In this document: positions 1 through 47,034 of the stretch, in pieces
How positions within the stretch are numbered: position 1 is the first letter of the stretch
Layout: each line of letters opens with the position of its first letter
From: Candidatus Peribacteraceae bacterium
Lineage (GTDB): Bacteria > Patescibacteriota > Gracilibacteria > JAHISY01
Assembly: GCA_021734705.1 (NCBI GenBank)
Contig: JAIPIJ010000001.1
Span: forward strand, 1-47,034
Direction: 5' to 3'
DNA length: 47,034 nt
The notes under the pieces: model-generated
Told to the model about the DNA's origin: nothing
The model's database searches: none
What the model saw: only the letters and a program-made list of their open reading frames with translations
Program-made: the position numbers and the translations under genes

Positions 1-63
1 GATCTTACCGGTTCCGGTTTTGCGAAACCTTTTGGCGGCGGACTTATTCGTTTTCAGTTTCAT
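1..63 (-). CDS. rpmI: 50S ribosomal protein L35, N-terminal part (cut by window edge)
   Basis: The first 21 codons of ribosomal protein L35 are visible on the minus strand; the rest lies outside the window. The peptide starts MKLKTNKSAAKRF and continues RKTGTGKI, the conserved basic N-terminus of L35, which binds 23S rRNA in the large subunit. The ATG lies inside the end of infC, so the two genes overlap by 20 nt. This is a tight version of the classic infC-rpmI(-rplT) operon and suggests translational coupling. Too little is visible to judge the C-terminus. Confidence 0.9.
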   Translation of the reverse strand, partial: MKLKTNKSAAKRFRKTGTGKI

Positions 64-628
64 TTTCGGGAGAGTTAGAAATTTTCTTTTTTTCCGGTTT
101 GAGAATCATAATCAGCTGGCGTCCCATTTTCTTCGGCAGCTCTTCAATCGAGGAGACTTCCTCGACGCGCCGGGCGAATTCTTTCATCTTATCTAGCGCG
201 AGGTCGAAGTGTACCATTTCACGCCCTTTGAATTGCAGGACTACGCGGAGCTTGTGGCCTTTTTCTAGGAAGTCACGGCCTTGCCGTACGCGTGTCTCGA
301 GATCACCTTCAGCAATGCGGACACCCAGTCGAATTCCTTTCATCTCTTTAGCTTTGCCGCTGGCTTTATTTTTGGACAGCGCTTTTTGCTGTTCGTACAT
401 CCACTTTCCGAAGTCGAGAATCTTAGCCACAGGCGGATTGACTTTCGGAGCGACGAGAATCAGATCGAGTTCCTCGGCTTTAGCCTTGGCGATCGCTTCT
501 GTCGTAGGCATTTTGCCTAGTTTTTCTCCGTCCGATCCAACCACGAAGACTTCGCGCGCGAAGATTCGCTCATTCATGATCGGGCGGGGTATCCGCACGG
601 CTGGCTTGTATCTCTTTCGAGGGGGCAA
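44..628 (-). CDS. infC: translation initiation factor IF-3
   Basis: IF-3 binds the 30S subunit, checks start-codon/initiator-tRNA pairing and prevents premature 50S joining. The 194-aa protein has the N-domain (about residues 15-85, with NERIFAREVFVVG), a Lys-rich linker and the C-domain (about 97-180) with FKGREMVH at 133-140. A 14-residue acidic/Asn tail follows and overlaps rpmI. No ATG lies near the expected N-terminus. The TTG at 628 is chosen because the basic N-terminus begins before the first internal Met (residue 18). An in-frame ATT lies 9 nt upstream, notable because AUU is the autoregulatory start of E. coli infC. First gene of an infC-rpmI operon. Confidence 0.96.
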   Translation of the reverse strand: MPPRKRYKPAVRIPRPIMNERIFAREVFVVGSDGEKLGKMPTTEAIAKAKAEELDLILVAPKVNPPVAKILDFGKWMYEQQKALSKNKASGKAKEMKGIRLGVRIAEGDLETRVRQGRDFLEKGHKLRVVLQFKGREMVHFDLALDKMKEFARRVEEVSSIEELPKKMGRQLIMILKPEKKKISNSPENETENE

Positions 629-650
629 AAAATAAATTAAAAGCCGCGAA

Positions 651-659
651 ATTTTAGCA
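651..659 (-). promoter_or_regulatory. extended -10 element of infC
   Basis: Reads TGCTAAAAT on the minus strand, the element that recurs throughout this window. Transcription would start near 644, leaving about 16 nt before the TTG start or about 7 nt before the in-frame ATT. No convincing -35 box. Confidence 0.55.
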
Positions 660-681
660 AAAACCTAGCAGCTGTCAAAAA

Positions 682-1593
682 TCATTTCCAAGTCAAGACC
701 CGCACGTTGCCGTGCTTACCGGTACGAAAAGTCAGTTCACCAAACTTTTTTTGTTTTCCGCCGTGGGAATTCTTGGCAAGCTCAATAATTTCGCTTACGT
801 GGAGCGCTTCAATTTTTTGCAGATTGCCGACCTCCCGGCAGTAAACTTCCCGGATGATCGCTTTGGCGACAGCTTGAGGTAAAGCACAGAATTCGGCTAA
901 GGGCAGGGATTTTTTGATTTCACTACGCCGCAAAAACTCTACCGCTAAGAGTGCGGCCAGTTCAGCACCTTCGCGGGCGTGGCGGGCTACGCGGAGGAAG
1001 GCTTCGCGGACGCGCGGATTAATCCTTTCCATTTCAGCGATAATCCTCAGGCGTACGAAATTGCGCGAATAAGTCGCATCATCATTAGTCGGATCGTGGA
1101 CGAACTTTAATCGGCGGCTTTTCGCATATTCGAATAAGCTCTTTTTAGTGGTTTCAAGTAAAGGTCGCCAGAGGCCATCGCGAAATTCCGCCATTCCTCC
1201 TAGACCAAGCAGTCCGGTTCCTCGGATCACATTGAGCAGCACGGTCTCGACTTGATCGTCAGCGTGGTGGCCCAGCGCAATCGCGTCAGCGCCGGTTTTT
1301 TTCGCTAAAGATTTCAGGAAGTAGTAACGCGCATCACGCGCATCAGCTTCGGATTTTAATTTTTTAGAGGCGCGTTTAGTAAAGTAAGGAAGCTTATATT
1401 TTTCTGCTAAATCAGCGACAAATTTTTGATGAGTGTTGGCATCGCGGTGAATCCGGTGGTTGAAATGGGCTACTCCGACTAGCTCAATCGGTGGCAGCTC
1501 ACAACCCAAAAACTTCCCCAATTTTTTCTTGGCGAGCAGGTCGAGGAGTGCGACCGAATCCACTCCGCCGGAAACAGCAACCAACACTTTCAC
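682..1593 (-). CDS. tilS: tRNA(Ile)-lysidine synthase
   Basis: TilS modifies the wobble C34 of the CAU-anticodon tRNA(Ile) with lysine, changing its reading from Met to Ile codons; it is essential. The N-type PP-loop ATPase motif SGGVDS is at residues 8-13, followed by the GHHADDQVETVLLN segment typical of the family. At 303 aa it has the catalytic domain plus a short helical part but lacks the full C-terminal domains of the 430-aa E. coli enzyme, as in many small-genome bacteria. It starts at GTG 6 nt after a TAAACT -10 box, so it is probably leaderless. Confidence 0.94.
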   Translation of the reverse strand: MKVLVAVSGGVDSVALLDLLAKKKLGKFLGCELPPIELVGVAHFNHRIHRDANTHQKFVADLAEKYKLPYFTKRASKKLKSEADARDARYYFLKSLAKKTGADAIALGHHADDQVETVLLNVIRGTGLLGLGGMAEFRDGLWRPLLETTKKSLFEYAKSRRLKFVHDPTNDDATYSRNFVRLRIIAEMERINPRVREAFLRVARHAREGAELAALLAVEFLRRSEIKKSLPLAEFCALPQAVAKAIIREVYCREVGNLQKIEALHVSEIIELAKNSHGGKQKKFGELTFRTGKHGNVRVLTWK

Positions 1594-1599
1594 GCTTGG

Positions 1600-1608
1600 A
1601 GTTTAGCA
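1600..1608 (-). promoter_or_regulatory. extended -10 element of tilS
   Basis: TGCTAAACT on the minus strand. Only 6 nt separate the hexamer from the GTG start, so the transcript should begin at or next to the start codon. Confidence 0.5.
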
Positions 1609-1630
1609 AATTTAGTTTTTTAAAAATTTA

Positions 1631-1639
1631 CGCTAAAAT
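1631..1639 (+). promoter_or_regulatory. -10 element of the 88-aa orphan gene
   Basis: CGCTAAAAT with 12 nt to the ATG at 1652. Predicted leader about 5 nt, no Shine-Dalgarno sequence. It lies back to back with the tilS promoter. Confidence 0.45.
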
Positions 1640-1651
1640 AACCACTTAAAA

Positions 1652-1918
1652 ATGGGCGAACCTGAGCCAAATCACGTTTTAGATTTACCATTGGGTTTAA
1701 TTTTTGATGAACAAGCTGACAGGGCTCGTGATGTTTGGCGCAGGATGGTTGTTAGGATTCTCAATCAGAATGGGCTTAAAGACGTAGACTCGCAAGTTCT
1801 CATTTCCAAAGAAGACCCTAACGAATTGGAAATTTACATTGATCTATCACAGAGGCAAGATGTACGCGGTAAAATTACTGAAGCAATTAAAGACTCTTTT
1901 TGGCATGAAGATATCTAA
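1652..1918 (+). CDS. conserved-looking small orphan protein, 88 aa
   Basis: No family recognised. The 88-aa product is acidic and mixed alpha/beta by eye, without signal peptide, membrane segment or cysteines. It begins MGEPEPNHVLDLPLG and has an amphipathic stretch (RARDVWRRMVVRIL) near residues 25-38. Divergent from tilS and convergent with cysS, ending 2 nt before the cysS stop. A proper -10 element and a full-length reading frame between two essential genes support a real gene; the function is unknown. Confidence 0.6.
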   Translation: MGEPEPNHVLDLPLGLIFDEQADRARDVWRRMVVRILNQNGLKDVDSQVLISKEDPNELEIYIDLSQRQDVRGKITEAIKDSFWHEDI

Positions 1919-1920
1919 GC

Positions 1921-3378
1921 TTAAGCCCTATTTTTCAGGAGCTGATTGCCGTCAGCCGTATCTTCTATATCAAAACCCAGCTTGAAAATTTGGTCACGGA
2001 GCTCATCTGATTTTTTGAAGTCTTTAGCTGCTCGCGCGGCGGCTCGTTCGTCGAGTAATTTTTGCAGTTCGGGAGTAATTTTGACTTCGTTATTTTCCTG
2101 ATGCGCGAGATCCAGCCCAAGCACTTCATCGAATTTATTGAACGTGGCTTGATTCGCTTTCGGCGATCTAGCGTATTCCCAAGCAGCTGCGAGCGCCCGC
2201 GGGGAATTGAGATCATCAGCGAGAGCTTCGCTGAACTGATCGACTGCCTTTTGATCGACCTTGCCCTTTGGACCAGCTTTCTGGAATTCGTTACGTAGTT
2301 TCTTGAGTGAGCTCTGGGCATTCTCAAGCGCTTCGAAAGTGAAGTTTAATTTGCCGCGGTAATTGGAATTCAAACAGAAATAACGGAAGGCGAGTGGTTC
2401 AATTCTTTTCCTCTCGAGATCAGCGAGCGTGAAAAGATTACCTAGCGATTTACTCATCTTGCCGCCGTCGACCGTGAGAAATTCGTTGTGCAGCCAGAAA
2501 TTCACAAACTTCTTGCCGGTCGCCGCCTCGCTCTGAGCGATTTCGTTTTCGTGATGTACTGGGATGTGGTCGACTCCGCCCGTGTGAATGTCGATAGCAG
2601 CAGGTAGTTTATAGTTGGTAGTTTGTAGAATTTCTGGTGCGAGGTATTTCAAGCTCATCGCGCTACATTCCAAATGCCAACCCGGGAAACCGGCGAGTTG
2701 CTGGTTGCTGGTTGCGGGTTGCTGGTCCGACAAATCTTTGCCAGTTGCGATATCCCAGCGGAGGATGTGATTAGCATTTTCACCGACACAGAATTTCCAC
2801 AGCGCGAAATCAGCAGGATTATTTTTTTCAGACTTTACTGCCACGCGTGCCCCGGCCTCTTTTTCTTCGGCTTTTTGGCCGGACAGCTCGCCGTAATTTT
2901 TAAACTTACCTGTGTCAAAATAAATCCCGTCGGAGGTTTCGTAAGTAAATCCCTGTTCTGCTAATTTCTTAATTAGTTCAACTTGCTCGGTGATATGTTC
3001 GCTAGCTCGCGGCAGATACTTAGGTTTTTTGATATTTAATTTATCGAGATCCACCAAAAATTCTTTTTCGTATTTGCGGGCGATCTCAAGTGGGGAGACT
3101 TTTTCCTTGGCGGCAGACTTCTCGAGTTTATCTTCTCCAGAATCGGAATCGCTAGTCAGATGGCCGACATCAGTAACATTCATCACGTTCTCCACCTCGT
3201 AACCCCAAAATTCGAAACTGCGGCTGAGCAGATCGGCGAAGATGAAGGCGCGGAAATTGCCGATGTGTGGGCTCGCGTACACCGTCGGTCCGCAGGAGTA
3301 AATTTTGACGCGGCCTTTTTCGAGCGGCTCAAAAACCTCTTTCTTGCGGCCGAGCGAATTAGTGAAACGAATTAACAC
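1921..3378 (-). CDS. cysS: cysteinyl-tRNA synthetase with two repeat-derived insertions
   Basis: Class I aminoacyl-tRNA synthetase charging tRNA(Cys). The zinc ligand Cys29 (SCGPTVY), HIGN (38-41), the GWHLECSAM zinc motif, HHENE and KMSKS (about 304-308) are all intact. At 485 aa it is slightly long. Two extra peptides flank the ECS motif: about residues 217-229 (QQPATSNQQLAG) and 251-259 (LQTTNYKLP). Their DNA is made of 7-nt units like those found between genes elsewhere in the window, so they look like in-frame repeat insertions. The GTG start lies 7 nt after a TGCTAAAAT element and is probably leaderless. Confidence 0.95.
   Translation of the reverse strand: MLIRFTNSLGRKKEVFEPLEKGRVKIYSCGPTVYASPHIGNFRAFIFADLLSRSFEFWGYEVENVMNVTDVGHLTSDSDSGEDKLEKSAAKEKVSPLEIARKYEKEFLVDLDKLNIKKPKYLPRASEHITEQVELIKKLAEQGFTYETSDGIYFDTGKFKNYGELSGQKAEEKEAGARVAVKSEKNNPADFALWKFCVGENANHILRWDIATGKDLSDQQPATSNQQLAGFPGWHLECSAMSLKYLAPEILQTTNYKLPAAIDIHTGGVDHIPVHHENEIAQSEAATGKKFVNFWLHNEFLTVDGGKMSKSLGNLFTLADLERKRIEPLAFRYFCLNSNYRGKLNFTFEALENAQSSLKKLRNEFQKAGPKGKVDQKAVDQFSEALADDLNSPRALAAAWEYARSPKANQATFNKFDEVLGLDLAHQENNEVKITPELQKLLDERAAARAAKDFKKSDELRDQIFKLGFDIEDTADGNQLLKNRA
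2602..2628 (-). repeat. heptanucleotide array inside cysS (second insertion)
   Basis: On the minus strand the DNA repeats with period 7 (units such as CTACAAA and CTATAAA). It encodes LQTTNYKLP just before the conserved DIHTGG motif. The same unit type occurs just upstream of tRNA-Val. Confidence 0.7.
2695..2728 (-). repeat. heptanucleotide array inside cysS (first insertion)
   Basis: On the minus strand the DNA consists of 7-nt units CAACCAG, CAACCCG and CAACTCG. It encodes a Gln/Ala/Thr-rich loop just before the FPGWHLECSAM motif. Normal CysS has only a few residues here. Confidence 0.75.
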
Positions 3379-3385
3379 GCGAGAA

Positions 3386-3394
3386 ATTTTAGCA
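3386..3394 (-). promoter_or_regulatory. extended -10 element of cysS
   Basis: TGCTAAAAT on the minus strand with 7 nt to the GTG start of cysS; predicts a leaderless mRNA. Confidence 0.55.
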
Positions 3395-3407
3395 CGCGAT
3401 TTTTGTC

Positions 3408-3438
3408 TTGAGCTGATTGGCTATGATCGACTTATAAT
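3408..3438 (+). promoter_or_regulatory. candidate promoter of the structured RNA region
   Basis: A consensus -10 box TATAAT (3433-3438) with a weak TTGAGC (3408-3413) 19 nt upstream. Predicted transcription start near 3445. A second possible start lies further in, after the AT-rich palindromes at 3481-3514, so the 5' end of the RNA is uncertain. Confidence 0.4.
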
Positions 3439-4386
3439 CCAAGACCATCATTTAATCAGTTAAAAATCGGAGACCAGGACAATAGATTTTTGTATCTATT
3501 TAAATAGCTATTTAAATATATATTTCCATCCAAAGTGGAGCAAAAATATTGTTCGGCTATGTTTTACCTACTTTGTCGAATTCATTAGAATCTCGTGGAG
3601 CTTGGGTGCAGCTATCCGACTTTTGGATCGGCTGAACTCACTCCTTGACAGGTTGGCGATTAATTTAAAAAAGTTTTGCCGGGCCGCGGGAAATGCAGGG
3701 GAGAGATACTCTCACTCTTTTATTTTCCTCGGCTCGGCAGAACGTCTGGTTCATCTGTCGGGCACCGTTTGCCCTCATCTCTAGAGGGAGATTCTGTATC
3801 CCTGCAACGATGTTGCGGGTCGAAAGAAAGGAATTCTATGGAGTGATGTTCCTAGGTATCAGCGGACGGGTATAGCCCACGAAGGTCCGCTGATTGGTGG
3901 TCGTACCCTATATTGGTACGGCTTGGTTTATTAACAGGCTGGAGAAAGGCCGAAGTGCTTGGTGCTCCAGTCGCATATCGCTCAAGACCATAATGAGTGA
4001 TATTTCCAACTCCACCTCGTGCATCTCGTCTTATCTTCTTAACGAGGACGGACTAAACCTTTTCTCTTTCCATCCACTCCAACTTTGAAGCCCAATTTGA
4101 GCGTCAAATTTCGACGCTCCGTTTGAATGCTCGGTGGGTGAGCGTTAGGGGAAAATCATGAAGTCTATTTAGGGCTCCCTTCTGCCCGAAAAAAGAAGGG
4201 CCGACCGTGTTCCAATCCCGGTGGATCACGGAACTATCGGAACGTCCGGGAAAGCTCCCTCCATCCTTTGGAAAGATGGTAGGGATAAACGATTCCGCCT
4301 CCAGACCCACCCACCCGTTTTTTATCGTCACGATTTTAATCGTGGTGGGTGGGCGTTTCAGAGAACCTCAAAGAGGAGATGAGAAG

Positions 4387-4503
4387 TTGAAGAAGTACAG
4401 CGGTTCCTGCGACTCCGTCCTGGTCGTTCCCGTGCTCCCCAGCACCTGTGACCGCCTGAACATTTCCCAGTTCGGCGGGCTGGGCGTGCGCGTCGAAATC
4501 TAA
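4387..4503 (+). CDS. small ORF (38 aa) inside the structured RNA region
   Basis: Begins at TTG 8 nt after a strong AGAGGAG ribosome-binding site, one of the few clear ones in the window. The peptide starts MKKYSGSCDSVLVV and ends GLGVRVEI, with two cysteines. Third codon positions are almost all G or C, unlike the neighbouring genes, which may reflect RNA structure constraints or a foreign origin. The ribosome-binding site overlaps a small CCTC/GAGG hairpin at 4366-4376 that could mask it. It lies just upstream of the terminator hairpins. A protein function is not recognisable, and the ORF could be chance within a G+C-rich RNA. Confidence 0.35.
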   Translation: MKKYSGSCDSVLVVPVLPSTCDRLNISQFGGLGVRVEI

Positions 4504-4564
4504 GGCCATCGCCTTATACCACCCCGCGGGAAAGCGGGGCCGCACAAATTAACGTCAACCCTTT

Positions 4565-4611
4565 CCGGTGGCGCTTGGATTAAACCCCTTGCGCCACCGG
4601 CTCTCTTTTTT
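4565..4611 (+). terminator. strong intrinsic terminator of the structured RNA
   Basis: Perfect 10-bp stem CCGGTGGCGC (4565-4574) with 4591-4600, a 16-nt loop, then a T-rich tract ending in six Ts. Directly preceded by further hairpins at 4502-4515 and 4522-4539. Confidence 0.85.
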
Positions 4612-4669
4612 AATTAAATTTGAATTCTGCCACCTGATGCGCTAAAAGGAGATTTTGTAAATTTTCACC

Positions 4670-4972
4670 ATGGATCAAACGGAACAAAAACTATATCTAG
4701 AAATTCATTGCTGGGGGCTAGAGGTCTCGCAAATGATGGATAAAATTAGGGAGGCTGTTGGAAAACTTAATGATCTTGAAATTCAGGGTGAAATAACAAA
4801 ACGCAGCTTGGAGGATATAGGCCCTTCGGAAAATCGAACGGTATTTCAGGTTTACATAACTAGGAAAACTTCAGCGGCAGAGAATCTCCAGCTTGTCGAT
4901 ATTCTGCAAAAAACTGGGCGGATGATAGTACTTTGGGTAATGTGCCACCCGGTCAAAGATTCTGCGATCTAA
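4670..4972 (+). CDS. small orphan protein, 100 aa
   Basis: No family recognised. Starts MDQTEQKLYLEIHCWG; soluble, two Cys, no signal or membrane segment; mixed alpha/beta by eye with an amphipathic helix near residues 18-35. An AAGGAG sequence at 4647-4652 is too far from the ATG (17 nt) to be an ideal ribosome-binding site. It follows the RNA terminator and overlaps the end of the convergent 123-aa gene by 4 nt. Confidence 0.55.
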   Translation: MDQTEQKLYLEIHCWGLEVSQMMDKIREAVGKLNDLEIQGEITKRSLEDIGPSENRTVFQVYITRKTSAAENLQLVDILQKTGRMIVLWVMCHPVKDSAI

Positions 4973-5340
4973 GCATCTATTTCTGGCGGGTAGTCAACAT
5001 CACTTGTTGTAGTGACTAACTTAGGAACATTCTCATCACTGCCAATCTTGGGCGGTAAGCCTCTTTTCAATATTTGATCTAAGCCTCTACGGCCTTGATT
5101 TGATAGCAGCAAACCAGCCAAAACTTCGCTAGTGATGGGTTCGCCATTATCCTGTATCGTAAAAAGTTTTGCTGCTGCTTCAGGTTGTCCACAAACGCGT
5201 ACATACAAGATGAGATATCTAACTCGCTCGCGCAATCGTGCTAAAAGGCTCGGTCTTTCTTCGTGGACTTCAGTTCCTGGCTGGTTTTTAAGTGCAGCAA
5301 TCACCTCTTTCGGTCCGGCATTTATGATATCCACAGACAT
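4969..5340 (-). CDS. small orphan protein, 123 aa
   Basis: No family recognised. The N-terminal half is helical (PKEVIAALKNQ, then a basic stretch LLARLRERVRYLILYVRV), the C-terminal half is acidic and Pro/Thr-rich (SDVDYPPEIDA). No signal peptide. The leader is A+T-rich without a Shine-Dalgarno. It follows the 66-aa gene in the same direction 36 nt downstream, so the two may be co-transcribed. Confidence 0.55.
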   Translation of the reverse strand: MSVDIINAGPKEVIAALKNQPGTEVHEERPSLLARLRERVRYLILYVRVCGQPEAAAKLFTIQDNGEPITSEVLAGLLLSNQGRRGLDQILKRGLPPKIGSDENVPKLVTTTSDVDYPPEIDA

Positions 5341-5376
5341 TTAAAAATATTAAATGTGCTTATATCTCGAGGCGGC

Positions 5377-5577
5377 TTATTGTTCGGCATCATCATGACT
5401 GCTTATTTCCGCACATCGCTCAGGAGACACTCCTTGTAAATTATTTACCATAAATCTCATTGCCGCTCTCACAAATTTTCTGACTTTTATCCCAAAAGTT
5501 TCCTTCCGATCGGGCTTAAATGAAATAACACACTCTGTGCCGTTTGGTGGATATACTGAAATTTTAGGCTCTGACAT
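5377..5577 (-). CDS. small orphan protein, 66 aa
   Basis: Function unknown. The 66-aa product starts MSEPKISVYPPNGTECV, is basic in the middle (RKETFGIKVRKFVRAAMRF) and ends acidic. A TATAAT box lies 16 nt before the ATG; the leader ends TTTTTTAAAA directly before ATG, a leader shared with two other small orphan genes here (15453 minus strand, 33701 plus strand). Confidence 0.5.
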   Translation of the reverse strand: MSEPKISVYPPNGTECVISFKPDRKETFGIKVRKFVRAAMRFMVNNLQGVSPERCAEISSHDDAEQ

Positions 5578-5593
5578 TTTTTAAAAATTAAAG

Positions 5594-5599
5594 ATTATA
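5594..5599 (-). promoter_or_regulatory. -10 box of the 66-aa orphan gene
   Basis: TATAAT on the minus strand, 16 nt from the ATG. No clear -35 box. Confidence 0.4.
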
Positions 5600-5642
5600 A
5601 TTTTAAAACTGTAAAACCAATAAGTCAAACTAGCCTTACCCG

Positions 5643-5651
5643 TGCTAAAAT
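5643..5651 (+). promoter_or_regulatory. extended -10 element of purA
   Basis: TGCTAAAAT, 10 nt before the ATG at 5662. Predicted leader of about 3 nt. An in-frame TTG at 5653 would fall before or at the transcription start, which favours the ATG. Confidence 0.55.
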
Positions 5652-5661
5652 CTTGTCCGTT

Positions 5662-6927
5662 ATGAAAAATACCCTAACCGCTGTTCTCGGCCTCAACTGG
5701 GGTGATGAGGGCAAAGGCAAGCTCGTCGATATCCTCGCTGGCAAGATGCAGTTCGTCGCTCGCTTCGGCGGCGGAGCGAATGCTGGGCACACGATCGTGG
5801 TTGATGGCCAAAAAGTCGTGCTACACCAATTGCCTTCAGGCGTGCTGCATCCGCAGACGAAGAACGTGATTGGCAACGGCTGCGTCGTGCACTTGCCGAC
5901 TTTGATTGAGGAGATGGAGGAATTAGAGAAGTTGGGCGTGAAATTAACTAATCGGCTTTTTGTCTCTGACCGGGCGACTATCCTTTTCGATTTTCACAAA
6001 GAACTCGATGGCTTGGCAGAGAACAAGCTTGGCGACAAGAAAATTGGCACTACGAAACGGGGGATCGGCCCGGCTTATTCTGACCGGGTGAACCGCAAGA
6101 GTATTCGGCTCGGCGATTTAGCTAATCCAGAAAAATTCGCCGAAAAACTCCGCGCGCGCTTGGAAGAAGTGAATGCGCTTGAGGGCATGCCGTTTAAGTT
6201 TGATGTCGAGCGCGAGCTGACACTTTACGTCGATTTGGCCGAGCGCTTGGAGGGAATGATAGCCGATACTTCCGAGATTCTGCAGGCGGCGATAGCGGAT
6301 GGGAAGACTGTGCTGGCTGAGGGAGCACAGGGTTCGATGCTGGACGTCGATTTCGGGACTTTCCCATTTGTAACCAGTTCGACGACTACTGCCGGGAATA
6401 TCTTCTCAGGACTAGGCATTGCCCCACAAAATCTCGAATCAATCGGAGTCGCCAAGGCCTACACGACCCGTGTCGGTGCTGGGCCATTCCCGACGGAGCT
6501 CGACAATGAATTGGGAGAAAAGATTCGCCAGACTGGAGCAGAGTTTGGCGCGACTACGGGCCGACCGCGTCGTTGCGGTTGGATGGATTTGGTCGCAACT
6601 CGCTTTGCCGCACGGCTGAATGGAACGACTGCGATCAATCTGACTAAACTTGATGTTCTAAATGAATTAGAAGAAATTCAAGTTTGCACGAAGTATCTGC
6701 TGGACGGTGAGGAAATTTCAGGACCGCCAGCGACAGTAGAGGATTACAAGAAAATCGAACCGGTTTTCGAGACTTTACCAGGCTGGCAAGCGGATACTTC
6801 TGCAGCGCGCAAGATTTCAGATCTGCCAAAGAATGCGCAGGACTATATCAAATTCATCGAAAAATATTTAGGTGTGCCAGTGAAGTGGGTTGGTGTGGGA
6901 GTCGAGCGCGAGGCGATGGCTGTGTAG
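5662..6927 (+). CDS. purA: adenylosuccinate synthetase
   Basis: Converts IMP, aspartate and GTP to adenylosuccinate, the first committed step to AMP. From the ATG the protein is 421 aa, the usual length. The GTP-binding loop GDEGKGK is at residues 14-20, followed by GGANAGHTI and, later, GPAYSDR, QGSMLDVDFGTFPFVTSS and TTGRPRRCGW, all family signatures. The 3-codon-longer TTG start is unlikely given the -10 position. Monocistronic, followed by a heptanucleotide array and tRNA-Val. With purC and purE in this window it shows de novo purine synthesis. Confidence 0.97.
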   Translation: MKNTLTAVLGLNWGDEGKGKLVDILAGKMQFVARFGGGANAGHTIVVDGQKVVLHQLPSGVLHPQTKNVIGNGCVVHLPTLIEEMEELEKLGVKLTNRLFVSDRATILFDFHKELDGLAENKLGDKKIGTTKRGIGPAYSDRVNRKSIRLGDLANPEKFAEKLRARLEEVNALEGMPFKFDVERELTLYVDLAERLEGMIADTSEILQAAIADGKTVLAEGAQGSMLDVDFGTFPFVTSSTTTAGNIFSGLGIAPQNLESIGVAKAYTTRVGAGPFPTELDNELGEKIRQTGAEFGATTGRPRRCGWMDLVATRFAARLNGTTAINLTKLDVLNELEEIQVCTKYLLDGEEISGPPATVEDYKKIEPVFETLPGWQADTSAARKISDLPKNAQDYIKFIEKYLGVPVKWVGVGVEREAMAV

Positions 6928-6928
6928 G

Positions 6929-6998
6929 TGGTTACTAGTTTCTGGTTACTAGTGGCTAGGTTTTTTTATAAACTGATAACTATAAACTATATACTAAA
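6929..6998 (+). repeat. two adjacent heptanucleotide arrays before tRNA-Val
   Basis: 6929-6960 has a 7-nt period of GGTTACTAG-like units and 6970-6998 a second flavour (AACTATA-like units). The second ends one base before the tRNA. It resembles the DNA inserted in cysS at 2602-2628. Confidence 0.65.
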
Positions 6999-6999
6999 T

Positions 7000-7076
7000 G
7001 GGCAATTAGCTCAGCTGGTTAGAGCGTTCCGTTCACATCGGAAAGGTCGCAGGTTCAAGTCCCGCATTGCCCACCA
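7000..7076 (+). tRNA. tRNA-Val (anticodon CAC)
   Basis: Complete cloverleaf with acceptor GGGCAAT/ATTGCCC, discriminator A and encoded CCA. The anticodon arm is TTCCG-TTCACAT-CGGAA, giving CAC, which reads GTG. T-loop GTTCAAGTC. The only tRNA in the window without a palindrome at its 3' end. Confidence 0.95.
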
Positions 7077-7080
7077 TTAA

Positions 7081-7482
7081 TTATCCATCTTGAGCAGAAT
7101 TGCTTCGTCGATTATTCCCAAGTCGGAACTTGGTGCGCTGATGGAAACGGCCGTTCCTGCCAAAAAGTTTTTTGGCTGTTTTATAGCAGCTAAGTGCGTC
7201 TAAATATTCGATTTTAGCTGTTAGTAATTTTGTTCCAATTATGTCGCAGGGAGATATTCTGCGTTCTGAATAAGTTATCCCTAATCCTAAGTTAAGTTCG
7301 CGTTTTTTAAGTAAGTCATTAAATCTCGCTGCGCATCTATTTAATCTATTTTCAGCCCTAGATAGTTCATTACAAGCTTTAGGATCAGTCTGCGGTATTC
7401 CAAATAAATTTCGCATTTTGTAACGTATCAATTCGGGTAATCTCTGAACCTCAAACGTAAAGGCGGAAATTTTTTCGAGCAT
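7081..7482 (-). CDS. helical orphan protein, 133 aa
   Basis: No family recognised. Starts MLEKISAFTFEVQRL; mostly helical by eye, strongly basic at the C-terminus (LFGRNGRFHQRTKFRLGNNRRSN), with five Cys and no signal peptide. The stop lies 5 nt from the tRNA-Val 3' end on the opposite strand. A nucleic-acid-binding role is possible from the charge but unproven. Confidence 0.5.
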   Translation of the reverse strand: MLEKISAFTFEVQRLPELIRYKMRNLFGIPQTDPKACNELSRAENRLNRCAARFNDLLKKRELNLGLGITYSERRISPCDIIGTKLLTAKIEYLDALSCYKTAKKLFGRNGRFHQRTKFRLGNNRRSNSAQDG

Positions 7483-7549
7483 AAGGATTTAGCCTATAAA
7501 AGGTAATGCACCTTGTCAACGCAGATTTCCTAAAAATCTGGAAAAGTTT

Positions 7550-7555
7550 TAAAAT
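7550..7555 (+). promoter_or_regulatory. -10 box of hisB
   Basis: TAAAAT exactly 6 nt before the GTG start of hisB; predicts a leaderless transcript starting at the GTG. Confidence 0.5.
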
Positions 7556-7561
7556 AACTTC

Positions 7562-8161
7562 GTGGCTCGAATGGCAAAAGTTTCCCGAAAAACCCTTGAG
7601 ACGGCGATCGCCATAGCTTTGAATTTAGATGGGCAAGGTGAGGCCAAAGTTCTGACCGGCATCGGATTTCTCGATCACATATTAGAAAGCTTAGCTAAGC
7701 ACGCTTCAATCAATCTCAAGATTAAGGCGGTGGGAGACCTGCACGTCGATCAGCATCACTTAGTCGAGGATCTTGGCATTGCGCTCGGTGAAGCTGTGGC
7801 TCAAGCGCTCAAAGACAAGCGTGGAATTATGCGCGCGGGGAGTGATGGCGCCTTCGCTTTTCCGATGGATGAAGCGCTGGCCTTGGCTGCGATTGATTTC
7901 GCAAATCGCACTAAGCTGGTTTTCAAAGTTAAGTTTCGCGAGAAGAAGGTCGGCGAACTAGAAACCAACGTAATCGAAGATTTCTTTGATGGTTTTGCAA
8001 ATGGCGCTCGCGCAAATGTTTATCTCGAAACGAAAAACTCGCGTAGCACGCACCACCAGGTCGAAGCACTTTTCAAAGCCTTTGCTCGGGCTTTGCGTGA
8101 GGCAGTTGCAGTGGATAAGCGGAATCTTAAGCGTGTGCCGAGTACGAAGGGAAAAATTTAG
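7562..8161 (+). CDS. hisB: imidazoleglycerol-phosphate dehydratase
   Basis: Catalyses the sixth step of histidine synthesis, dehydrating IGP to imidazole acetol-phosphate with two Mn ions per site. The 199-aa protein is the monofunctional type (no phosphatase domain). Metal-binding motifs are visible: GFLDHIL near residue 35, DQHHLVEDLG near 62 and STHHQVEALFKAFARAL near 162. GTG at 7562 is chosen because of the -10 position; an ATG at codon 4 is possible. hisH lies 0.5 kb downstream, separated by a four-helix-bundle gene; other his genes are absent from the window. Confidence 0.96.
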   Translation: MARMAKVSRKTLETAIAIALNLDGQGEAKVLTGIGFLDHILESLAKHASINLKIKAVGDLHVDQHHLVEDLGIALGEAVAQALKDKRGIMRAGSDGAFAFPMDEALALAAIDFANRTKLVFKVKFREKKVGELETNVIEDFFDGFANGARANVYLETKNSRSTHHQVEALFKAFARALREAVAVDKRNLKRVPSTKGKI

Positions 8162-8520
8162 GGAGTTGCTAGTTTCTGGCTGCTAGTTTCTAGAACCTTC
8201 TTCCTGAGTCCTGTGAGCATTCTTTTGATCAGCTCATCTTTTTTGGGGTGGACTAAATATTTCAGGTTTGTGGCAATTAAAATTTGGGTTTCTAGTTCTC
8301 CAGCAGAGCTTTTAGCTATTACTAAAAAATTAGAAAAATCTTTTTTTGTGATTCTGTCACAGCCTTCGGCTATGTTGGACGGGATCGAAACCGCAGCTCG
8401 ACGCATCTGAGAGGTGAGCCCGAATTTTTCACTCACCGGAAATTTTTCGGTTGCCCGATAAATCTCCATTACTAGATCCATGGATTTTTGCCACACCAGC
8501 AGTTTTTCAAAATTACTCAT
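8158..8520 (-). CDS. four-helix-bundle protein (23S rRNA intervening-sequence family)
   Basis: Belongs to the S23/IVP four-helix-bundle family first found in 23S rRNA intervening sequences and common as stray genes in CPR and Bacteroidetes. The motif MRRAAVSIPSNIAEGCDR near residues 41-58 is diagnostic, with FEKLLVWQKSMDLVMEIY at the N-terminus. Molecular role unknown; it is the size of accessory proteins of selfish elements. It is convergent with hisB and its last codons (ETSSQKLATP) are read from a heptanucleotide array, so the present C-terminus looks repeat-derived. Another array lies upstream, so the gene is flanked on both sides. Confidence 0.85.
   Translation of the reverse strand: MSNFEKLLVWQKSMDLVMEIYRATEKFPVSEKFGLTSQMRRAAVSIPSNIAEGCDRITKKDFSNFLVIAKSSAGELETQILIATNLKYLVHPKKDELIKRMLTGLRKKVLETSSQKLATP
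8164..8195 (-). repeat. heptanucleotide array at the 3' end of the four-helix-bundle gene
   Basis: Seven-nt periodicity of GTTGCTA and GTTTCTG/GTTTCTA-like units on the plus strand. It encodes the C-terminal tail of the minus-strand protein and starts right after the hisB stop. Confidence 0.65.
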
Positions 8521-8595
8521 AATTTTATTAAAAGATTTTTGATTCTATAAATTGAAGGACTATAAAACAACGAAAGATGAAATACATTTAATAAT

Positions 8596-8636
8596 TCTAG
8601 TTACTAGAAACCAGTAACCAGTAACCAGAAATCAGC
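8596..8636 (+). repeat. heptanucleotide array between the four-helix-bundle gene and hisH
   Basis: Units AACCAGT and AACCAGA with strict 7-nt spacing. The second array flanking the four-helix-bundle gene; a TTAAAAT box follows at about 8644, upstream of hisH. Confidence 0.7.
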
Positions 8637-8687
8637 ATCTAGGTTAAAATCACTCCTGATTAATCATTCACTTTAGCTGCCTAGAAC

Positions 8688-9332
8688 ATGATCGCCCTCG
8701 TCGACTATTGTGCCGGAAACCTACGTAGTGTTAAACGCGCGCTAGATTTCCTGAATCTTCAAAACGAAGTTACCAAAGATCCGAAAAAAGTTCGTGCAGC
8801 AGATGCGATTATTGTCCCGGGTGTAGGTGCGGCAGGTGCGGCCATGCGCGAGCTAGACCAAGTCGGACTTACAGAAGTTTTGCGCGAGGAAATTCCCAAG
8901 AAACCATTTTTGGGTATCTGTCTCGGCCTGCAAATTTTGTTTGAAAAGTCGGCTGAGGATAATGCCGAGTGTCTGGGGATTTTTAAGGGCAGTGTGGAGA
9001 AGTTTTCTAGCGCTGATATTAAAGTTCCACACATTGGTTGGAATCCGGTTGATTTTCCTTCGACAAGCTCCCATTCAGCAGGTTCAGGGCGTGCAGGACA
9101 GGCGAAGACTCCACAGATTATGGAGGGAATCAAATCTGGTACGCCGCTCTACTTTGTACACTCCTATTTTTCTAAACCAAAGAATCCTGAAATTGTGAAA
9201 GCAACCACGACTCACGGCGAAACTTTCCCAGCAGTGCTCAATCGCGACAAAATTTGGGCAGTACAATTTCACCCGGAGAAAAGCGGGGAGGCTGGATTGA
9301 AAATTTTAGATAATTTTGCGAAACTAATTTGA
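8688..9332 (+). CDS. hisH: imidazole glycerol phosphate synthase, glutamine amidotransferase subunit
   Basis: HisH hydrolyses glutamine and feeds ammonia to HisF to make IGP and AICAR. The class I amidotransferase triad is visible: nucleophile Cys78 in GICLGLQ, and His195/Glu197 in HPEKSG. At 214 aa it is about 15 residues long for the family. Residues 124-141 (PSTSSHSAGSGRAGQAK), between the conserved GWNPV and the FVHSY motif, are an insertion read from a CTTCGACAAGCTC-type repeat. HisF and hisA are not in the window. Confidence 0.95.
   Translation: MIALVDYCAGNLRSVKRALDFLNLQNEVTKDPKKVRAADAIIVPGVGAAGAAMRELDQVGLTEVLREEIPKKPFLGICLGLQILFEKSAEDNAECLGIFKGSVEKFSSADIKVPHIGWNPVDFPSTSSHSAGSGRAGQAKTPQIMEGIKSGTPLYFVHSYFSKPKNPEIVKATTTHGETFPAVLNRDKIWAVQFHPEKSGEAGLKILDNFAKLI
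9056..9108 (+). repeat. CTTCGACAAGCTC-type repeat inserted in hisH
   Basis: The DNA starts CCTTCGACAAGCTC, the opening of a repeat widespread between genes in many bacteria, and continues with GGTTCAGGGCGTGCAGG. It stays in frame and adds about 17 residues to HisH. Confidence 0.6.
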
Positions 9333-9362
9333 GCGAAAAGCTTTCTTTCGTTAAAATCACGC

Positions 9363-9389
9363 GGCTCTTATTAAAGATGATAAAGAGCC
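9363..9389 (+). other. hairpin after hisH
   Basis: GGCTCTT (9363-9369) pairs with 9383-9389. No T-run follows, so it is a weak terminator or a structured leader upstream of tRNA-Glu. Confidence 0.35.
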
Positions 9390-9408
9390 TTAAGGAGCTA
9401 TAAAGAAG

Positions 9409-9441
9409 ACTAATTACTAGAAACCAGTAACTAGTAACTTC
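9409..9441 (+). repeat. heptanucleotide array before tRNA-Glu
   Basis: Units such as AAACCAG and TAACTAG with 7-nt spacing, ending three bases before the tRNA 5' end. Confidence 0.65.
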
Positions 9442-9443
9442 GT

Positions 9444-9518
9444 GGGGCCATCGTCTAGTGGTTAGGACGCCAGGTTTTCATCCTGGTAACAGGGGTTCGA
9501 TTCCCCTTGGCCCTGCCA
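9444..9518 (+). tRNA. tRNA-Glu (anticodon TTC)
   Basis: Complete cloverleaf: acceptor GGGGCCA/TGGCCCT (one G-U), anticodon arm CCAGG-TTTTCAT-CCTGG giving TTC, T-loop GTTCGATTC, discriminator G, encoded CCA. The CCA also forms the start of a palindrome that follows. Confidence 0.95.
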
Positions 9519-9542
9519 ACCTTCGCTAAAGCTTCGGTTGGC
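9515..9542 (+). repeat. palindrome beginning at the CCA end of tRNA-Glu
   Basis: GCCAACC (9515-9521, including the tRNA CCA) pairs with GGTTGGC (9536-9542). The interior TTCG-CTAAAG-CTTCG matches the hairpins next to tRNA-Gln and the GIY-YIG gene. Confidence 0.7.
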
Positions 9543-9551
9543 TTCGCCAAA

Positions 9552-10961
9552 TCAGAAGTCATCCAGCATAGCTGTTGTCTCAAATTCTGGTGCGGCAGCA
9601 GGTGCGCTACCGGTTTTCTTTTTCTCAATGTCGAAGAAGCGCATCTGTTCTTTCTTGAACATTAGCTCAGCCCGGCCGGTTGGACCATTACGATTTTTAC
9701 GGATAAAGATATCAGTCATTCCCGGACGGTTGGAATCTTCCTCGTAGTAATCCTCGCGGTACATCATCATCACGATGTCGGCATCTTGCTCGATCGCTCC
9801 GGACTCACGTAGATCGGCGAGTTGCGGGATTTTGCCGGGACGGTTTTCAACAGCGCGGGACAACTGTGACAAAGCAATTATCGGAATCTTGAGCTCGCGG
9901 GCGAGGGATTTTAGGCTGCGGGAAATTTCACCGATCTCCTGGACTCGGTTACCCGCCCAAGCATTGGATTCGCAACTCATTAATTGCAAATAGTCGACGA
10001 TGAGCAGATCGAGCCCGTTCTCCATCTGCAGGCGCCGAGCTTTGGCACGGACTTCCATCACACTAGATCCGACGGAATCGTCGATAAAGAAGTTCGCCTT
10101 CGAGAGCTCATCCATCACTCCGCCGATCCGAGCGAACTCCTCGTCGGTCAGTTTGCCTTTGTGCAGCCGCCAAGAATCGACCCCGAGGAGCGAAGCAAAC
10201 ATCCTATCGACGAGCTGTTCTTTCGACATTTCAAGTGAGAGGAATCCCACCCGCTTGCCGCCGCGCAAGGCGACGTTTTGGGAAATATTCAACGCTAGCG
10301 CGGTCTTACCCATGGACGGGCGGGCGGCGATAATAACGAGATCCGCCGGTTTCAAGCCGGAGAGTAGGTTGTCCAGCCCGCGGAAATCTGTCGCTATGCC
10401 ACGAATAACATCTTTATCTTCGGCGTCGTGCAGTTCTGCGAATTCGTCGAAACGGGACTGCAGGACTTCTCGGATTGAAATGAACTTATCCTTGATTAAA
10501 TTTTGGGTAACCTTAAAAAGGCTCTGTTCAGCTTTCTCGAGCAGGCTGTTGGTCTCGCCGTCTTCTGCGAGAGCTAAGCCGGAAATTTCTCGGCCGGATG
10601 TGAGCAGTTTGCGTAGCGTCGATTTTTCTTTGACGATCTTGGCGTACTCTAGGATGTGGCTGGCAGTTGGTGTTTCTTCGGTCAGCTCAGCCAGGTAGCC
10701 GCGCCCGCCGATATCTTTCAGGATTTTTTTATCTTTCAGTTTTTGGGAAAGCGTGAGGAGATCGATGGGTGAGTGGCTGGAAAAAAGCTCGCTCATCGCA
10801 GCGAAAACTTTGCTATGGCGCGGGTCGTAAAAGTCATCCGCTTTCACCAAATCCGCAATTCGAATCATTGCATCTTTATCTATCAAAAGGCTACCAAGCA
10901 CTCCGCGCTCGGCTTCAAGCGAATGGGGGGCGACGACGCTAGAAAGTTTCTTTGGGTTCAA
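9552..10961 (-). CDS. dnaB: replicative DNA helicase
   Basis: Hexameric DnaB helicase that unwinds DNA at the replication fork. The 469-aa protein has the N-terminal helical DnaB domain (HSLEAERGVLGSLL near 13-26) and the RecA-like C-domain with Walker A RPSMGKTA at 214-221, Walker B LLIVDYLQLM and the RNGPTG(R) loop near 430. No intein. The TTG start lies 9 nt after TGCTAAAAT. The C-terminus lies just downstream of tRNA-Glu on the opposite strand. Confidence 0.97.
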   Translation of the reverse strand: MNPKKLSSVVAPHSLEAERGVLGSLLIDKDAMIRIADLVKADDFYDPRHSKVFAAMSELFSSHSPIDLLTLSQKLKDKKILKDIGGRGYLAELTEETPTASHILEYAKIVKEKSTLRKLLTSGREISGLALAEDGETNSLLEKAEQSLFKVTQNLIKDKFISIREVLQSRFDEFAELHDAEDKDVIRGIATDFRGLDNLLSGLKPADLVIIAARPSMGKTALALNISQNVALRGGKRVGFLSLEMSKEQLVDRMFASLLGVDSWRLHKGKLTDEEFARIGGVMDELSKANFFIDDSVGSSVMEVRAKARRLQMENGLDLLIVDYLQLMSCESNAWAGNRVQEIGEISRSLKSLARELKIPIIALSQLSRAVENRPGKIPQLADLRESGAIEQDADIVMMMYREDYYEEDSNRPGMTDIFIRKNRNGPTGRAELMFKKEQMRFFDIEKKKTGSAPAAAPEFETTAMLDDF

Positions 10962-10970
10962 GAGACGACG

Positions 10971-10979
10971 ATTTTAGCA
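10971..10979 (-). promoter_or_regulatory. extended -10 element of dnaB
   Basis: TGCTAAAAT on the minus strand, 9 nt before the TTG start; predicted leader 2-3 nt. Confidence 0.55.
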
Positions 10980-11032
10980 GAATTGATTGGTCGTCGGAAA
11001 AGACTTTCTAGAAAAATCTACTAGAAAAATAG

Positions 11033-11060
11033 TTGACAGATAAAATTTTTTATTTAAGAT
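11033..11060 (+). promoter_or_regulatory. full -35/-10 promoter of the 93-aa gene
   Basis: TTGACA (11033-11038), 16-nt spacer, TAAGAT (11055-11060). One of two promoters in the window with a consensus -35 box; the other also drives a small orphan gene (33701). Confidence 0.65.
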
Positions 11061-11082
11061 AAGATCTTCTAAAACAATTAAC

Positions 11083-11364
11083 ATGGGTAAAATTGAAGTC
11101 AAAATTAACGGCGGTCGTGTTACAGAGTGCAAGAAAATTAAAGGTCAGCCAGGATTTGAGATTGAATTTAGTCCTCCGCTAGATTTTCCCAACGGAACCA
11201 GGATAAAAGAAATTTTCTCTGATACACGCGCTGAAATTGGTGATATTATTGCAATAAACACTAGATATGAAGAAAGGGTTGATCCGGAGGGAAATCCTGA
11301 AACAGTGCTAGAAGTAATTAATATCGAGCATAGAGAAAAATCGGCAGATAAAGCAGCTGCCTAA
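11083..11364 (+). CDS. small acidic orphan protein, 93 aa
   Basis: No family recognised. Starts [21 protein letters not shown]; beta-rich by eye, with a C-terminal charged helix ([12 protein letters not shown]). No signal peptide. The strong consensus promoter suggests high expression. It is convergent with rpoD and overlaps its stop by 4 nt. Divergent from dnaB. Confidence 0.6.
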
Positions 11365-12515
11365 AAATTTCTAATCCGACTAGCAGCCGGATGGTCTTTC
11401 AGTTTCTGTAGGACTTTGGCTTCGATTTGGCGAATGCGTTCACGGGTGACGCCGAACTCTTTGCCGACTTCTTCGAGTGTGTGGCCGATGCCGTCGCCGA
11501 GACCGAAGCGCATTTTGACGATCTTGCGCTCACGCGGGGTGAGAAAACGCAGCATATCTCCGATAGCTTCATTGATCAGCTGCCGATTGGCTGCGTCGTT
11601 CGGTGCGAGGGATTGTTCATCTTCGATAAAGTCTTCCAATTTTGAATCTTCCTCAGCGCCCACGGGAGCCTCGAGTGAGACAATGTCTTGGCTAATCTTG
11701 AGAATGTGGCGAACCTTTTTGACTTCCAGATCCATTTCCGCGGCAATCTCCTCCGCAGTTGGCTCACGGCCGAGCTCTTGGACGAGGCGGCGTTGAGTGT
11801 GGGTAAGTTTATTGATCGTCTCGACCATATGCACCGGAATACGGATGGTGCGGGACTGGTCGGCAATAGCGCGGGTGATCGCTTGGCGAATCCACCAAGT
11901 CGCGTAAGTCGAAAATTTAAATCCACGGGACGGATCGAATTTCTCAACCGCGCGGAAAAGGCCGATAGAGCCTTCTTGAATGAGATCTAGGAAAGAAAGC
12001 CCGCGGCCGATATATTTCTTAGCAATTGAAACGACGAGACGGAGATTCGCTTCAGCCAGACTTTGTTTAGCTCCTTGATCGCCTTTGGCGATGCGTTTGG
12101 CAAGCTCGATTTCTTCCGGGGCAGAGAGTAGGGGCACTCGACCAATTTCTGAAAGATACATCCGGATTGAGTCTCCGGAAATCTCAGTCAGATCAGTAAA
12201 TTTCTTTTCCTTTTTAGCCTTCCGTTTGGCCGCCTTTTCGTCGACAACATCTTCCTCTTTTTTGGCCGGAGCCTTTTTGCGCCAATCGATTGCCTTCTTT
12301 TGGTCGACAATTTCAACACCGAGATCTTCCAAAATACCTACAAAACCTTCGATCAACTCTAGGTTATCCTCAATTGGCGGCAGAGCCGCTTCGATTTCTT
12401 GGTGCGTGACAAAACGCTGCTGACGGCCTTTTACGACCAACTCCCGCGCGCTCTTGGGGAATTTCTTCAGCTCTTCGTCACTCGGCTGAATGATAAATTT
12501 ACGGGTTTTTGCCAT
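11361..12515 (-). CDS. rpoD: RNA polymerase primary sigma factor (sigma-70 family)
   Basis: Directs RNA polymerase to housekeeping promoters. The 384-aa protein shows a short region 1.1 (residues 1-70), a Lys-rich linker, region 1.2 ([17 protein letters not shown]), region 2 ([36 protein letters not shown]), region 3 ([20 protein letters not shown]) and region 4.2 ([20 protein letters not shown]). As the probable housekeeping sigma it should recognise the TGCTAAAAT-type extended -10 elements seen across the window. Its own leader is about 30 nt, longer than most here. Confidence 0.97.
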
Positions 12516-12584
12516 AAAAAAACGGAAAAAGAAATCGGGCGGTAGCGCGGATTTTACTCGTCTAGATTTATTTTTGCAAATTTT

Positions 12585-13391
12585 TTATCCATTCAATTCT
12601 GCCACTGCCGCTTCCCACATTGTCTCAAAAGTAACCGGTTTCCCGGTAAATTTTTCGAACTGATATACAGCCTGATTAACTAGCATTTGGAGGCCTTCAA
12701 TTGTTTTACATCCGGATTTTTTCGCGTCGGAAAGCAATTTAGTTTCGCGGGGGTTATAGACGATATCAAAAACTAGCGGCTTATGGTTATCGAAAAACTT
12801 TGGATCGACAAAGCTCTGGCCTGCGAATTTGCCTTGCATACCAAGAGGTGTCGCGTTTATAAGGATGTTCGGATTGTGCTGATCTAGGTTTGTGATTAGG
12901 TCTGTCGCCACCGCGAAATCTTTTTGAATACCTTCATATTCCCAAGCTTCCCGGGTGATTACTGTAACTTCACAATTTTGCTCCAATAGAGCAAAAACGA
13001 TAGCGCGGGCCGCTCCTCCGCCGCCCAGTACGACGACTTTTTTAGTCTCAATTGGATCTTCAAAAGAGTTTAGGAAACCCAGCCAGTCCGTATTATCACC
13101 CATCAATTTTTCGTCCTGCCAATAAACCGTATTGATAGCACCAATTTTTTTAGCGGCGTCAGTCACCTCGTCCAAAAATTTAATAACTTCAACCTTGTGC
13201 GGAATCGAAACCGAGAGCCCGTCAATTTTTCCGGTGCGAACTTCATTTTGAAAGAAGCTTTCCAGCTCTTCTGGTGGAATCTCAAAAAAATCGTAAGTAG
13301 CTTCGATACCGAGCTCACGGAAGGCCGCGGAATGCATTGCCGGAGAGAGGGAATGGCCGGCAGGGTAGGCGAGAATACCAAACTCTTTCAT
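12585..13391 (-). CDS. aroE: shikimate dehydrogenase
   Basis: Reduces 3-dehydroshikimate to shikimate with NADPH in the chorismate pathway. The 268-aa protein has the substrate motif HSLSPAMHSAAF (13-24), catalytic Lys66 in SIPHK, Asp102 in GDNTDW and the NADP-binding GGGGAAR (123-129). It is the last gene of a minus-strand run nusA-hicB-hicA-aroE and overlaps hicA by 4 nt, so it is probably expressed from upstream. trpA lies elsewhere in the window. Confidence 0.96.
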   Translation of the reverse strand: MKEFGILAYPAGHSLSPAMHSAAFRELGIEATYDFFEIPPEELESFFQNEVRTGKIDGLSVSIPHKVEVIKFLDEVTDAAKKIGAINTVYWQDEKLMGDNTDWLGFLNSFEDPIETKKVVVLGGGGAARAIVFALLEQNCEVTVITREAWEYEGIQKDFAVATDLITNLDQHNPNILINATPLGMQGKFAGQSFVDPKFFDNHKPLVFDIVYNPRETKLLSDAKKSGCKTIEGLQMLVNQAVYQFEKFTGKPVTFETMWEAAVAELNG

Positions 13392-13603
13392 TTTTTGAAG
13401 TCTTTTTCGGTTAAATTAGTCTGCTGCAAAATCGCTCGAAAAGTACCAAATGGAATCTCCTTTTCGCTCATTTTGACTATTGTAGTGAGCGGGGGATTAC
13501 CTCTTTTGCGGAACTTTGCATGACTGCCTTTTTGCGATATCAATGCAAAACCATTTTTTTTAATAACCTTAAGTAGTAGATTTAGAGGAATCGGGCTAGG
13601 CAT
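13388..13603 (-). CDS. hicA: HicA-type mRNA interferase toxin
   Basis: HicA toxins are small double-stranded RNA-binding-fold ribonucleases that cut mRNA. The 71-aa product has the conserved GSHAKFRKRG segment with catalytic His28, followed by a strand-helix pattern ending GTFRAILQQTNLTEKDF, matching the family C-terminus. The start overlaps hicB by 8 nt, giving an antitoxin-first order. It shares 4 nt with the start of aroE, so the pair sits inside a housekeeping operon. Confidence 0.88.
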   Translation of the reverse strand: MPSPIPLNLLLKVIKKNGFALISQKGSHAKFRKRGNPPLTTIVKMSEKEIPFGTFRAILQQTNLTEKDFKK

Positions 13604-13814
13604 ATTGCAGCGAAGATTGAACTATATTTGGACGTTCGATCTTGCTGAAGCTCAAATTAGATTTATCCTCAAAATACAATTCGAGAGCCTCTTGCAAGCT
13701 TGCCAACGCCTCTTTGCGCGTCTTACCAAAACTAGATACGTTCGTATTCAACGAAAGAGCGACAAAATATTTGCCCTCTTTCCAAACGACGCTTTTGAGA
13801 TTAATTCTTGGCAT
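13596..13814 (-). CDS. hicB: HicB-type antitoxin
   Basis: A 72-aa HicB-like protein: WKEGKYFVALSLNTNVSSFGKTRKEALASLQEALELYFED is the partial RNase H fold typical of HicB. It is short and lacks the usual C-terminal DNA-binding helix-turn-helix or ribbon-helix-helix, so it may neutralise HicA without autorepression. It starts 10 nt after the nusA stop. Confidence 0.85.
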   Translation of the reverse strand: MPRINLKSVVWKEGKYFVALSLNTNVSSFGKTRKEALASLQEALELYFEDKSNLSFSKIERPNIVQSSLQYA

Positions 13815-13824
13815 CGGTTTAATT

Positions 13825-15150
13825 TTAGATTACTTCTTCTTTTTTCTCATCTGTTTTGTCGGCCTCTACTTTTTTATCAGCAGCTTGCTCGGTTTGGGCT
13901 TCTGCTTCAGGCTCTTTTGCTTTCTTAGCTTCAGATTTTTTAGCCTCCTTCTCAGGCTTTTCTGTCTCATCGGCTTTTTCTTTTGCGGGCTGCTCTTTAT
14001 TCTCAGCTTCTGCTGCAGGTTCATCTGATTTCTCCTCAGCCTTCTTGGAAGTTTTCTTATCTTTGCCGTCGTCTTGATTTTCTGAGGCTTCGACTTCGAC
14101 TTCACCAGAAAGTTCAGCTGTATTGAGAACATCGATATCCCAGCCGAGAATCTCTCCGGCCAAGCGGACATTTTGGCCGTTTTTACCGATCGCCAATGCC
14201 CGCTGATCTTCGGCAACATAAACTTCGACGCGTTTCTCGTCTTCATGCTTCACGAAGTGATCTAGCTTGGCTGGGGAAAGCACCTCTTTCAACATCGTTT
14301 CGAAATCATCGGAATATTCGATCACATCAATTCTTTCGCCGTTGACTTCGTCAGTAATATTTTGAATCCTTACGCCTTTTTGGCCGACACAGGCGCCGAC
14401 AGGATCGACATTGGCTTCAGTAGAGTCGACGACGATTTTGCAGCGAATTCCTGCCTCGCGAGCGATATTTTTTACGACGACTGTACCATTACGAACCTCC
14501 GGAATTTCCAATTCCATCAGGCGGAAGATCAGGCGCGGATGTGTTCGGGAAACTTTGAGCATGGAACCCCGCGGAGTCAGCTCGACTTTTTCCAGATAAA
14601 CTTTGACCCGCTGACCCTGCTGGTAACGTTCGCGTGGAATCTGGTCACGGGGCTCGAGGATCGCAGTCGTACGGTCAAGCTCTAGATGGATGAAGCGCCC
14701 ATCCACTCGGTGGACTAGGGCGTTCAAGAGCTCATCCTCACGATCAGAATATTCTTCATAAATAGCTTTACGCTCGGCCTCTTGGATTTTTTGGATAATT
14801 ACTTGTTTTGCGCTTTGGGAAGCGATCCTACCGTAGTCGAAAGGTGTGACATCAATTTTAATTTTCGCGCCGACCTTGAGCCCTTTTTTGATCTGTTGCG
14901 CATCCTCAACGGAAATTTCCGCGTGGGGATTCTCGACTTTTTCGACAATTTTTTTGACGAGCAGGACGTTCGCTTTGCCGCTCTCGCGATCGAGGATGAC
15001 TTCGAGGTTTTGGTCACGATTGCCGAAGTCTTTGCGGTAAGCTGCTTTGATCGCTTCTTCGACTGCTTCGAAAACCGAATCGGCGTCGATTTTTTTCTCG
15101 TCGCAAAGTTGGTTGATCGCCGCAGCGAAGTTTTGGGGATTGAGATTCAT
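13825..15150 (-). CDS. nusA: transcription termination/antitermination factor NusA
   Basis: NusA binds RNA polymerase and nascent RNA, modulating pausing, termination and antitermination. The 441-aa protein has the N-terminal polymerase-binding domain (1-125), an S1 domain (about 130-200) and two KH domains (about 200-345, with PVGACVGQKGVRIQNI and AIGKNGQNVRLA). It ends in a 90-residue low-complexity Glu/Lys/Ala tail instead of the proteobacterial acidic repeats. Its leader contains a heptanucleotide array. HicBA and aroE follow in the same direction. Confidence 0.96.
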   Translation of the reverse strand: MNLNPQNFAAAINQLCDEKKIDADSVFEAVEEAIKAAYRKDFGNRDQNLEVILDRESGKANVLLVKKIVEKVENPHAEISVEDAQQIKKGLKVGAKIKIDVTPFDYGRIASQSAKQVIIQKIQEAERKAIYEEYSDREDELLNALVHRVDGRFIHLELDRTTAILEPRDQIPRERYQQGQRVKVYLEKVELTPRGSMLKVSRTHPRLIFRLMELEIPEVRNGTVVVKNIAREAGIRCKIVVDSTEANVDPVGACVGQKGVRIQNITDEVNGERIDVIEYSDDFETMLKEVLSPAKLDHFVKHEDEKRVEVYVAEDQRALAIGKNGQNVRLAGEILGWDIDVLNTAELSGEVEVEASENQDDGKDKKTSKKAEEKSDEPAAEAENKEQPAKEKADETEKPEKEAKKSEAKKAKEPEAEAQTEQAADKKVEADKTDEKKEEVI

Positions 15151-15154
15151 AAAA

Positions 15155-15186
15155 TAGGTTTTAGGTTCTGGGTGCTAGGTTGTAGG
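15155..15186 (-). repeat. heptanucleotide array in the nusA leader
   Basis: On the minus strand, units such as GAACCTA and AAACCTA with 7-nt period, ending shortly before the nusA ATG. Confidence 0.6.
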
Positions 15187-15255
15187 AAATAACCCGAATC
15201 TTAAACTCGAGTTCGGCGCTATTTTACAAAATCAATATCGTAAATACAATTTTTT

Positions 15256-15453
15256 TTACTGCTCAGCCAAAGCTCTTGCAGAAACAGCGTCACGAAATTT
15301 TTTACGGGCAGGCTTGATAAATTTCCACATTATACTTTGCCATTCAGGCAATAACACGGCTAACTTGCCCGCGACAAAATAGTCACAGTCTTTTTGGCCT
15401 AGTCTTCTAAAATCTCCGAAATATCTTGTGGTTTCAGGATCGCCTTTTGGCAT
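15256..15453 (-). CDS. small orphan protein, 65 aa
   Basis: Not recognised. The product starts MPKGDPETTRYFGDFRRLG and is basic, with Trp-containing middle (LPEWQSIMWKFIKPARKK). No signal peptide. Its leader ends in a TTTTTTTAAAAAATG-type sequence nearly identical to those of two other small orphan genes. It lies between nusA and purC, divergent from purC. Confidence 0.5.
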   Translation of the reverse strand: MPKGDPETTRYFGDFRRLGQKDCDYFVAGKLAVLLPEWQSIMWKFIKPARKKFRDAVSARALAEQ

Positions 15454-15507
15454 TTTTTAAAAAAATAAAGTTCCGAATTTTAAAAAATATTTTCATAAAA
15501 ATCAATT

Positions 15508-15516
15508 TGCTAAAAT
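15508..15516 (+). promoter_or_regulatory. extended -10 element of purC
   Basis: TGCTAAAAT followed by a 61-nt stretch to the ATG that is almost entirely a heptanucleotide array. Confidence 0.5.
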
Positions 15517-15524
15517 CTCCACAC

Positions 15525-15577
15525 CAGCAATCACCAACCAACAACTAGTAGCTAGCAACCAGTAACTCGTAACTCGC
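15525..15577 (+). repeat. heptanucleotide array reaching the purC start codon
   Basis: Seven consecutive 7-nt units (for example CACCAAC, TAGCAAC, CAGTAAC, TCGTAAC) run from 15525, and the final partial unit TCGC abuts the ATG. The clearest array between genes. Confidence 0.8.
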
Positions 15578-16555
15578 ATGCTTGACTCCGAAATAATCCG
15601 CCAACAGATCCCACTCGTCCTGACCGAGTGCGAATTTCCCGAATTACCGAATTACTACAAAGGCAAAGTTCGAGAAAACTATGATTTGGACGACGGTAAG
15701 CGAATTCTAATTTCCACCGACCGCCAGTCAGCCTTTGATAAAGTTCTTGCAGCCGTGCCTTTCAAGGGACAGGTGTTAACCCAGACTGCCAAGTTTTGGT
15801 TCGAAAAAACCGCTGACATCTGCCCGAATCACGCGCTTGAATATCCTGATCCGAATGTCGTCGTCGGCCGCAAGCTCAAAATGCTGCCAGTAGAAGTTGT
15901 TGTTAGGGATTACCTCACTGGCTCGACGGACACCAGCGTCTGGACGGCCTATTCCAAAGGTTCGCGGGAATTTTGCGGTAATGAATTACCGGACGGTCTT
16001 TCGAAAAATTCTAAGCTACCCGAAACAATCCTGACACCTTCGACCAAACCGGATGATGGCACGCATGATATTTCCGTCGCTCCAGAATTCCTGATCGAGG
16101 GGGGACTGGTGACCGATGAACAATGGGACGAATTAGCCCGCATTTCACTGGCACTTTTCGCCCGCGGCAAGGAAATCGCCGCGCAAAATGGTTTAATCCT
16201 CGTAGATACGAAATACGAATTCGGCCTCGATGACCATGGTGTGATCACGCTGGCTGACGAGATTCACACACCCGACTCGTCACGTTATTGGATCGCTGAT
16301 ACGTACGAAGCTAAACACGAGCGTGGCGAAGAACCGGAGAGTCTGGATAAAGAATTCCTACGGCTTTGGATTGCAGCCCGTTGTGATCCTTACAAAGACG
16401 AGATCCCGGAAATCCCTGATGATGTGCTGGTGAAATTTTCTCAAAAATATATCAATCTTTTTGAAACTGTGACTGGGCAGAAATTTGAGCTGCCTGAAAT
16501 TGGCGTGCCTGTGAAAGAGAGAATTCGAAAGAATCTGGGGAGATATTTTAATTAG
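15578..16555 (+). CDS. purC: SAICAR synthetase
   Basis: Ligates aspartate to CAIR using ATP, the eighth step of purine synthesis. The 325-aa protein is the long form, resembling yeast Ade1 more than the 237-aa E. coli enzyme. Motifs: YKGKVRENYDL and STDRQSAFD near the N-terminus, VVVRDYLTGST, PSTKPDDGTHD and DTKYEFGLD. Transcribed alone, with purE 0.7 kb downstream. The two flank a palindrome island and two orphan genes; the same two activities are fused in animal PAICS. Confidence 0.96.
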   Translation: MLDSEIIRQQIPLVLTECEFPELPNYYKGKVRENYDLDDGKRILISTDRQSAFDKVLAAVPFKGQVLTQTAKFWFEKTADICPNHALEYPDPNVVVGRKLKMLPVEVVVRDYLTGSTDTSVWTAYSKGSREFCGNELPDGLSKNSKLPETILTPSTKPDDGTHDISVAPEFLIEGGLVTDEQWDELARISLALFARGKEIAAQNGLILVDTKYEFGLDDHGVITLADEIHTPDSSRYWIADTYEAKHERGEEPESLDKEFLRLWIAARCDPYKDEIPEIPDDVLVKFSQKYINLFETVTGQKFELPEIGVPVKERIRKNLGRYFN

Positions 16556-16562
16556 CACAGCA

Positions 16563-16793
16563 TGCCACTTAAACCCGAGGGGTTGTTTTAAAACCCCTCA
16601 GCCCCGCCCCCGAAGAGTCATCTTCGGAGCGAGGCATCTCCCCTTAATAGGGCAGGCTAACCCCTCTGCCCTACGGGCATCTCCCCTTAACAGGGGAGAA
16701 ATAGAAAATCCCCCCTGACAAGGGGGGATTTAGGGGGTTAGTGGCACATAGAAAATCTCTGCATTGTCTTCATTAGTTCAACCCGAGGGGTTG
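16563..16793. repeat. island of nested G+C-rich palindromes
   Basis: The core is bounded by TGCCACT (16563-16569) and AGTGGCA (16740-16746). It contains hairpins GAGGGGTT 16577-16584 with 16592-16599, CCGAAGA 16610-16616 with 16621-16627, GGGCAG.../CTGCCC, CTCCCCT.../AGGGGAG and AATCCCCCC.../GGGGGGATT. A 14-bp direct repeat (AACCCGAGGGGTTG) occurs at 16572-16585 and 16780-16793. No coding potential. It looks like a composite non-autonomous element, and its first hairpin may terminate purC. Confidence 0.7.
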
Positions 16794-16976
16794 CTAGTCC
16801 CAGATGTTTTGAATTTTTTGCGGCTTAAGTCTTGCAAACAGGATGCGATTAGCGATTGCTATTTTTGCGAGAGCGTTTTCAAAATTTATATTTACTGAAT
16901 TACCAATACTGGAAATAATTTCCCGAAGTTCTTTTTTGGATAGAATGGTTGCGTTATTCTCTGAAATTTCAGGCAT
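16794..16976 (-). CDS. small orphan protein, 60 aa
   Basis: Starts MPEISENNATILSKKEL; one helix-rich domain (LREIISSIGNSVNINFENALAKIAIANRI). Its stop directly abuts the palindrome island. It resembles the next orphan (17040-17237) in pattern: an ELxxxI helix, a short NINFEN/EINLES segment, and a hydrophobic LAxIxI helix. Function unknown. Confidence 0.4.
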   Translation of the reverse strand: MPEISENNATILSKKELREIISSIGNSVNINFENALAKIAIANRILFARLKPQKIQNIWD

Positions 16977-17039
16977 TTTTTGCTCAAAATAATATCAGCA
17001 TTTTTCGTTAGCTTTTTCCGCAAGAGTTTTAAGAATGGT

Positions 17040-17237
17040 TTATTCCGAAACAACCCTACTTATATCTTGGGCAGTCTTAGCCGAAACAAGAATTAATCTA
17101 GCTAAACTATCTAAATCTCCGGCTCGGTTAACCTTAAGGGACTCCAAGTTAATTTCAAGGCCGGTCGCTGCTCCGATTGCTGCTGCCAACTCTGCTGGAC
17201 TATGAAACAAAACTTTTTTGCTAAAATCAGCGCACAC
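17040..17237 (-). CDS. small orphan protein, about 65 aa
   Basis: Helical product with LFHSPAELAAAIGAATGLEINLESLKVNRAGDLDSLARLILVSAKTAQDI. The GTG start used here overlaps the purE promoter, so an internal start (TTG near 17213) is equally possible. Possibly a diverged tandem paralogue of the 60-aa protein downstream. Function unknown. Confidence 0.4.
   Translation of the reverse strand: MCADFSKKVLFHSPAELAAAIGAATGLEINLESLKVNRAGDLDSLARLILVSAKTAQDISRVVSE
17219..17227 (+). promoter_or_regulatory. extended -10 element of purE
   Basis: TGCTAAAAT, 22 nt before the purE ATG. Confidence 0.5.
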
Positions 17238-17249
17238 TAATTTTCCTCA

Positions 17250-17633
17250 ATGAAAGCAGTTCTCATTCTCGGCTCCGAAGTTGATCAAGCTCACGCCGAA
17301 AAAATTACGGGGGCACTTGATGCGCAGAAGATTCCACACGAGACTTTGGTCGCTTCGGCCCACAAGAAGACGCGCGAGGTGCTCGAGATTGTCGAGAAAT
17401 TCGCCAATGAAAAAGTCGTCTTCATCACAATCGCTGGACGTAGCAACGCGCTCTCAGGAGTGGTCGCGGCGAATTCCAGCAAACCCGTACTCGCCTGTCC
17501 GCCTTTCAAAGACAAAGATGATTATTTGGTAAATATCCACTCTACGCTGCAGATGCCAAGTGGTACGCCGGTTCTAACTATTCTCGATCCGGGAAACTGT
17601 GCTGAGGCTGCTGCTCGGATCTTAAATTTATAA
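17250..17633 (+). CDS. purE: class II-like AIR carboxylase PurE
   Basis: Makes CAIR from AIR. At 127 aa it is shorter than the 169-aa E. coli mutase. SAHKK at 36-40 and IAGRSNALSGVVAANSSKPVLACPP (61-85 region) match class II PurE, the animal PAICS and Treponema type that uses CO2 directly, rather than the class I motif with GAAHLPGM. No purK is seen, consistent with this. purC lies upstream. An A+T-rich stretch with 7-nt rhythm links it to the ferritin-like gene. Confidence 0.85.
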   Translation: MKAVLILGSEVDQAHAEKITGALDAQKIPHETLVASAHKKTREVLEIVEKFANEKVVFITIAGRSNALSGVVAANSSKPVLACPPFKDKDDYLVNIHSTLQMPSGTPVLTILDPGNCAEAAARILNL

Positions 17634-17650
17634 TTTAACTTTTATTAAAA
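17624..17650 (+). repeat. A+T-rich heptad-like sequence before the ferritin-like gene
   Basis: Units AAATTTA, TAATTTA and ACTTTTA run from the purE stop to the next ATG. Similar to the array before ispG, but short, so low complexity is an alternative. Confidence 0.35.
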
Positions 17651-17935
17651 ATGATTCACGAAGACCGCCAAAAACTGACTAAAAAAACACTAGACCTCAA
17701 ACGCGCGATTGATTCTCTCAAAGAAGAGCTCGAAGCGATCGACTGGTACAACCAGCGGGCAGATGCGACCGAAGACGAGTCGCTGGAAAAAATCCTGCGC
17801 CACAACGCCAAAGAGGAGAAAGAGCACGCCTCGATGTTGGTCGAATGGATTCGGCGCGCTGATCCGGAATTCGAACACGAGCTCAAAGATTACCTATTTA
17901 CCGACAAGCCGATCACCGAAATCGAGAATGGGTGA
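17651..17935 (+). CDS. encapsulated-ferritin-like protein (EncFtn family)
   Basis: Two-helix ferritin half-fold that forms iron-oxidising dimers/decamers. The 94-aa sequence SLKEELEAIDWYNQRADAT...HNAKEEKEHASMLVEWIRRADPEFEHELKDYLFTDKPIT strongly resembles Rhodospirillum rubrum EncFtn. By spacing, likely iron ligands are Glu26, Glu56 and His59, with Trp32 conserved. It stops right after the ferritin core and has no C-terminal encapsulin-loading peptide; no encapsulin gene is in the window. It may act free in the cytoplasm or be loaded in some other way. Same strand as purE, 17 nt downstream. Confidence 0.85.
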   Translation: MIHEDRQKLTKKTLDLKRAIDSLKEELEAIDWYNQRADATEDESLEKILRHNAKEEKEHASMLVEWIRRADPEFEHELKDYLFTDKPITEIENG

Positions 17936-17940
17936 GTGTG

Positions 17941-18585
17941 TCAGACGATTGCCTTGATGGCATTTTCAATTCTGGTGACAACTTGTTTGCGAGTTAATTT
18001 GGCTCCGCGTAGTGATTTTTCGACCCCTGCATCCAGTAGCCTTACACTGGCTAATTGCTTCAAGATAATCTTGAAATCTATTTTTTCCGGAGCAGTCAGC
18101 TTGTTGAAAAATCGTCGAGCTTGCCGCAAATCAAATTTTTCCAATAGAGTCGCGATGTCGTAGTAGTCTTTGTAGTCTACACGCCTGCGAATCGCAATCA
18201 GTTTCATTGCAAATATCGATTCAAGCGTAGCCAGAGGGATGTGTCGATATTTTTTCTCAGATTCAATCTTATAAGGGAATTTAAGCAAAGTAATTTTTAA
18301 ACCCTCTTTACCGACTGCAAAATGTAGTTGATCGTCCTGCTCACCGATAAGCAGGAGCGCAGGAATCTTGTCGAATCCTGCCGTGATCTCCCTATGTGCT
18401 GCCGCCAAATCTCGCCTCAAGACTTCTGGCTCAAATTCACTCATCGTGAATAGGTCAAAATCAACCGAAATGCGGCGGCTTTTTTGGAGCGCCAAAGCTG
18501 TGCCACCGACCAAAATAAAATCGGGGTGCTGCTCACAGAAATAACTGATAACTGGTAGGTAACGATCTGTGATTTTATCTAACAT
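17941..18585 (-). CDS. AbiEii/AbiGii-type nucleotidyltransferase toxin
   Basis: Member of the nucleotidyltransferase toxin family (AbiEii, MenT-like) that inactivates tRNAs or other targets. VGGTALALQ (26-34) is the glycine motif and SVDFDLF (40-46) carries the metal-binding Asp42/Asp44; a downstream KDYYDIATLL matches the family. 214 aa. It overlaps the upstream 143-aa gene by 11 nt, the layout of a toxin-antitoxin pair. Likely role: phage defence or plasmid-type maintenance, inferred from the family. Confidence 0.85.
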   Translation of the reverse strand: MLDKITDRYLPVISYFCEQHPDFILVGGTALALQKSRRISVDFDLFTMSEFEPEVLRRDLAAAHREITAGFDKIPALLLIGEQDDQLHFAVGKEGLKITLLKFPYKIESEKKYRHIPLATLESIFAMKLIAIRRRVDYKDYYDIATLLEKFDLRQARRFFNKLTAPEKIDFKIILKQLASVRLLDAGVEKSLRGAKLTRKQVVTRIENAIKAIV

Positions 18586-19006
18586 CTGTGGAGATAGGAT
18601 GATTGAAGTCTTGAATCATGGCAAATTGATCAGGATACACACTGCGAATTTCTCCTGGCGTGAAATATTTCTTTAGTTTAGCTAGGTCCTCAAAAACACC
18701 GTAGCGTACGACGCGCTGGATAAATTCGTGTTTAGTGAGTGCCTCGGGATTACGATCCCAGAAACTGACTGGTGAGAATTTCCGCGCTACACTAGCGGCA
18801 ACGGTCTCATCCATTTTGCGAAAATGATAAGGCCGCAGATGGGGAGCGGAATAATCGGATGTCCGCCAGCGTTTTTGAGTGAAAACTTTAGTCAAATATT
18901 CACGGATATCGGCATCCCGCTTGATCGAAAGTTGCTTGCGCGAAAAGAAAACCTCAACAGTTTTTTGCTTTTTACCTACGATTACGGCTAAGTTCTGGAA
19001 ATTCAT
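18575..19006 (-). CDS. probable cognate antitoxin (DUF6922-like)
   Basis: The C-terminal half (FWDRNPEALTKHEFIQRVVRYGVFEDLAKLKKYFTPGEIRSVYP) looks like DUF6922, often found directly upstream of AbiEii-type toxins. The N-terminal half is Lys/Arg-rich and may bind DNA or RNA. 143 aa, first gene of the pair, overlapping the toxin start. Antitoxin function is inferred from position. Confidence 0.65.
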   Translation of the reverse strand: MNFQNLAVIVGKKQKTVEVFFSRKQLSIKRDADIREYLTKVFTQKRWRTSDYSAPHLRPYHFRKMDETVAASVARKFSPVSFWDRNPEALTKHEFIQRVVRYGVFEDLAKLKKYFTPGEIRSVYPDQFAMIQDFNHPISTDVR

Positions 19007-19075
19007 AATACTACTAAATTACGACGATAACACGTAATATTGTAGTATTTATTTTTGCTAAATGCAAATCCAAAT

Positions 19076-19084
19076 TGCTAAAAT
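19076..19084 (+). promoter_or_regulatory. extended -10 element of the SprT-like gene
   Basis: TGCTAAAAT with only 6 nt to the ATG at 19091; predicts a leaderless mRNA. Confidence 0.55.
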
Positions 19085-19090
19085 ATAAAT

Positions 19091-19555
19091 ATGAATTTAG
19101 CCACCACGGCAACTCTCGCCAGGCAGCTTCTAGGGCATTACGGGTTATCTGGCTGGAATTTTCGCTTTGACCGCGCCCGCCGGCGTTTTGGCTGCTGTAA
19201 TTTCGCAACAAAAACGATCTCGCTTTCGAAGGTTTTGGCCGAGCTGAATTCGCCGGCAAAAGTTCGCGATACCCTGCTGCATGAGATTGCGCACGCGCTT
19301 GTCGGCCCGCGGCATAATCACGATTCGATTTGGAAAGATAAAATTGCGGAAATTGGAGGTAAGCCCAAAGCCCGATTTCGCGAAACCGAGGTCGTGATTC
19401 CAAAATCGAAATTCGCCGCGGTGTGTCCAAACTGCCAAAGAGAGTTTCCCGTTTTTAGGCGCAGCACAAAAAAAGTCGCTTGCCGGGATTGTTGCCGGAG
19501 ATTTAATAAGGGCCGATTTTCCCGTGAATTTATTTTGCGGTTTAGTGAAAATTAA
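19091..19555 (+). CDS. SprT-like zinc metalloprotein
   Basis: SprT-family domain, related to Spartan proteases that cut DNA-protein crosslinks; bacterial roles are poorly known. The 154-aa protein has LLHEIAHAL with HEIAH at 64-68, further His ligands at 75/77, and a C-terminal zinc ribbon CPNC...CRDC (Cys112, 115, 131, 134). Its stop overlaps the convergent response regulator gene by 4 nt. Confidence 0.85.
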   Translation: MNLATTATLARQLLGHYGLSGWNFRFDRARRRFGCCNFATKTISLSKVLAELNSPAKVRDTLLHEIAHALVGPRHNHDSIWKDKIAEIGGKPKARFRETEVVIPKSKFAAVCPNCQREFPVFRRSTKKVACRDCCRRFNKGRFSREFILRFSEN

Positions 19556-20238
19556 AACTGTTCGGCAAAATCGTTTTTGAAGCGGTAGCCGACTCCCCGG
19601 ACAGTTTCAATCAAGTTTTGGAGCCTCTTGCCGAGATGCCCCCGCAGGCTTTTGACGTGTACATCGATAGCGTTTGAAACGATCCCGTCTTCTTCTCCCC
19701 AGATTAATTGGGCGAGAATATCCCGGCTCAAAGTCTCTCCGTCAGCCTCAGCCAAGGCAAACAAGAGCTGGAATTCTTTTCGCCGGAGCGGAATCTTCAC
19801 ACCCTTACAAGTTAGTTCAAATGAGTTTGGATCGAAGGTTAGGGGCCCAATGCAGAATTTCCGCGATGAAATTTTACGGGGGCGGCGTAGTAGGGCGGAT
19901 ACTCGTGCTAGTAATTCCGGTAAATAAAATGGTTTAGTGAGGTAATCGTCTGCGCCAGCCGAAAGGCCGTTGACACGATCGGCCAAGGCGCTGCGGCGGC
20001 TGACAATCAGAGTTGGAATTTTCTTCCGTTCGGAGATTTCCCGGAGCAAGTTGACAGCTTTTTCAGCGCCTTCGTCAAACATCCATTCGATGAGTGCTAG
20101 GTCATAACGTTTGCTGGAAAGTTTTTTGCGGGTCTCCGAAAAAGTGAAGGCGGTATCAGGAGAGTAGCCCACCTCGCGCAATGCAGAGCAGACGAGTTGG
20201 TTTAATTTTGCATCGGCGTCAGCTACGAGAATTTTCAT
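19552..20238 (-). CDS. OmpR/PhoB-type response regulator with Glu at the phosphosite
   Basis: Receiver domain (1-118) plus winged-helix DNA-binding domain (130-225; RRKEFQLLFALAEADG, SNAIDVHVKSLRGHLG, TVRGVGYRF). The acidic pocket (Asp8/Asp10) and Lys in LTKPF are present, but the residue aligned with the phospho-accepting Asp is Glu51 (DLALIEWMF where PhoB has DLILLDWML). That substitution often mimics phosphorylation, so the protein may be constitutively active. No histidine kinase is in the window. Targets unknown. Confidence 0.9.
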   Translation of the reverse strand: MKILVADADAKLNQLVCSALREVGYSPDTAFTFSETRKKLSSKRYDLALIEWMFDEGAEKAVNLLREISERKKIPTLIVSRRSALADRVNGLSAGADDYLTKPFYLPELLARVSALLRRPRKISSRKFCIGPLTFDPNSFELTCKGVKIPLRRKEFQLLFALAEADGETLSRDILAQLIWGEEDGIVSNAIDVHVKSLRGHLGKRLQNLIETVRGVGYRFKNDFAEQF

Positions 20239-20424
20239 TAAATATGAAATTAACGGAGAGACATTTTTACCGATACTGAAGGGGATAATTGTACCCTTTT
20301 CAAAAGTAAAAATCTAGTTTAAAGATGAAATTTTGATTAAATTTTTTCAGGCAAAAAATGGGCTGATTTGGCCCTAATTTTTACTAAAAAAGTGGCTCTC
20401 ATCCGCCAGGGAGAGTGGCCTGCT

Positions 20425-20456
20425 AGCCGTAGTTCGCCGTAGCGAACGAAGGCTGG
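20425..20456 (-). repeat. TACG/TTCG hairpin at the 3' end of tRNA-Thr
   Basis: AGCC (20425-20428) pairs with GGCT (20451-20454), inner TTCGC (20433-20437) with GCGAA (20442-20446). It begins at the encoded CCA of tRNA-Thr, as with tRNA-Glu and tRNA-Gln. Confidence 0.7.
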
Positions 20457-20529
20457 AGCCACCGGGCGGATTCGAACCGCCGACCTCTCCCTTACGAAGG
20501 GATTGCTCTACCAACTGAGCTACGGTGGC
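20454..20529 (-). tRNA. tRNA-Thr (anticodon CGT)
   Basis: Full cloverleaf on the minus strand: acceptor GCCACCG/CGGTGGC, anticodon loop TTCGTAA giving CGT (reads ACG), T-loop GGTTCGAATCC, encoded CCA, discriminator T. Upstream lie decayed copies of the same gene. Confidence 0.93.
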
Positions 20530-20553
20530 AAAATGTAATTGGTGATAACTCTC

Positions 20554-20649
20554 TGGAGCCACCGGTCCCGCTTGGCGGGACGACCTTTCACTTACGAAGG
20601 GATTACTTTAGTGGCTGCCTGTGCCCCGAAGGGGTAAGCTACGGCGGCA
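20554..20649 (-). pseudogene. decayed tRNA-Thr copy with hairpins in place of arms
   Basis: It shares with the real tRNA-Thr the 3' end (TGGAGCCACCGG), the anticodon region (CTTACGAAGGGATT) and a 5' end (AGCTACGGCGGCA). The T-arm is replaced by the palindrome TCCCGC-TTG-GCGGGA (20566-20580), and the D-arm region carries a CCCC-GAA-GGGG hairpin. It cannot fold into a working tRNA. Confidence 0.7.
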
Positions 20650-20666
20650 TGATGTTGGGGCTGCTT

Positions 20667-20714
20667 GTCCGCCGTAGTTCGCCGTGGCGGACGAAGGCGG
20701 AAGCTACGGTGGTA
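20667..20714 (-). repeat. second tRNA-Thr 5' fragment with hairpin
   Basis: GTCCGCC (20667-20673) pairs with GGCGGAC (20686-20692); then a third copy of the tRNA 5' end (GAAGCTACGGTGGTA, 20700-20714). Confidence 0.6.
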
Positions 20715-20776
20715 ACCCCGGGATTTTAAGTTTCTCGGTAAAAAATGTAAAATAACATTGTTTTAATTCCCTTAAA

Positions 20777-21253
20777 ATGAAGCAAAAACTACTGGCTTTA
20801 CTGACAAAAAATCCACGTATTGCGATAGCCTCACTGGCTAAGATTCTTGGCACGACTGCCAAAAAAGTTGAGGTGGAAATCCAGAAGTTACTAAAATCGG
20901 GCGAGATTGTTGGATTTTCAACCGTTTTAAATTCCAACGGTAAAGATGGAATCACGGCGATGGTTGAAGTTCGGGTAACGACTCAACGCGGGCGGGGATT
21001 CGATGAGGTTGGGGAGCGTATCGCCCGTTTTCCTGAAGTTATAAACGTTTTTCTAATCTCAGGCAGCCACGACCTAAACCTACTAGTGCGCGGCAAGTCA
21101 CTCGCAGATGTCGCTAACTTCGTAAACAAGAAGGTCGCTGTGCTCGATAATGTAATTGGTACAACGACCCACTTTTTACTGAAAAAATATAAGGAAGACG
21201 GACTGGTTTTTGGCGAGAAGTCTGGTGATAAACGCATTAAAGTTTCGGCGTGA
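20777..21253 (+). CDS. Lrp/AsnC-family transcriptional regulator
   Basis: N-terminal winged helix-turn-helix (1-60; IASLAKILGTTAKKVEVEIQKL) and C-terminal RAM effector domain (65-145, with ISGSHDLNLLVRG, the ligand-binding GxxD region). 158 aa, one full-length regulator. Its stop overlaps the start of the aminotransferase gene by 4 nt, so it probably controls that enzyme in response to an amino acid. Confidence 0.93.
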   Translation: MKQKLLALLTKNPRIAIASLAKILGTTAKKVEVEIQKLLKSGEIVGFSTVLNSNGKDGITAMVEVRVTTQRGRGFDEVGERIARFPEVINVFLISGSHDLNLLVRGKSLADVANFVNKKVAVLDNVIGTTTHFLLKKYKEDGLVFGEKSGDKRIKVSA

Positions 21254-22386
21254 AAATTCCAACAAACAAAATTCTCGAAGGTCTGCCGCCTTCCGGTATT
21301 CGGAAGTTTTTTGAAATTGTTGCTGAGAATCCTGACGTAATTTCACTTTCAGTAGGTGAGCCTGATTTCGATACGCCTTGGGCAGTGCGTGAAGCGGCAA
21401 TTGCGGCGCTGGAATCTGGGGCGACACATTACTCAGCCAACCGTGGTTCTAGCGAGCTGAGAGCAGCTATCGCGAAGTATTTCACTAAACGTTTCGGGGT
21501 GAGTTATTCACCAGACAAAGAAATTCTTGTTGGTAATGGTGTTAGCGAAATTTTTGATATTGTTGTGCGCTCGGTTCTGAATCCCGGTGACGAAGTGGTC
21601 CTCTTTGCGCCAAGCTATGTGATGTACGCTCCGCTTGTGGAACTTGCAGGCGGAAAACCGGTTTTTGTTGAGAAAATTTCTGAAATTAAGAGAAAAATTT
21701 CACCCAAAACAGTAGCCTTGGTTTTCGGCTATCCGTCCAATCCAACCGGATCGACTTTTACCAAAGCTGAATTGAGGCAAATAGCTCGAGTTATTGAACA
21801 GCATAATTTGCTCGCGATTTCCGATGAGATTTACGCCGAACTTACTTACGATGGATCGCACACCGCTTTTGCCAGCTTGCCAAAGATGAAAGAGCGGACT
21901 GCCACTCTGTCTGGATTTTCGAAGGCTTTTGCGATGACTGGGCTGCGTCTAGGTTATCTGCTTGCTCCGGAAAAGCTCACTGCCGCGGCGAATAAAATCC
22001 ACCAGTATTCGGCACTTTGTGCGAACTCTATTTCTCAAATCGCTGCCGTAGAAGCACTAGAAAGCTGCTCGGCAGAGGTTGAAAAAATGCGCACCGAGTA
22101 CAAAATGCGCCGCGATTTTTGCCTTCGAGAGCTTAATAAAATGAGGATTACAGTCAAAAAACCAGCCGGGGCTTTTTATGTCTTCCCGAATGTGGCGCGC
22201 CGTACTGGTCTCTCTGGTGATGAATTTGCACTGAAATTGCTGAAAGAGGAGCGTGTTGCTGTAGTCCCTGGATCAGCTTTTGGTGATAAGTTCAGCGACT
22301 ATGTCAGAATTTCTTACGCGACTAACCTAGGAGAGCTCGAAACAGCCTTTGAGAGAATCGCTAAATTCATCCGAAACTTGAAATAA
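21250..22386 (+). CDS. class I aminotransferase (PLP-dependent)
   Basis: Fold type I aminotransferase of the aspartate/aromatic type. 378 aa; SVGEPDFDTP and HYSANRGSSELRAAIA near the N-terminus, YPSNPTGS, SDEIYAELTYDG, and the PLP lysine in SGFSKAFAMTGLRLGY near residue 224. C-terminal Arg in VRISYA. Starts at GTG overlapping the Lrp gene. The exact substrate cannot be fixed from sequence; the Lrp partner suggests amino-acid metabolism, perhaps Phe/Tyr or Asp. Confidence 0.92.
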   Translation: MKIPTNKILEGLPPSGIRKFFEIVAENPDVISLSVGEPDFDTPWAVREAAIAALESGATHYSANRGSSELRAAIAKYFTKRFGVSYSPDKEILVGNGVSEIFDIVVRSVLNPGDEVVLFAPSYVMYAPLVELAGGKPVFVEKISEIKRKISPKTVALVFGYPSNPTGSTFTKAELRQIARVIEQHNLLAISDEIYAELTYDGSHTAFASLPKMKERTATLSGFSKAFAMTGLRLGYLLAPEKLTAAANKIHQYSALCANSISQIAAVEALESCSAEVEKMRTEYKMRRDFCLRELNKMRITVKKPAGAFYVFPNVARRTGLSGDEFALKLLKEERVAVVPGSAFGDKFSDYVRISYATNLGELETAFERIAKFIRNLK

Positions 22387-22397
22387 AGGCTATTTTT

Positions 22398-22406
22398 TGC
22401 TAAAAT
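22398..22406 (+). promoter_or_regulatory. extended -10 element of the TIM-barrel gene
   Basis: TGCTAAAAT, 22 nt before the ATG at 22429, with an A-rich leader. Confidence 0.5.
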
Positions 22407-22428
22407 AATACGAATTAAAAACTAAAAA

Positions 22429-23181
22429 ATGCTTTCAATCACAACCGATAGTTTTGCGGGCTATGGCCTCCACCACGCTTTCGAGCTTGCCAAGAAAGCT
22501 GGTCTGGATGGTATTGACGTAACTATTCGTCGTAGTGATCTCGATACTCAAAATCCAGATTATCTCAAGAAACTTAGTGCTGAATACGAACTTCCAATTG
22601 TGGCACTTTCGGTTCCGGCCAGGATTGCAATGAATATCGATAAAGCTAAGCGAGCGCTTGATTTAGCCAAAAAGCTTGGGGTCAGGTTGGTTTCTTTTGC
22701 AGCTCCGGATATTTTCAATGTCCGTTACAAAAAATGGGTTCAGGAAGAACTGCCCAGTCTCCAGAAAAAATCGGATATTAAAGTCGCCTTAGTTAATCCG
22801 CCCTCGGAGACTATGTTTGGCATTATTCCTAAATACGCCTTTAATGACCCTTACGAGCTTAAAAAATTCGACGACTTAGTCTTCGATACCAGCAATGTCG
22901 CTAGCCGTAGTGAGCCTTTACTGGAAATTTATTCCATCCTGAAACCTAAAATCCGCCAGATTCATCTAGCTAACTCACGCCACGAAATGAATCACACACT
23001 GCTTACCAATGGCAGTGTTCCGCTAGAGAGTTTTTTGATCCACCTAGCGCGTGATAAATTCGATGGAATCTTGACTTTGAAATTTAATCCCAAGTCGCTT
23101 GGTGTTGGCAGTGAGACACGCGTACTGGAAAACATAGCTGCCTGTAAGAAATTCGTCGAAGGTTATTTCCCGGGTGAGTAA
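22429..23181 (+). CDS. sugar phosphate isomerase/epimerase-like TIM-barrel protein
   Basis: Resembles the xylose isomerase-like TIM-barrel family (AP endonuclease 2 superfamily). 250 aa with AFELAKKAGLDGIDVTI at the N-terminus, ALSVPARIAM, VFDTSNVA and IRQIHLANS in later strands. Metal ligands are only partly clear. Substrate unknown. Followed by a good terminator. Confidence 0.75.
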   Translation: MLSITTDSFAGYGLHHAFELAKKAGLDGIDVTIRRSDLDTQNPDYLKKLSAEYELPIVALSVPARIAMNIDKAKRALDLAKKLGVRLVSFAAPDIFNVRYKKWVQEELPSLQKKSDIKVALVNPPSETMFGIIPKYAFNDPYELKKFDDLVFDTSNVASRSEPLLEIYSILKPKIRQIHLANSRHEMNHTLLTNGSVPLESFLIHLARDKFDGILTLKFNPKSLGVGSETRVLENIAACKKFVEGYFPGE

Positions 23182-23210
23182 AACGCAGCATTAAACTTGT
23201 AAATAAAGAA

Positions 23211-23234
23211 AGACCCTCGGTTGAGGGTCTTTTT
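23211..23234. terminator. bidirectional intrinsic terminator
   Basis: AGACCCTC (23211-23218), GGTT loop, GAGGGTCT (23223-23230), then Ts. An A-rich tract on the other side gives a T-run for the minus strand, so it serves both the TIM-barrel gene and the convergent surface-protein gene. Confidence 0.88.
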
Positions 23235-23258
23235 GCTTATCAACTTTAGGCCTTTGAA

Positions 23259-23909
23259 TTACTTACGATACTTGCGCCAGAAGTATGCTCCGGTACCACT
23301 CATCAGCATGGCGACCGCCGTGGCCGGTCCAGATTTAGGTAGATTTTCTGGTGGTGCGCTAGGCTCTTCAGCCGCCGGATAAAGCTCTCCGCCAACTAGT
23401 TCTTCGACAGGGTCAACCTCTGGTTCGCTAATAACTTCCTCCTCGGGTTCAGGCTCGATGGTCGGATTTTCGGCGGCCGGATCGACAACAGGCTCATCTT
23501 CTGCAGCTGGATCAACTAGGATCTCAGTTTCCAGGGTAGTTGCAGAAACTTCTTCAGAGTAATTGAAGCTACCGAGATAAGTACCGGTAGAATCATCAGC
23601 TGCAACAGCAAAGTAATAGGTCGTAGCGGGATCGAGATCTGTAACTGTGTGCTCAACGACCTCACCCAGGATTAAGCTATTCTCATAGCTAGCTCCATCT
23701 ACTGAAATGCTTTCGGTACCATAATAAAGGGTATATTGGTCGGCACCAGCAACAGCATCCCAAGTGATTTGGATGCCATCAGTAACGACTTCAGCAGCTA
23801 CATTTTCGACATCTGGTAGATATTCGTTAGCAGCTAGAGCTGAAGGTAGGGTTAGCCCGAGCATAAGTGCGATTGCCGCTACGGCTGAGAGAATTTTTGT
23901 TTTTTGCAT
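23259..23909 (-). CDS. secreted fibronectin type III protein with LPKSG sorting signal
   Basis: Signal peptide 1-26 (cleavage after ALA), one FN3 domain (about 32-126, ending YYFAVAADDS...EEVSATT), a Pro/Glu-rich acidic stalk (127-190) and a C-terminal LPKSG, hydrophobic helix and Arg/Lys tail (WRKYRK). This is the layout of a sortase-anchored surface protein, though no sortase is in the window. Possible role in cell contact, inferred only. Confidence 0.85.
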   Translation of the reverse strand: MQKTKILSAVAAIALMLGLTLPSALAANEYLPDVENVAAEVVTDGIQITWDAVAGADQYTLYYGTESISVDGASYENSLILGEVVEHTVTDLDPATTYYFAVAADDSTGTYLGSFNYSEEVSATTLETEILVDPAAEDEPVVDPAAENPTIEPEPEEEVISEPEVDPVEELVGGELYPAAEEPSAPPENLPKSGPATAVAMLMSGTGAYFWRKYRK

Positions 23910-23930
23910 TTTTAGTATTTAAATCACCAC

Positions 23931-23939
23931 ATTTTAGCA
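23931..23939 (-). promoter_or_regulatory. extended -10 element of the FN3 protein gene
   Basis: TGCTAAAAT on the minus strand, 21 nt before the ATG. Confidence 0.5.
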
Positions 23940-24038
23940 AAAATACGAGTAAAAATCAAGAGCTCATTTTGACGTCGGCTAGTTTCAAGGCTAAATTCCA
24001 GACAGTGAAGCCATTTTTTTGTGGAGTTTTTTAGCGTA

Positions 24039-25775
24039 ATGTCCAAACAGAAGAATCTCGGCGAGCGCCTGAAGTCAATTCGTTCACTTTCTCTCAAGAA
24101 CTGGGAGTTAGCCGAAAAAAACTCTGGGATATGTAAAAATAAAGTTATTGATTGTGGCTGGGGTAGGCTGATCTTTGGGCAAACTTTTGAAAATAACGAA
24201 AACCTATTAGCTGAATTACAAAGAGAAAAAGCAGGGGAGCGTGATATCGCTTTTTACGTGCGGAATCCACACGTTTTGATTGGACTGGCTCCCCAAGAGG
24301 TTTTTCTGGACCCCTCGCATGCTTTTCGTTTTTGGTTTCACAAAAACCTAAAGAACGGGCAGGATTCCAAAGGAATTTTTATTCGCAAGGCGAGCCAAAA
24401 AAAAGACATCTTAGCAGCCAATAAAATCTACGCTACGCGTGGAATGCTGCCGCTCCGAAAAGGTTTTTACGATAGGCTCAAAAAATCCAAGGATGCGATT
24501 CTGTTTCTGGCCGGCGAGGAGAAAACCGGCGAGATTTTGGGGGTGGCTATCGGAATTGATCATTTTGCGGCTTTTCGAGACCCAGAAAACGGAACTAGCC
24601 TTTGGGCACTTGCGGTCGATCCACAAGCTGGCCTGCCTGGTGTCGGACTCGCACTAACACGGCATGTTATCGATTACTTTCGGGCTCAGGGCCGCAATTA
24701 CCTCGATATTTCGGTCATGCATGATAATAAGCAGGCTATCCGACTTTACGAAAAGGTCGGTTTCGAGCGAGTGCCAGTTTTTTGCGTGAAGCGTAAAAAT
24801 GCTATTAATGAACATCTATTTACGCAGAAGAACTTTTCAAGGAACTCCCTGACATCTTATGCCCAGATAATTGTCGACGCCGCCGTACGTCGAGGAATCT
24901 CCGCCAAAGCTACCACCGAACAACCGGGTATGTCGCTGAAGTTGAATTTTGGCGGTCGAGCGATAGCCTGCTACGAATCCTTGACTGAGTTGAGTAACGC
25001 GATTGCGGTCCAGCGCTGCCAGGACAAACAGATCAGCCATCGAATTTTGGCTAAAGCAAATTTTAATGTTCCAGTACAAATTTCAGGCCATGATCCGGAG
25101 AAAAATTCTGCTTTTCTAGCCAAACATAAAAAAGTCGTAGTGAAGCCGAGCCGTGGAGAGCAGGGTTTTGGAGTTAGTGCGGATATCCGTACAGATAAAA
25201 ATTTGCAAAATGCAGTTGCATTTTTACAAAAAGCTAAATGTCGCGTGCTGCTTGAGGAATTTCGCAAAGGTCAAGATCTGAGGATTGTGCTGATTAATTT
25301 TAAAGTCGTTGCTGCCGCGATTCGCCAACCCGCCGAAATAATTGGCACAGGCCAGCACACGATTCGCCAACTGATCCAAAAGCAAAGCCGCCGCCGTTCT
25401 GCCTCCACTCAAGGGGCCAGTAAAATTCCCATAGATGATGAAACCAAGCGCTGTGTCAGGCAGGCCGGATTCAAATTGGCCGACACTCTCGCCAAGGGCA
25501 AACGCTTACAAGTGCGCCGAACGGCCAATCTGCACACTGGAGGAACCATGCACGATGTGACGCCAGAATTACATCCGCATCTTAAAAAAGTTGCTGAGCG
25601 GGCGGCTCGAGTTCTGGATATTCCAGTAGTCGGCCTTGATCTGATCATAGATTCACCGAAAAAGAATAAATACTGCATTATCGAGGCTAATGAACGTCCG
25701 GGATTAGCCAATCATGAACCACAGGCGCCAGTTGAGGAGTTCCTTGATTTTCTCTATCCACAGACAGCAAAGTAA
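24039..25775 (+). CDS. ngg: N-acetylglutaminylglutamine synthetase (GNAT-ATP-grasp fusion)
   Basis: Builds the dipeptide core of the osmolyte N-acetylglutaminylglutamine amide. Starting from ATG the protein is 578 aa; a GTG 18 nt upstream is an alternative. N-terminal DCGWGRLIFGQTF and APQEVFLDPSHAFRF are signature segments, followed by a GNAT acetyltransferase domain (about 115-255) and an ATP-grasp ligase domain (about 320-575; VVVKPSRGEQGFGVS, IIEANERPGL). The amidotransferase partner that caps the peptide is absent from the window. No clear operon. Confidence 0.88.
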   Translation: MSKQKNLGERLKSIRSLSLKNWELAEKNSGICKNKVIDCGWGRLIFGQTFENNENLLAELQREKAGERDIAFYVRNPHVLIGLAPQEVFLDPSHAFRFWFHKNLKNGQDSKGIFIRKASQKKDILAANKIYATRGMLPLRKGFYDRLKKSKDAILFLAGEEKTGEILGVAIGIDHFAAFRDPENGTSLWALAVDPQAGLPGVGLALTRHVIDYFRAQGRNYLDISVMHDNKQAIRLYEKVGFERVPVFCVKRKNAINEHLFTQKNFSRNSLTSYAQIIVDAAVRRGISAKATTEQPGMSLKLNFGGRAIACYESLTELSNAIAVQRCQDKQISHRILAKANFNVPVQISGHDPEKNSAFLAKHKKVVVKPSRGEQGFGVSADIRTDKNLQNAVAFLQKAKCRVLLEEFRKGQDLRIVLINFKVVAAAIRQPAEIIGTGQHTIRQLIQKQSRRRSASTQGASKIPIDDETKRCVRQAGFKLADTLAKGKRLQVRRTANLHTGGTMHDVTPELHPHLKKVAERAARVLDIPVVGLDLIIDSPKKNKYCIIEANERPGLANHEPQAPVEEFLDFLYPQTAK

Positions 25776-25903
25776 AAACAGGCCCGCGAAATGGATTTTG
25801 GCTTAGGATGAGGCAGAAAATTGAGGAGGAGATTTCGCGAATCTAAATCTTGGCAATTTCTCGCTGAAAAAGTAAACTCTTCGCGCTCTAAGCACTAGAA
25901 TAT

Positions 25904-25978
25904 TGGGGTGTCGCCAAGTGGTAAGGCAGCGGATTCTGGATCCGCCATTCGGGGGTTCGAATCCCTCCACCCCAGCCA
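25904..25978 (+). tRNA. tRNA-Gln (anticodon CTG)
   Basis: Complete cloverleaf: acceptor TGGGGTG/CACCCCA, anticodon arm GCGGA-TTCTGGA-TCCGC giving CTG (reads CAG), T-loop GGTTCGAATCC, discriminator G and encoded CCA. Its 3' end is repeated twice downstream. Confidence 0.95.
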
Positions 25979-26026
25979 TCCTACGTTCGCCACGGCGAAC
26001 TTCGGATGGTAAACCAACCTACTACG
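25964..26026 (+). repeat. tRNA-Gln 3'-end repeat, copy 1
   Basis: A 63-bp block made of the last 15 nt of tRNA-Gln plus a hairpin CCATCC (25976-25981)/GGATGG (26004-26009) with TACG and TTCG internal loops and inner stem TTCGCC/GGCGAA. Identical to copy 2. Confidence 0.8.
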
Positions 26027-26066
26027 ATGAAATTTCGGATGATAAAAGAATATTGGGAATCCTTTA

Positions 26067-26091
26067 GCTGACGAAGCTTTAGCGTAGTCAG
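26067..26091. repeat. CGAAGCTTTAGCG hairpin, copy 1
   Basis: GCTGAC/GTCAGC stem around the conserved core CGAAGCTTTAGCGTA, between tRNA 3'-end copies 1 and 2. The partner copy at 26477-26502 has compensating base changes in the stem. Confidence 0.7.
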
Positions 26092-26154
26092 CCTCCACCC
26101 CAGCCATCCTACGTTCGCCACGGCGAACTTCGGATGGTAAACCAACCTACTACG
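26092..26154 (+). repeat. tRNA-Gln 3'-end repeat, copy 2
   Basis: 63 bp identical to copy 1, including the CCTCCACCCCAGCCA tRNA end and the hairpin. The 5' part of the tRNA is missing. Confidence 0.8.
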
Positions 26155-26225
26155 GAGAACTTCGGATGATGAAATAATCTTCATTAAAGCTTAATTAAGG
26201 CTCTAATTTCAATCAGCTTGCAAAG

Positions 26226-26231
26226 TAAAAT
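26226..26231 (+). promoter_or_regulatory. -10 box of the GIY-YIG gene
   Basis: TAAAAT, 7 nt before the ATG at 26239; predicts a leaderless mRNA and fixes the start. Confidence 0.5.
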
Positions 26232-26238
26232 ATCAATT

Positions 26239-26493
26239 ATGTGGTATGTTTATTTTATTCGTAGCCAAAAATCTGATTTTTTATATATTGGCATAACTAA
26301 TAATCTTAAAGAAAGATTGGCTAAACATAATGCTGGTAATGTTTTTTCTAGTAAACCTTATATTCCATTTTCCTTAATAGGGTACATTTGTCTGCCCACT
26401 AAGCGGCAGGCTGCCAGTTTGGAAAAATATTTCAAAACTGGGTCTGGAAAAGCTGTACTCTATAAAAGAATCCTTCAGTCAACGAAGCTTTAG
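26239..26493 (+). CDS. small GIY-YIG nuclease-domain protein
   Basis: 84-aa stand-alone GIY-YIG domain of the type annotated as UvrC-like or UPF0213-like. VYF (4-6) and YIG (16-18) form the GIY-YIG motif, Arg26 (LKERLAKH) and Glu62 (ASLEKYFK) are the expected catalytic residues. The last codons (QSTKL) and stop lie inside a CGAAGCTTTAGCG hairpin. The gene is enclosed by tRNA-Gln 3'-end copies, suggesting that the nuclease and repeats form one mobile unit; activity is inferred. Confidence 0.85.
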   Translation: MWYVYFIRSQKSDFLYIGITNNLKERLAKHNAGNVFSSKPYIPFSLIGYICLPTKRQAASLEKYFKTGSGKAVLYKRILQSTKL

Positions 26494-26502
26494 CGTAGTT
26501 GA
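26477..26502. repeat. CGAAGCTTTAGCG hairpin, copy 2
   Basis: GTCAAC/GTTGAC stem around the same core as copy 1. It encodes the C-terminus of the GIY-YIG protein. Compared with copy 1 (GCTGAC/GTCAGC) the stem bases changed in pairs. Confidence 0.7.
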
Positions 26503-26550
26503 CCTCCACCCCAGCCAGACTACGCTCCTTCGGAGCTTCGTCTGGCTGGC
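26503..26550 (+). repeat. tRNA-Gln 3'-end repeat, copy 3
   Basis: The tRNA end CCTCCACCCCAGCCA is followed by a different stem: CCAGCCAGAC (26511-26520) with 26540-26549, inner GCTCC/GGAGC. TACG and TTCG internal loops are kept although the stems differ. Confidence 0.8.
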
Positions 26551-26564
26551 CAAACCAGTTAGAA

Positions 26565-27506
26565 TTATTTCGTGCACAACCAAACAGACTGGTTTTTTCC
26601 GCTTGCCGTAGTGCAGGCTTGTCGTGTGCACTTGAAGCCTTCACCTTCATACGAAGTTAATTCGACGCTATCTTCGGGCAAATATTTCCAATTCTGATAT
26701 CTAAGCTCACATTGCCACTCTACTTTGGTAACGGCAGGCTCAGCACTACTATCATCGGCTTCAGCAAATTCTACTGGCAAGGGCAGACAGCTGTAGGCAT
26801 CGTCTTCGAGTCGGGTTATCTCAGCAGGCAGGCGACTCCGATCCCAAGCATTTCTGCTCGTCACAGTAACTTCAGGATAATCAGTATCGGTCAGAGATAC
26901 GAAATCTCTGAGTGGCTCGCTAGAGCCATCTAACAAAATCTCACAATTTTCCATCGAGCTAGTGGCAACCTCACTCAAGTCACTTATACGGAAACTATCT
27001 TTCATATTGGCAAATATATCTTGATATTTTTCCTGGCTTTTTGAATCGGCATAGGTGCAAAAAAGCCCCCAGCCAATTTCATCATTCAGCGCGTACACAG
27101 CCTCGCGGATTCCATCTTCTTCTTCAGCCAAATAATGGGTAGCGGTTCTGTCACCTAGTGCTACGGCTTCTTTCTTGAGAAGTTTTGTATGCAAATTTTC
27201 GATAAGCCAGTCGATAAATTCTTCCAATGTTTGCGGTTCACCATTAGTGTTTAGTAAGGCATTGGGAAATCCATAAGCGTAGCAATACGCCTTTTGGTCT
27301 GGTGAATTAAATGCTTGTCCGGAATTATTCTCGTCTGCTTCTCCCAAGTTCCAATTACCCGGATACTGCACCCTGAACCCGTAGCTGGTGTTTTCATAAG
27401 TTTCCCAGCCCTGCAGGTAGAAAGCGAAATAGCCCACTGCGCAGAGAGCAGCTATAGCTAGCCCTATTGTCAACGCTTTTCTCATGGTTTTGGGTTTAAA
27501 AATCAC
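26565..27506 (-). CDS. membrane-anchored secreted protein, 313 aa
   Basis: N-terminal membrane anchor or uncleaved signal (about residues 10-30), then an extracellular part. YENTSYGFRVQYPGNWNLGE resembles the start of PsbP/DUF1795-like domains, common in secreted proteins of CPR and Gram-positives; the following 130 residues fit that fold loosely. The C-terminal 130 residues have several Cys, probably forming disulfides outside the cell. An internal ATG at codon 8 is an alternative start. Function unknown. Confidence 0.7.
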   Translation of the reverse strand: MIFKPKTMRKALTIGLAIAALCAVGYFAFYLQGWETYENTSYGFRVQYPGNWNLGEADENNSGQAFNSPDQKAYCYAYGFPNALLNTNGEPQTLEEFIDWLIENLHTKLLKKEAVALGDRTATHYLAEEEDGIREAVYALNDEIGWGLFCTYADSKSQEKYQDIFANMKDSFRISDLSEVATSSMENCEILLDGSSEPLRDFVSLTDTDYPEVTVTSRNAWDRSRLPAEITRLEDDAYSCLPLPVEFAEADDSSAEPAVTKVEWQCELRYQNWKYLPEDSVELTSYEGEGFKCTRQACTTASGKNQSVWLCTK

Positions 27507-27591
27507 AGAAAAAGTTTTCTAAATAATACATTTTTTAAGTTTATTTTTGAAATTGCATATTTTCCAGGAAGTGTTCGACAGATTTTTGAAT

Positions 27592-27597
27592 TAAAAT
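27592..27597 (+). promoter_or_regulatory. -10 box of the RluA-family gene
   Basis: TAAAAT exactly 6 nt before the GTG start. Confidence 0.5.
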
Positions 27598-27603
27598 GAA
27601 AAA

Positions 27604-28452
27604 GTGAAATTGGAACTCAAAACCAATCGCGAAATTCGGGCTGAAAAGTTCGTAGCTGAAATACTGCCTTTTTTGAAGCGAACTTTCCTACAAAAATTAT
27701 TTCGTAAGAAGGAGATCAAATTAGGTAAAGTTGCCCAAAAGTCGGGAGACAAACTCACGGCTGGATCGGCGCTTGAGGTTTATTTACCTGATCCACGCAA
27801 ATATTTCTTCGATCTGACTGGCAATCAAATTATCTTCGAAGATAAAGATGTGATCGCCTTCGTGAAACGGGCGGGAATCACGACTCATACTGGAGTCGGC
27901 ACTCGCGGAGATGATCTGAGGAGTTGCGCGGAAAAATTGCTAAATTTAAAGCTTACCGTAGTTCACCGCTTGGACCGTGGTACTAGTGGTGTGATCGTAT
28001 TTGCCAAAAATTCGGCGACTGCCAGGAAATTAGAAAATGCCTTTCGGGAGCGGAAGGTTTTCAAAAAGTACTTCGCACTAGTCGAGGGAACTCCCAAAAC
28101 AGATAGTGGCCAAATCAACTTTCCCTTGAAAAAAGTTGGGGTAAAGATGGAAGTTGCCGAAAAAGGCTTGGCGGCCGAGACCAAGTGGAAAGTTATTAAA
28201 AAATTTAAAGGCCGCACCTTGCTCGACGTCGAAATCACGACCGGCCGGACACACCAGATTCGCGCGCACCTGGCAGAGATTGGCTTACCGGTAGTAGGAG
28301 ATGATCTTTACCCTTCGACTCGTCCGCCGCGGCGGACTCGCTCAGAGCAAGCGGCGAGCATTGGATCCAGAATGTTTTTGCACGCTACGGAACTGAGGAT
28401 TTTGAATTACACTTTCGAAGCTAAAATATCAGAGGAATTTTTGAATTTTTAA
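27604..28452 (+). CDS. RluA-family pseudouridine synthase with inserted peptide
   Basis: Isomerises uridines in 23S rRNA or tRNA. An S4-like RNA-binding N-terminus is followed by the catalytic domain with HRLDRGTSG (HRLDR 121-125, catalytic Asp124) and TGRTHQIRAHL. Residues about 237-252 (PSTRPPRRTRSEQAAS), between GDDLY and the FLHA motif, are extra compared with the family and are read from repeat DNA containing a GTCCGCC/GGCGGAC palindrome. Which RluA subfamily (C, D or other) cannot be decided. GTG start, probably leaderless. Confidence 0.92.
   Translation: MKLELKTNREIRAEKFVAEILPFLKRTFLQKLFRKKEIKLGKVAQKSGDKLTAGSALEVYLPDPRKYFFDLTGNQIIFEDKDVIAFVKRAGITTHTGVGTRGDDLRSCAEKLLNLKLTVVHRLDRGTSGVIVFAKNSATARKLENAFRERKVFKKYFALVEGTPKTDSGQINFPLKKVGVKMEVAEKGLAAETKWKVIKKFKGRTLLDVEITTGRTHQIRAHLAEIGLPVVGDDLYPSTRPPRRTRSEQAASIGSRMFLHATELRILNYTFEAKISEEFLNF
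28312..28360 (+). repeat. palindromic repeat inserted in the RluA-family gene
   Basis: Begins CCTTCGACTCG and contains the perfect palindrome GTCCGCC-GC-GGCGGAC; ends with a CTCAGAGCAAG-like sequence. It keeps the reading frame. Confidence 0.6.
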
Positions 28453-28493
28453 TTTTGTAATTTTTTAAATAAGTTTTAATTTTTAATTTCTAA
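28453..28493 (+). repeat. A+T-rich heptad array before the second four-helix-bundle gene
   Basis: Units AGTTTTA, ATTTTTA and ATTTCTA with 7-nt spacing run up to the ATG at 28494. Confidence 0.5.
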
Positions 28494-28841
28494 ATGAAAT
28501 ATGATTTGGAAGAGCGGGTTGGAAAATTTGGTGAATGTATTGTTGATTTCGTTAAGACCGTAAAAATAGACCTAATAAATAAACCAATTATCGTGCAGCT
28601 GGTTAAAAGTGCCACTTCGGTCGGCGCAAACTATATGGAAGCGAATCAAGCAAGTTCCAAAAAAGACTTTATAAATAAAATTAGAATTTCTCAAAAAGAG
28701 GCTAACGAAAGCAAACACTGGCTGAGAATGCTGACTCGTAGCAACCCTGAGAAAAGCGAGCCATGCAAAAAGTTTTGGCAGGAAGCTCACGAGTTAGTGC
28801 TCATTTTTGCCAAAATTTCACGTAATTCTAAGCAAATTTAA
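28494..28841 (+). CDS. four-helix-bundle protein (23S rRNA intervening-sequence family)
   Basis: Second member of the S23/IVP family in the window. Diagnostic segment QLVKSATSVGANYMEANQASSKKDFINKIRISQKEANESKHWLRML; 115 aa. Flanked on both sides by 7-nt arrays, like the copy at 8158-8520. The stop codon lies within the downstream array. Host function unknown; the context suggests a mobile cassette. Confidence 0.87.
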   Translation: MKYDLEERVGKFGECIVDFVKTVKIDLINKPIIVQLVKSATSVGANYMEANQASSKKDFINKIRISQKEANESKHWLRMLTRSNPEKSEPCKKFWQEAHELVLIFAKISRNSKQI

Positions 28842-28903
28842 AAATTTAGATTTAAGATTTATTTATAAAATTGTAAAAATTTAAAAATTAAAAATTTCAT
28901 TAA
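28834..28903 (+). repeat. A+T-rich heptad array, ten units to the ispG start
   Basis: From 28834 to the base before the ispG ATG is exactly 70 nt of A+T-rich 7-nt units (AAATTTA, AGATTTA twice, AAAATTT and variants). Confidence 0.55.
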
Positions 28904-29950
28904 ATGTTAACTAAAGTAATCCAAATCGGTCGGATCAAAATCGGCGGCGGCAATCCCGTTGCGATTCAATCGATGCTGAATACCGATCCGCATGATTTTC
29001 AAAAATCTGCCCGGCAAATTCAGCAGCTGTTGCAAGCTGGCTGTGAGATTATTCGGATAGCGGTTCCTGATAAAGAATCTTTACCCGTTCTGGGTAAATT
29101 ACGTCAGCGTTTCCCAAAAGTTCCGCTCGTAGCTGATATCCATTTCTCAGCAGATTTAGCACTTGGGGCAATCGAGTCGGGAGTTGATAAGATTCGGATT
29201 AATCCGGGGAATTTTCCAGCGGATAAATTGGCGGAAGTCACGAAGGCTTGTCGGCGGAAGAAAATCCCCATTCGTGTCGGAGTGAATTCTGGCTCGTTAG
29301 AAAAAATCCGCGGCAAAAATACCGCTGAAAAATTAGCTAATTCGGCTCTGCAAAATGTACGTAAGATTGAGAAACTGGGCTACAAAAATCTAGTAGTCTC
29401 AGTCAAAAGTTCGGATATCCGGACGACGCTTGCCGCCAATCGGATTTTGGCTAAAAAATTAAATTACCCGCTGCACCTCGGTGTTACTGAGGCCGGTTCA
29501 CTCCAGCGGGGAACTCTGAAGTCTGCAGTCGCGCTCGGCAGCCTCCTCGCCGACGGCATCGGAGACACGATCCGGATTTCCTTGACGGCTGATCCAGTAG
29601 CGGAAGTTGTGGCAGCTCTAGATTTATTAAAAATGCTAAAACTACGCCAAGGTGTCGAAGTCGTGAGTTGTCCGACCTGCGGGCGCACAGAGGTCGATCT
29701 GATTCCGCTCGTAGAGAAAGTTGAAAAGGCTGTCGCTAATATCAAAAAACCCTTAAAAATAGCTGTAATGGGCTGCATTGTGAACGGTCCGGGGGAAGCC
29801 CGCGACGCGGATTTTGCGCTCGTCGGCGGCCGGAAAATATTTGCGATCTATGCGAAGGGTAGGTTCCTAAAATCAGTCCCGGAAAGGCGCGCCGTTGGTG
29901 AATTTATTAAGCTGGTTGCTGGAAACTCGCAACTAGTAACTAGAAACTAG
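28904..29950 (+). CDS. ispG: 4-hydroxy-3-methylbut-2-enyl diphosphate synthase (MEP pathway)
   Basis: Converts MEcPP to HMBPP, the penultimate MEP step, using a [4Fe-4S] cluster and a flavodoxin/ferredoxin reductant. 348 aa, the bacterial short form. GGGNPVAIQSML near the N-terminus forms the TIM-barrel start; the cluster ligands are SCPTCGR (near 255) and GCIVNGPGE (near 290). The C-terminal tail (AGNSQLVTRN) is read from a heptanucleotide array and is probably not part of the ancestral protein. It overlaps the leader of the DUF721 gene. Confidence 0.95.
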   Translation: MLTKVIQIGRIKIGGGNPVAIQSMLNTDPHDFQKSARQIQQLLQAGCEIIRIAVPDKESLPVLGKLRQRFPKVPLVADIHFSADLALGAIESGVDKIRINPGNFPADKLAEVTKACRRKKIPIRVGVNSGSLEKIRGKNTAEKLANSALQNVRKIEKLGYKNLVVSVKSSDIRTTLAANRILAKKLNYPLHLGVTEAGSLQRGTLKSAVALGSLLADGIGDTIRISLTADPVAEVVAALDLLKMLKLRQGVEVVSCPTCGRTEVDLIPLVEKVEKAVANIKKPLKIAVMGCIVNGPGEARDADFALVGGRKIFAIYAKGRFLKSVPERRAVGEFIKLVAGNSQLVTRN

Positions 29951-29958
29951 CAACTCGT
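29914..29958 (+). repeat. heptanucleotide array spanning the ispG end and DUF721 leader
   Basis: Six 7-nt units (CGCAACT, AGTAACT, AGAAACT, AGCAACT and two variants) end three bases before the next ATG. The ispG stop codon lies inside one unit. Confidence 0.8.
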
Positions 29959-30273
29959 ATGACATTCGAACCAATCAAAAACGTTCTGCGGAAAGTGCTG
30001 GCCGAGAAAAAAATGGCGGCAAAATTCTCCGCGGCGGAAATTTGTTCAGTAGCTGAAAAACTATTCCTAGCTGAGCTCCCCCAGATTTCAGGAAAGTTCG
30101 TAGTGAAATTCCTCAAAAACAGTATTCTGCACGTTGCGGTAGCAAATTCCTCAATTGCTGCTGAAATGCGCCTAGCCGAAACAATAGTCCGAGACTCTTT
30201 GAATCAGCGCGGCGCCAAAATAAAATCCATCCGCTACGAAAGCGGATTACCCCCCAAAATCTTACCCTTTTAA
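29959..30273 (+). CDS. DUF721 (DciA-like) protein
   Basis: The C-terminal half (VKFLKNSILHVAVANSSIAAEMRLAETIVRDSLNQRGAKIKSIRYESG) fits the DUF721 fold found in DciA, the ancestral bacterial loader of the DnaB helicase. 104 aa, close to a minimal form. dnaB is in the same window but not adjacent. A loader role is inferred; other DUF721 roles are possible. Convergent with the YggT gene, overlapping by 4 nt. Confidence 0.75.
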   Translation: MTFEPIKNVLRKVLAEKKMAAKFSAAEICSVAEKLFLAELPQISGKFVVKFLKNSILHVAVANSSIAAEMRLAETIVRDSLNQRGAKIKSIRYESGLPPKILPF

Positions 30274-30548
30274 AAAATTACGAAAAGTAAGCGTAATAGG
30301 AAGGTGCGGGCCAGATCTATCGCAATTATCGCTACAAGCGGAGAGAGGTCCAGCATACCAATGCGTAGCGGTAATCTCCGAAAGAAGCGCAAGATTGGCT
30401 CAGTAGCCGATAGAACAAAAAAAGCGATTTGTCCGCGTGATCGGGGTGCAAACCAGCTCATCAATATACGGATAATGATCAGGAAAGATAGTGCTCGGAA
30501 AAAGAGATCAATCGTATTAGCGAGAATGGAGACAATTTGTGAATTCAC
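30270..30548 (-). CDS. YggT-family membrane protein
   Basis: Two membrane segments (about 10-30 and 66-88) with the family motif ILMSWFAPRSRG. Small integral membrane protein, sometimes linked to osmotic tolerance or cell division; function uncertain. 92 aa. The GTG start is 9 nt after a TAAAAT box at 30558-30563. Confidence 0.85.
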   Translation of the reverse strand: MNSQIVSILANTIDLFFRALSFLIIIRILMSWFAPRSRGQIAFFVLSATEPILRFFRRLPLRIGMLDLSPLVAIIAIDLARTFLLRLLFVIF

Positions 30549-30582
30549 TACTATTTGATTTTACGAGTTGAACTGAATTCCG

Positions 30583-30588
30583 TAAAAT
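30583..30588 (+). promoter_or_regulatory. -10 box of the queuosine precursor transporter gene
   Basis: TAAAAT, 7 nt before the ATG at 30596; predicts a leaderless mRNA. The divergent YggT box lies 20 nt away. Confidence 0.5.
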
Positions 30589-30595
30589 CTCCGGG

Positions 30596-31336
30596 ATGTC
30601 GAACGAACTACTTTTCTGCGGTTTTCTAATTTTCGTCTTAGTGACGACGCTGTTGGCTTTCCGGCTAGGCCGAGGTTACCTCTTTGGCTTAGTTATGCTC
30701 GAAGTTGGCCTGATGAATATTTTTGTAGTTAAACAGTTCGACCTTTTCGGTTTGGCGATCACCGGAGGCAATGTGCTCTACGGCGGGATTTTCCTTGCGA
30801 CGGATCTCTTGAACGAGTTTTACGGCAAGAAATTTGCCCAACGCGCCGTCTGGGCTGGCTTCGGCGCAGGCGTGTTTATGTTAGTAACCTCCAGCTTAAC
30901 TACGGCTTTTCAAGCAAATGACTTCGATATTGCTCAGGCCTCTTTTGAAGTAATTTTCTCACCGACTTTCCGAATTGTTGTAGCTAGCCTAGTCAGCTAC
31001 CTGATTTTCCAAACTTTCGATGTCTGGGTTTATGATTTGCTGAAACGACTTACCAATGGACGCTGGCTCTGGCTGCGCAACAATCTCTCGACGATCCTTT
31101 CCCAGACCGGTGACTCGATCTTCTTCACAGCAGCTGGTCTCTTGGCAGTTCCATTTTTTCAAAGTCCGCACTTCGCTGGTTTCGTGCCGGCTGAGGCCTT
31201 TTGGCAGGTTGTAGCTTTCACCTTGATTATCAAAGTGGTGATTGCGATTCTCGACACGCCAATCATGTACATCGCCAAAAAAGTTAAATACGAAGGCCTC
31301 AGTATCGGCGAGCGCGTCCGTAACTTTTTAGACTAA
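30596..31336 (+). CDS. queuosine precursor transporter (YhhQ/VUT family)
   Basis: Inner-membrane importer of queuosine precursors (preQ0/preQ1). The 246-aa protein has six hydrophobic helices and the family motif FLATDLLNEFYGKKFAQRAVW near residues 64-84, plus later QTGDSIFF. No queuosine synthesis genes are seen here, so the cell may salvage the precursor. A short space separates it from the thioredoxin-like gene downstream. Confidence 0.9.
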   Translation: MSNELLFCGFLIFVLVTTLLAFRLGRGYLFGLVMLEVGLMNIFVVKQFDLFGLAITGGNVLYGGIFLATDLLNEFYGKKFAQRAVWAGFGAGVFMLVTSSLTTAFQANDFDIAQASFEVIFSPTFRIVVASLVSYLIFQTFDVWVYDLLKRLTNGRWLWLRNNLSTILSQTGDSIFFTAAGLLAVPFFQSPHFAGFVPAEAFWQVVAFTLIIKVVIAILDTPIMYIAKKVKYEGLSIGERVRNFLD

Positions 31337-31346
31337 CCTTTTCATT

Positions 31347-31889
31347 ATGATTCTGACCGAAAGCGTCAAGGGTTTGGAAAACACCCAGGCGCCAAACTTC
31401 GATTTACCTGCAACAGACGGGAAAAATTACTCCCTAGAAAGTTTCCAGGAGGCAAAAGTTCTCGTCATTATTTTTATGTGCAACCACTGCCCTTATGTAC
31501 TTGCGGTGCTAGAGCGCCTGAATGCCTTAGCGGAGGAGTTCTCCAGTCGGGGAGTAGCTTTCGTCGGGATCAACTCGAATGATGCGACAGATTATCCGGA
31601 TGATTCTTTTGGAAAGATGCAAGATCTACCGGTTAAATTCACCTATCTGCGCGATGAATCTCAGGAGGTTGCCACACGCTATCACGCCGTCTGTACGCCA
31701 GACATTTTCGTGTTCGATTCCGAACGCAAACTGGCCTACCACGGACGCATCGACGACAACTGGAAAGAGCCTGATCAGGTTACTGAGCAGGAATTAAAAC
31801 AGGCACTTGAAAAAATCCTAACCGGAGAAACTATTCCCCGAGAAGAACAGAATCCTTCAATGGGCTGCTCGATCAAATGGAAACGCTGA
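31347..31889 (+). CDS. thioredoxin-fold protein (AhpC/TSA-like)
   Basis: Thioredoxin fold with MCNHCPYV (Cys45, Cys48), then GVAFVGINSNDATDYPDDS and VCTPDIFVFD, and the C-terminal GCSIKWKR. This matches a bacterial thioredoxin family of about 180-190 aa, probably a thiol oxidoreductase or peroxiredoxin-like reductase. It overlaps the hydrolase gene by 13 nt, so they are co-translated. Confidence 0.88.
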   Translation: MILTESVKGLENTQAPNFDLPATDGKNYSLESFQEAKVLVIIFMCNHCPYVLAVLERLNALAEEFSSRGVAFVGINSNDATDYPDDSFGKMQDLPVKFTYLRDESQEVATRYHAVCTPDIFVFDSERKLAYHGRIDDNWKEPDQVTEQELKQALEKILTGETIPREEQNPSMGCSIKWKR

Positions 31890-32551
31890 AAAAAATTTTT
31901 CGCGGCTCACTCAGCCGAATACATTTTTGGCGCCTCGAGTATTTTACGCGGCTTAAGCCCAAAAATTTCAAGACAATCAATTCATCCCGGATGCCAGTAG
32001 TCTTGGTAGCTGGAATTTACGCTAGTGGCCGTTCCTTGCGTCCGCTGAAAAAATTCCTAGAGCGAAGAGGCTGGCCGGTTTATCTAGCGCCAGAGCAGAA
32101 AAATTTTGCACCTTTGCCAGAGTTAGCCAGAGACCTACGCAAGAGAATCTCCAAAGTGCCGTCACCAGAAGTACAGATTGTCGCGCATTCTTTAGGCGGA
32201 TTGACATCTTTAGCTGCCCTACAGGATTCCAAAATTGCTGATCAAGTCAAACAGGTTATTACTCTGGGATCGCCTTTTCAGGGTTCTCCCGCGGGATCGT
32301 TAGCCTTTTGGGAGCGCAACCGAAAATTCCTCAAACTCGGATCCGAGCAGTTACGGCAACTCACTGAGAACCATAAAATTAATTCTAAATTTCGCTCTTT
32401 GCATGCGGAGTTCGACGAATTAGTCTTCCCAGAAAAAGTAACTTATCTGCCCGGAGCCCGTGAAAATTCAACGGTCAATGTACCTAGTCATGCCGGCTTA
32501 ATTCTTGCCAAGAAGGCTTGGCGGGAAATTACCGCGCGGCTTTCAGAGTAA
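31877..32551 (+). CDS. alpha/beta hydrolase (lipase-like)
   Basis: Alpha/beta hydrolase with the nucleophile motif AHSLGG (Ser105), the oxyanion strand VVLVAGIYASG, and GSPFQGSPAG, resembling triacylglycerol lipase/PGAP1-like esterases. His of the triad probably lies in NVPSHAGLI near the C-terminus. 224 aa without signal peptide. Substrate unknown. Its end overlaps hflX by 9 nt on the opposite strand. Confidence 0.85.
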   Translation: METLKKIFRGSLSRIHFWRLEYFTRLKPKNFKTINSSRMPVVLVAGIYASGRSLRPLKKFLERRGWPVYLAPEQKNFAPLPELARDLRKRISKVPSPEVQIVAHSLGGLTSLAALQDSKIADQVKQVITLGSPFQGSPAGSLAFWERNRKFLKLGSEQLRQLTENHKINSKFRSLHAEFDELVFPEKVTYLPGARENSTVNVPSHAGLILAKKAWREITARLSE

Positions 32552-33616
32552 TTGCTTTTCGATTTTGGCGGTTAATCGTTCCAAATTTTCTCCGGTTACG
32601 GCAGAGACTTTAATTCCAGGCCTGCGGAAATTTCTGAGATCGATTTTATTGGCAACTAGAATTTGCGGAATCTGGTCGGCCTGTAAATCTTTCAAAATTT
32701 CACAAACAACTTTTTGTTTACGTATGATTTCGCTCTTGGAATCACTAGCGTCGAAAACGTGAAGTAATAAATCAGCCTCCTGGACTTCTTCGAGAGTCGC
32801 CCGAAAAGCCGCGACCAGATCAGGCGGTAGATTTTCGATAAAACCAATCGTATCGGCTAGCAACACCTTGCGGCGCAACTGCGGCAGCCAGAGCGAGCCG
32901 AGGCGGGGATCGAGCGTGGCAAAGAGCTTATCCGCGACCAGCACGTTGCGTTTCCTGGTCATTGCGCGCAATAGGGTCGATTTGCCAGAGTTGGTGTAGC
33001 CGACCAAAGCAACTGTCAGTAAATTACGCCGGCGGCGATTCGCCCTTTGGTTTTCCCGCAGGGTTTTGAGGCGCTCAATTTTTTGGTCGATAGCTTTAAT
33101 CTCGCGCAAAATATGGCGTTTCTCAGCCTCAATACCAGTCTCACCAGCACCACGCTGGACCACGCCACCACCACGTTCCCGCTCGAAAAGTGTAGTGGCA
33201 GCCCGCCGGTAAATCTTCGGGATATCGTAGGAAAGCCTTGCGCGCTTAACCTGCAATTTCGCCTCCGTCGTCGTCGCGTGTTTCTCAAAAATCCGCAAGA
33301 TTACATCCACCCGATCCCAAACCAGTACCGGAATTCGTTGGGTTAATTCGTAGATCTGATTCCCGCGCAGAATACCGTTTACAACCACCGCATCACACTT
33401 CAGCTCTTTGGCAGCTTCACCGATCTCGCTAGCTTTCCCAGTCCCGAGATAGGTTTTGCCGCTGGGCCGGCCGCGCTTCTGGATCACTTTCACGACCGTC
33501 ATCCCGCCGAGCGTCTCAATCAGCCGTACGAGCTCGGCAAAATGCTTATCCGCATCTGGCCTAGGCAGCTCGCGGGGGACGATGTCGGCGACTATTATGC
33601 GGAGCTTATTTGTCAT
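32543..33616 (-). CDS. hflX: GTPase HflX
   Basis: Ribosome-associated GTPase that splits stalled or heat-damaged ribosomes. Middle HflX signature SYDIPKIYRRAATTLFERERGGGVVQRGAGET, P-loop GYTNSGKS at 206-213, G3 DTIGF and G4 NKID. 357 aa, a normal length. TAAAAT box at 33627-33632 lies 10 nt from the ATG. Confidence 0.95.
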   Translation of the reverse strand: MTNKLRIIVADIVPRELPRPDADKHFAELVRLIETLGGMTVVKVIQKRGRPSGKTYLGTGKASEIGEAAKELKCDAVVVNGILRGNQIYELTQRIPVLVWDRVDVILRIFEKHATTTEAKLQVKRARLSYDIPKIYRRAATTLFERERGGGVVQRGAGETGIEAEKRHILREIKAIDQKIERLKTLRENQRANRRRRNLLTVALVGYTNSGKSTLLRAMTRKRNVLVADKLFATLDPRLGSLWLPQLRRKVLLADTIGFIENLPPDLVAAFRATLEEVQEADLLLHVFDASDSKSEIIRKQKVVCEILKDLQADQIPQILVANKIDLRNFRRPGIKVSAVTGENLERLTAKIEKQLL

Positions 33617-33647
33617 CCAGAAGCTGATTTTACGATAAAAATCGTAT

Positions 33648-33675
33648 TTGACAAAAGAAAAAATATCATTAGAAT
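33648..33675 (+). promoter_or_regulatory. full -35/-10 promoter of the 80-aa cysteine-rich gene
   Basis: TTGACA (33648-33653), 16-nt spacer, TAGAAT (33670-33675). Same spacing as the promoter at 11033-11060. Confidence 0.65.
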
Positions 33676-33700
33676 ATCGACTAATTAATTTTTTAAAAAA

Positions 33701-33943
33701 ATGTCTATTAATTCTTTAAAACCATACTTTGCGCCCGTTTGTGAATGCGCAGAACATATTTGTTGGAAAGCTAGAACTGATATAGGGGCAACTCTAACCT
33801 GTCTGAAAACTGATAAAAACGGTAACGATTATCAATCTATAGACACATCAAGGAGTAATGGTGTTATTCCATACTGTGGCAAAAGCCCAAGAGATTTAAC
33901 TACTGAAATAGAATTACAGCAATCTTGCGCTCCCGCGGCCTAA
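33701..33943 (+). CDS. cysteine-rich small orphan protein, 80 aa
   Basis: Starts MSINSLKPYFAPVCECAEH; six cysteines, four of them in VCEC, HIC and TC within the first half, which could bind a metal. No signal peptide. Strong consensus promoter and a TTTTTTAAAAAAATG-type leader. Convergent with yjbQ, overlapping by 44 nt. Not recognised. Confidence 0.5.
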   Translation: MSINSLKPYFAPVCECAEHICWKARTDIGATLTCLKTDKNGNDYQSIDTSRSNGVIPYCGKSPRDLTTEIELQQSCAPAA

Positions 33944-34304
33944 CGTCAAAATCAATCAGCACTAGATTCTGCCAGGTTCCGAGATCAAGCTGGCCGTCTT
34001 TGACCGGGATTGAAATAGAAGGTGGGAAGAGCGCGGATTTCACGTGCGCAGCGCCGTTACCATCGTTCCATTTTTCGTGAAAATATTTGCCCTGCTGCGG
34101 GGCGATTTTTTCTAATGCGGCGACTAAATCACGCTTGGTGCCGTCTTCCCACTCCATCAAAGTAAGCCCCACCGTTGTGTGTTTGGCAAAAATAGTTGCT
34201 ACGCCAGACTTGGCTTTCGAATCAGCGATGAATTTTTGGACGCGTTCAGTTAAGTTAATCAGGTCGTAGTTACCGGAAGTTTTAATTTCAAATTCAAATC
34301 TCAT
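33900..34304 (-). CDS. yjbQ: YjbQ-family protein (UPF0047)
   Basis: YjbQ/UPF0047 fold, reported to have secondary thiamine-phosphate synthase activity; the true role is unsettled. Motifs: KHTTVGLTLMEWED, AAHVKSALFPPS, PVKDGQLDLGTWQNLVLIDFD and the final RERKIAVILFQ. 134 aa. It overlaps the radA stop by 4 nt and follows it in the same direction, suggesting a radA-yjbQ operon. Confidence 0.92.
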   Translation of the reverse strand: MRFEFEIKTSGNYDLINLTERVQKFIADSKAKSGVATIFAKHTTVGLTLMEWEDGTKRDLVAALEKIAPQQGKYFHEKWNDGNGAAHVKSALFPPSISIPVKDGQLDLGTWQNLVLIDFDVRPRERKIAVILFQ

Positions 34305-35614
34305 TTTAGTAATTTTTTGACTGCGGCAGCTAGTATGCGGAATTCTTTACCGCTGGCTAGCTCTTGGAATCCCATTTTCTTCGCCTCACGGGCACGCTTA
34401 TCGCTCTGGGAAACCGAGCGAATTTCACCGGTCAGGCCCAGCTCTCCAAAAGCTGCGAGGTTCGGATTCAGTGGAATTTTCGACTTCGAGGAGGCAATTG
34501 CGAGCGCGATTGCCAGGTCGGCAGCCGGCTCACGCAGCCGGAAACCGCCGACTACATTCACGAAGACGTCACTAGAATCCAGTTTTATACCAGTATGTTT
34601 TTGTAGCACAGCAACGATTAACTGTAGGCGGTTTAGATCAAAACCACTCGCGGTGCGTTTCGGATAACCGAAAACCGATGGGGAAGTCAGAGCTTGAACC
34701 TCGACCAAGAGTGGCCGCGTGCCTTCGACAGTTACGGCGACACAACTGCCGACCGGATTTTCGGCTCGACCCTCGAGGAAAGCCGCCGAAGGATTTTTAA
34801 CTTCGATCAAACCATTTTCCCGCATTTCGAAAACGCCGACCTCGCTGGTTGCGCCAAAGCGATTTTTGCTAGTGCGCAATATTCTGAAGTCGCGGTGAGG
34901 GTCGCCTTCTAGAGTCAAAACAACATCAACGAGATGGGCGAGCAGCCGCGGACCGGCCAGATCGCCGTCTTTCGTGACGTGTCCAATCAGAATGATTGGT
35001 GTGCGGGTTTTCTTGGCGAAACGCAGCAGCCGTTCGGTCACGAGCCGAATCTGCGGAATCGAACCGGACATTGAGCTGGATTCGAGTGAAGCGAAGACTT
35101 GCACCGAATCAACAATCAGCAACTTAGGTTTCTCGGCTTCCGCCGTAGCAAGCAAATTTTCCAGCGTATTCTCAGACAGGATATGCAGCTTGGGGTGGGA
35201 ATTTTTTAGGCGGACTGCGCGTAGTGCGATCTGTTCCGCCGACTCTTCACCGCTCACGAGCAAAGTCTTGCCAGCTGATTCGGCGAATTTCGCCGCGAGC
35301 TGAAGTGTCAAAGTTGATTTACCAATACCCGGTTCGCCTCCGAGTAGGATTAGGCTGCCCGGCACGATACCACCACCTAGGACGCGATCGGCTTCAGTAA
35401 AACCAGTCGTAATCCGCGTCAGGGAAGTAGCGGCTAATTTTTCAGCTGTTTCCGGCTTGGAAATTTTGCCAACGGGACGCTCCTTTTGCCCAAAAATCTT
35501 CGCCTCGACAGCTTCCTCGACCAACGAATTCCATTCGCCGCAGGCTGCGCACTGTCCCGCCCAACGCGGCGAACGAGCGCCACACTTCTCGCAAACAAAC
35601 GCTGACTTGCTCAA
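34301..35614 (-). CDS. radA: DNA repair protein RadA/Sms
   Basis: RecA-like branch-migration ATPase. N-terminal zinc finger CEKCGARSPRWAGQCAACGEW (Cys8, 11, 22, 25), Walker A GEPGIGKST (93-101), KNRFG motif (KNRFGATSEVGVF) and a Lon-protease-like C-domain. 437 aa. The TTG start lies 8 nt after a TATAAT box. Confidence 0.96.
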   Translation of the reverse strand: MSKSAFVCEKCGARSPRWAGQCAACGEWNSLVEEAVEAKIFGQKERPVGKISKPETAEKLAATSLTRITTGFTEADRVLGGGIVPGSLILLGGEPGIGKSTLTLQLAAKFAESAGKTLLVSGEESAEQIALRAVRLKNSHPKLHILSENTLENLLATAEAEKPKLLIVDSVQVFASLESSSMSGSIPQIRLVTERLLRFAKKTRTPIILIGHVTKDGDLAGPRLLAHLVDVVLTLEGDPHRDFRILRTSKNRFGATSEVGVFEMRENGLIEVKNPSAAFLEGRAENPVGSCVAVTVEGTRPLLVEVQALTSPSVFGYPKRTASGFDLNRLQLIVAVLQKHTGIKLDSSDVFVNVVGGFRLREPAADLAIALAIASSKSKIPLNPNLAAFGELGLTGEIRSVSQSDKRAREAKKMGFQELASGKEFRILAAAVKKLLK

Positions 35615-35622
35615 ATTCTAAA

Positions 35623-35628
35623 ATTATA
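35623..35628 (-). promoter_or_regulatory. -10 box of radA
   Basis: TATAAT on the minus strand, 8 nt from the TTG start; predicted leader 1-2 nt. Confidence 0.45.
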
Positions 35629-35644
35629 AAATTACTTGTCCTGA

Positions 35645-35668
35645 ATCCGCCGTAGCGAATGAAGGGCT
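35645..35668. repeat. short TACG/TTCG-type hairpin remnant
   Basis: CCGCCGTAGCGAATGAAGGG resembles the repeats beside tRNA-Thr. It touches the 3' end of the PH-like membrane protein gene. Confidence 0.35.
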
Positions 35669-36266
35669 AGATTATGTCCGCCAAGCCTTTTTCCTTTTCT
35701 CCGCGAACGTGGCGCTTGACCATCCCACTGAGGATTTCTTTCAAGACTTTTTCATCCTCCAATCCGCGGTCGTGTGAATATTTTTCTTTAGCTGATAGGA
35801 TTTCCATTTCAGCGCGAGCAGGAGCAACCGCATTCTCTAGATTGATCTCGACGGATCCGTCGGTCTGGATTGCTATATCACCAAAATTAAAAATACTAGA
35901 AAAGAAGCCGCTTTTGTCGTAAGCAGTGCTGACAAGATCATCGAAAGAAATACGCGTCGAAGATTTATCAAAAATTCCACGCCAGTCGAGATCGACTACG
36001 CCTAGATTCGTAACCAGGAAGGCATCGAAATACCAATCGGCCACATCCCGAAAAAATCGAATCAAGCCGAGCAAGAACCAAATCCCAAAAACCCAGGCTG
36101 CCGCCAATACGGGGAACATTGCGTAAAAAACAGCTGGTATCAGCATGCCAAAAAACGCTGCCTTGAAAAGTTGGCGGTAGGCTGCAAACCAGTGCACATG
36201 GACAACGTAGAGTAACTTCTCGTCCTCTTGGAGATGGCCGGCAAAGATCAAACGATCAAAAATCAC
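35667..36266 (-). CDS. membrane protein with PH-like domain
   Basis: Two membrane helices (about 33-50 and 55-75) preceded by a short cytoplasmic part (DRLIFAGHLQEDEKLLYVVHVHW), then a region (80-140, ITNLGVVDLD-type strands with FDDLVSTAYDKSGFFSSIFNFGDI) resembling bacterial PH domains, and a charged C-terminal helix. Function unknown. Divergent from lepB. The GTG start is 6 nt after TAAAAT. Confidence 0.7.
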   Translation of the reverse strand: MIFDRLIFAGHLQEDEKLLYVVHVHWFAAYRQLFKAAFFGMLIPAVFYAMFPVLAAAWVFGIWFLLGLIRFFRDVADWYFDAFLVTNLGVVDLDWRGIFDKSSTRISFDDLVSTAYDKSGFFSSIFNFGDIAIQTDGSVEINLENAVAPARAEMEILSAKEKYSHDRGLEDEKVLKEILSGMVKRHVRGEKEKGLADII

Positions 36267-36272
36267 GTTAGC

Positions 36273-36278
36273 ATTTTA
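36273..36278 (-). promoter_or_regulatory. -10 box of the PH-like membrane protein gene
   Basis: TAAAAT on the minus strand, 6 nt before the GTG start. Confidence 0.5.
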
Positions 36279-36297
36279 ACCGAAAAATTTAGAAGCG

Positions 36298-36306
36298 TGC
36301 TAAACT
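36298..36306 (+). promoter_or_regulatory. extended -10 element of lepB
   Basis: TGCTAAACT, 7 nt before the ATG; predicts a leaderless mRNA. Lies 20 nt from the divergent box. Confidence 0.5.
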
Positions 36307-36313
36307 CCCGAAA

Positions 36314-37015
36314 ATGAAAATTTTCCGCCAAATTAAATTCGGACATGGTCGCAAACTTTCACCTTTTACGGCCTCACTTGCTGACTTTCTTTCTGATGTA
36401 ATTGTGATCTTTGTCTTAGTTTTGCTTATCATCAAGCCTTTTTTCTTTGCACCCTTCCGTGTCCAGCAACAATCTATGACCCCGAATGTGTTAGATGGTG
36501 AGTTCATCGTTGTTTGGAAGACGCCCTATTTACTTGGGGAAGAATATGAACGCAACGATATTATTGTTTTTCAGCCGCCTAGTTCAGAAAATTTCTTGAT
36601 TAAACGTGTTATTGGCTTGCCCGGAGAGACGATCCGGATCTTTGATGGGTTTACCTGGGTACAAAATGCAGCAGGTGAGTTTGAAAAACTAGATGAGGGT
36701 TTTCTGGCTCTAAGTAATCTCGGTAACACTTGCCTCGGAAGTGGATTTTGTAGTGATATCCAAAAATCCCAAGCTGTTGATTTCGAAGTACCGGCAGGCG
36801 AATACTTCGTCTTGGGTGACAATCGGGTTGCTAGTCGGGATTCCCGTAGTTGTTTTCAGGCTCGTTGCAGCGATGACTCAACTAATTTCTTACAGCATTC
36901 TGAAATCGAAGGTCGGGCTGTCCTGACTTTCGCCCGCATCTGGGCGGAGGATGGCGAACGCCATTTTTCGGTAACTAATACACGTCTTCTCACACACCCG
37001 AATTCAGAAGATTAA
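36314..37015 (+). CDS. lepB: signal peptidase I
   Basis: Membrane-bound serine/lysine protease removing signal peptides at the outer face of the membrane. One N-terminal membrane helix (about 26-44), catalytic Ser54 (QQSMTP) and Lys97 (IKRVIG), and later GDNRVASRDSR. 233 aa with an insertion near 120-150 containing two Cys. Expected to process the signal peptide of the FN3 surface protein. Converges with trpA, overlapping by 4 nt. Confidence 0.95.
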   Translation: MKIFRQIKFGHGRKLSPFTASLADFLSDVIVIFVLVLLIIKPFFFAPFRVQQQSMTPNVLDGEFIVVWKTPYLLGEEYERNDIIVFQPPSSENFLIKRVIGLPGETIRIFDGFTWVQNAAGEFEKLDEGFLALSNLGNTCLGSGFCSDIQKSQAVDFEVPAGEYFVLGDNRVASRDSRSCFQARCSDDSTNFLQHSEIEGRAVLTFARIWAEDGERHFSVTNTRLLTHPNSED

Positions 37016-37758
37016 TCCAGGCTAGTCAAAAATTTCGCTAGGGATTTTAGGCCGCCTGCTTGATATTGGCGGAAAAGCTCGCTGCCAATAATGCCGATCT
37101 CAGCTCCGGAAGCTCGAATTGCCGACAAATCCTTTTTTGATTTCGCTCCGAAACCAACACCGATTTCAGCCTTGGAATACTTACGAATACGGTTGATAAA
37201 TTTTTTGAGTGCGCTGCCAAAACTAGTCTTGGCGCCGGTAATTCCGAGCCGCGCTGTCGCGTAAATCCAGCCACCTGACTTGGTGGCAATAAGCTTCAGT
37301 CGCGCATCTGGGGTATTGGGTGACACGACGAAGACAAGCTGCAATTTGTATTGCTGACAAACCTTCAGCAACTCAGTAGCTTCTTCGACGGGCAGATCGG
37401 GGATTATAAATCCACGCACCCCGGCCGCTTTAGCCGCCTTAGCAAATTTAACCAGACCAAAACTAAATATCGGATTGAAATAAGACATAAAGAAAAAATC
37501 TACCGCCGGAAATTTTTTTGTAATTCGTTTGGCAAAATCCAAACACTTTCGTGGATTGATACCTTGTTCCAAAGCAACAGCGTTGGCAGAGGTGATTAGC
37601 TTGCCGTCGGCCACTGGATCCGAAAAAGGAATCTGCAACTCTACAATCTTAGAATGTTTTGCCAGCAGACTAACAATTTTTTCCGAAGCCTTGAGGTTCG
37701 GAAAGCCAACGACTGTGTGGGTAGCGAGCTTAATCATGGAGCCTGAATCAGGAAACAT
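37012..37758 (-). CDS. trpA: tryptophan synthase alpha subunit
   Basis: Cleaves indole-3-glycerol phosphate to indole for the beta subunit. TIM barrel with catalytic Glu40 (VELQIPFSDP) and Asp51 (VADG), plus IIPDLPVEE and GVGFGAKS. 248 aa from the first ATG; a start at Met8 is possible, but the -10 position favours the first. trpB is not adjacent, so this is a stand-alone gene. Confidence 0.95.
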   Translation of the reverse strand: MFPDSGSMIKLATHTVVGFPNLKASEKIVSLLAKHSKIVELQIPFSDPVADGKLITSANAVALEQGINPRKCLDFAKRITKKFPAVDFFFMSYFNPIFSFGLVKFAKAAKAAGVRGFIIPDLPVEEATELLKVCQQYKLQLVFVVSPNTPDARLKLIATKSGGWIYATARLGITGAKTSFGSALKKFINRIRKYSKAEIGVGFGAKSKKDLSAIRASGAEIGIIGSELFRQYQAGGLKSLAKFLTSLD

Positions 37759-37770
37759 ATAGCAAACGAT

Positions 37771-37776
37771 ATTTTA
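37771..37776 (-). promoter_or_regulatory. -10 box of trpA
   Basis: TAAAAT (in GCTAAAAT) on the minus strand, 12 nt from the first ATG. Confidence 0.45.
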
Positions 37777-37795
37777 GCGCATTTGTTGCATGCTT

Positions 37796-37846
37796 CATGC
37801 TACGTGTTATCCCGAAGGGACCCCTTCGGGGCATGTTACGTGTTAT
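37796..37846. repeat. direct repeat around a perfect hairpin between trpA and rfbB
   Basis: CATGCTACGTGTTAT (37796-37810) and CATGTTACGTGTTAT (37832-37846) flank CCCGAAGGG (37811-37819)/CCCTTCGGG (37822-37830). The right copy encodes the last residues (KTHNT) and stop of rfbB. The sequence also has a 7-nt rhythm. The hairpin could terminate rfbBC. Confidence 0.6.
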
Positions 37847-38783
37847 GTGTCTTAAACCACTCCACCATCTCGGTAAGCTCTTTCTCAAAATCGGTATGGA
37901 CTGGCTTCCAGCCAAGCTGATTTTGAATCTTGCTGGAGTCAATCGCGTAGCGCCGGTCATGCCCCGGACGATCAGCGACAAATTCAATCAGGCTCTCCGG
38001 CTTGCCAAGGATACGGAGCAGTATTTTGACTAAGTCAATATTCGAGACTTCGTTGTTGGCACCGACATTGTAGATTTCACCAGGTTTTCCATTCTCCAAA
38101 ATGGCTAGTGTAGCGGTATTGTGGTCGAGCACGTGGATCCAGTCCCGTACGTTCAGACCGTCACCGTAGACTGGAATTTTCTCATCCTGTAAGGCGCGCG
38201 AAATCGTGAGCGGCATTAGCTTTTCCGGAAGTTGGTGCGTGCCGAAATTATTGGAGCAGCGCGAGATTAGGATCGGTTGGCCGAAAGTCCGGTGGGCGGC
38301 GATACAAAGCATGTCGGCCGCGGCTTTGGAGGCAGAGTAGGGCGAGCTAGGTTTGAGCTCGGAGTGTTCGGTAAATTTTTCATCTGAATCAAGTGGTAAA
38401 TCACCATAGACTTCATCAGTCGAAATCTGCAGGAATTTTTTAATCTCGAATTTACGAGCGGCGTCCAGTAAAACCTGGGTGCCTAAAACATTCGTTTCGA
38501 CAAAAATTTCCGGATGGGCAATGGAATTATCGACGTGGCTCTCGGCAGCAAAATTCACAATGGCGTCGGCCTTCGAAACCAATTGTTCAACCAAGTCTTT
38601 ATTAGTAATTGAACCTCGAACAAATTCGTATTTAGGATCGGCTTCAAAATCGGCACAGTTTCCCGGTCTGCCAGCATAGGTGAGTGCATCAAGATTGGTA
38701 ACAGCATAATCCGTATCACGTAAAATCTGGCGCAAAAAATGTGAGCCGATAAATCCGCAGCCGCCGGTCACGAGTAATTTCAT
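37836..38783 (-). CDS. rfbB: dTDP-glucose 4,6-dehydratase
   Basis: Makes dTDP-4-dehydro-6-deoxyglucose for surface polysaccharide. From ATG 38783 the protein is 315 aa. Rossmann motif GGCGFIGSHF, TDEVYG (catalytic Asp/Glu), YSASKAAAD (Tyr/Lys), and VRDWIHV. An in-frame TTG 18 nt further upstream is less likely, because the ATG overlaps the rfbC stop in the classic ATGA arrangement. rfbA and rfbD are outside the window. The C-terminal tail is repeat-derived. Confidence 0.93.
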   Translation of the reverse strand: MKLLVTGGCGFIGSHFLRQILRDTDYAVTNLDALTYAGRPGNCADFEADPKYEFVRGSITNKDLVEQLVSKADAIVNFAAESHVDNSIAHPEIFVETNVLGTQVLLDAARKFEIKKFLQISTDEVYGDLPLDSDEKFTEHSELKPSSPYSASKAAADMLCIAAHRTFGQPILISRCSNNFGTHQLPEKLMPLTISRALQDEKIPVYGDGLNVRDWIHVLDHNTATLAILENGKPGEIYNVGANNEVSNIDLVKILLRILGKPESLIEFVADRPGHDRRYAIDSSKIQNQLGWKPVHTDFEKELTEMVEWFKTHNT

Positions 38784-39244
38784 CGTGCTTGGGTTTCCCA
38801 ATTAAAAGCAATTTTCTGGTCGTCATGGGGAATGCGGCCTTCATCTGGATTTTCGGGGTCATACTCCTGATCAACTAGATAAACCAGCCCAGCTGGCTCA
38901 TTGCCAAGAACTCGGTAGCCGTGAGCAACCTCCGGTGGAATTAAAATTGCAGCGGAGTTGTGCTCGCCAAGGATAATTCGTTGGGTTGCGCCGGAAGTTT
39001 TGGAATCCTTACGGAGATCATAAAGTACAGCTTCAAGATTGCCGCTGGTACAGAACCAAAGGTCAGATTGGCGCTTATGAAAGTGAAAAGCCTTTATAAC
39101 ACCGGGGTGCGCAACCGTAAAATTCGCTTGTTTCGGCGTAAATTTAGAAACTTTGGAATCCCGCCACAGCTCTGACAAGAAACCACGATCATCCGCGTGT
39201 TTCTTAATTTCGAAAATTTGAACTCCCTCAATCATCCGTAGCAT
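38780..39244 (-). CDS. rfbC: dTDP-4-dehydrorhamnose 3,5-epimerase-like protein
   Basis: Cupin-fold epimerase of the RmlC family, acting on the product of RfbB. Motifs: DDRGFLSELWR, VAHPGVIKAFHFHKRQSDLWFCTSGNLEAVLYDLRKDSKT and PPEVAHGYRVL. 154 aa from ATG 39244, shorter than standard RmlC (about 180), so a related sugar isomerase is possible. First gene of an rfbC-rfbB operon, 4-nt overlap. The -10 box TAAAAT at 39258-39263 lies 13 nt upstream. Confidence 0.85.
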   Translation of the reverse strand: MLRMIEGVQIFEIKKHADDRGFLSELWRDSKVSKFTPKQANFTVAHPGVIKAFHFHKRQSDLWFCTSGNLEAVLYDLRKDSKTSGATQRIILGEHNSAAILIPPEVAHGYRVLGNEPAGLVYLVDQEYDPENPDEGRIPHDDQKIAFNWETQAR

Positions 39245-39257
39245 TTTAACAAACTTG

Positions 39258-39263
39258 ATTTTA
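39258..39263 (-). promoter_or_regulatory. -10 box of rfbC
   Basis: TAAAAT (within AGCTAAAAT) on the minus strand, 13 nt from the chosen ATG. Confidence 0.45.
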
Positions 39264-39311
39264 GCTTTCAAAAGTGATAAACTGGTCTAATTTCAAAACA
39301 AAAATCCACAA

Positions 39312-40265
39312 ATGAATCTAATCCCGGTTGCCCTCGCCGCTACCGCTGAAGATCCGGTTGTACCGACCTTCATTTCCAACATTGCTGTCGGTTTGGCTAC
39401 CCTGGTCGGAACCTTCCTCTTGGCGACTTTTCTGCGATCCTGGGTGCAACGGATTATTCGCGCCAAGCAGGGTGAGGGTCGAGAGGAAGTTCGAGTGCTC
39501 TACGGCCGGATGGTCTTCACAATCACACTAGCGATCGGTATCACAGTGAGTTTGATCTTCATGGGAGTGCCACTGGAATGGTTCTCCGGAGGTGTTGGTC
39601 TCGGCGTAGCTTTTGCCCTGCGTAGTTTTATTGCGAATTTCTTCGCTGGGGTTGTCTTGCTCTCGAATCAGAAATTTAACTTAGGTGATTTCGTTGTTGT
39701 CGAACCTGATCATACTGGTAAATCAGCTATCGTCGGACGCATAGTCGATATTCAGTCTCGGGCGACATCAATTCGAGCAATTGACGGGGGAGAAGTAACT
39801 ATCCCAAATCTTCGGATGATCGAATCAGCTGTGAAATGCTACACCAAGAATCCCATTCGGCGTCAGGCAATCGAGATTGGTGTAGGTTACGGCAGCAACC
39901 TAAAAGAGGCCTGCGATCTGATCGAAAAGACAGTTGCGGCTCACGAGAGTGTGCAGCCGGAGCCGAAAGTTACTGTGCTCGTCAAAGAAGTCGCTGACAG
40001 TGCGGTAATCCTCAAGGCCCGCTTCTGGACAGAGAGCCGTGTAAAATGGTGGATCATCAAATCAGAAATTATGCGCGATGTCTTCATGGCGCTCCAAGAA
40101 TCTAAGTTTGATGTTCCATATCAGGTTCGCACACTTCGGGTTGATGATGCCAGTTCAGATATTTTGGCTAAAGACCCGGAAATGCTAGAAAAGTTAGAGC
40201 AAATCGAATCAGCCAAGAAAACTTCTCCCAAGAAGGTTTTTACGCCAACCCCACCCAATTCTTAA
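39312..40265 (+). CDS. MscS-family mechanosensitive channel
   Basis: Small-conductance tension-gated channel that releases solutes on osmotic downshock. Three membrane helices (about 20-45, 68-90, 93-125); the pore helix contains GGVGLGVAFALRSFIANFFAG, then the beta domain (FNLGDFVVVEPDHTGKSAIVGRIVDIQSRATSIRAIDGGEVTIPN) and a C-terminal alpha/beta domain. 317 aa. The osmolyte enzyme Ngg is elsewhere in the window, so the cell seems adapted to osmotic change. Confidence 0.94.
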   Translation: MNLIPVALAATAEDPVVPTFISNIAVGLATLVGTFLLATFLRSWVQRIIRAKQGEGREEVRVLYGRMVFTITLAIGITVSLIFMGVPLEWFSGGVGLGVAFALRSFIANFFAGVVLLSNQKFNLGDFVVVEPDHTGKSAIVGRIVDIQSRATSIRAIDGGEVTIPNLRMIESAVKCYTKNPIRRQAIEIGVGYGSNLKEACDLIEKTVAAHESVQPEPKVTVLVKEVADSAVILKARFWTESRVKWWIIKSEIMRDVFMALQESKFDVPYQVRTLRVDDASSDILAKDPEMLEKLEQIESAKKTSPKKVFTPTPPNS

Positions 40266-40268
40266 AAA

Positions 40269-40544
40269 ATGAGTTTCTTTAAACCGATTCCCGACGAAGG
40301 TAACCACGGAAAAGCTCACTTTGTCCGCCGTAAGATCCGCACTAGTGGAGACTCCAACCTGTTGGCAGTTGTACAAAATTTACTCGCTAGGTTTGAAGAC
40401 GAGGGCGATGATATGTTGGTCAGTGAAATGGGAGATTTGGTAGATGCGTTGCACCGTTCGGCCATCCTAGTCCAGAAAGCCAAGCAGAAGAAACTCTTGA
40501 GGAAACTGCGTCGCAGTGCCCGCCATCGACTAACGAAACACTGA
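40269..40544 (+). CDS. small basic orphan protein, 91 aa
   Basis: No family recognised. Starts MSFFKPIPDEGNHGKAHFV; ends in a very basic helix (KAKQKKLLRKLRRSARHRLTKH) suggesting RNA or ribosome binding. Lies 3 nt after mscS with an A-rich leader and may be co-transcribed with it and with tsaB. Confidence 0.55.
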   Translation: MSFFKPIPDEGNHGKAHFVRRKIRTSGDSNLLAVVQNLLARFEDEGDDMLVSEMGDLVDALHRSAILVQKAKQKKLLRKLRRSARHRLTKH

Positions 40545-40553
40545 TTTTTCCGG

Positions 40554-40559
40554 TAGAAT
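40554..40559 (+). promoter_or_regulatory. -10 box of tsaB
   Basis: TAGAAT, 7 nt before the GTG start. Confidence 0.4.
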
Positions 40560-40566
40560 CGAGTGC

Positions 40567-40923
40567 GTGAAAATTTTGATTGATCCGACTCACACGCAAA
40601 CAACGACTCTCGAAATTGAGAGGAGGAGTTTTGAACCTAATTCCAGCAAGTTTAGTTTTGCACATGCCCAGCGAGACTGTGGAGCTGGGTTAATTCAAAA
40701 GCTCAAACATCTAGAACTTTCCGCTAAAGATCAGTTGAAGGTGATAGTCGGTCCGGGGAATTTCACAGCGGTTCGCACAGCCTGTTTAGTCGGCAACGCC
40801 TTGAATTTTTTAACTGGCTGCCGACTTTTCACCCGACGCAAGACCGAAAAAAACTTCAAAAAAGTTACGCAGCTTGAACCGTATTACGCCCAAGCTCCGT
40901 CCATTACTCCAGCTAAGCAATGA
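40567..40923 (+). CDS. tsaB: minimal TsaB-like tRNA threonylcarbamoyladenosine factor
   Basis: TsaB works with TsaD and TsaE to make t6A37 on ANN-reading tRNAs. The N-terminal ILIDPTH matches the actin-like ATPase phosphate strand, IVGPGNFTAVRTACLVGNALNFL is the conserved TsaB core, and PYYAQAPSITPAK resembles the TsaB C-terminal tail. At 118 aa it is about half the usual 220-230 aa, so much of the second lobe is gone. Overlaps the next gene by 4 nt (ATGA), then rsmI the same way: a tsaB-PGPGW-rsmI operon. Confidence 0.78.
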   Translation: MKILIDPTHTQTTTLEIERRSFEPNSSKFSFAHAQRDCGAGLIQKLKHLELSAKDQLKVIVGPGNFTAVRTACLVGNALNFLTGCRLFTRRKTEKNFKKVTQLEPYYAQAPSITPAKQ

Positions 40924-41198
40924 AAAGTTTAAAAAGAATTCTCGAGATAACTGGTGGAGCCCTTTTAATTCTGATTGGTATTGTAATGATTTTTACCCCA
41001 GGGCAAGGCTTATTGGCAATTATCGGTGGAGTTTTTCTGATCTCACCTCAGCACGGCCGGAGACTGGTCTGGTATATCAAGAAGGCTTGGAAACGTGTAA
41101 AAATGTTTTGGTACTCGTGGAGGTTTAAACGAGTTGTTAAGCGTAAAATTTTGATCAAAGCCAAGAGATTGAAGCAAAAAATTTCCCTAAAAAAATGA
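40920..41198 (+). CDS. PGPGW-type small membrane protein
   Basis: One long hydrophobic segment or two helices (10-44) with FTPGQGLLAIIGGVFLISPQ, matching the PGPGW transmembrane family (Gln replaces the second Gly-Pro element), followed by a long basic tail. 92 aa, function unknown. Translationally coupled to tsaB and rsmI. Confidence 0.7.
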   Translation: MKSLKRILEITGGALLILIGIVMIFTPGQGLLAIIGGVFLISPQHGRRLVWYIKKAWKRVKMFWYSWRFKRVVKRKILIKAKRLKQKISLKK

Positions 41199-41860
41199 GC
41201 CTTTTAATAGTAGCCACACCGATAGGCAACCTAGGAGATATCACGCTACGCGCGGTTGAAACCCTGAAACAGTCTGATTTTGTCGCAGCAGAAGATACCC
41301 GGACAGCCAAAAAACTCTTCACTAAATTCGACATCCATTCAGCGCTCATCGCTTTTCACGCACATTCCAGCGAGCGGGAAGTCGAGAAAATTATAGAAAA
41401 ATTAAAGTCTGGGAAATCGGTTGCCTTGATCTCAGAGGCCGGTACGCCGACAATTTCCGACCCCGGTTCGATTCTGGTGCGCCGAGCGATCGAAGAGGAA
41501 ATTAAAGTTATCCCGATTCCTGGAGCCTGTGCCGCGATCGCCGCACTCTCGGCTAGCGGTTTGCGCACCGATAAGTTTTTATTCTTAGGATTTCTGCCAA
41601 CAAAAAAAGGTCGGCGAAAATTAATTGAAAATTTAAAAAATGAAGAACGTACTGTGATTTTTTACGAGTCGCCCCACCGCATCGAAAAAACCCTGCAACA
41701 ATTTGGCGAAATCCTTGGAGATAAGCGTGAAATTGTTTTAGCCCGTGAGCTTACCAAGCTCCACGAAGAGTTTTTCCGCGGAACTATCGCTCAGGCAACT
41801 GAATTTCTCACCGCTAAAAAACCACGCGGAGAGTTCACGATTTTGCTTGCGGGAATGTAA
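41195..41860 (+). CDS. rsmI: 16S rRNA (cytidine1402-2'-O)-methyltransferase
   Basis: SAM-dependent methylation of C1402 in the ribosomal P site, tuning decoding fidelity. TPIGNLGDITLRAVETL (8-24), AAEDTRT, LISEAGTPTISDPG and PGACAAIAALSASGL are typical. 221 aa, short by about 60 residues at the C-terminus compared with E. coli. The ATPase gene follows 18 nt downstream. Confidence 0.95.
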   Translation: MSLLIVATPIGNLGDITLRAVETLKQSDFVAAEDTRTAKKLFTKFDIHSALIAFHAHSSEREVEKIIEKLKSGKSVALISEAGTPTISDPGSILVRRAIEEEIKVIPIPGACAAIAALSASGLRTDKFLFLGFLPTKKGRRKLIENLKNEERTVIFYESPHRIEKTLQQFGEILGDKREIVLARELTKLHEEFFRGTIAQATEFLTAKKPRGEFTILLAGM

Positions 41861-41863
41861 AAT
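41856..41863 (+). promoter_or_regulatory. possible internal -10 element before the VirD4/TraM-like gene
   Basis: TGTAAAAT overlapping the rsmI stop codon, 15 nt before the TTG start. Confidence 0.35.
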
Positions 41864-41878
41864 CTGACAAAAGCTAAA

Positions 41879-44566
41879 TTGATCGAATATTTTCTACCGA
41901 TTACCGTTTCCCTGGCTTCCTTCATCGCCCTAGTCTCTGGGTTTAAAATTTTTCTCATTGTCCAGCAAGGCCGTTTTCGCCGAAGGCAAAAAAACGTGCT
42001 CCTATCTGTTCGCGTTTCCCGACTGAATGAAAAACTACCGATCGTTGCTGAGCAGATGTTCGCCGTGCTACACGGGATCAACCACCGACTTTCTTTCATT
42101 GAGAAGCTCCGCGGAGTCAACAATGAAAGTTTTTCTTTCGAAATCGCTAGTGTCGAGGGCCAAATTAAGTTCTTCGTTCATACACCACGCCATCTGCGCA
42201 ATTTTGTTGAGGGTCAAATCTACGCCCAATATCCAGACGTCGAAATTGATGAAACTGCCGACTACGTTGCCCCAAAACCGACCGCCATTAGGCAATCGGA
42301 GCAGTCCGAGGAAATTACGGACTCCAAGAGCCTAGCCAAGGCGGAAGCCGGACTTGGGCCAAGTGATGCCAAATTCGACGAAATTGATCCCTTCGCTTAC
42401 GCGATTGGAGCCGAGCTCAAGATGACCGATCCTGAGATTTATCCAATCAAGCGCCATCCGCAGTTTGAAGACAAAATTACCCGCACGGCTGTTGATCCAC
42501 TCTCGGGGATTACTTCAACTCTTATGAAGCTACCCGGAGCCAGCGATCTCGCCGCCGTGCAGATTGTCGCCCGGCCTTTGCCAAACTGGTGGCGCATTCG
42601 GGCAACCAAGTGTGCTCGCATCCTTGGTAAAAATATCTTTTTCGGTATCGAACGCCTCCAAAAAATCTATGCACGGGCCTTTATGACCCGCGAAGTCTGG
42701 CCACGCATCGTTTTCTTTCCCTTTTATATCCTTTTCTTTTTCCAAGGTTTGATGGCCGGATCAAAGGTTAAATTTTCCACAGAAAATAATTTCAGTAATC
42801 ACGATGATGTTTTGGATGAGCTTAGTAACCGTGCCCATGATCGCGAGACGGCCCACGACGCCGTGATGGATAAAGTCGTGAAGCTGCCTTTCGACGTCTC
42901 AATCCGCGTGCTTTTCGTACCGACCCTACCAGACCGCGAAACTGCCCGTGTCAAAGTCCGCGAGCTAGCAGGGTCTTTCCGGCAATTTAACCAGCCACAT
43001 TTAAACGGTTTTGAAATAGCTGAAATCAGCGGTAAAGATATTTTGCGACGCTTCCGTGAACGCTCGCTTGACGAGACTTTTGTTTTGAACACTGAGGAGC
43101 TCGCGACAATCTTCCACCTGCCAAATATCGAAGTCAAAACACCGAATATTTTCTGGGTAAATTCCAAAAAGCTCGAACCGCCGCTAGACCTGCCTGATCC
43201 TGATCGAGAACAAGAGATCACCACTCTCGGCAAGACGAATTACCGCGGTGCCGACAAACTCTTCGGCATCCGTCAGGAAGACCGCCGCCGCCACGTCTAC
43301 ATCATTGGTAAAACCGGTATGGGTAAATCGACCCTGCTCGAGAATATGATCATCTCGGACATCCGCGAGGGCAAGGGCGTGGCCGTCGTCGATCCGCACG
43401 GCGATCTGGCCGACAGCATCCTCGACAATATCCCGTCGAATCGAACGAACGATGTAATCGTCTTCGACCCGGCTGACCGCGATTATCCGGTCGCTTTCAA
43501 TATGCTCGAGAATATCGATCCGGCGATGAATTCGATTGTTGCCTCGGGACTCGTCGGCATTTTCAAAAAAATCTATGCAGAATCCTGGGGCCCGCGCCTT
43601 GAGCACATTCTGCGTAATACTATTCTCTCGCTGCTCGAAAGTCCCGGCATGACTATGCTCGGGATTCCGCGCATCCTAGTCGATGCTGATTTCCGTAAAA
43701 AAGTCGTCCGGCAAATCACCGATCCGATCGTCAAAAAGTTTTGGGCAGATGAATTCGAAAAAATGCAGGAACGCCAGCGTACCGAGGCGATCAGCCCGAT
43801 CCAAAACAAAGTCGGCCAATTCCTTTCGTCCTCAATCATCCGCAACATCGTCGGCCAACCGAAATCTATGATTGACCTGCGCTTCGCGATGGATAAGAAA
43901 AAAATCTTCGTCTGCAATCTCAGTAAAGGCCGCATCGGCGAAGACAACTCGACACTCCTCGGCTCAATGATCATCACGAAGTTCCAGCTCGACGCGATGA
44001 GCCGCTCCAATATCCCTGAGAAAGACCGCGTGGATTTCTACCTCTACGTCGATGAATTCCAAAACTTCGCCACCGACGCTTTCGCCACCATCCTATCCGA
44101 GGCGCGCAAATACAGGCTCAATCTCACGATGGCGAACCAGTACATCGCGCAAATGCCAGAAGAGGTGAGTGATGCCGTCTTCGGTAACGTCGGCTCGCTA
44201 CTCTCCTTTCAAGTCGGTTTCGACGACGCCGAGTATATTTCCAATCAATTCAGTGAAATCGCTCTGCCCGGCGACCTCGTCCAGCTGCCAAAGTACAACC
44301 TCTATACCAAGCTCCTCATCGACGGCATGCCGAGCCAACCCTTCAGCGCCGCAACTCTGCCACCGATCAGTGGGGAAGTCGAAGAGGGGAGGCGGGAAAA
44401 GGTCATCAAATTCTCCCGCGAACGCTACGCTAAACCACGCTCTGTAGTCGAAGATAAGATTACAAGATGGAGTGCGGTGGAGGAGAAACCGAAAGAGGTT
44501 AAGAAGATTGAAGGCAAGAATACAAAAAAAGAAGCTGAGAAACCGCAGAAGAAAGTTAAGAAGTAG
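41879..44566 (+). CDS. VirD4/TraM-like conjugative ATPase, 895 aa
   Basis: Type IV secretion coupling-type ATPase of the group widespread in CPR genomes. N-terminal membrane segment (about 5-25), a 400-residue unassigned region with another hydrophobic stretch near 275-290, then the ATPase domain: Walker A GKTGMGKST near 477, VVDPHGD, and Walker B FYLYVDEFQNF near 720, plus a TANQY-type sensor. Basic Lys/Glu-rich C-terminal tail. TTG start. No relaxase, VirB4 or pilin is nearby, so it may move DNA or protein in some other setting, for example DNA uptake; this is inference. Confidence 0.85.
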   Translation: MIEYFLPITVSLASFIALVSGFKIFLIVQQGRFRRRQKNVLLSVRVSRLNEKLPIVAEQMFAVLHGINHRLSFIEKLRGVNNESFSFEIASVEGQIKFFVHTPRHLRNFVEGQIYAQYPDVEIDETADYVAPKPTAIRQSEQSEEITDSKSLAKAEAGLGPSDAKFDEIDPFAYAIGAELKMTDPEIYPIKRHPQFEDKITRTAVDPLSGITSTLMKLPGASDLAAVQIVARPLPNWWRIRATKCARILGKNIFFGIERLQKIYARAFMTREVWPRIVFFPFYILFFFQGLMAGSKVKFSTENNFSNHDDVLDELSNRAHDRETAHDAVMDKVVKLPFDVSIRVLFVPTLPDRETARVKVRELAGSFRQFNQPHLNGFEIAEISGKDILRRFRERSLDETFVLNTEELATIFHLPNIEVKTPNIFWVNSKKLEPPLDLPDPDREQEITTLGKTNYRGADKLFGIRQEDRRRHVYIIGKTGMGKSTLLENMIISDIREGKGVAVVDPHGDLADSILDNIPSNRTNDVIVFDPADRDYPVAFNMLENIDPAMNSIVASGLVGIFKKIYAESWGPRLEHILRNTILSLLESPGMTMLGIPRILVDADFRKKVVRQITDPIVKKFWADEFEKMQERQRTEAISPIQNKVGQFLSSSIIRNIVGQPKSMIDLRFAMDKKKIFVCNLSKGRIGEDNSTLLGSMIITKFQLDAMSRSNIPEKDRVDFYLYVDEFQNFATDAFATILSEARKYRLNLTMANQYIAQMPEEVSDAVFGNVGSLLSFQVGFDDAEYISNQFSEIALPGDLVQLPKYNLYTKLLIDGMPSQPFSAATLPPISGEVEEGRREKVIKFSRERYAKPRSVVEDKITRWSAVEEKPKEVKKIEGKNTKKEAEKPQKKVKK

Positions 44567-44632
44567 GCCGAAATTTTTAATTAAAATTTAATCCAGCGTT
44601 CCCGGGAATGTGTATTATGTGCTGGTTTTTTT

Positions 44633-45208
44633 ATGGCTGAAAAATTTATCGGTAAATACCGGATCGAATCTACGCGGTTAAAGGGGTGGAATTATTCGGA
44701 GGATGGCGCGTATTTTGTCACCATTTGTACCGACGACCGCACGGATTTTTTCGGTGAAATCAAAAATGGAAAATTGATCGAAACCGAACAATGCAGAATC
44801 TGCCGAGCGTGTTGGTTGGATTTGCCAAACCATTACCCGAATTGTGTTTTGGATGCGTTTGTCATCATGCCGAATCACGTGCACGGGATTATCGTGATTG
44901 ATAATTGGCGGGGTGGACGGGACGTTATTGTAGAGACGGGTTTGAAACCCGTCTCTACGGGAAAACCCGTCCACCCAAAACCCCCGCCACCCGTCCGTAA
45001 AAAATACCCATTATCCGAAATTGTTCGCGGGTTCAAAACATTCACCGCGCGTAAAATCAATCAACGCCAAAACACGCCCGGACAACCATTTTGGCAACGT
45101 AATTATTATGATCGTATCATCCGTGATGAAAACGAATTAAACCACACCCGCGAATACATTTGGAATAACCCAAAAAATTGGGCAAATGATCGTAAAGGCA
45201 GGTTTTAA
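44633..45208 (+). CDS. REP-associated tyrosine transposase (RAYT)
   Basis: Y1 transposase of the IS200-related RAYT group that processes palindromic REP DNA as single strands. AYFVTICTDDR, DAFVIMPNHVHGIIVI with the HUH motif HVH (82-84) and FWQRNYYDRIIRDENEL with candidate catalytic Tyr158/159. 191 aa. Residues about 98-115 (VIVETGLKPVSTGKPV) are read from a nested palindrome, and the last codons (KGRF) from another, so the gene carries its own kind of REP inside and at its 3' end. Lies between the ATPase and leuS. Confidence 0.92.
   Translation: MAEKFIGKYRIESTRLKGWNYSEDGAYFVTICTDDRTDFFGEIKNGKLIETEQCRICRACWLDLPNHYPNCVLDAFVIMPNHVHGIIVIDNWRGGRDVIVETGLKPVSTGKPVHPKPPPPVRKKYPLSEIVRGFKTFTARKINQRQNTPGQPFWQRNYYDRIIRDENELNHTREYIWNNPKNWANDRKGRF
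44911..44976. repeat. nested REP palindrome inside the RAYT gene
   Basis: Outer arms GGGTGGACGGG (44911-44921) and CCCGTCCACCC (44966-44976) enclose an inner perfect palindrome with 14-nt arms GTAGAGACGGGTTT (44930-44943) and 44945-44958, one-base centre. It stays in frame. Confidence 0.85.
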
Positions 45209-45215
45209 ACCTGCC
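45197..45215. repeat. REP palindrome at the RAYT stop codon
   Basis: GGCAGGTTT (45197-45205), one-base centre, AAACCTGCC (45207-45215). The RAYT stop TAA is its centre. It shares the GGTTT-N-AAACC core with the inner palindrome. Confidence 0.8.
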
Positions 45216-45223
45216 TCGACAGT

Positions 45224-47034
45224 TTATCCAACCACCAAATTCACCATCCGCCCTGGGACAAAAATCTCTTTCTTAATTTCCTTACCCTCTAGCCATTTCT
45301 GAATCTTCTCGGATTCTTTGGCGACTTTGAGCGCCTCGGCTTCGGAGATATCTGCCGGGACTTCGAGCGTATCGCGTAATTTGCCGTTCACAGAAACCGG
45401 GAGTGTGATTGTTTCGTCCTGTGCTAGATCAGCGTTGAAATCCGGCCAGGTTTCTAGATGAATTGATTTCTCGTGACCGAACTGGGCCCAGATTTCTTCC
45501 GTTAGATGCGGCGCGAAAGGCGCCAGCAGAGTGAGAAATTTTTCAAAAGCCGGACGAGGAAGGGAACCTAACTTGCTAGCTTCATTGACGAAGATCATCA
45601 GCGCCGAGACAGCAGTATTGAAATGCCTATTGGTGATGTCCTCGGAAACTTTCTTGATGGTTTTATGCAGTGTGCGTTGGAATTCTTCCGGGATCTCCGG
45701 CGGACAGTCGTCTCCGCAGTCGATTAATTTCTTTTCCTGGAGGCGCCAGACTTTTTCGAGGAACTTCCGTACGCCCGCGACGCCACCTTCGCTCCACGCC
45801 GCCGCCTGGTCGAAGGGCCCGATAAACATCTCGTATAGGCGCAGCGTGTCCGCGCCGAATTTCTGGACGATTTCGTCGGGGTTCACGACGTTGCCGCGAG
45901 ATTTCGACATCTTTTCACCATCTGGACCGAGAATCATACCGTGGGAAATGCGTTTGGCGTAAGGTTCGGGTGTCGGCACGAGCTTCTGGTCGTAGAGGAA
46001 TTTGTGCCAAAAGCGGGAGTAAAGAAGATGTAGAACCGTGTGCTCCATACCGCCGTTATATAGGTCAACCGGCAGCCATTTTTTTAATTTTTCCGAATCA
46101 GCGAAGGCTTTATTATTTTTCGGATCGATGTAACGCAGGAAGTACCAACTCGAGCCCGCCCAATTTGGCATCGTATCCGTCTCACGCTTAGCAGCCCCTC
46201 CACACTTCGGACACTTACAATTCACCCAAGTATCAATCGCGGCGAGTGGGGATTCACCTGTATCGGTGGGTTCATAGTTTTCGACTTCAGGCAGTTCCAG
46301 TGGCAGGTCTTTCTCAGGTAGCGGAACTATTCCGCACTTCTCACAATGCACGATTGGGATTGGCTCGCCCCAGTAGCGCTGGCGGGAAAAAATCCAGTCG
46401 CGTAATTTGAAATTCACGGCAGCCTTACCCACGCCTTTCTGCTCCAGCCACCCCGTAATTTTCTTTTTGAATTTCGCCGTTGGCAGACCGTCGAATTCGC
46501 CGGAATTGATCGCAATTCCGTCACCCGGGTAACAAGCTTGTCCTTTTTTAACTTTGAATAAATATTCAGCTTCTTCATCAACTTTTTTTGAATCCTTGGG
46601 ATAATCTCCAATCGCAATACTCCCAGGATCAACAACACAAATGATTTTTATTCCAAACTTCGTCGCAAATTCGAAGTCACGCTCATCGTGCGCAGGCACG
46701 GCCATGATCGCCCCAGTACCATAAGAAGCGAGCACATAATCCGCTACAAAAATCGGAATCTCTTCATCGTTCACCGGATTCACAGCCATCACGCCCTCGA
46801 GCTTCACGCCGGTTTTCTCTTTCGCCAGTTCCGTGCGCTCCAAGTCTGATTTAGCTGCGGCTGCCGCAATATATTTCTCAACTTCAGGCCAATTTTTGAT
46901 CTGGGGTTTGAGTTCCTGAAGCAATTTGTGTTCGGGCGCCAAAACTGTATAGGTCGCCCCAAATAAAGTGTCCGGTCTGGTCGTAAACACCTCCATTGCA
47001 CATTGAGAATTGCTCACTGAAAATTGCACAGTGG
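45224..47034 (-). CDS. leuS: leucyl-tRNA synthetase, C-terminal part (cut by window end)
   Basis: About 600 residues of LeuRS; the first 220 or so, with the HIGH motif, lie beyond the window. Visible are the CP1 editing domain (FTTRPDTLFGATYTVLAPEH, YGTGAIMAVPAHDERD), the zinc-type CEKC and CPKC motifs, HTVLHLLYSRFWHK, KMSKSRGNVV and the anticodon-binding region to VPGRMVNLVVG. Just before the TTRPDT motif, about 13 residues (QFSVSNSQCAM) are read from a heptanucleotide array, an in-frame insertion like those in cysS. Confidence 0.96.
   Translation of the reverse strand, partial: TVQFSVSNSQCAMEVFTTRPDTLFGATYTVLAPEHKLLQELKPQIKNWPEVEKYIAAAAAKSDLERTELAKEKTGVKLEGVMAVNPVNDEEIPIFVADYVLASYGTGAIMAVPAHDERDFEFATKFGIKIICVVDPGSIAIGDYPKDSKKVDEEAEYLFKVKKGQACYPGDGIAINSGEFDGLPTAKFKKKITGWLEQKGVGKAAVNFKLRDWIFSRQRYWGEPIPIVHCEKCGIVPLPEKDLPLELPEVENYEPTDTGESPLAAIDTWVNCKCPKCGGAAKRETDTMPNWAGSSWYFLRYIDPKNNKAFADSEKLKKWLPVDLYNGGMEHTVLHLLYSRFWHKFLYDQKLVPTPEPYAKRISHGMILGPDGEKMSKSRGNVVNPDEIVQKFGADTLRLYEMFIGPFDQAAAWSEGGVAGVRKFLEKVWRLQEKKLIDCGDDCPPEIPEEFQRTLHKTIKKVSEDITNRHFNTAVSALMIFVNEASKLGSLPRPAFEKFLTLLAPFAPHLTEEIWAQFGHEKSIHLETWPDFNADLAQDETITLPVSVNGKLRDTLEVPADISEAEALKVAKESEKIQKWLEGKEIKKEIFVPGRMVNLVVG
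46993..47034 (-). repeat. heptanucleotide array inside leuS at the window edge
   Basis: Six 7-nt units with plus-strand forms such as CCATTGC, GAATTGC, AAATTGC, alternating with ACATTGA/TCACTGA types. It reaches the last base of the window, so its full length is unknown. Confidence 0.75.

What the first reader, a model, noticed from the sequence alone, without database searches (positions are those of the whole stretch)
3420..4612. Candidate undescribed large structured RNA (about 1.1 kb)
This is the only long gap without a normal gene. Seen directly: a TATAAT box at the left, at least twelve hairpins with 6-10 bp perfect or G-U-containing stems, a possible long-range stem (TGCAGGG near 3694 with CCCTGCA near 3800), and a near-perfect intrinsic terminator. 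Such density over 1.1 kb is unusual in protein-poor DNA. I find no RNase P, tmRNA, SRP or intron core. Known giant bacterial RNAs (OLE, GOLLD, ROOL) show that such RNAs exist, but membership cannot be tested by eye.
Basis: partly seen in the sequence, partly recalled or inferred. Interest (0 to 1): 0.82.

Follow-up and report, generated by a model that had tools for sequence, protein, structure and literature searches.

The report
Large structured RNA with small ORF
A roughly 1.2-kb stretch of a tiny-genomed (Patescibacteria) bacterium between two housekeeping genes looks like a real, fast-evolving structured RNA that ends in a tiny protein gene; a counterpart sits at the same place in one relative, it matches no RNA family in Rfam, and its function is unknown.

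Summary
Window 3445-4612 (+), between cysS and small ORFs before purA, folds far better than shuffles (z -7.3; core without its strongest hairpin z -4.4, 0/50), and has a promoter-like box and a strong terminator-like hairpin. It matches no Rfam family, phage, plasmid or IMG/VR pattern; tmRNA and RNase P RNA lie elsewhere in the genome.

(1) A positional homologue exists in one other genus of the family (JAQVAZ010000001.1), also between cysS and purA. It shares a 17-bp hairpin with 3 compensatory changes and no broken pair; its remaining core is also over-structured (z -5.1). (2) Both loci carry, 3' of the structured core, a Shine-Dalgarno-preceded small ORF (38 and 53 codons) with GC3 0.87 against 0.42-0.48 in surrounding genes. 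The unit is therefore probably not purely non-coding.

Best reading: a lineage-restricted, fast-evolving structured RNA that also encodes a small protein (dual-function RNA or giant structured leader). Only two members were found, none in about 340 other class genomes. Transcription, translation and function are inferred. Core homology beyond the shared hairpin, homology of the two peptides, and Shine-Dalgarno sequestration were tested and not shown.

The parts
3409..3438 (+). promoter-like pair TTGAGC-N18-TATAAT, beside the start of the divergent cysS
   Evidence: read directly from the sequence; below the threshold of the consensus scan; G005 has TTGACA-N18-TACTCT at the same place
3445..4612 (+). 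proposed transcript of about 1.17 kb
   Evidence: from promoter-like box to terminator-like hairpin; fold z -7.3; transcription is inferred
3674..3742 (+). P3 hairpin, shared with G005 (AGUUUUGCCGG...CUCGGCARAA)
   Evidence: z -10.2 and -8.7 in the two genomes; 17/17 pairs in both, 3 compensatory changes; model R1
3748..4386 (+). structured core, multi-hairpin
   Evidence: z -4.4, 0/50 shuffles; G005 core z -5.1
4374..4378 (+). Shine-Dalgarno AGGAG
   Evidence: the equivalent AGGAGA lies before ATG in G005
4387..4503 (+). small ORF, TTG start, 38 codons: LKKYSGSCDSVLVVPVLPSTCDRLNISQFGGLGVRVEI
   Evidence: GC by codon position 0.58/0.42/0.87, heterogeneity p 2.4e-4, base rate
4565..4612 (+). 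intrinsic-terminator-like hairpin CCGGTGGCGC...GCGCCACCGG and T run
   Evidence: 10-bp perfect arms, T run

Best explanation
The stretch is a genuine lineage-restricted transcription unit of about 1.17 kb. A promoter next to the divergent cysS drives an RNA whose first ~0.94 kb folds into an elaborate, fast-evolving structure, and whose 3' part carries a small ORF (38 codons here, 53 in the relative) followed by an intrinsic terminator. Most likely it works as a dual-function or structured-leader RNA: the structured domain acts in trans as an RNA and/or controls stability or translation in cis, and the ORF is translated into a small protein. Shown: excess structure in two homologues, one hairpin kept through compensatory changes, the same genomic site, and coding-like periodicity with a Shine-Dalgarno sequence in both. 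Inferred: transcription, translation, and any action of the RNA or the peptide.
For: Fold z -7.3; core without P3 z -4.4 and -5.1 in the two homologues; hairpin excess. Positional homologue between cysS and purA in G005, whereas G001, G003 and G004 have only 40-570 bp there. P3 hairpin: 17/17 pairs formed in both, 3 double-sided changes, slid registers pair far worse; R1 scores 74.8 bits in G005 and nothing convincing in about 340 class genomes. Small ORF: GC3 0.87 in both against 0.48/0.42 gene means, codon-position heterogeneity p 2.4e-4 and 9e-5, rare among control small ORFs. tmRNA and RNase P RNA are elsewhere.
Against: Only two members, so no covariation statistics for the core; a block-permutation test of the core alignment was not significant (41/300). 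P3 covariation in two sequences does not clear the shuffle control (59/500). The two peptides do not align above chance and AlphaFold gives no confident fold. Codon choice does not resemble EF-Tu or ribosomal proteins, so GC3 is not explained by high expression. Predicted pairing of the Shine-Dalgarno region is no stronger than with shuffled leaders. No expression data.
Confidence: 0.5

Rival explanations
1. A purely non-coding giant RNA of the OLE/GOLLD/ROOL kind, working as a folded RNA or RNA assembly; the small ORF is a by-product of GC-rich helices.
For: Strong structure in both homologues; no protein family for the ORF; the two peptides do not align; ORF codon use unlike highly expressed genes; the ORF plus 3' part of the window is itself well folded (z -4.4).
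Against: Codon-position GC heterogeneity in both ORFs, in the frame that starts after a Shine-Dalgarno sequence; the ORF part of G005 is not over-structured (z -1.2).
Confidence: 0.25
2. An ordinary small orphan protein gene with a long, GC-rich, repeat-laden upstream region; the structure is not functional as RNA.
For: The cysS-purA gap holds different orphan ORFs in relatives; other repeat-rich gaps of this window fold equally well; order of core hairpins not demonstrably conserved.
Against: P3 kept through compensatory changes; excess structure in both homologues despite almost full sequence turnover; about 0.94 kb of leader kept in a genome under 1 Mb.
Confidence: 0.15
3. A decayed mobile element or pseudogene, for example a degenerate group II intron, with no present function.
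For: Present in only 2 of 6 family genomes; GC-rich ORF looks foreign to the genome.
Against: No match to intron or other Rfam models at E <= 10, to Pfam domains in the longer frames, or to phage and plasmid records; single copy; same site and layout in two genera.
Confidence: 0.1

Closest known systems
Dual-function RNAs (RNAIII, SgrS/SgrT, SR1, VcdRP; named in PMC8672173)
   Same: One transcript combining an RNA part with a small ORF
   Different: About 1.17 kb, far larger (own knowledge of their sizes); ORF lies 3' of the structured part; no base-pairing target known; no sequence relation tested
OLE, GOLLD and ROOL giant bacterial RNAs (PMC12286853)
   Same: Large many-helix RNA of unknown role
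   Different: No Rfam match; not beside a tRNA island or phage genes; followed by a coding-like ORF; only two members known
Circularly permuted group II introns (PMC8637638)
   Same: Large stand-alone structured RNA in an intergenic region
   Different: No match to Rfam group II models at E <= 10; that paper reports no ORFs within CP group II RNAs
tmRNA
   Same: RNA with an internal short ORF
   Different: The genome has its own tmRNA on contig C4 (126.6 bits); no tRNA-like part is found here

Membership tests
OLE / GOLLD / ROOL (Rfam) | match to the covariance model | tested here: not met
   no gathering-level hit and not among the E <= 10 hits
OLE / GOLLD / ROOL (Rfam) | GOLLD and ROOL: phage or prophage and often tRNA-island setting | tested here: not met
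   neighbours are cysS, small ORFs and purA; nearest tRNA at 7000; no phage-record match
Group II intron, including circularly permuted | match to group II intron models in Rfam | tested here: not met
   no match at E <= 10
tmRNA | tRNA-like domain and tmRNA model match | tested here: not met
   separate tmRNA found
RNase P RNA | model match | tested here: not met
   separate RNase P RNA on contig C6 at 174.5 bits
Dual-function RNA | small ORF on the same transcript is translated | tested here: inconclusive
   Shine-Dalgarno, start, stop and GC3 periodicity in both homologues; no translation data
Dual-function RNA | the RNA itself has a regulatory function | not testable with these tools
   needs transcript and target experiments
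New structured RNA family | covariation across many homologues | tested here: inconclusive
   two members only; 3 compensatory pairs in P3; core not alignable with confidence

The most novel reading that the evidence does not exclude
A previously undescribed class of ~1-kb RNA in Patescibacteria in which a giant folded domain and a small protein made from its 3' part work together (for example the peptide binds or matures the RNA), evolving so fast that only one hairpin and the layout are recognisable between genera.
Probability: 0.2. Interest if true: 0.8.

Novelty: new variant of a known kind. Interest (0 to 1): 0.55.

Why it matters
Few kilobase-scale structured RNAs are known in bacteria and their roles are mostly open. 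An example in a Patescibacterial genome of about 1 Mb or less, carried by two genera at one site while the sequence has changed almost completely, would be costly to keep without a function. If the small ORF is translated, it would extend dual-function RNAs to giant size. It also shows how an RNA can diverge beyond recognition by sequence search within one bacterial family, and how gene order can still find it.

Tried and rejected
Rfam at gathering and E <= 10: only low-score chance hits. Blastn in phages and plasmids: none. Peptide of G005 in 288 class genomes and IMG/VR: no relative beyond G005 itself; the best weak hits I opened were chance (L031 is antisense to a metK-like gene). Hairpin pattern in IMG/VR: three matches, the two from related contigs in coding sequence by eye, none with the layout. 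The same pattern in 353 class genomes: all but one of the other matches lie in long open frames; the exception, G253 (L056), has a GC-rich small frame but no RNA before it and no convincing relatives, so it was dropped. R1 in class and phylum: extra low hits lie over long open frames. cysS neighbourhoods in GTDB genomes: G005 itself was recovered; the more distant ones checked have other genes upstream of cysS. Conserved order of core hairpins, peptide homology, Shine-Dalgarno sequestration and high-expression codon bias were tested and not supported. The bracket string was out of register with the alignment; one search uses the correct one.

Full report
The window lies in an 854-kb, 51-contig genome. 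Its relative in a neighbouring genus, G005, corresponds to the public contig JAQVAZ010000001.1, labelled Ca. Gracilibacteria STD2_53; the next cysS matches, at about 50% identity, are Ca. Uhrbacteria. So this is a Patescibacterium, but the exact class is uncertain. The finding lies between cysS (minus strand, 1921-3378) and small ORFs that precede purA (plus strand, 5653-6927) (gene names from my reading of the proteins).

Observation. The element folds at -352.5 kcal/mol over 981 nt, z = -7.3, with no shuffle as good. Hairpins of 7 bp or more are about twice as many as in dinucleotide shuffles, and excess folding remains when the strongest hairpin is left out. Two other gaps of the same window, full of inverted repeats, fold at least as well, so energy alone is not proof; homologues are needed.

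Homologue. Blastn in 60 relatives found only short AT-rich matches. Going by position instead, I read the cysS-purA gap in relatives. It is about 40 bp in G001, 316 bp in G004 and 570 bp in G003, but 1.2 kb in G005, a different genus of the family. The G005 gap carries, in the same orientation, a promoter-like element beside cysS, the hairpin AGUUUUGCCGG...CUCGGCAAAA, a structured stretch, a Shine-Dalgarno-preceded small ORF and terminator-like hairpins. The hairpin aligns over 17 pairs, all formed in both genomes, with three double-sided and two one-sided compatible changes and no broken pair; sliding the register lowers pairing to 41-71%. With two sequences the shuffle control is not decisive (59/500). 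A covariance model of this hairpin scores 111.7 and 74.8 bits in the two genomes, although it was built from them, so the score only measures specificity: in about 340 class genomes and 287 phylum genomes it finds only borderline matches, which lie over long open frames. The rest of the core is strongly structured in both (z -4.4 and -5.1, 0/50 shuffles) but cannot be aligned beyond chance: a block-permutation test gave 41/300. The element is thus either evolving very fast or only partly homologous. The shared site favours descent from a common ancestor with loss in G001, G003 and G004; this is inference.

Small ORF. Near the 3' end, TTG 4387 to TAA 4503 is preceded by AGGAG at 4374, a usual distance. 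GC by codon position is 0.58/0.42/0.87 here and 0.51/0.53/0.87 in G005, against gene means of 0.48 and 0.42 for GC3. Codon-position heterogeneity has p = 2.4e-4 and 9e-5, but I noticed the ORF by eye first, so the base rate matters: of 1996 small intergenic ORF candidates in 0.6 Mb, this is the only Shine-Dalgarno-preceded one with such a bias; the G005 ORF is hidden from that count by a longer antisense frame. The bias is not that of EF-Tu or ribosomal proteins, so its cause is unexplained. The two peptides do not align above chance, match no Pfam, PHROGs or NCBIfam family, and AlphaFold gives no confident fold from single sequences. So the presence and codon character of the ORF are shared, but its sequence is not demonstrably conserved.

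Known families. There is no Rfam match at any useful level. tmRNA and RNase P RNA are on other contigs of this genome, which argues against a divergent version of either. Nothing was found in phage or plasmid records or in IMG/VR. Among described kinds the nearest are dual-function RNAs (PMC8672173) and the giant OLE/GOLLD/ROOL RNAs (PMC12286853); a circularly permuted group II intron (PMC8637638) was considered because it too is a large stand-alone RNA, and is not supported.

Mechanism. Most likely this is one transcript made of a large folded RNA domain followed by a small protein-coding part: a dual-function RNA or a giant structured leader. I tested the simplest control idea, that the fold hides the ribosome-binding site: in the window the site is predicted to pair with 4022-4040, but shuffled leaders pair it nearly as well (8 of 40 reach it), and G005 does not support it. 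So how the RNA acts remains open. The purely non-coding reading and the plain small-gene reading are both alive; transcript ends, more homologues and ribosome footprints would separate them.

Noticed in passing
window 25979-26564: Gap after tRNA-Gln with repeated CCACCCCAGCCATCCTACGTTCGCC-type stretches that include the tRNA 3' end, plus a small GIY-YIG-like ORF (about 26240-26480, by eye); folds very strongly (z -9.1).
   Followed up: partly
window 16556-17249: Gap with palindromic CCCCTTAACAGGGG-type repeats; the 600 nt from 16500 have z -7.1.
   Followed up: partly
window 4670-5577: Three orphan small ORFs (100, 123, 66 aa) between the RNA and purA with no convincing family match; the cysS-purA gap holds different small ORFs in G003 and G004, as if a hotspot for orphan genes.
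   Followed up: partly
window 3493-3522: AT-rich near-palindrome TATCTATTTAAATAGCTATTTAAATATATA with similar copies elsewhere in the genome (contigs C8, C39) and in G024.
   Followed up: no
L056 about 900-1073 (G253): GC-rich frame with no obvious start codon (KWKISGKKSILEEYHSPPLLDGVRGMQYLDACKRNLDGTDKFTGVNLALTAT) before a terminator-like hairpin, faintly like the two small ORFs here at its C-terminus; no convincing relatives.
   Followed up: partly

Follow-up and report, generated by a model that had tools for sequence, protein, structure and literature searches.

Period-7 arrays at gene edges in a Patescibacteria genome as probable terminal arms of IVS-type selfish elements

The four-helix-bundle IVP gene family has previously been known mainly from insertions in rRNA genes, and the hallmark of intervening-sequence (IVS) elements is excision by RNase III without religation. 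From the first descriptions of rRNA intervening sequences onward, S23p proteins have, to our knowledge, had no assigned role, and the surplus of heptanucleotide repeats among bacteria has been attributed to polymerase slippage. In Coxiella burnetii, the IVS is 428 nt long, carries an S23p ORF and complementary termini, and is excised by RNase III from helix 45 of the 23S rRNA; tandem GACAGAT heptamers, variable in number between strains, lie just before the S23p ORF (PMC4990558). The S23p protein of Xanthomonas forms a pentameric toroid (PMC4990558). For CPR bacteria, a study of rRNA genes that deals mostly with homing-endonuclease introns also records 23S_rRNA_IVP ORFs in 16S and 23S insertions (PMC11270868). 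Among heptamer families, the TAACTGA repeats of Beggiatoaceae, Cyanobacteria and Bacteroidetes form arrays of 2-6 units, mostly intergenic and a few nt before starts (PMC4679880), and the GGGAATC repeats of Xanthomonas and Nostoc form intergenic arrays, with about 70 convergent inverted pairs per Xanthomonas genome (PMC4692102).

Here we describe arrays of degenerate seven-base units in a stretch of 47,034 nucleotides (the window), contig 47 in a draft genome of 854 kb (G000). We consider it likely that each array represents a terminal arm of an IVS-type selfish element, either one of a pair or solo. The observed basis of this reading comprises inverted arms that match in unit and period, covariation of arm and protein, a match between solo units and the elements of the same genome, gain and loss at orthologous sites, and elements at differing loci, one of them inside a 16S rRNA gene. 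G000 was covered through the stretches around matches and through pattern searches, and the array statistics come from a 296-kb sample.

Self-similarity at a lag of seven bases marks 13 regions of the window, against 0-4 at other lags (lag 14 excepted). The initial annotation had listed twelve array sites: a period-7 array is present at eleven (6929, 6970, 8164, 8596, 9409, 15155, 15525, 28453, 28834, 29914 and 37796), the one near 37796 (CATGCTTCATGCTACGTG) being weak, but there is none at 17624 (TAAATTTATAATTTAACTTTTATTAAAAATG). In the 296-kb sample, 57 period-7 regions have at least 15 of 21 matches, compared with 9.1 in block shuffles (maximum 13); the figures are 38 versus 2.3 at 16 or more matches, and 24 versus 0.3 at 17 or more. 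The refuting condition that the initial annotation had set, no excess of the periodicity elsewhere in the genome, did not hold. The closeness of arrays to gene edges was likewise borne out: 31 of the 38 strong arrays are intergenic (5.5 expected), the median distance to a gene edge is 8 nt (88 nt for random intergenic placement), and 42% of arrays lie within 5 nt of an edge (5% expected). The solo and other arrays of the window are the following, the two inside cysS being additional to the sites listed initially:

2603..2630 (also delimited as 2604-2633), minus strand: AACTAC-type array inside cysS, an in-frame insertion
2693..2727 (also delimited as 2688-2730), minus strand: AACCAGC array inside cysS, in frame
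6927..6961, minus strand: array directly 3' of the purA stop, in left-arm orientation
6969..6999, plus strand: degenerate AACTNNN array ending at tRNA-Val (7000)
9408..9442, plus strand: solo AACYAG arm of 5 units, between a promoter-like TTAAAAT and tRNA-Glu (9444)
15153..15186, minus strand: nusA-leader array of AACCTAR type, resembling the C51 IVP element's arms
15522..15577, plus strand: solo-type AACYAG arm of 8 units, ending at the purC ATG
29924..29958, plus strand: solo AACYAG arm of 5 units that overlaps the end of ispG and stops at the ATG (29959) of a DciA-domain gene
37785..37850, no strand: weak CATGCTT-type array around a terminator-like hairpin, its unit similar to that of the C46 IVP element's arms

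The 9408..9442 arm is preceded by GATTATAAAG-like sequence that resembles the C31 element's arms. Another repeat, GGCTCTTATTAAAGATGATAAAGAGCCTTAAGGAGCTATAAAG, also similar to the arms of about 9-10 nt period of that element, is found at 9360-9405 of the window and near 371-420 of G000:C7; at both tRNA-Glu copies it is nested, upstream of the gene, with an AACYAG array. Between tRNA-Val and hisB lies a 133-aa ORF (7081-7482, minus strand) that has no match in Pfam, NCBIfam, PHROGs or PADLOC. The leader arrays of nusA and purC also enclose small and apparently unrelated ORFs, in G000 (15204-15458, minus strand) and in G004 (L039, about 6550-6800); these are possibly cargo or decayed element bodies.

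The units of G000 fall into the families AACYAGN, AACCTAR, CATGAAR, an AATT-rich type and a type of about 9-10 nt (GATTATAAAG), and in other genomes the unit period ranges from 6 to 11. The earlier description of the units as locus-specific is only partly right: the genome employs few families, each common to several loci. Genome-wide, the pattern AACYAGNAACYAGNAACYAG (three AACYAGN units, at most 3 mismatches) has 116 matches in G000 and its reversed control 2. The AACTACN unit is used by genus-mates, with 134 matches in G001, 68 in G003 and 29 in G002, and 16 in G000. Across 27 AACYAG arrays, most often five units long, the internal unit reads A A C [TC] A G N. Replication slippage, in which the arrays would be neutral simple-sequence repeats (SSRs) and the polymerase would favour 7 nt, finds a basis in the locally homogeneous runs of AACTACC and AACTACT, about ten units long, in G001, in the whole-heptamer differences between Coxiella strains, and in a passage of PMC4679880, citing Mrazek, that gives heptamers as the commonest long SSR in many genomes. 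Slippage nevertheless fails to explain one unit at dozens of loci (the 116 matches against 2) or a unit that is specific to the genome (AACYAG versus AACTAC). Nor does it fit a position 7 that is free (C50 T45 A15 G4, n=114) and not shared by adjoining units (identity 0.28, with 0.37 expected) while positions 2, 3, 5 and 6 are nearly fixed; moreover, it cannot yield inverted matched arms around one gene family. Heptanucleotide SSRs are recognized by near-identical neighbouring units that are unrelated between loci, and the arrays lack this pattern. We hold slippage to be an improbable source of the arrays; it probably edits them, and their copy number, after arrival.

The arrays before start codons bear on another explanation, a post-transcriptional regulon in which arrays are 5'-leader sites bound by a regulator that could be the IVP pentamer itself, as has been suggested for the TAACTGA repeats of Beggiatoaceae. 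Of 13 start-proximal AACYAG arrays, 12 read from AAC toward the start codon, a 12:1 orientation that speaks for a regulon; random insertion does not explain it, and it counts against the mobile-element reading. The siting of arrays, close (a few nt) to starts and in the gap from promoter-like sequences to genes, also suits a regulon, as do the modal five units of fixed degenerate pattern and the five chains per entry of the solved IVP relatives 2gsc and 2rld. Arrays are not found only before genes, however, since some lie 3' of stop codons and some inside the cysS coding sequence; no functional theme was seen among the genes downstream of arrays; presence at tRNA-Glu, purC and nusA varies between congeners; and the arms that flank IVP genes are left unexplained. 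A regulon as such therefore seems unlikely to us, although the two ideas could be combined, the arms being binding sites of an element-encoded protein that lands in leaders too. The functional leader that the initial annotation had offered as its second reading keeps some plausibility from the 12:1 orientation.

The terminal-arm reading draws on what lies between certain arrays. The initial annotation overlooked the four-helix-bundle genes that stand between inverted arrays, two of which are in the window:

8161..8643, no strand: complete IVP element between hisB (7562-8161) and hisH (8688-9332)
8158..8520, minus strand: four-helix-bundle gene of 120 aa (PF05635 23S_rRNA_IVP / TIGR02436), the body of the hisB-hisH element
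8161..8195, minus strand: arm of the hisB-hisH element, 5 units (TTCTAGA AACTAGC AGCCAGA AACTAGC AACTC)
8595..8643, plus strand: opposite arm of the hisB-hisH element, 7 AACYAGN units
28434..28497, plus strand: left arm of the second IVP element, AATTTTT units, directly 3' of an RNA pseudouridine synthase gene (27604-28452)
28494..28841, plus strand: four-helix-bundle gene of 115 aa of the second element, matching the PF05635 profile
28834..28899, plus strand: right arm of the second element, AAAATTT units, ending just 5' of ispG (28904)

The gene at 8158..8520 matches PF05635 with E=3.1e-37 (127.4 bits, curated cut-off 33.8) and TIGR02436 with E=6e-35 (119.7 bits, cut-off 24), and the gene at 28494..28841 matches the same profiles with E=1.1e-13 (51.7 bits, curated cut-off 33.8) and E=1.1e-18 (67.4 bits, cut-off 24). 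The product of the former has 2gsc and 2rld as relatives in the PDB and matches the Avd profile weakly. The best inverted partner of the 8595..8643 arm is the arm at 8164, and none of 30 random controls was as good; in the second element the right arm (28834..28899) is the reverse complement of the left (28434..28497). Predicted RNA folds of the window elements pair both arms (z -3.2 and -2.7), a long stem closing the second element (z -3.2). Both elements adjoin protein genes and not rRNA, an Rfam search of the window returning tRNAs only. Plasmid records gave no DNA match to the second element (28434-28899), and a defence-system family search gave no match.

The association of IVP genes with inverted arms extends well beyond the window. 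G000 has five PF05635 genes, two of them in the window, and all five have inverted short-period degenerate arrays on both sides, with a unit that is specific to the element and matched within it. At 118 IVP loci of Patescibacteria, the upstream flank was compared with the reverse complement of the locus's own downstream flank, the downstream flanks of other loci serving as control: 92 loci lie above the mismatched-arm 95th percentile (5.9 expected) and 70 above the 99th (1.2 expected). Control genes reach a score of 24 in 12 of 319 cases, and short ORFs, IVP genes included, in 12 of 126. About a fifth of the 118 loci lack an arm signal, which counts against the element model. Of 53 loci with periodicity on both sides, 50 have arms of equal period (26 expected, p 2e-4): 7 in 34 of them, 8 in 7, 9 in 7, 6 in 1 and 11 in 1. 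Other Patescibacteria families show the signal at 19 of their 27 IVP loci, and arms resemble each other more where the proteins do so (Mantel r 0.147, p 0.002), also when only pairs from different genera are considered. PF05635 occurs in 110 of 193 sampled Patescibacteria genomes. TGA is reassigned in part of the class, and in-frame TGA codons are expected in IVP genes there; they were seen in the IVP genes of G014, G015, G025 and G057 (several in the last two). Pseudomonadota IVP genes are also flanked by heptamer arms, for example (TAGGCAG)n - IVP - (CTGCCTA)n; at 20 of 20 loci, one flank or both give 7 as the best period, and none of these loci matched an Rfam family, hence none holds rRNA. 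Three Proteobacteria from other loci had no PF05635 match.

That IVP genes inserted into pre-existing arrays might be supposed from the units common to complete elements and solo arrays. Such insertion would leave direct flanks, and the flanks observed are inverted and matched in period; in addition, the empty hisB/hisH site of G003 has no array. The inverted orientation refutes this reading, and we give it next to no credence.

Related IVP genes stand at loci that are not related, as mobile elements would, and in two pairs the arms are homologous too: C31 of G000 and L198 of G001 have gene and arm sequence in common and not the flanking genes, and the same holds for L220 of G001 and L183 of G026, which are from different families. 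C47a of G000 and L159 of G001 have only the gene in common (66% identity), and their arms consist of the units that prevail among the solo arrays of each genome, AACYAG in G000 and AACTAC in G001. One IVP element with inverted heptamer arms, L240 (G001:C104), lies inside a 16S rRNA gene (minus strand, 1-1647), inserted near the 16S 5' end at ...ATGCAAGTCGAAT / ATGGCAGACGGCTGAGTAACAC.... No near-identical recent copies were found, the highest protein identity being 78%, and this counts against the element reading. Neither a transposase nor a reverse transcriptase (RT) nor another known mobilisation enzyme accompanies the elements. Involvement of an RT (DGR or retron) was considered and rejected, RT being absent from G000-G005, with no PF00078 match in G000.

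About 50 of the 57 arrays of G000 have no detectable inverted partner nearby, partners being found almost only at IVP genes, so that the link of solo arrays to IVP elements rests on the sharing of units. When the solo units of eight genomes were matched to IVP arm sets, the genome's own set ranked 1 of 25 in G000, G001, G004 and G019, and 2 and 3 in two more. The exceptions are G021, with one array only, and G003 (own rank 8 of 25), whose arrays matched the arms of G001 better than its own and whose other IVP genes showed no AACTAC arms. In G021 itself, the IVP arms have 9-nt units and the solo arrays are of 9 nt and like sequence. Across 60 relatives, array matches correlate with IVP gene number (rho 0.56-0.65, p 3e-6 for 0.56); counterexamples are G012, with 32 array matches and no PF05635 match, and G002 (71% complete), with AACTAC arrays and no PF05635 match. 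Among 299 Pseudomonadota genomes, at least 5 GGCAGTA matches occur in 7, all of them IVP-positive, compared with 51 of 299 overall (Fisher 3e-6). In G427, an IVP-positive member of that phylum, the reversed TAGGCAG control itself has 23 matches, which belong to another heptamer family (GACGGAT-like). A 120-bp AT-rich palindrome in G019 (L138, 10857-10978) consists of the heptamer arms of the L247 IVP element without the gene, and looks like a MITE-like derivative by internal deletion. As regards the features that define MITEs, inverted arms are present, but they differ between elements, and no transposase was seen in the elements. Since the units of the solo arrays scattered through each genome are those of an element resident there, such arrays are most likely trans-mobilised or leftover arms, MITE-like in kind.

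Comparison of orthologous sites among congeners, which the initial annotation had proposed, revealed whole arrays gained or lost, and its suggestion of a mobile repeat that lands at gene edges was upheld by these changes and by the match to the terminal arms of IVP elements. The complete hisB-hisH element of G000 is missing from G003, where hisB and hisH overlap and no array is present. The tRNA-Glu leader array of G000 is absent from G003 and G004; the purC leader has an array in G000, other units at the same place in G004 and none in G003; and the nusA leader has an array in G000, TAGGGTT units in G004 and none in G003. At tRNA-Val, G003 has a CTACNAA inverted pair, compared with the AACTNNN array of G000. 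Inside cysS, the array at about 2603-2633 is common to G000 and G001 and absent from G003, G004 and G005, and the site at about 2688-2730, a permissive loop, holds period-7 units CCAAAGT in G001 and GAAATCG/AAAATCT in G003. G003 and G004 have one IVP element at an orthologous site with different arm units, which indicates that both arms can be rewritten together. Among named relatives found through PurC (window 15578-16555), the nearest are two MAGs, one unclassified (87% identity) and one assigned to 'Candidatus Gracilibacteria' (81%), and the closest found beyond the genus are alphaproteobacterial (Rhizobium, Microvirga, Rhodospirillales), which suggests, on sequence similarity, that purC may have been acquired horizontally.

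By this account, a complete element would consist of an array of about 4-5 degenerate units, a four-helix-bundle IVP/S23p gene and an inverted copy of the array, with unit and period particular to each IVP lineage. Once transcribed, the arms would anneal to form a long, imperfect stem whose loop holds the IVP ORF, and RNase III would cut the element from the host RNA. An RNase III is encoded, and from this gene, the rRNA IVS precedent, L240 in 16S rRNA and the paired-arm folds we infer that RNase III probably cuts the transcript hairpin; such excision would let elements be tolerated between genes, in leaders and inside rRNA. The pentameric IVP may bind the unit of the repeat, possibly with each subunit taking one, and may help to spread elements and solo arms. 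Constancy of copy number across periods hints at a pentamer stoichiometry, but it is partly set by detection limits and carries no weight in this account.

If correct, the link joins two puzzles, namely the function of IVP/S23p proteins and the commonness of seven-base repeats in bacteria. It predicts that the IVP protein should bind its own arm repeat, that heptamer-rich genomes should carry IVP genes with matching arms, and that S23p elements with TAACTGA arms should exist in TAACTGA-bearing genomes. It also suggests a small kind of element able to endure at gene edges in very small genomes. More tentatively, and with more doubt than confidence, S23p/IVP genes could represent a widespread class of mobile element that has no transposase or RT and whose ring protein recognises about five arm units and spreads elements and solo arms, in which case the heptamers of Xanthomonas, Nostoc, Beggiatoaceae and Coxiella would have a common origin.

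Already known are S23p IVS in rRNA, CPR IVP ORFs (PMC11270868) and unexplained heptamer families (PMC4679880, PMC4692102); the openly readable literature searched held no intergenic IVP elements with heptamer arms, no arm-protein covariation and no link between solo arrays and IVP. The initial annotation went too far in supposing that no related phenomenon was known, as parallels are found in PMC4679880, PMC4692102 and PMC4990558. Like the Coxiella IVS, the elements here have a PF05635 protein, an ORF between stem-forming inverted termini, heptamers and an available RNase III, and an S23p ORF within stem-forming inverted repeats, which characterizes an IVS, was found at 5 of 5 loci in G000 and 92 of 118 overall. 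Unlike it, they lie mostly between protein or tRNA genes, several per genome, and their arms are whole arrays with element-specific units, periods of 6-11 and dispersed solo arms. The CPR insertions of PMC11270868 are from the same phylum and include IVP ORFs in rRNA, of which L240 is an example, but that study concerns rRNA genes, with no repeats or intergenic elements in its searched text. Avd of diversity-generating retroelements has weak profile similarity to the window IVP, but G000-G005 have no RT. The TAACTGA repeats share with ours intergenic heptamer arrays, orientation toward starts and some overlap with upstream ORF ends; their unit is near-invariant (PMC4679880), whereas ours are AACYAGN and others, and that paper does not mention an S23p gene. 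The GGGAATC repeats (PMC4692102) are described as G-quadruplex-forming, with no tie to mobile elements or IVP; the solved S23p structure 2gsc has the locus name XCC0516.

Follow-up and report, generated by a model that had tools for sequence, protein, structure and literature searches.

The window analysed here, a stretch of 47,034 nucleotides from Candidatus Peribacteraceae bacterium, contains a gene for a REP-associated tyrosine transposase (RAYT, TnpAREP) that has REP palindromes within its own reading frame. This arrangement raises the question of how a REP came to lie inside the coding sequence of such an enzyme, and whether it is the hairpin on which that enzyme acts. Our main reading, to which we assign a probability of about 0.8, is that the gene encodes a TnpAREP of the subclass 2.4 type and that the double-foot GTAG REP which entered its coding sequence at a surface loop is most likely the cognate one.

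The RAYT gene and its palindromes

The features of the locus are as follows.

44633-45208, plus strand: RAYT/TnpAREP gene, 191 aa (profile and PDB-relative matches; invariant HUH, WQ and Tyr motifs)
44867-44884, plus strand: HUH motif MPNHVH, residues 79-84 (alignment)
44900-45010, plus strand: variable loop joining the HUH strand to the helix that follows, residues 90-126 (AlphaFold2 model; pLDDT below 50 for residues 98-109)
44911-44921, unstranded: left arm of the outer palindrome, GGGTGGACGGG, 11 nt, perfect (sequence, fold, chance estimate)
44930-44958, unstranded: embedded double-foot GTAG REP with perfect 14-nt arms, coding for VETGLKPVST, residues 100-109 (sequence and relatives)
44966-44976, unstranded: right arm of the outer palindrome, CCCGTCCACCC, 11 nt, perfect (sequence, fold)
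45092-45097, plus strand: conserved WQ, residues 154-155 (alignment and comparison with E. coli TnpAREP)
45155-45157, plus strand: catalytic Tyr175 in YIWNNP (invariant alignment column)
45192-45220, unstranded: degenerate sister copy of the REP where the gene ends, encoding the final residues together with the stop codon at 45206-45208 (sequence, core search, fold)

In profile searches the window protein matches PF01797 (E 2.6e-7) and the REP-associated tyrosine transposase family NF047646 (E 2.4e-18). The latter match, at 66.4 bits, is under the 80-bit cut-off and falls into two stretches, which fits a loop splitting the domain. By sequence, the TnpAREP structure 4ER8 is the sole PDB relative. 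This E. coli enzyme has the same HUH/Y1 core, and its W, Q and R residues, which recognize the GTAG guide, correspond to the W, the Q and the Arg ten residues past the W in the window protein. In contrast, E. coli TnpAREP has no long loop, its chain residues 67-78 corresponding to profile positions 90-136, and its REPs, whose stems are bulged, are located next to the gene (PMC6006769, PMC8266576).

The inner palindrome reads GTAGAGACGGGTTT-G-AAACCCGTCTCTAC. Its arms (44930-44943 and 44945-44958) are 100% complementary around a 1-nt spacer, and its double foot consists of GTAG at the start and CTAC at the end. It is enclosed by the outer palindrome, whose arms are of a length expected by chance with a frequency of ~0.0006 in a mononucleotide shuffle. 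As single-stranded DNA, the nested structure folds with -28.6 kcal/mol (z -7.2, 0 of 200 shuffles). The 3' palindrome, GTAAAGGCAGGTTT-T-AAACCTGCCTCGAC, forms 12 of 14 pairs, has the TAA stop codon at its center and reaches a z of -4.1 when folded as RNA. It is the only REP found flanking the gene, none being found upstream. The inner and 3' palindromes have the core GGTTT-N-AAACC in common, which a pattern search located 4 times in the 854-kb genome; the other two sites lie in frame in a xerD-like gene and in the intergenic region after uvrA.

These data bear out most of what an earlier note on this DNA had described: a RAYT gene whose own frame contains REP palindromes, a nested palindrome with 11-nt outer and 14-nt inner arms, a second palindrome with the same core centered on the stop codon, and a position after the HUH motif and before the catalytic Tyr. 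The genome search it proposed recovered the shared core as given above. It had assigned the nested palindrome to residues of about 94-116, which is right in location and about one residue off in numbering, the outer palindrome spanning residues 93-115.

Probable membership of TnpAREP subclass 2.4

According to Quentin et al. 2018 (PMC6006769), subclass 2.4 is unique in having in-frame REPs inside tnpAREP, generally between HUH and Tyr; double-foot REPs are described for it in the same study. Judged by published signatures and features, the window protein fits this subclass. It has the NH[IFV]H signature as NHVH (residues 81-84), the WQ signature as W154-Q155 and the YIxNNP signature as YIWNNP (175-180). 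Its length of 191 aa, with ~91 residues from the second His to Tyr175, is close to the ~194 aa and HUH-Tyr spacing of ~88 aa of the subclass; the median spacing among relatives is 90-92. In addition, the variable insertion between β3 and αC is found at residues 90-126, between the strand 82-89 and the helix 127-146, and the in-frame GTAG..CTAC REP at 44930-44958 lies between HUH and Tyr. The AlphaFold2 model has a mean pLDDT of 83.8, with >90 in the core, and the residues below 50 (98-109) nearly coincide with those encoded by the REP. The embedded REP is thus placed by the model in a low-confidence surface loop away from the catalytic motifs. The window gene adds the outer palindrome, a stop codon provided by a REP and a Patescibacteria-like genome, none of which excludes membership.

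Two other systems resemble this arrangement. GTAG-tagged palindromes located in frame in protein genes, and REPs within small palindromes, were also reported by Di Nocera et al. 2013 (PMC3733652); the parts of that survey available to us list host genes such as repair genes as well as RAYT-flanking REPs, and do not discuss embedding inside RAYT genes. Rickettsia palindromic elements are likewise in-frame palindromic insertions in coding genes. Those of R. conorii bear the CGTC tag according to PMC3733652, and elements of the CGTC type are without a dedicated transposase, whereas the palindrome in the window has GTAG feet and its host gene is itself a RAYT transposase. In the literature examined, RAYT-internal REPs were found only in PMC6006769.

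Recurrence of the embedded hairpin among relatives

Relatives were collected from 192 genomes, nearly all of one class, together with genomes from many phyla (Chloroflexi, Bacteroidota, Cyanobacteria, Planctomycetota, Nitrospirae and others); the many-phyla search gave >540 matches, of which 80 were kept. From these, 145 distinct RAYTs with recognizable HUH, W and Tyr motifs were taken. A hairpin scoring at least 10 is present in the loop from HUH to W in 109 of the 145, a fraction that may be somewhat too high because the similarity ranking used queries bearing the REP peptide. The same score was reached by 13 of 5800 codon-shuffled linkers (0.2%) and by 105 of 5800 synonymously recoded ones (1.8%). 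The relatives' hairpins are mostly 28-29 nt long, have the form GTAG..CTAC and begin ~20 residues past HUH. Other RAYT-type genes retrieved through NF047646 were tried as negative controls and set aside, as the motif rule parsed only 5 of them, too few for statistics.

About a quarter of the relatives have no strong hairpin, and some of these genes appear intact. Five REP-less relatives (L170, L179, L085, L128 and L109) keep their catalytic motifs, and the loops of REP-less relatives are shorter (median HUH-W distance 61 versus 71, p 0.002). The outcome that would have refuted the earlier note, a peptide encoded by non-palindromic DNA in every homologue, is therefore not what is seen: relatives lacking the peptide occur, and homologues with a peptide mostly have palindromic DNA, encoding unrelated peptides in two frames. 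The same note had called a REP inside the enzyme unusual; it is instead a described hallmark of subclass 2.4 (PMC6006769) and occurs in most of the relatives tested.

In-frame TGA codons were observed in the RAYT frames of several relatives, in genomes G177, G101, G117 and others, as expected for TGA-recoding lineages. Judged from its relatives, the window itself would belong to Patescibacteria, probably to the class comprising Peribacteria and such recoded lineages. Moreover, short in-frame tandem repeats expand the RAYT loops in L052, L115, L125 and L130 (for example YGRNTPR, GQPQNAI/GQSQNIT and GARHEKTGV), indicating that the loop tolerates other insertions too.

Match between embedded REPs and their enzymes

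Several comparisons link the embedded REPs with the enzymes that carry them. For 25 of 83 embedded REPs, a near-identical REP is present outside the gene within 500 nt, whereas ~0.6 would be expected with the genes exchanged. In nine genomes, pattern searches located 20 of 80 full REPs inside RAYT genes, which account for 0.19% of the DNA (0.15 expected). For nine of these 20, a copy with the identical core occurs elsewhere in that genome, outside RAYT genes, compared with 8 of 160 across genomes. Among the 83 genes, similarity of the core tracks similarity of the enzyme with its loop removed (Mantel r 0.30, 0 of 2000 permutations, tree ignored); cores are shared by 0.6% of pairs at 35-45% protein identity and by 54% at 65-80%. 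Particularly, the core GGTTCGCGAACC is common to five enzymes that are 58-71% identical and come from Chloroflexi, Cyanobacteria, Calditrichaeota and Nitrospirae. TnpAREP groups are known to co-evolve with their REPs in general (PMC8266576). Because matching REP copies occur in the same genome and the core tracks the enzyme across phyla, the embedded REP is most likely the enzyme's own substrate hairpin. No activity data on any subclass 2.4 enzyme were found in the literature examined.

For the window gene itself, the cognate reading has less support than across the relatives. Its nearest relatives carry the GGTTT-N-AAACC core modestly more often (6 of the 20 nearest versus 9 of 125), yet pattern searches of its own genome found only related GGTTT-N-AAACC cores and no second perfect full-length copy of the embedded core.

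The REP could have been inserted by the enzyme itself or have arisen through conversion from neighboring REPs, and would be tolerated because the loop is dispensable. Joint inheritance on a single stretch of DNA, together with renewal of the copies, could then keep REP and enzyme matched. A second insertion of the same REP family would account for the 3' copy that spans the stop codon, and the outer 11-nt palindrome would most simply be what is left of an older REP into which the inner one inserted.

Two explanations compete for the persistence of the REP in this place. The first, which we regard as evenly balanced between right and wrong, is that REPs insert everywhere and survive here only because the loop is disordered, so that the match with the enzyme just follows from closeness and recent insertion. 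The low confidence of the loop in the model, the kept catalytic motifs of the REP-less relatives and the presence of like REPs in frame in yggS and xerD are in line with such tolerance, and the authors of the 2018 study also favor little effect on the protein (PMC6006769). However, the concentration of a quarter of the full REPs in 0.19% of the DNA demands strong targeting or retention, pairing is near-perfect although the cores are diverse, and the tracking of enzymes by cores extends across phyla.

The second explanation, a tentative one that we hold to be the less probable, is that the embedded REP is selected, either for self-regulation of the mRNA or gene or because it ensures that enzyme and substrate move together at gene transfer. 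The frequency of the hairpin in the loop, its conservation as DNA under two reading frames (see below) and the way in which core and enzyme diverge together across phyla point in this direction, whereas the relatives that lack a strong hairpin, some of which have apparently intact genes, argue against it. Perfect copies make up 19 of the 20 embedded REPs and 48 of the 60 elsewhere, a direction that fits selection; the difference is not significant (Fisher p 0.17), so greater perfection of embedded REPs is not claimed. It is doubtful, while possible, that in this RAYT lineage the cognate REP has become a permanent and selected component of the gene, forming one transferable and perhaps self-regulating unit of enzyme and substrate whose embedded hairpin reads out the specificity of the enzyme.

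Where several enzymes coexist with several REP families in one genome, it is hard to tell which hairpin a given RAYT recognizes. Should the embedded hairpin be cognate, every gene of the lineage would be self-labelled, hundreds of enzyme-substrate pairs would be readable from sequence and the recognition code could be derived from gene sequences alone. Self-regulation of RAYTs, or the seeding of REPs from inside their own genes, would then become testable. The match of embedded REP and enzyme across phyla, the use of two frames and the quantification given here were not found in the literature examined.

One DNA element in two reading frames

The 84 GTAG..CTAC palindromes are read in frame 0 in 63 cases, in frame 1 in 21 cases and in the stop-containing frame in none; the frames used are the two that avoid the in-frame TAG of GTAG. 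In frame 0, GTA forms a codon and VETxxxxSL-like peptides result, while the second frame gives CRGxxxxAPT-like peptides. L071 and L181 read the 28-mer GTAGGGGCGTATTGCAATACGCCCCTAC in one of these frames, whereas L207 reads the identical sequence in the other. At core positions 10-13 all four pair types occur and are nearly always paired, indicating compensatory change, with the apparent pairing inflated by the choice of palindromes at no more than 3 mismatches. Judging from these sequence comparisons, the shared unit is the DNA and not the peptide. In addition, two RAYTs of one genome, L080 and L103, are 76% identical and differ in REP and frame, which suggests that REPs can be exchanged.

It is consequently very improbable that the palindrome is a by-product of a peptide conserved by constraint on the protein. 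VETxxxxSL-like peptides are indeed frequent in frame 0, as such constraint would have it, but the same DNA encodes unrelated peptides in two frames, synonymous recoding attains the hairpin strength in just 1.8% of trials and the loop is predicted at low confidence; the first two of these observations led us to reject this explanation. A chance palindrome or a transcription terminator deserves next to no credence: a hairpin does lie at the stop codon, where the 3' copy could stabilize or terminate the transcript, but most relatives have the same GTAG..CTAC element in the same loop, the element is also dispersed in genomes, the nested fold has the z of -7.2 given above, and chance was rejected on the codon shuffles and the recurrence.

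Other REPs in the genome

Further REPs were observed outside the RAYT gene. A perfect GTAG REP lies in frame in a gene for YggS, a protein of PLP homeostasis (L140, 1185-1865, minus strand, contig C36), where it codes for ISRDVARNVST; the best solved homologue has a gap at this peptide. A degenerate GGTTT-N-AAACC REP is located in frame in the gene of a XerC/D-type recombinase (L005, 972-1907, minus strand, contig C37) and gives the peptide VKTGLKPAST, a segment largely absent from E. coli XerD. The same genome also encodes a Y1 transposase of the YIHLNP type (L245, 1489-2022, plus strand, contig C7) that has neither loop nor REP and forms a natural contrast to the window RAYT. Moreover, GTAG REPs are found between lexA-like and recA-like genes (L141, 1501-1528) and between dnaK and an ilvN-like gene (L139, 1501-1529), the latter possibly extending the 5' end of the ilvN-like gene.
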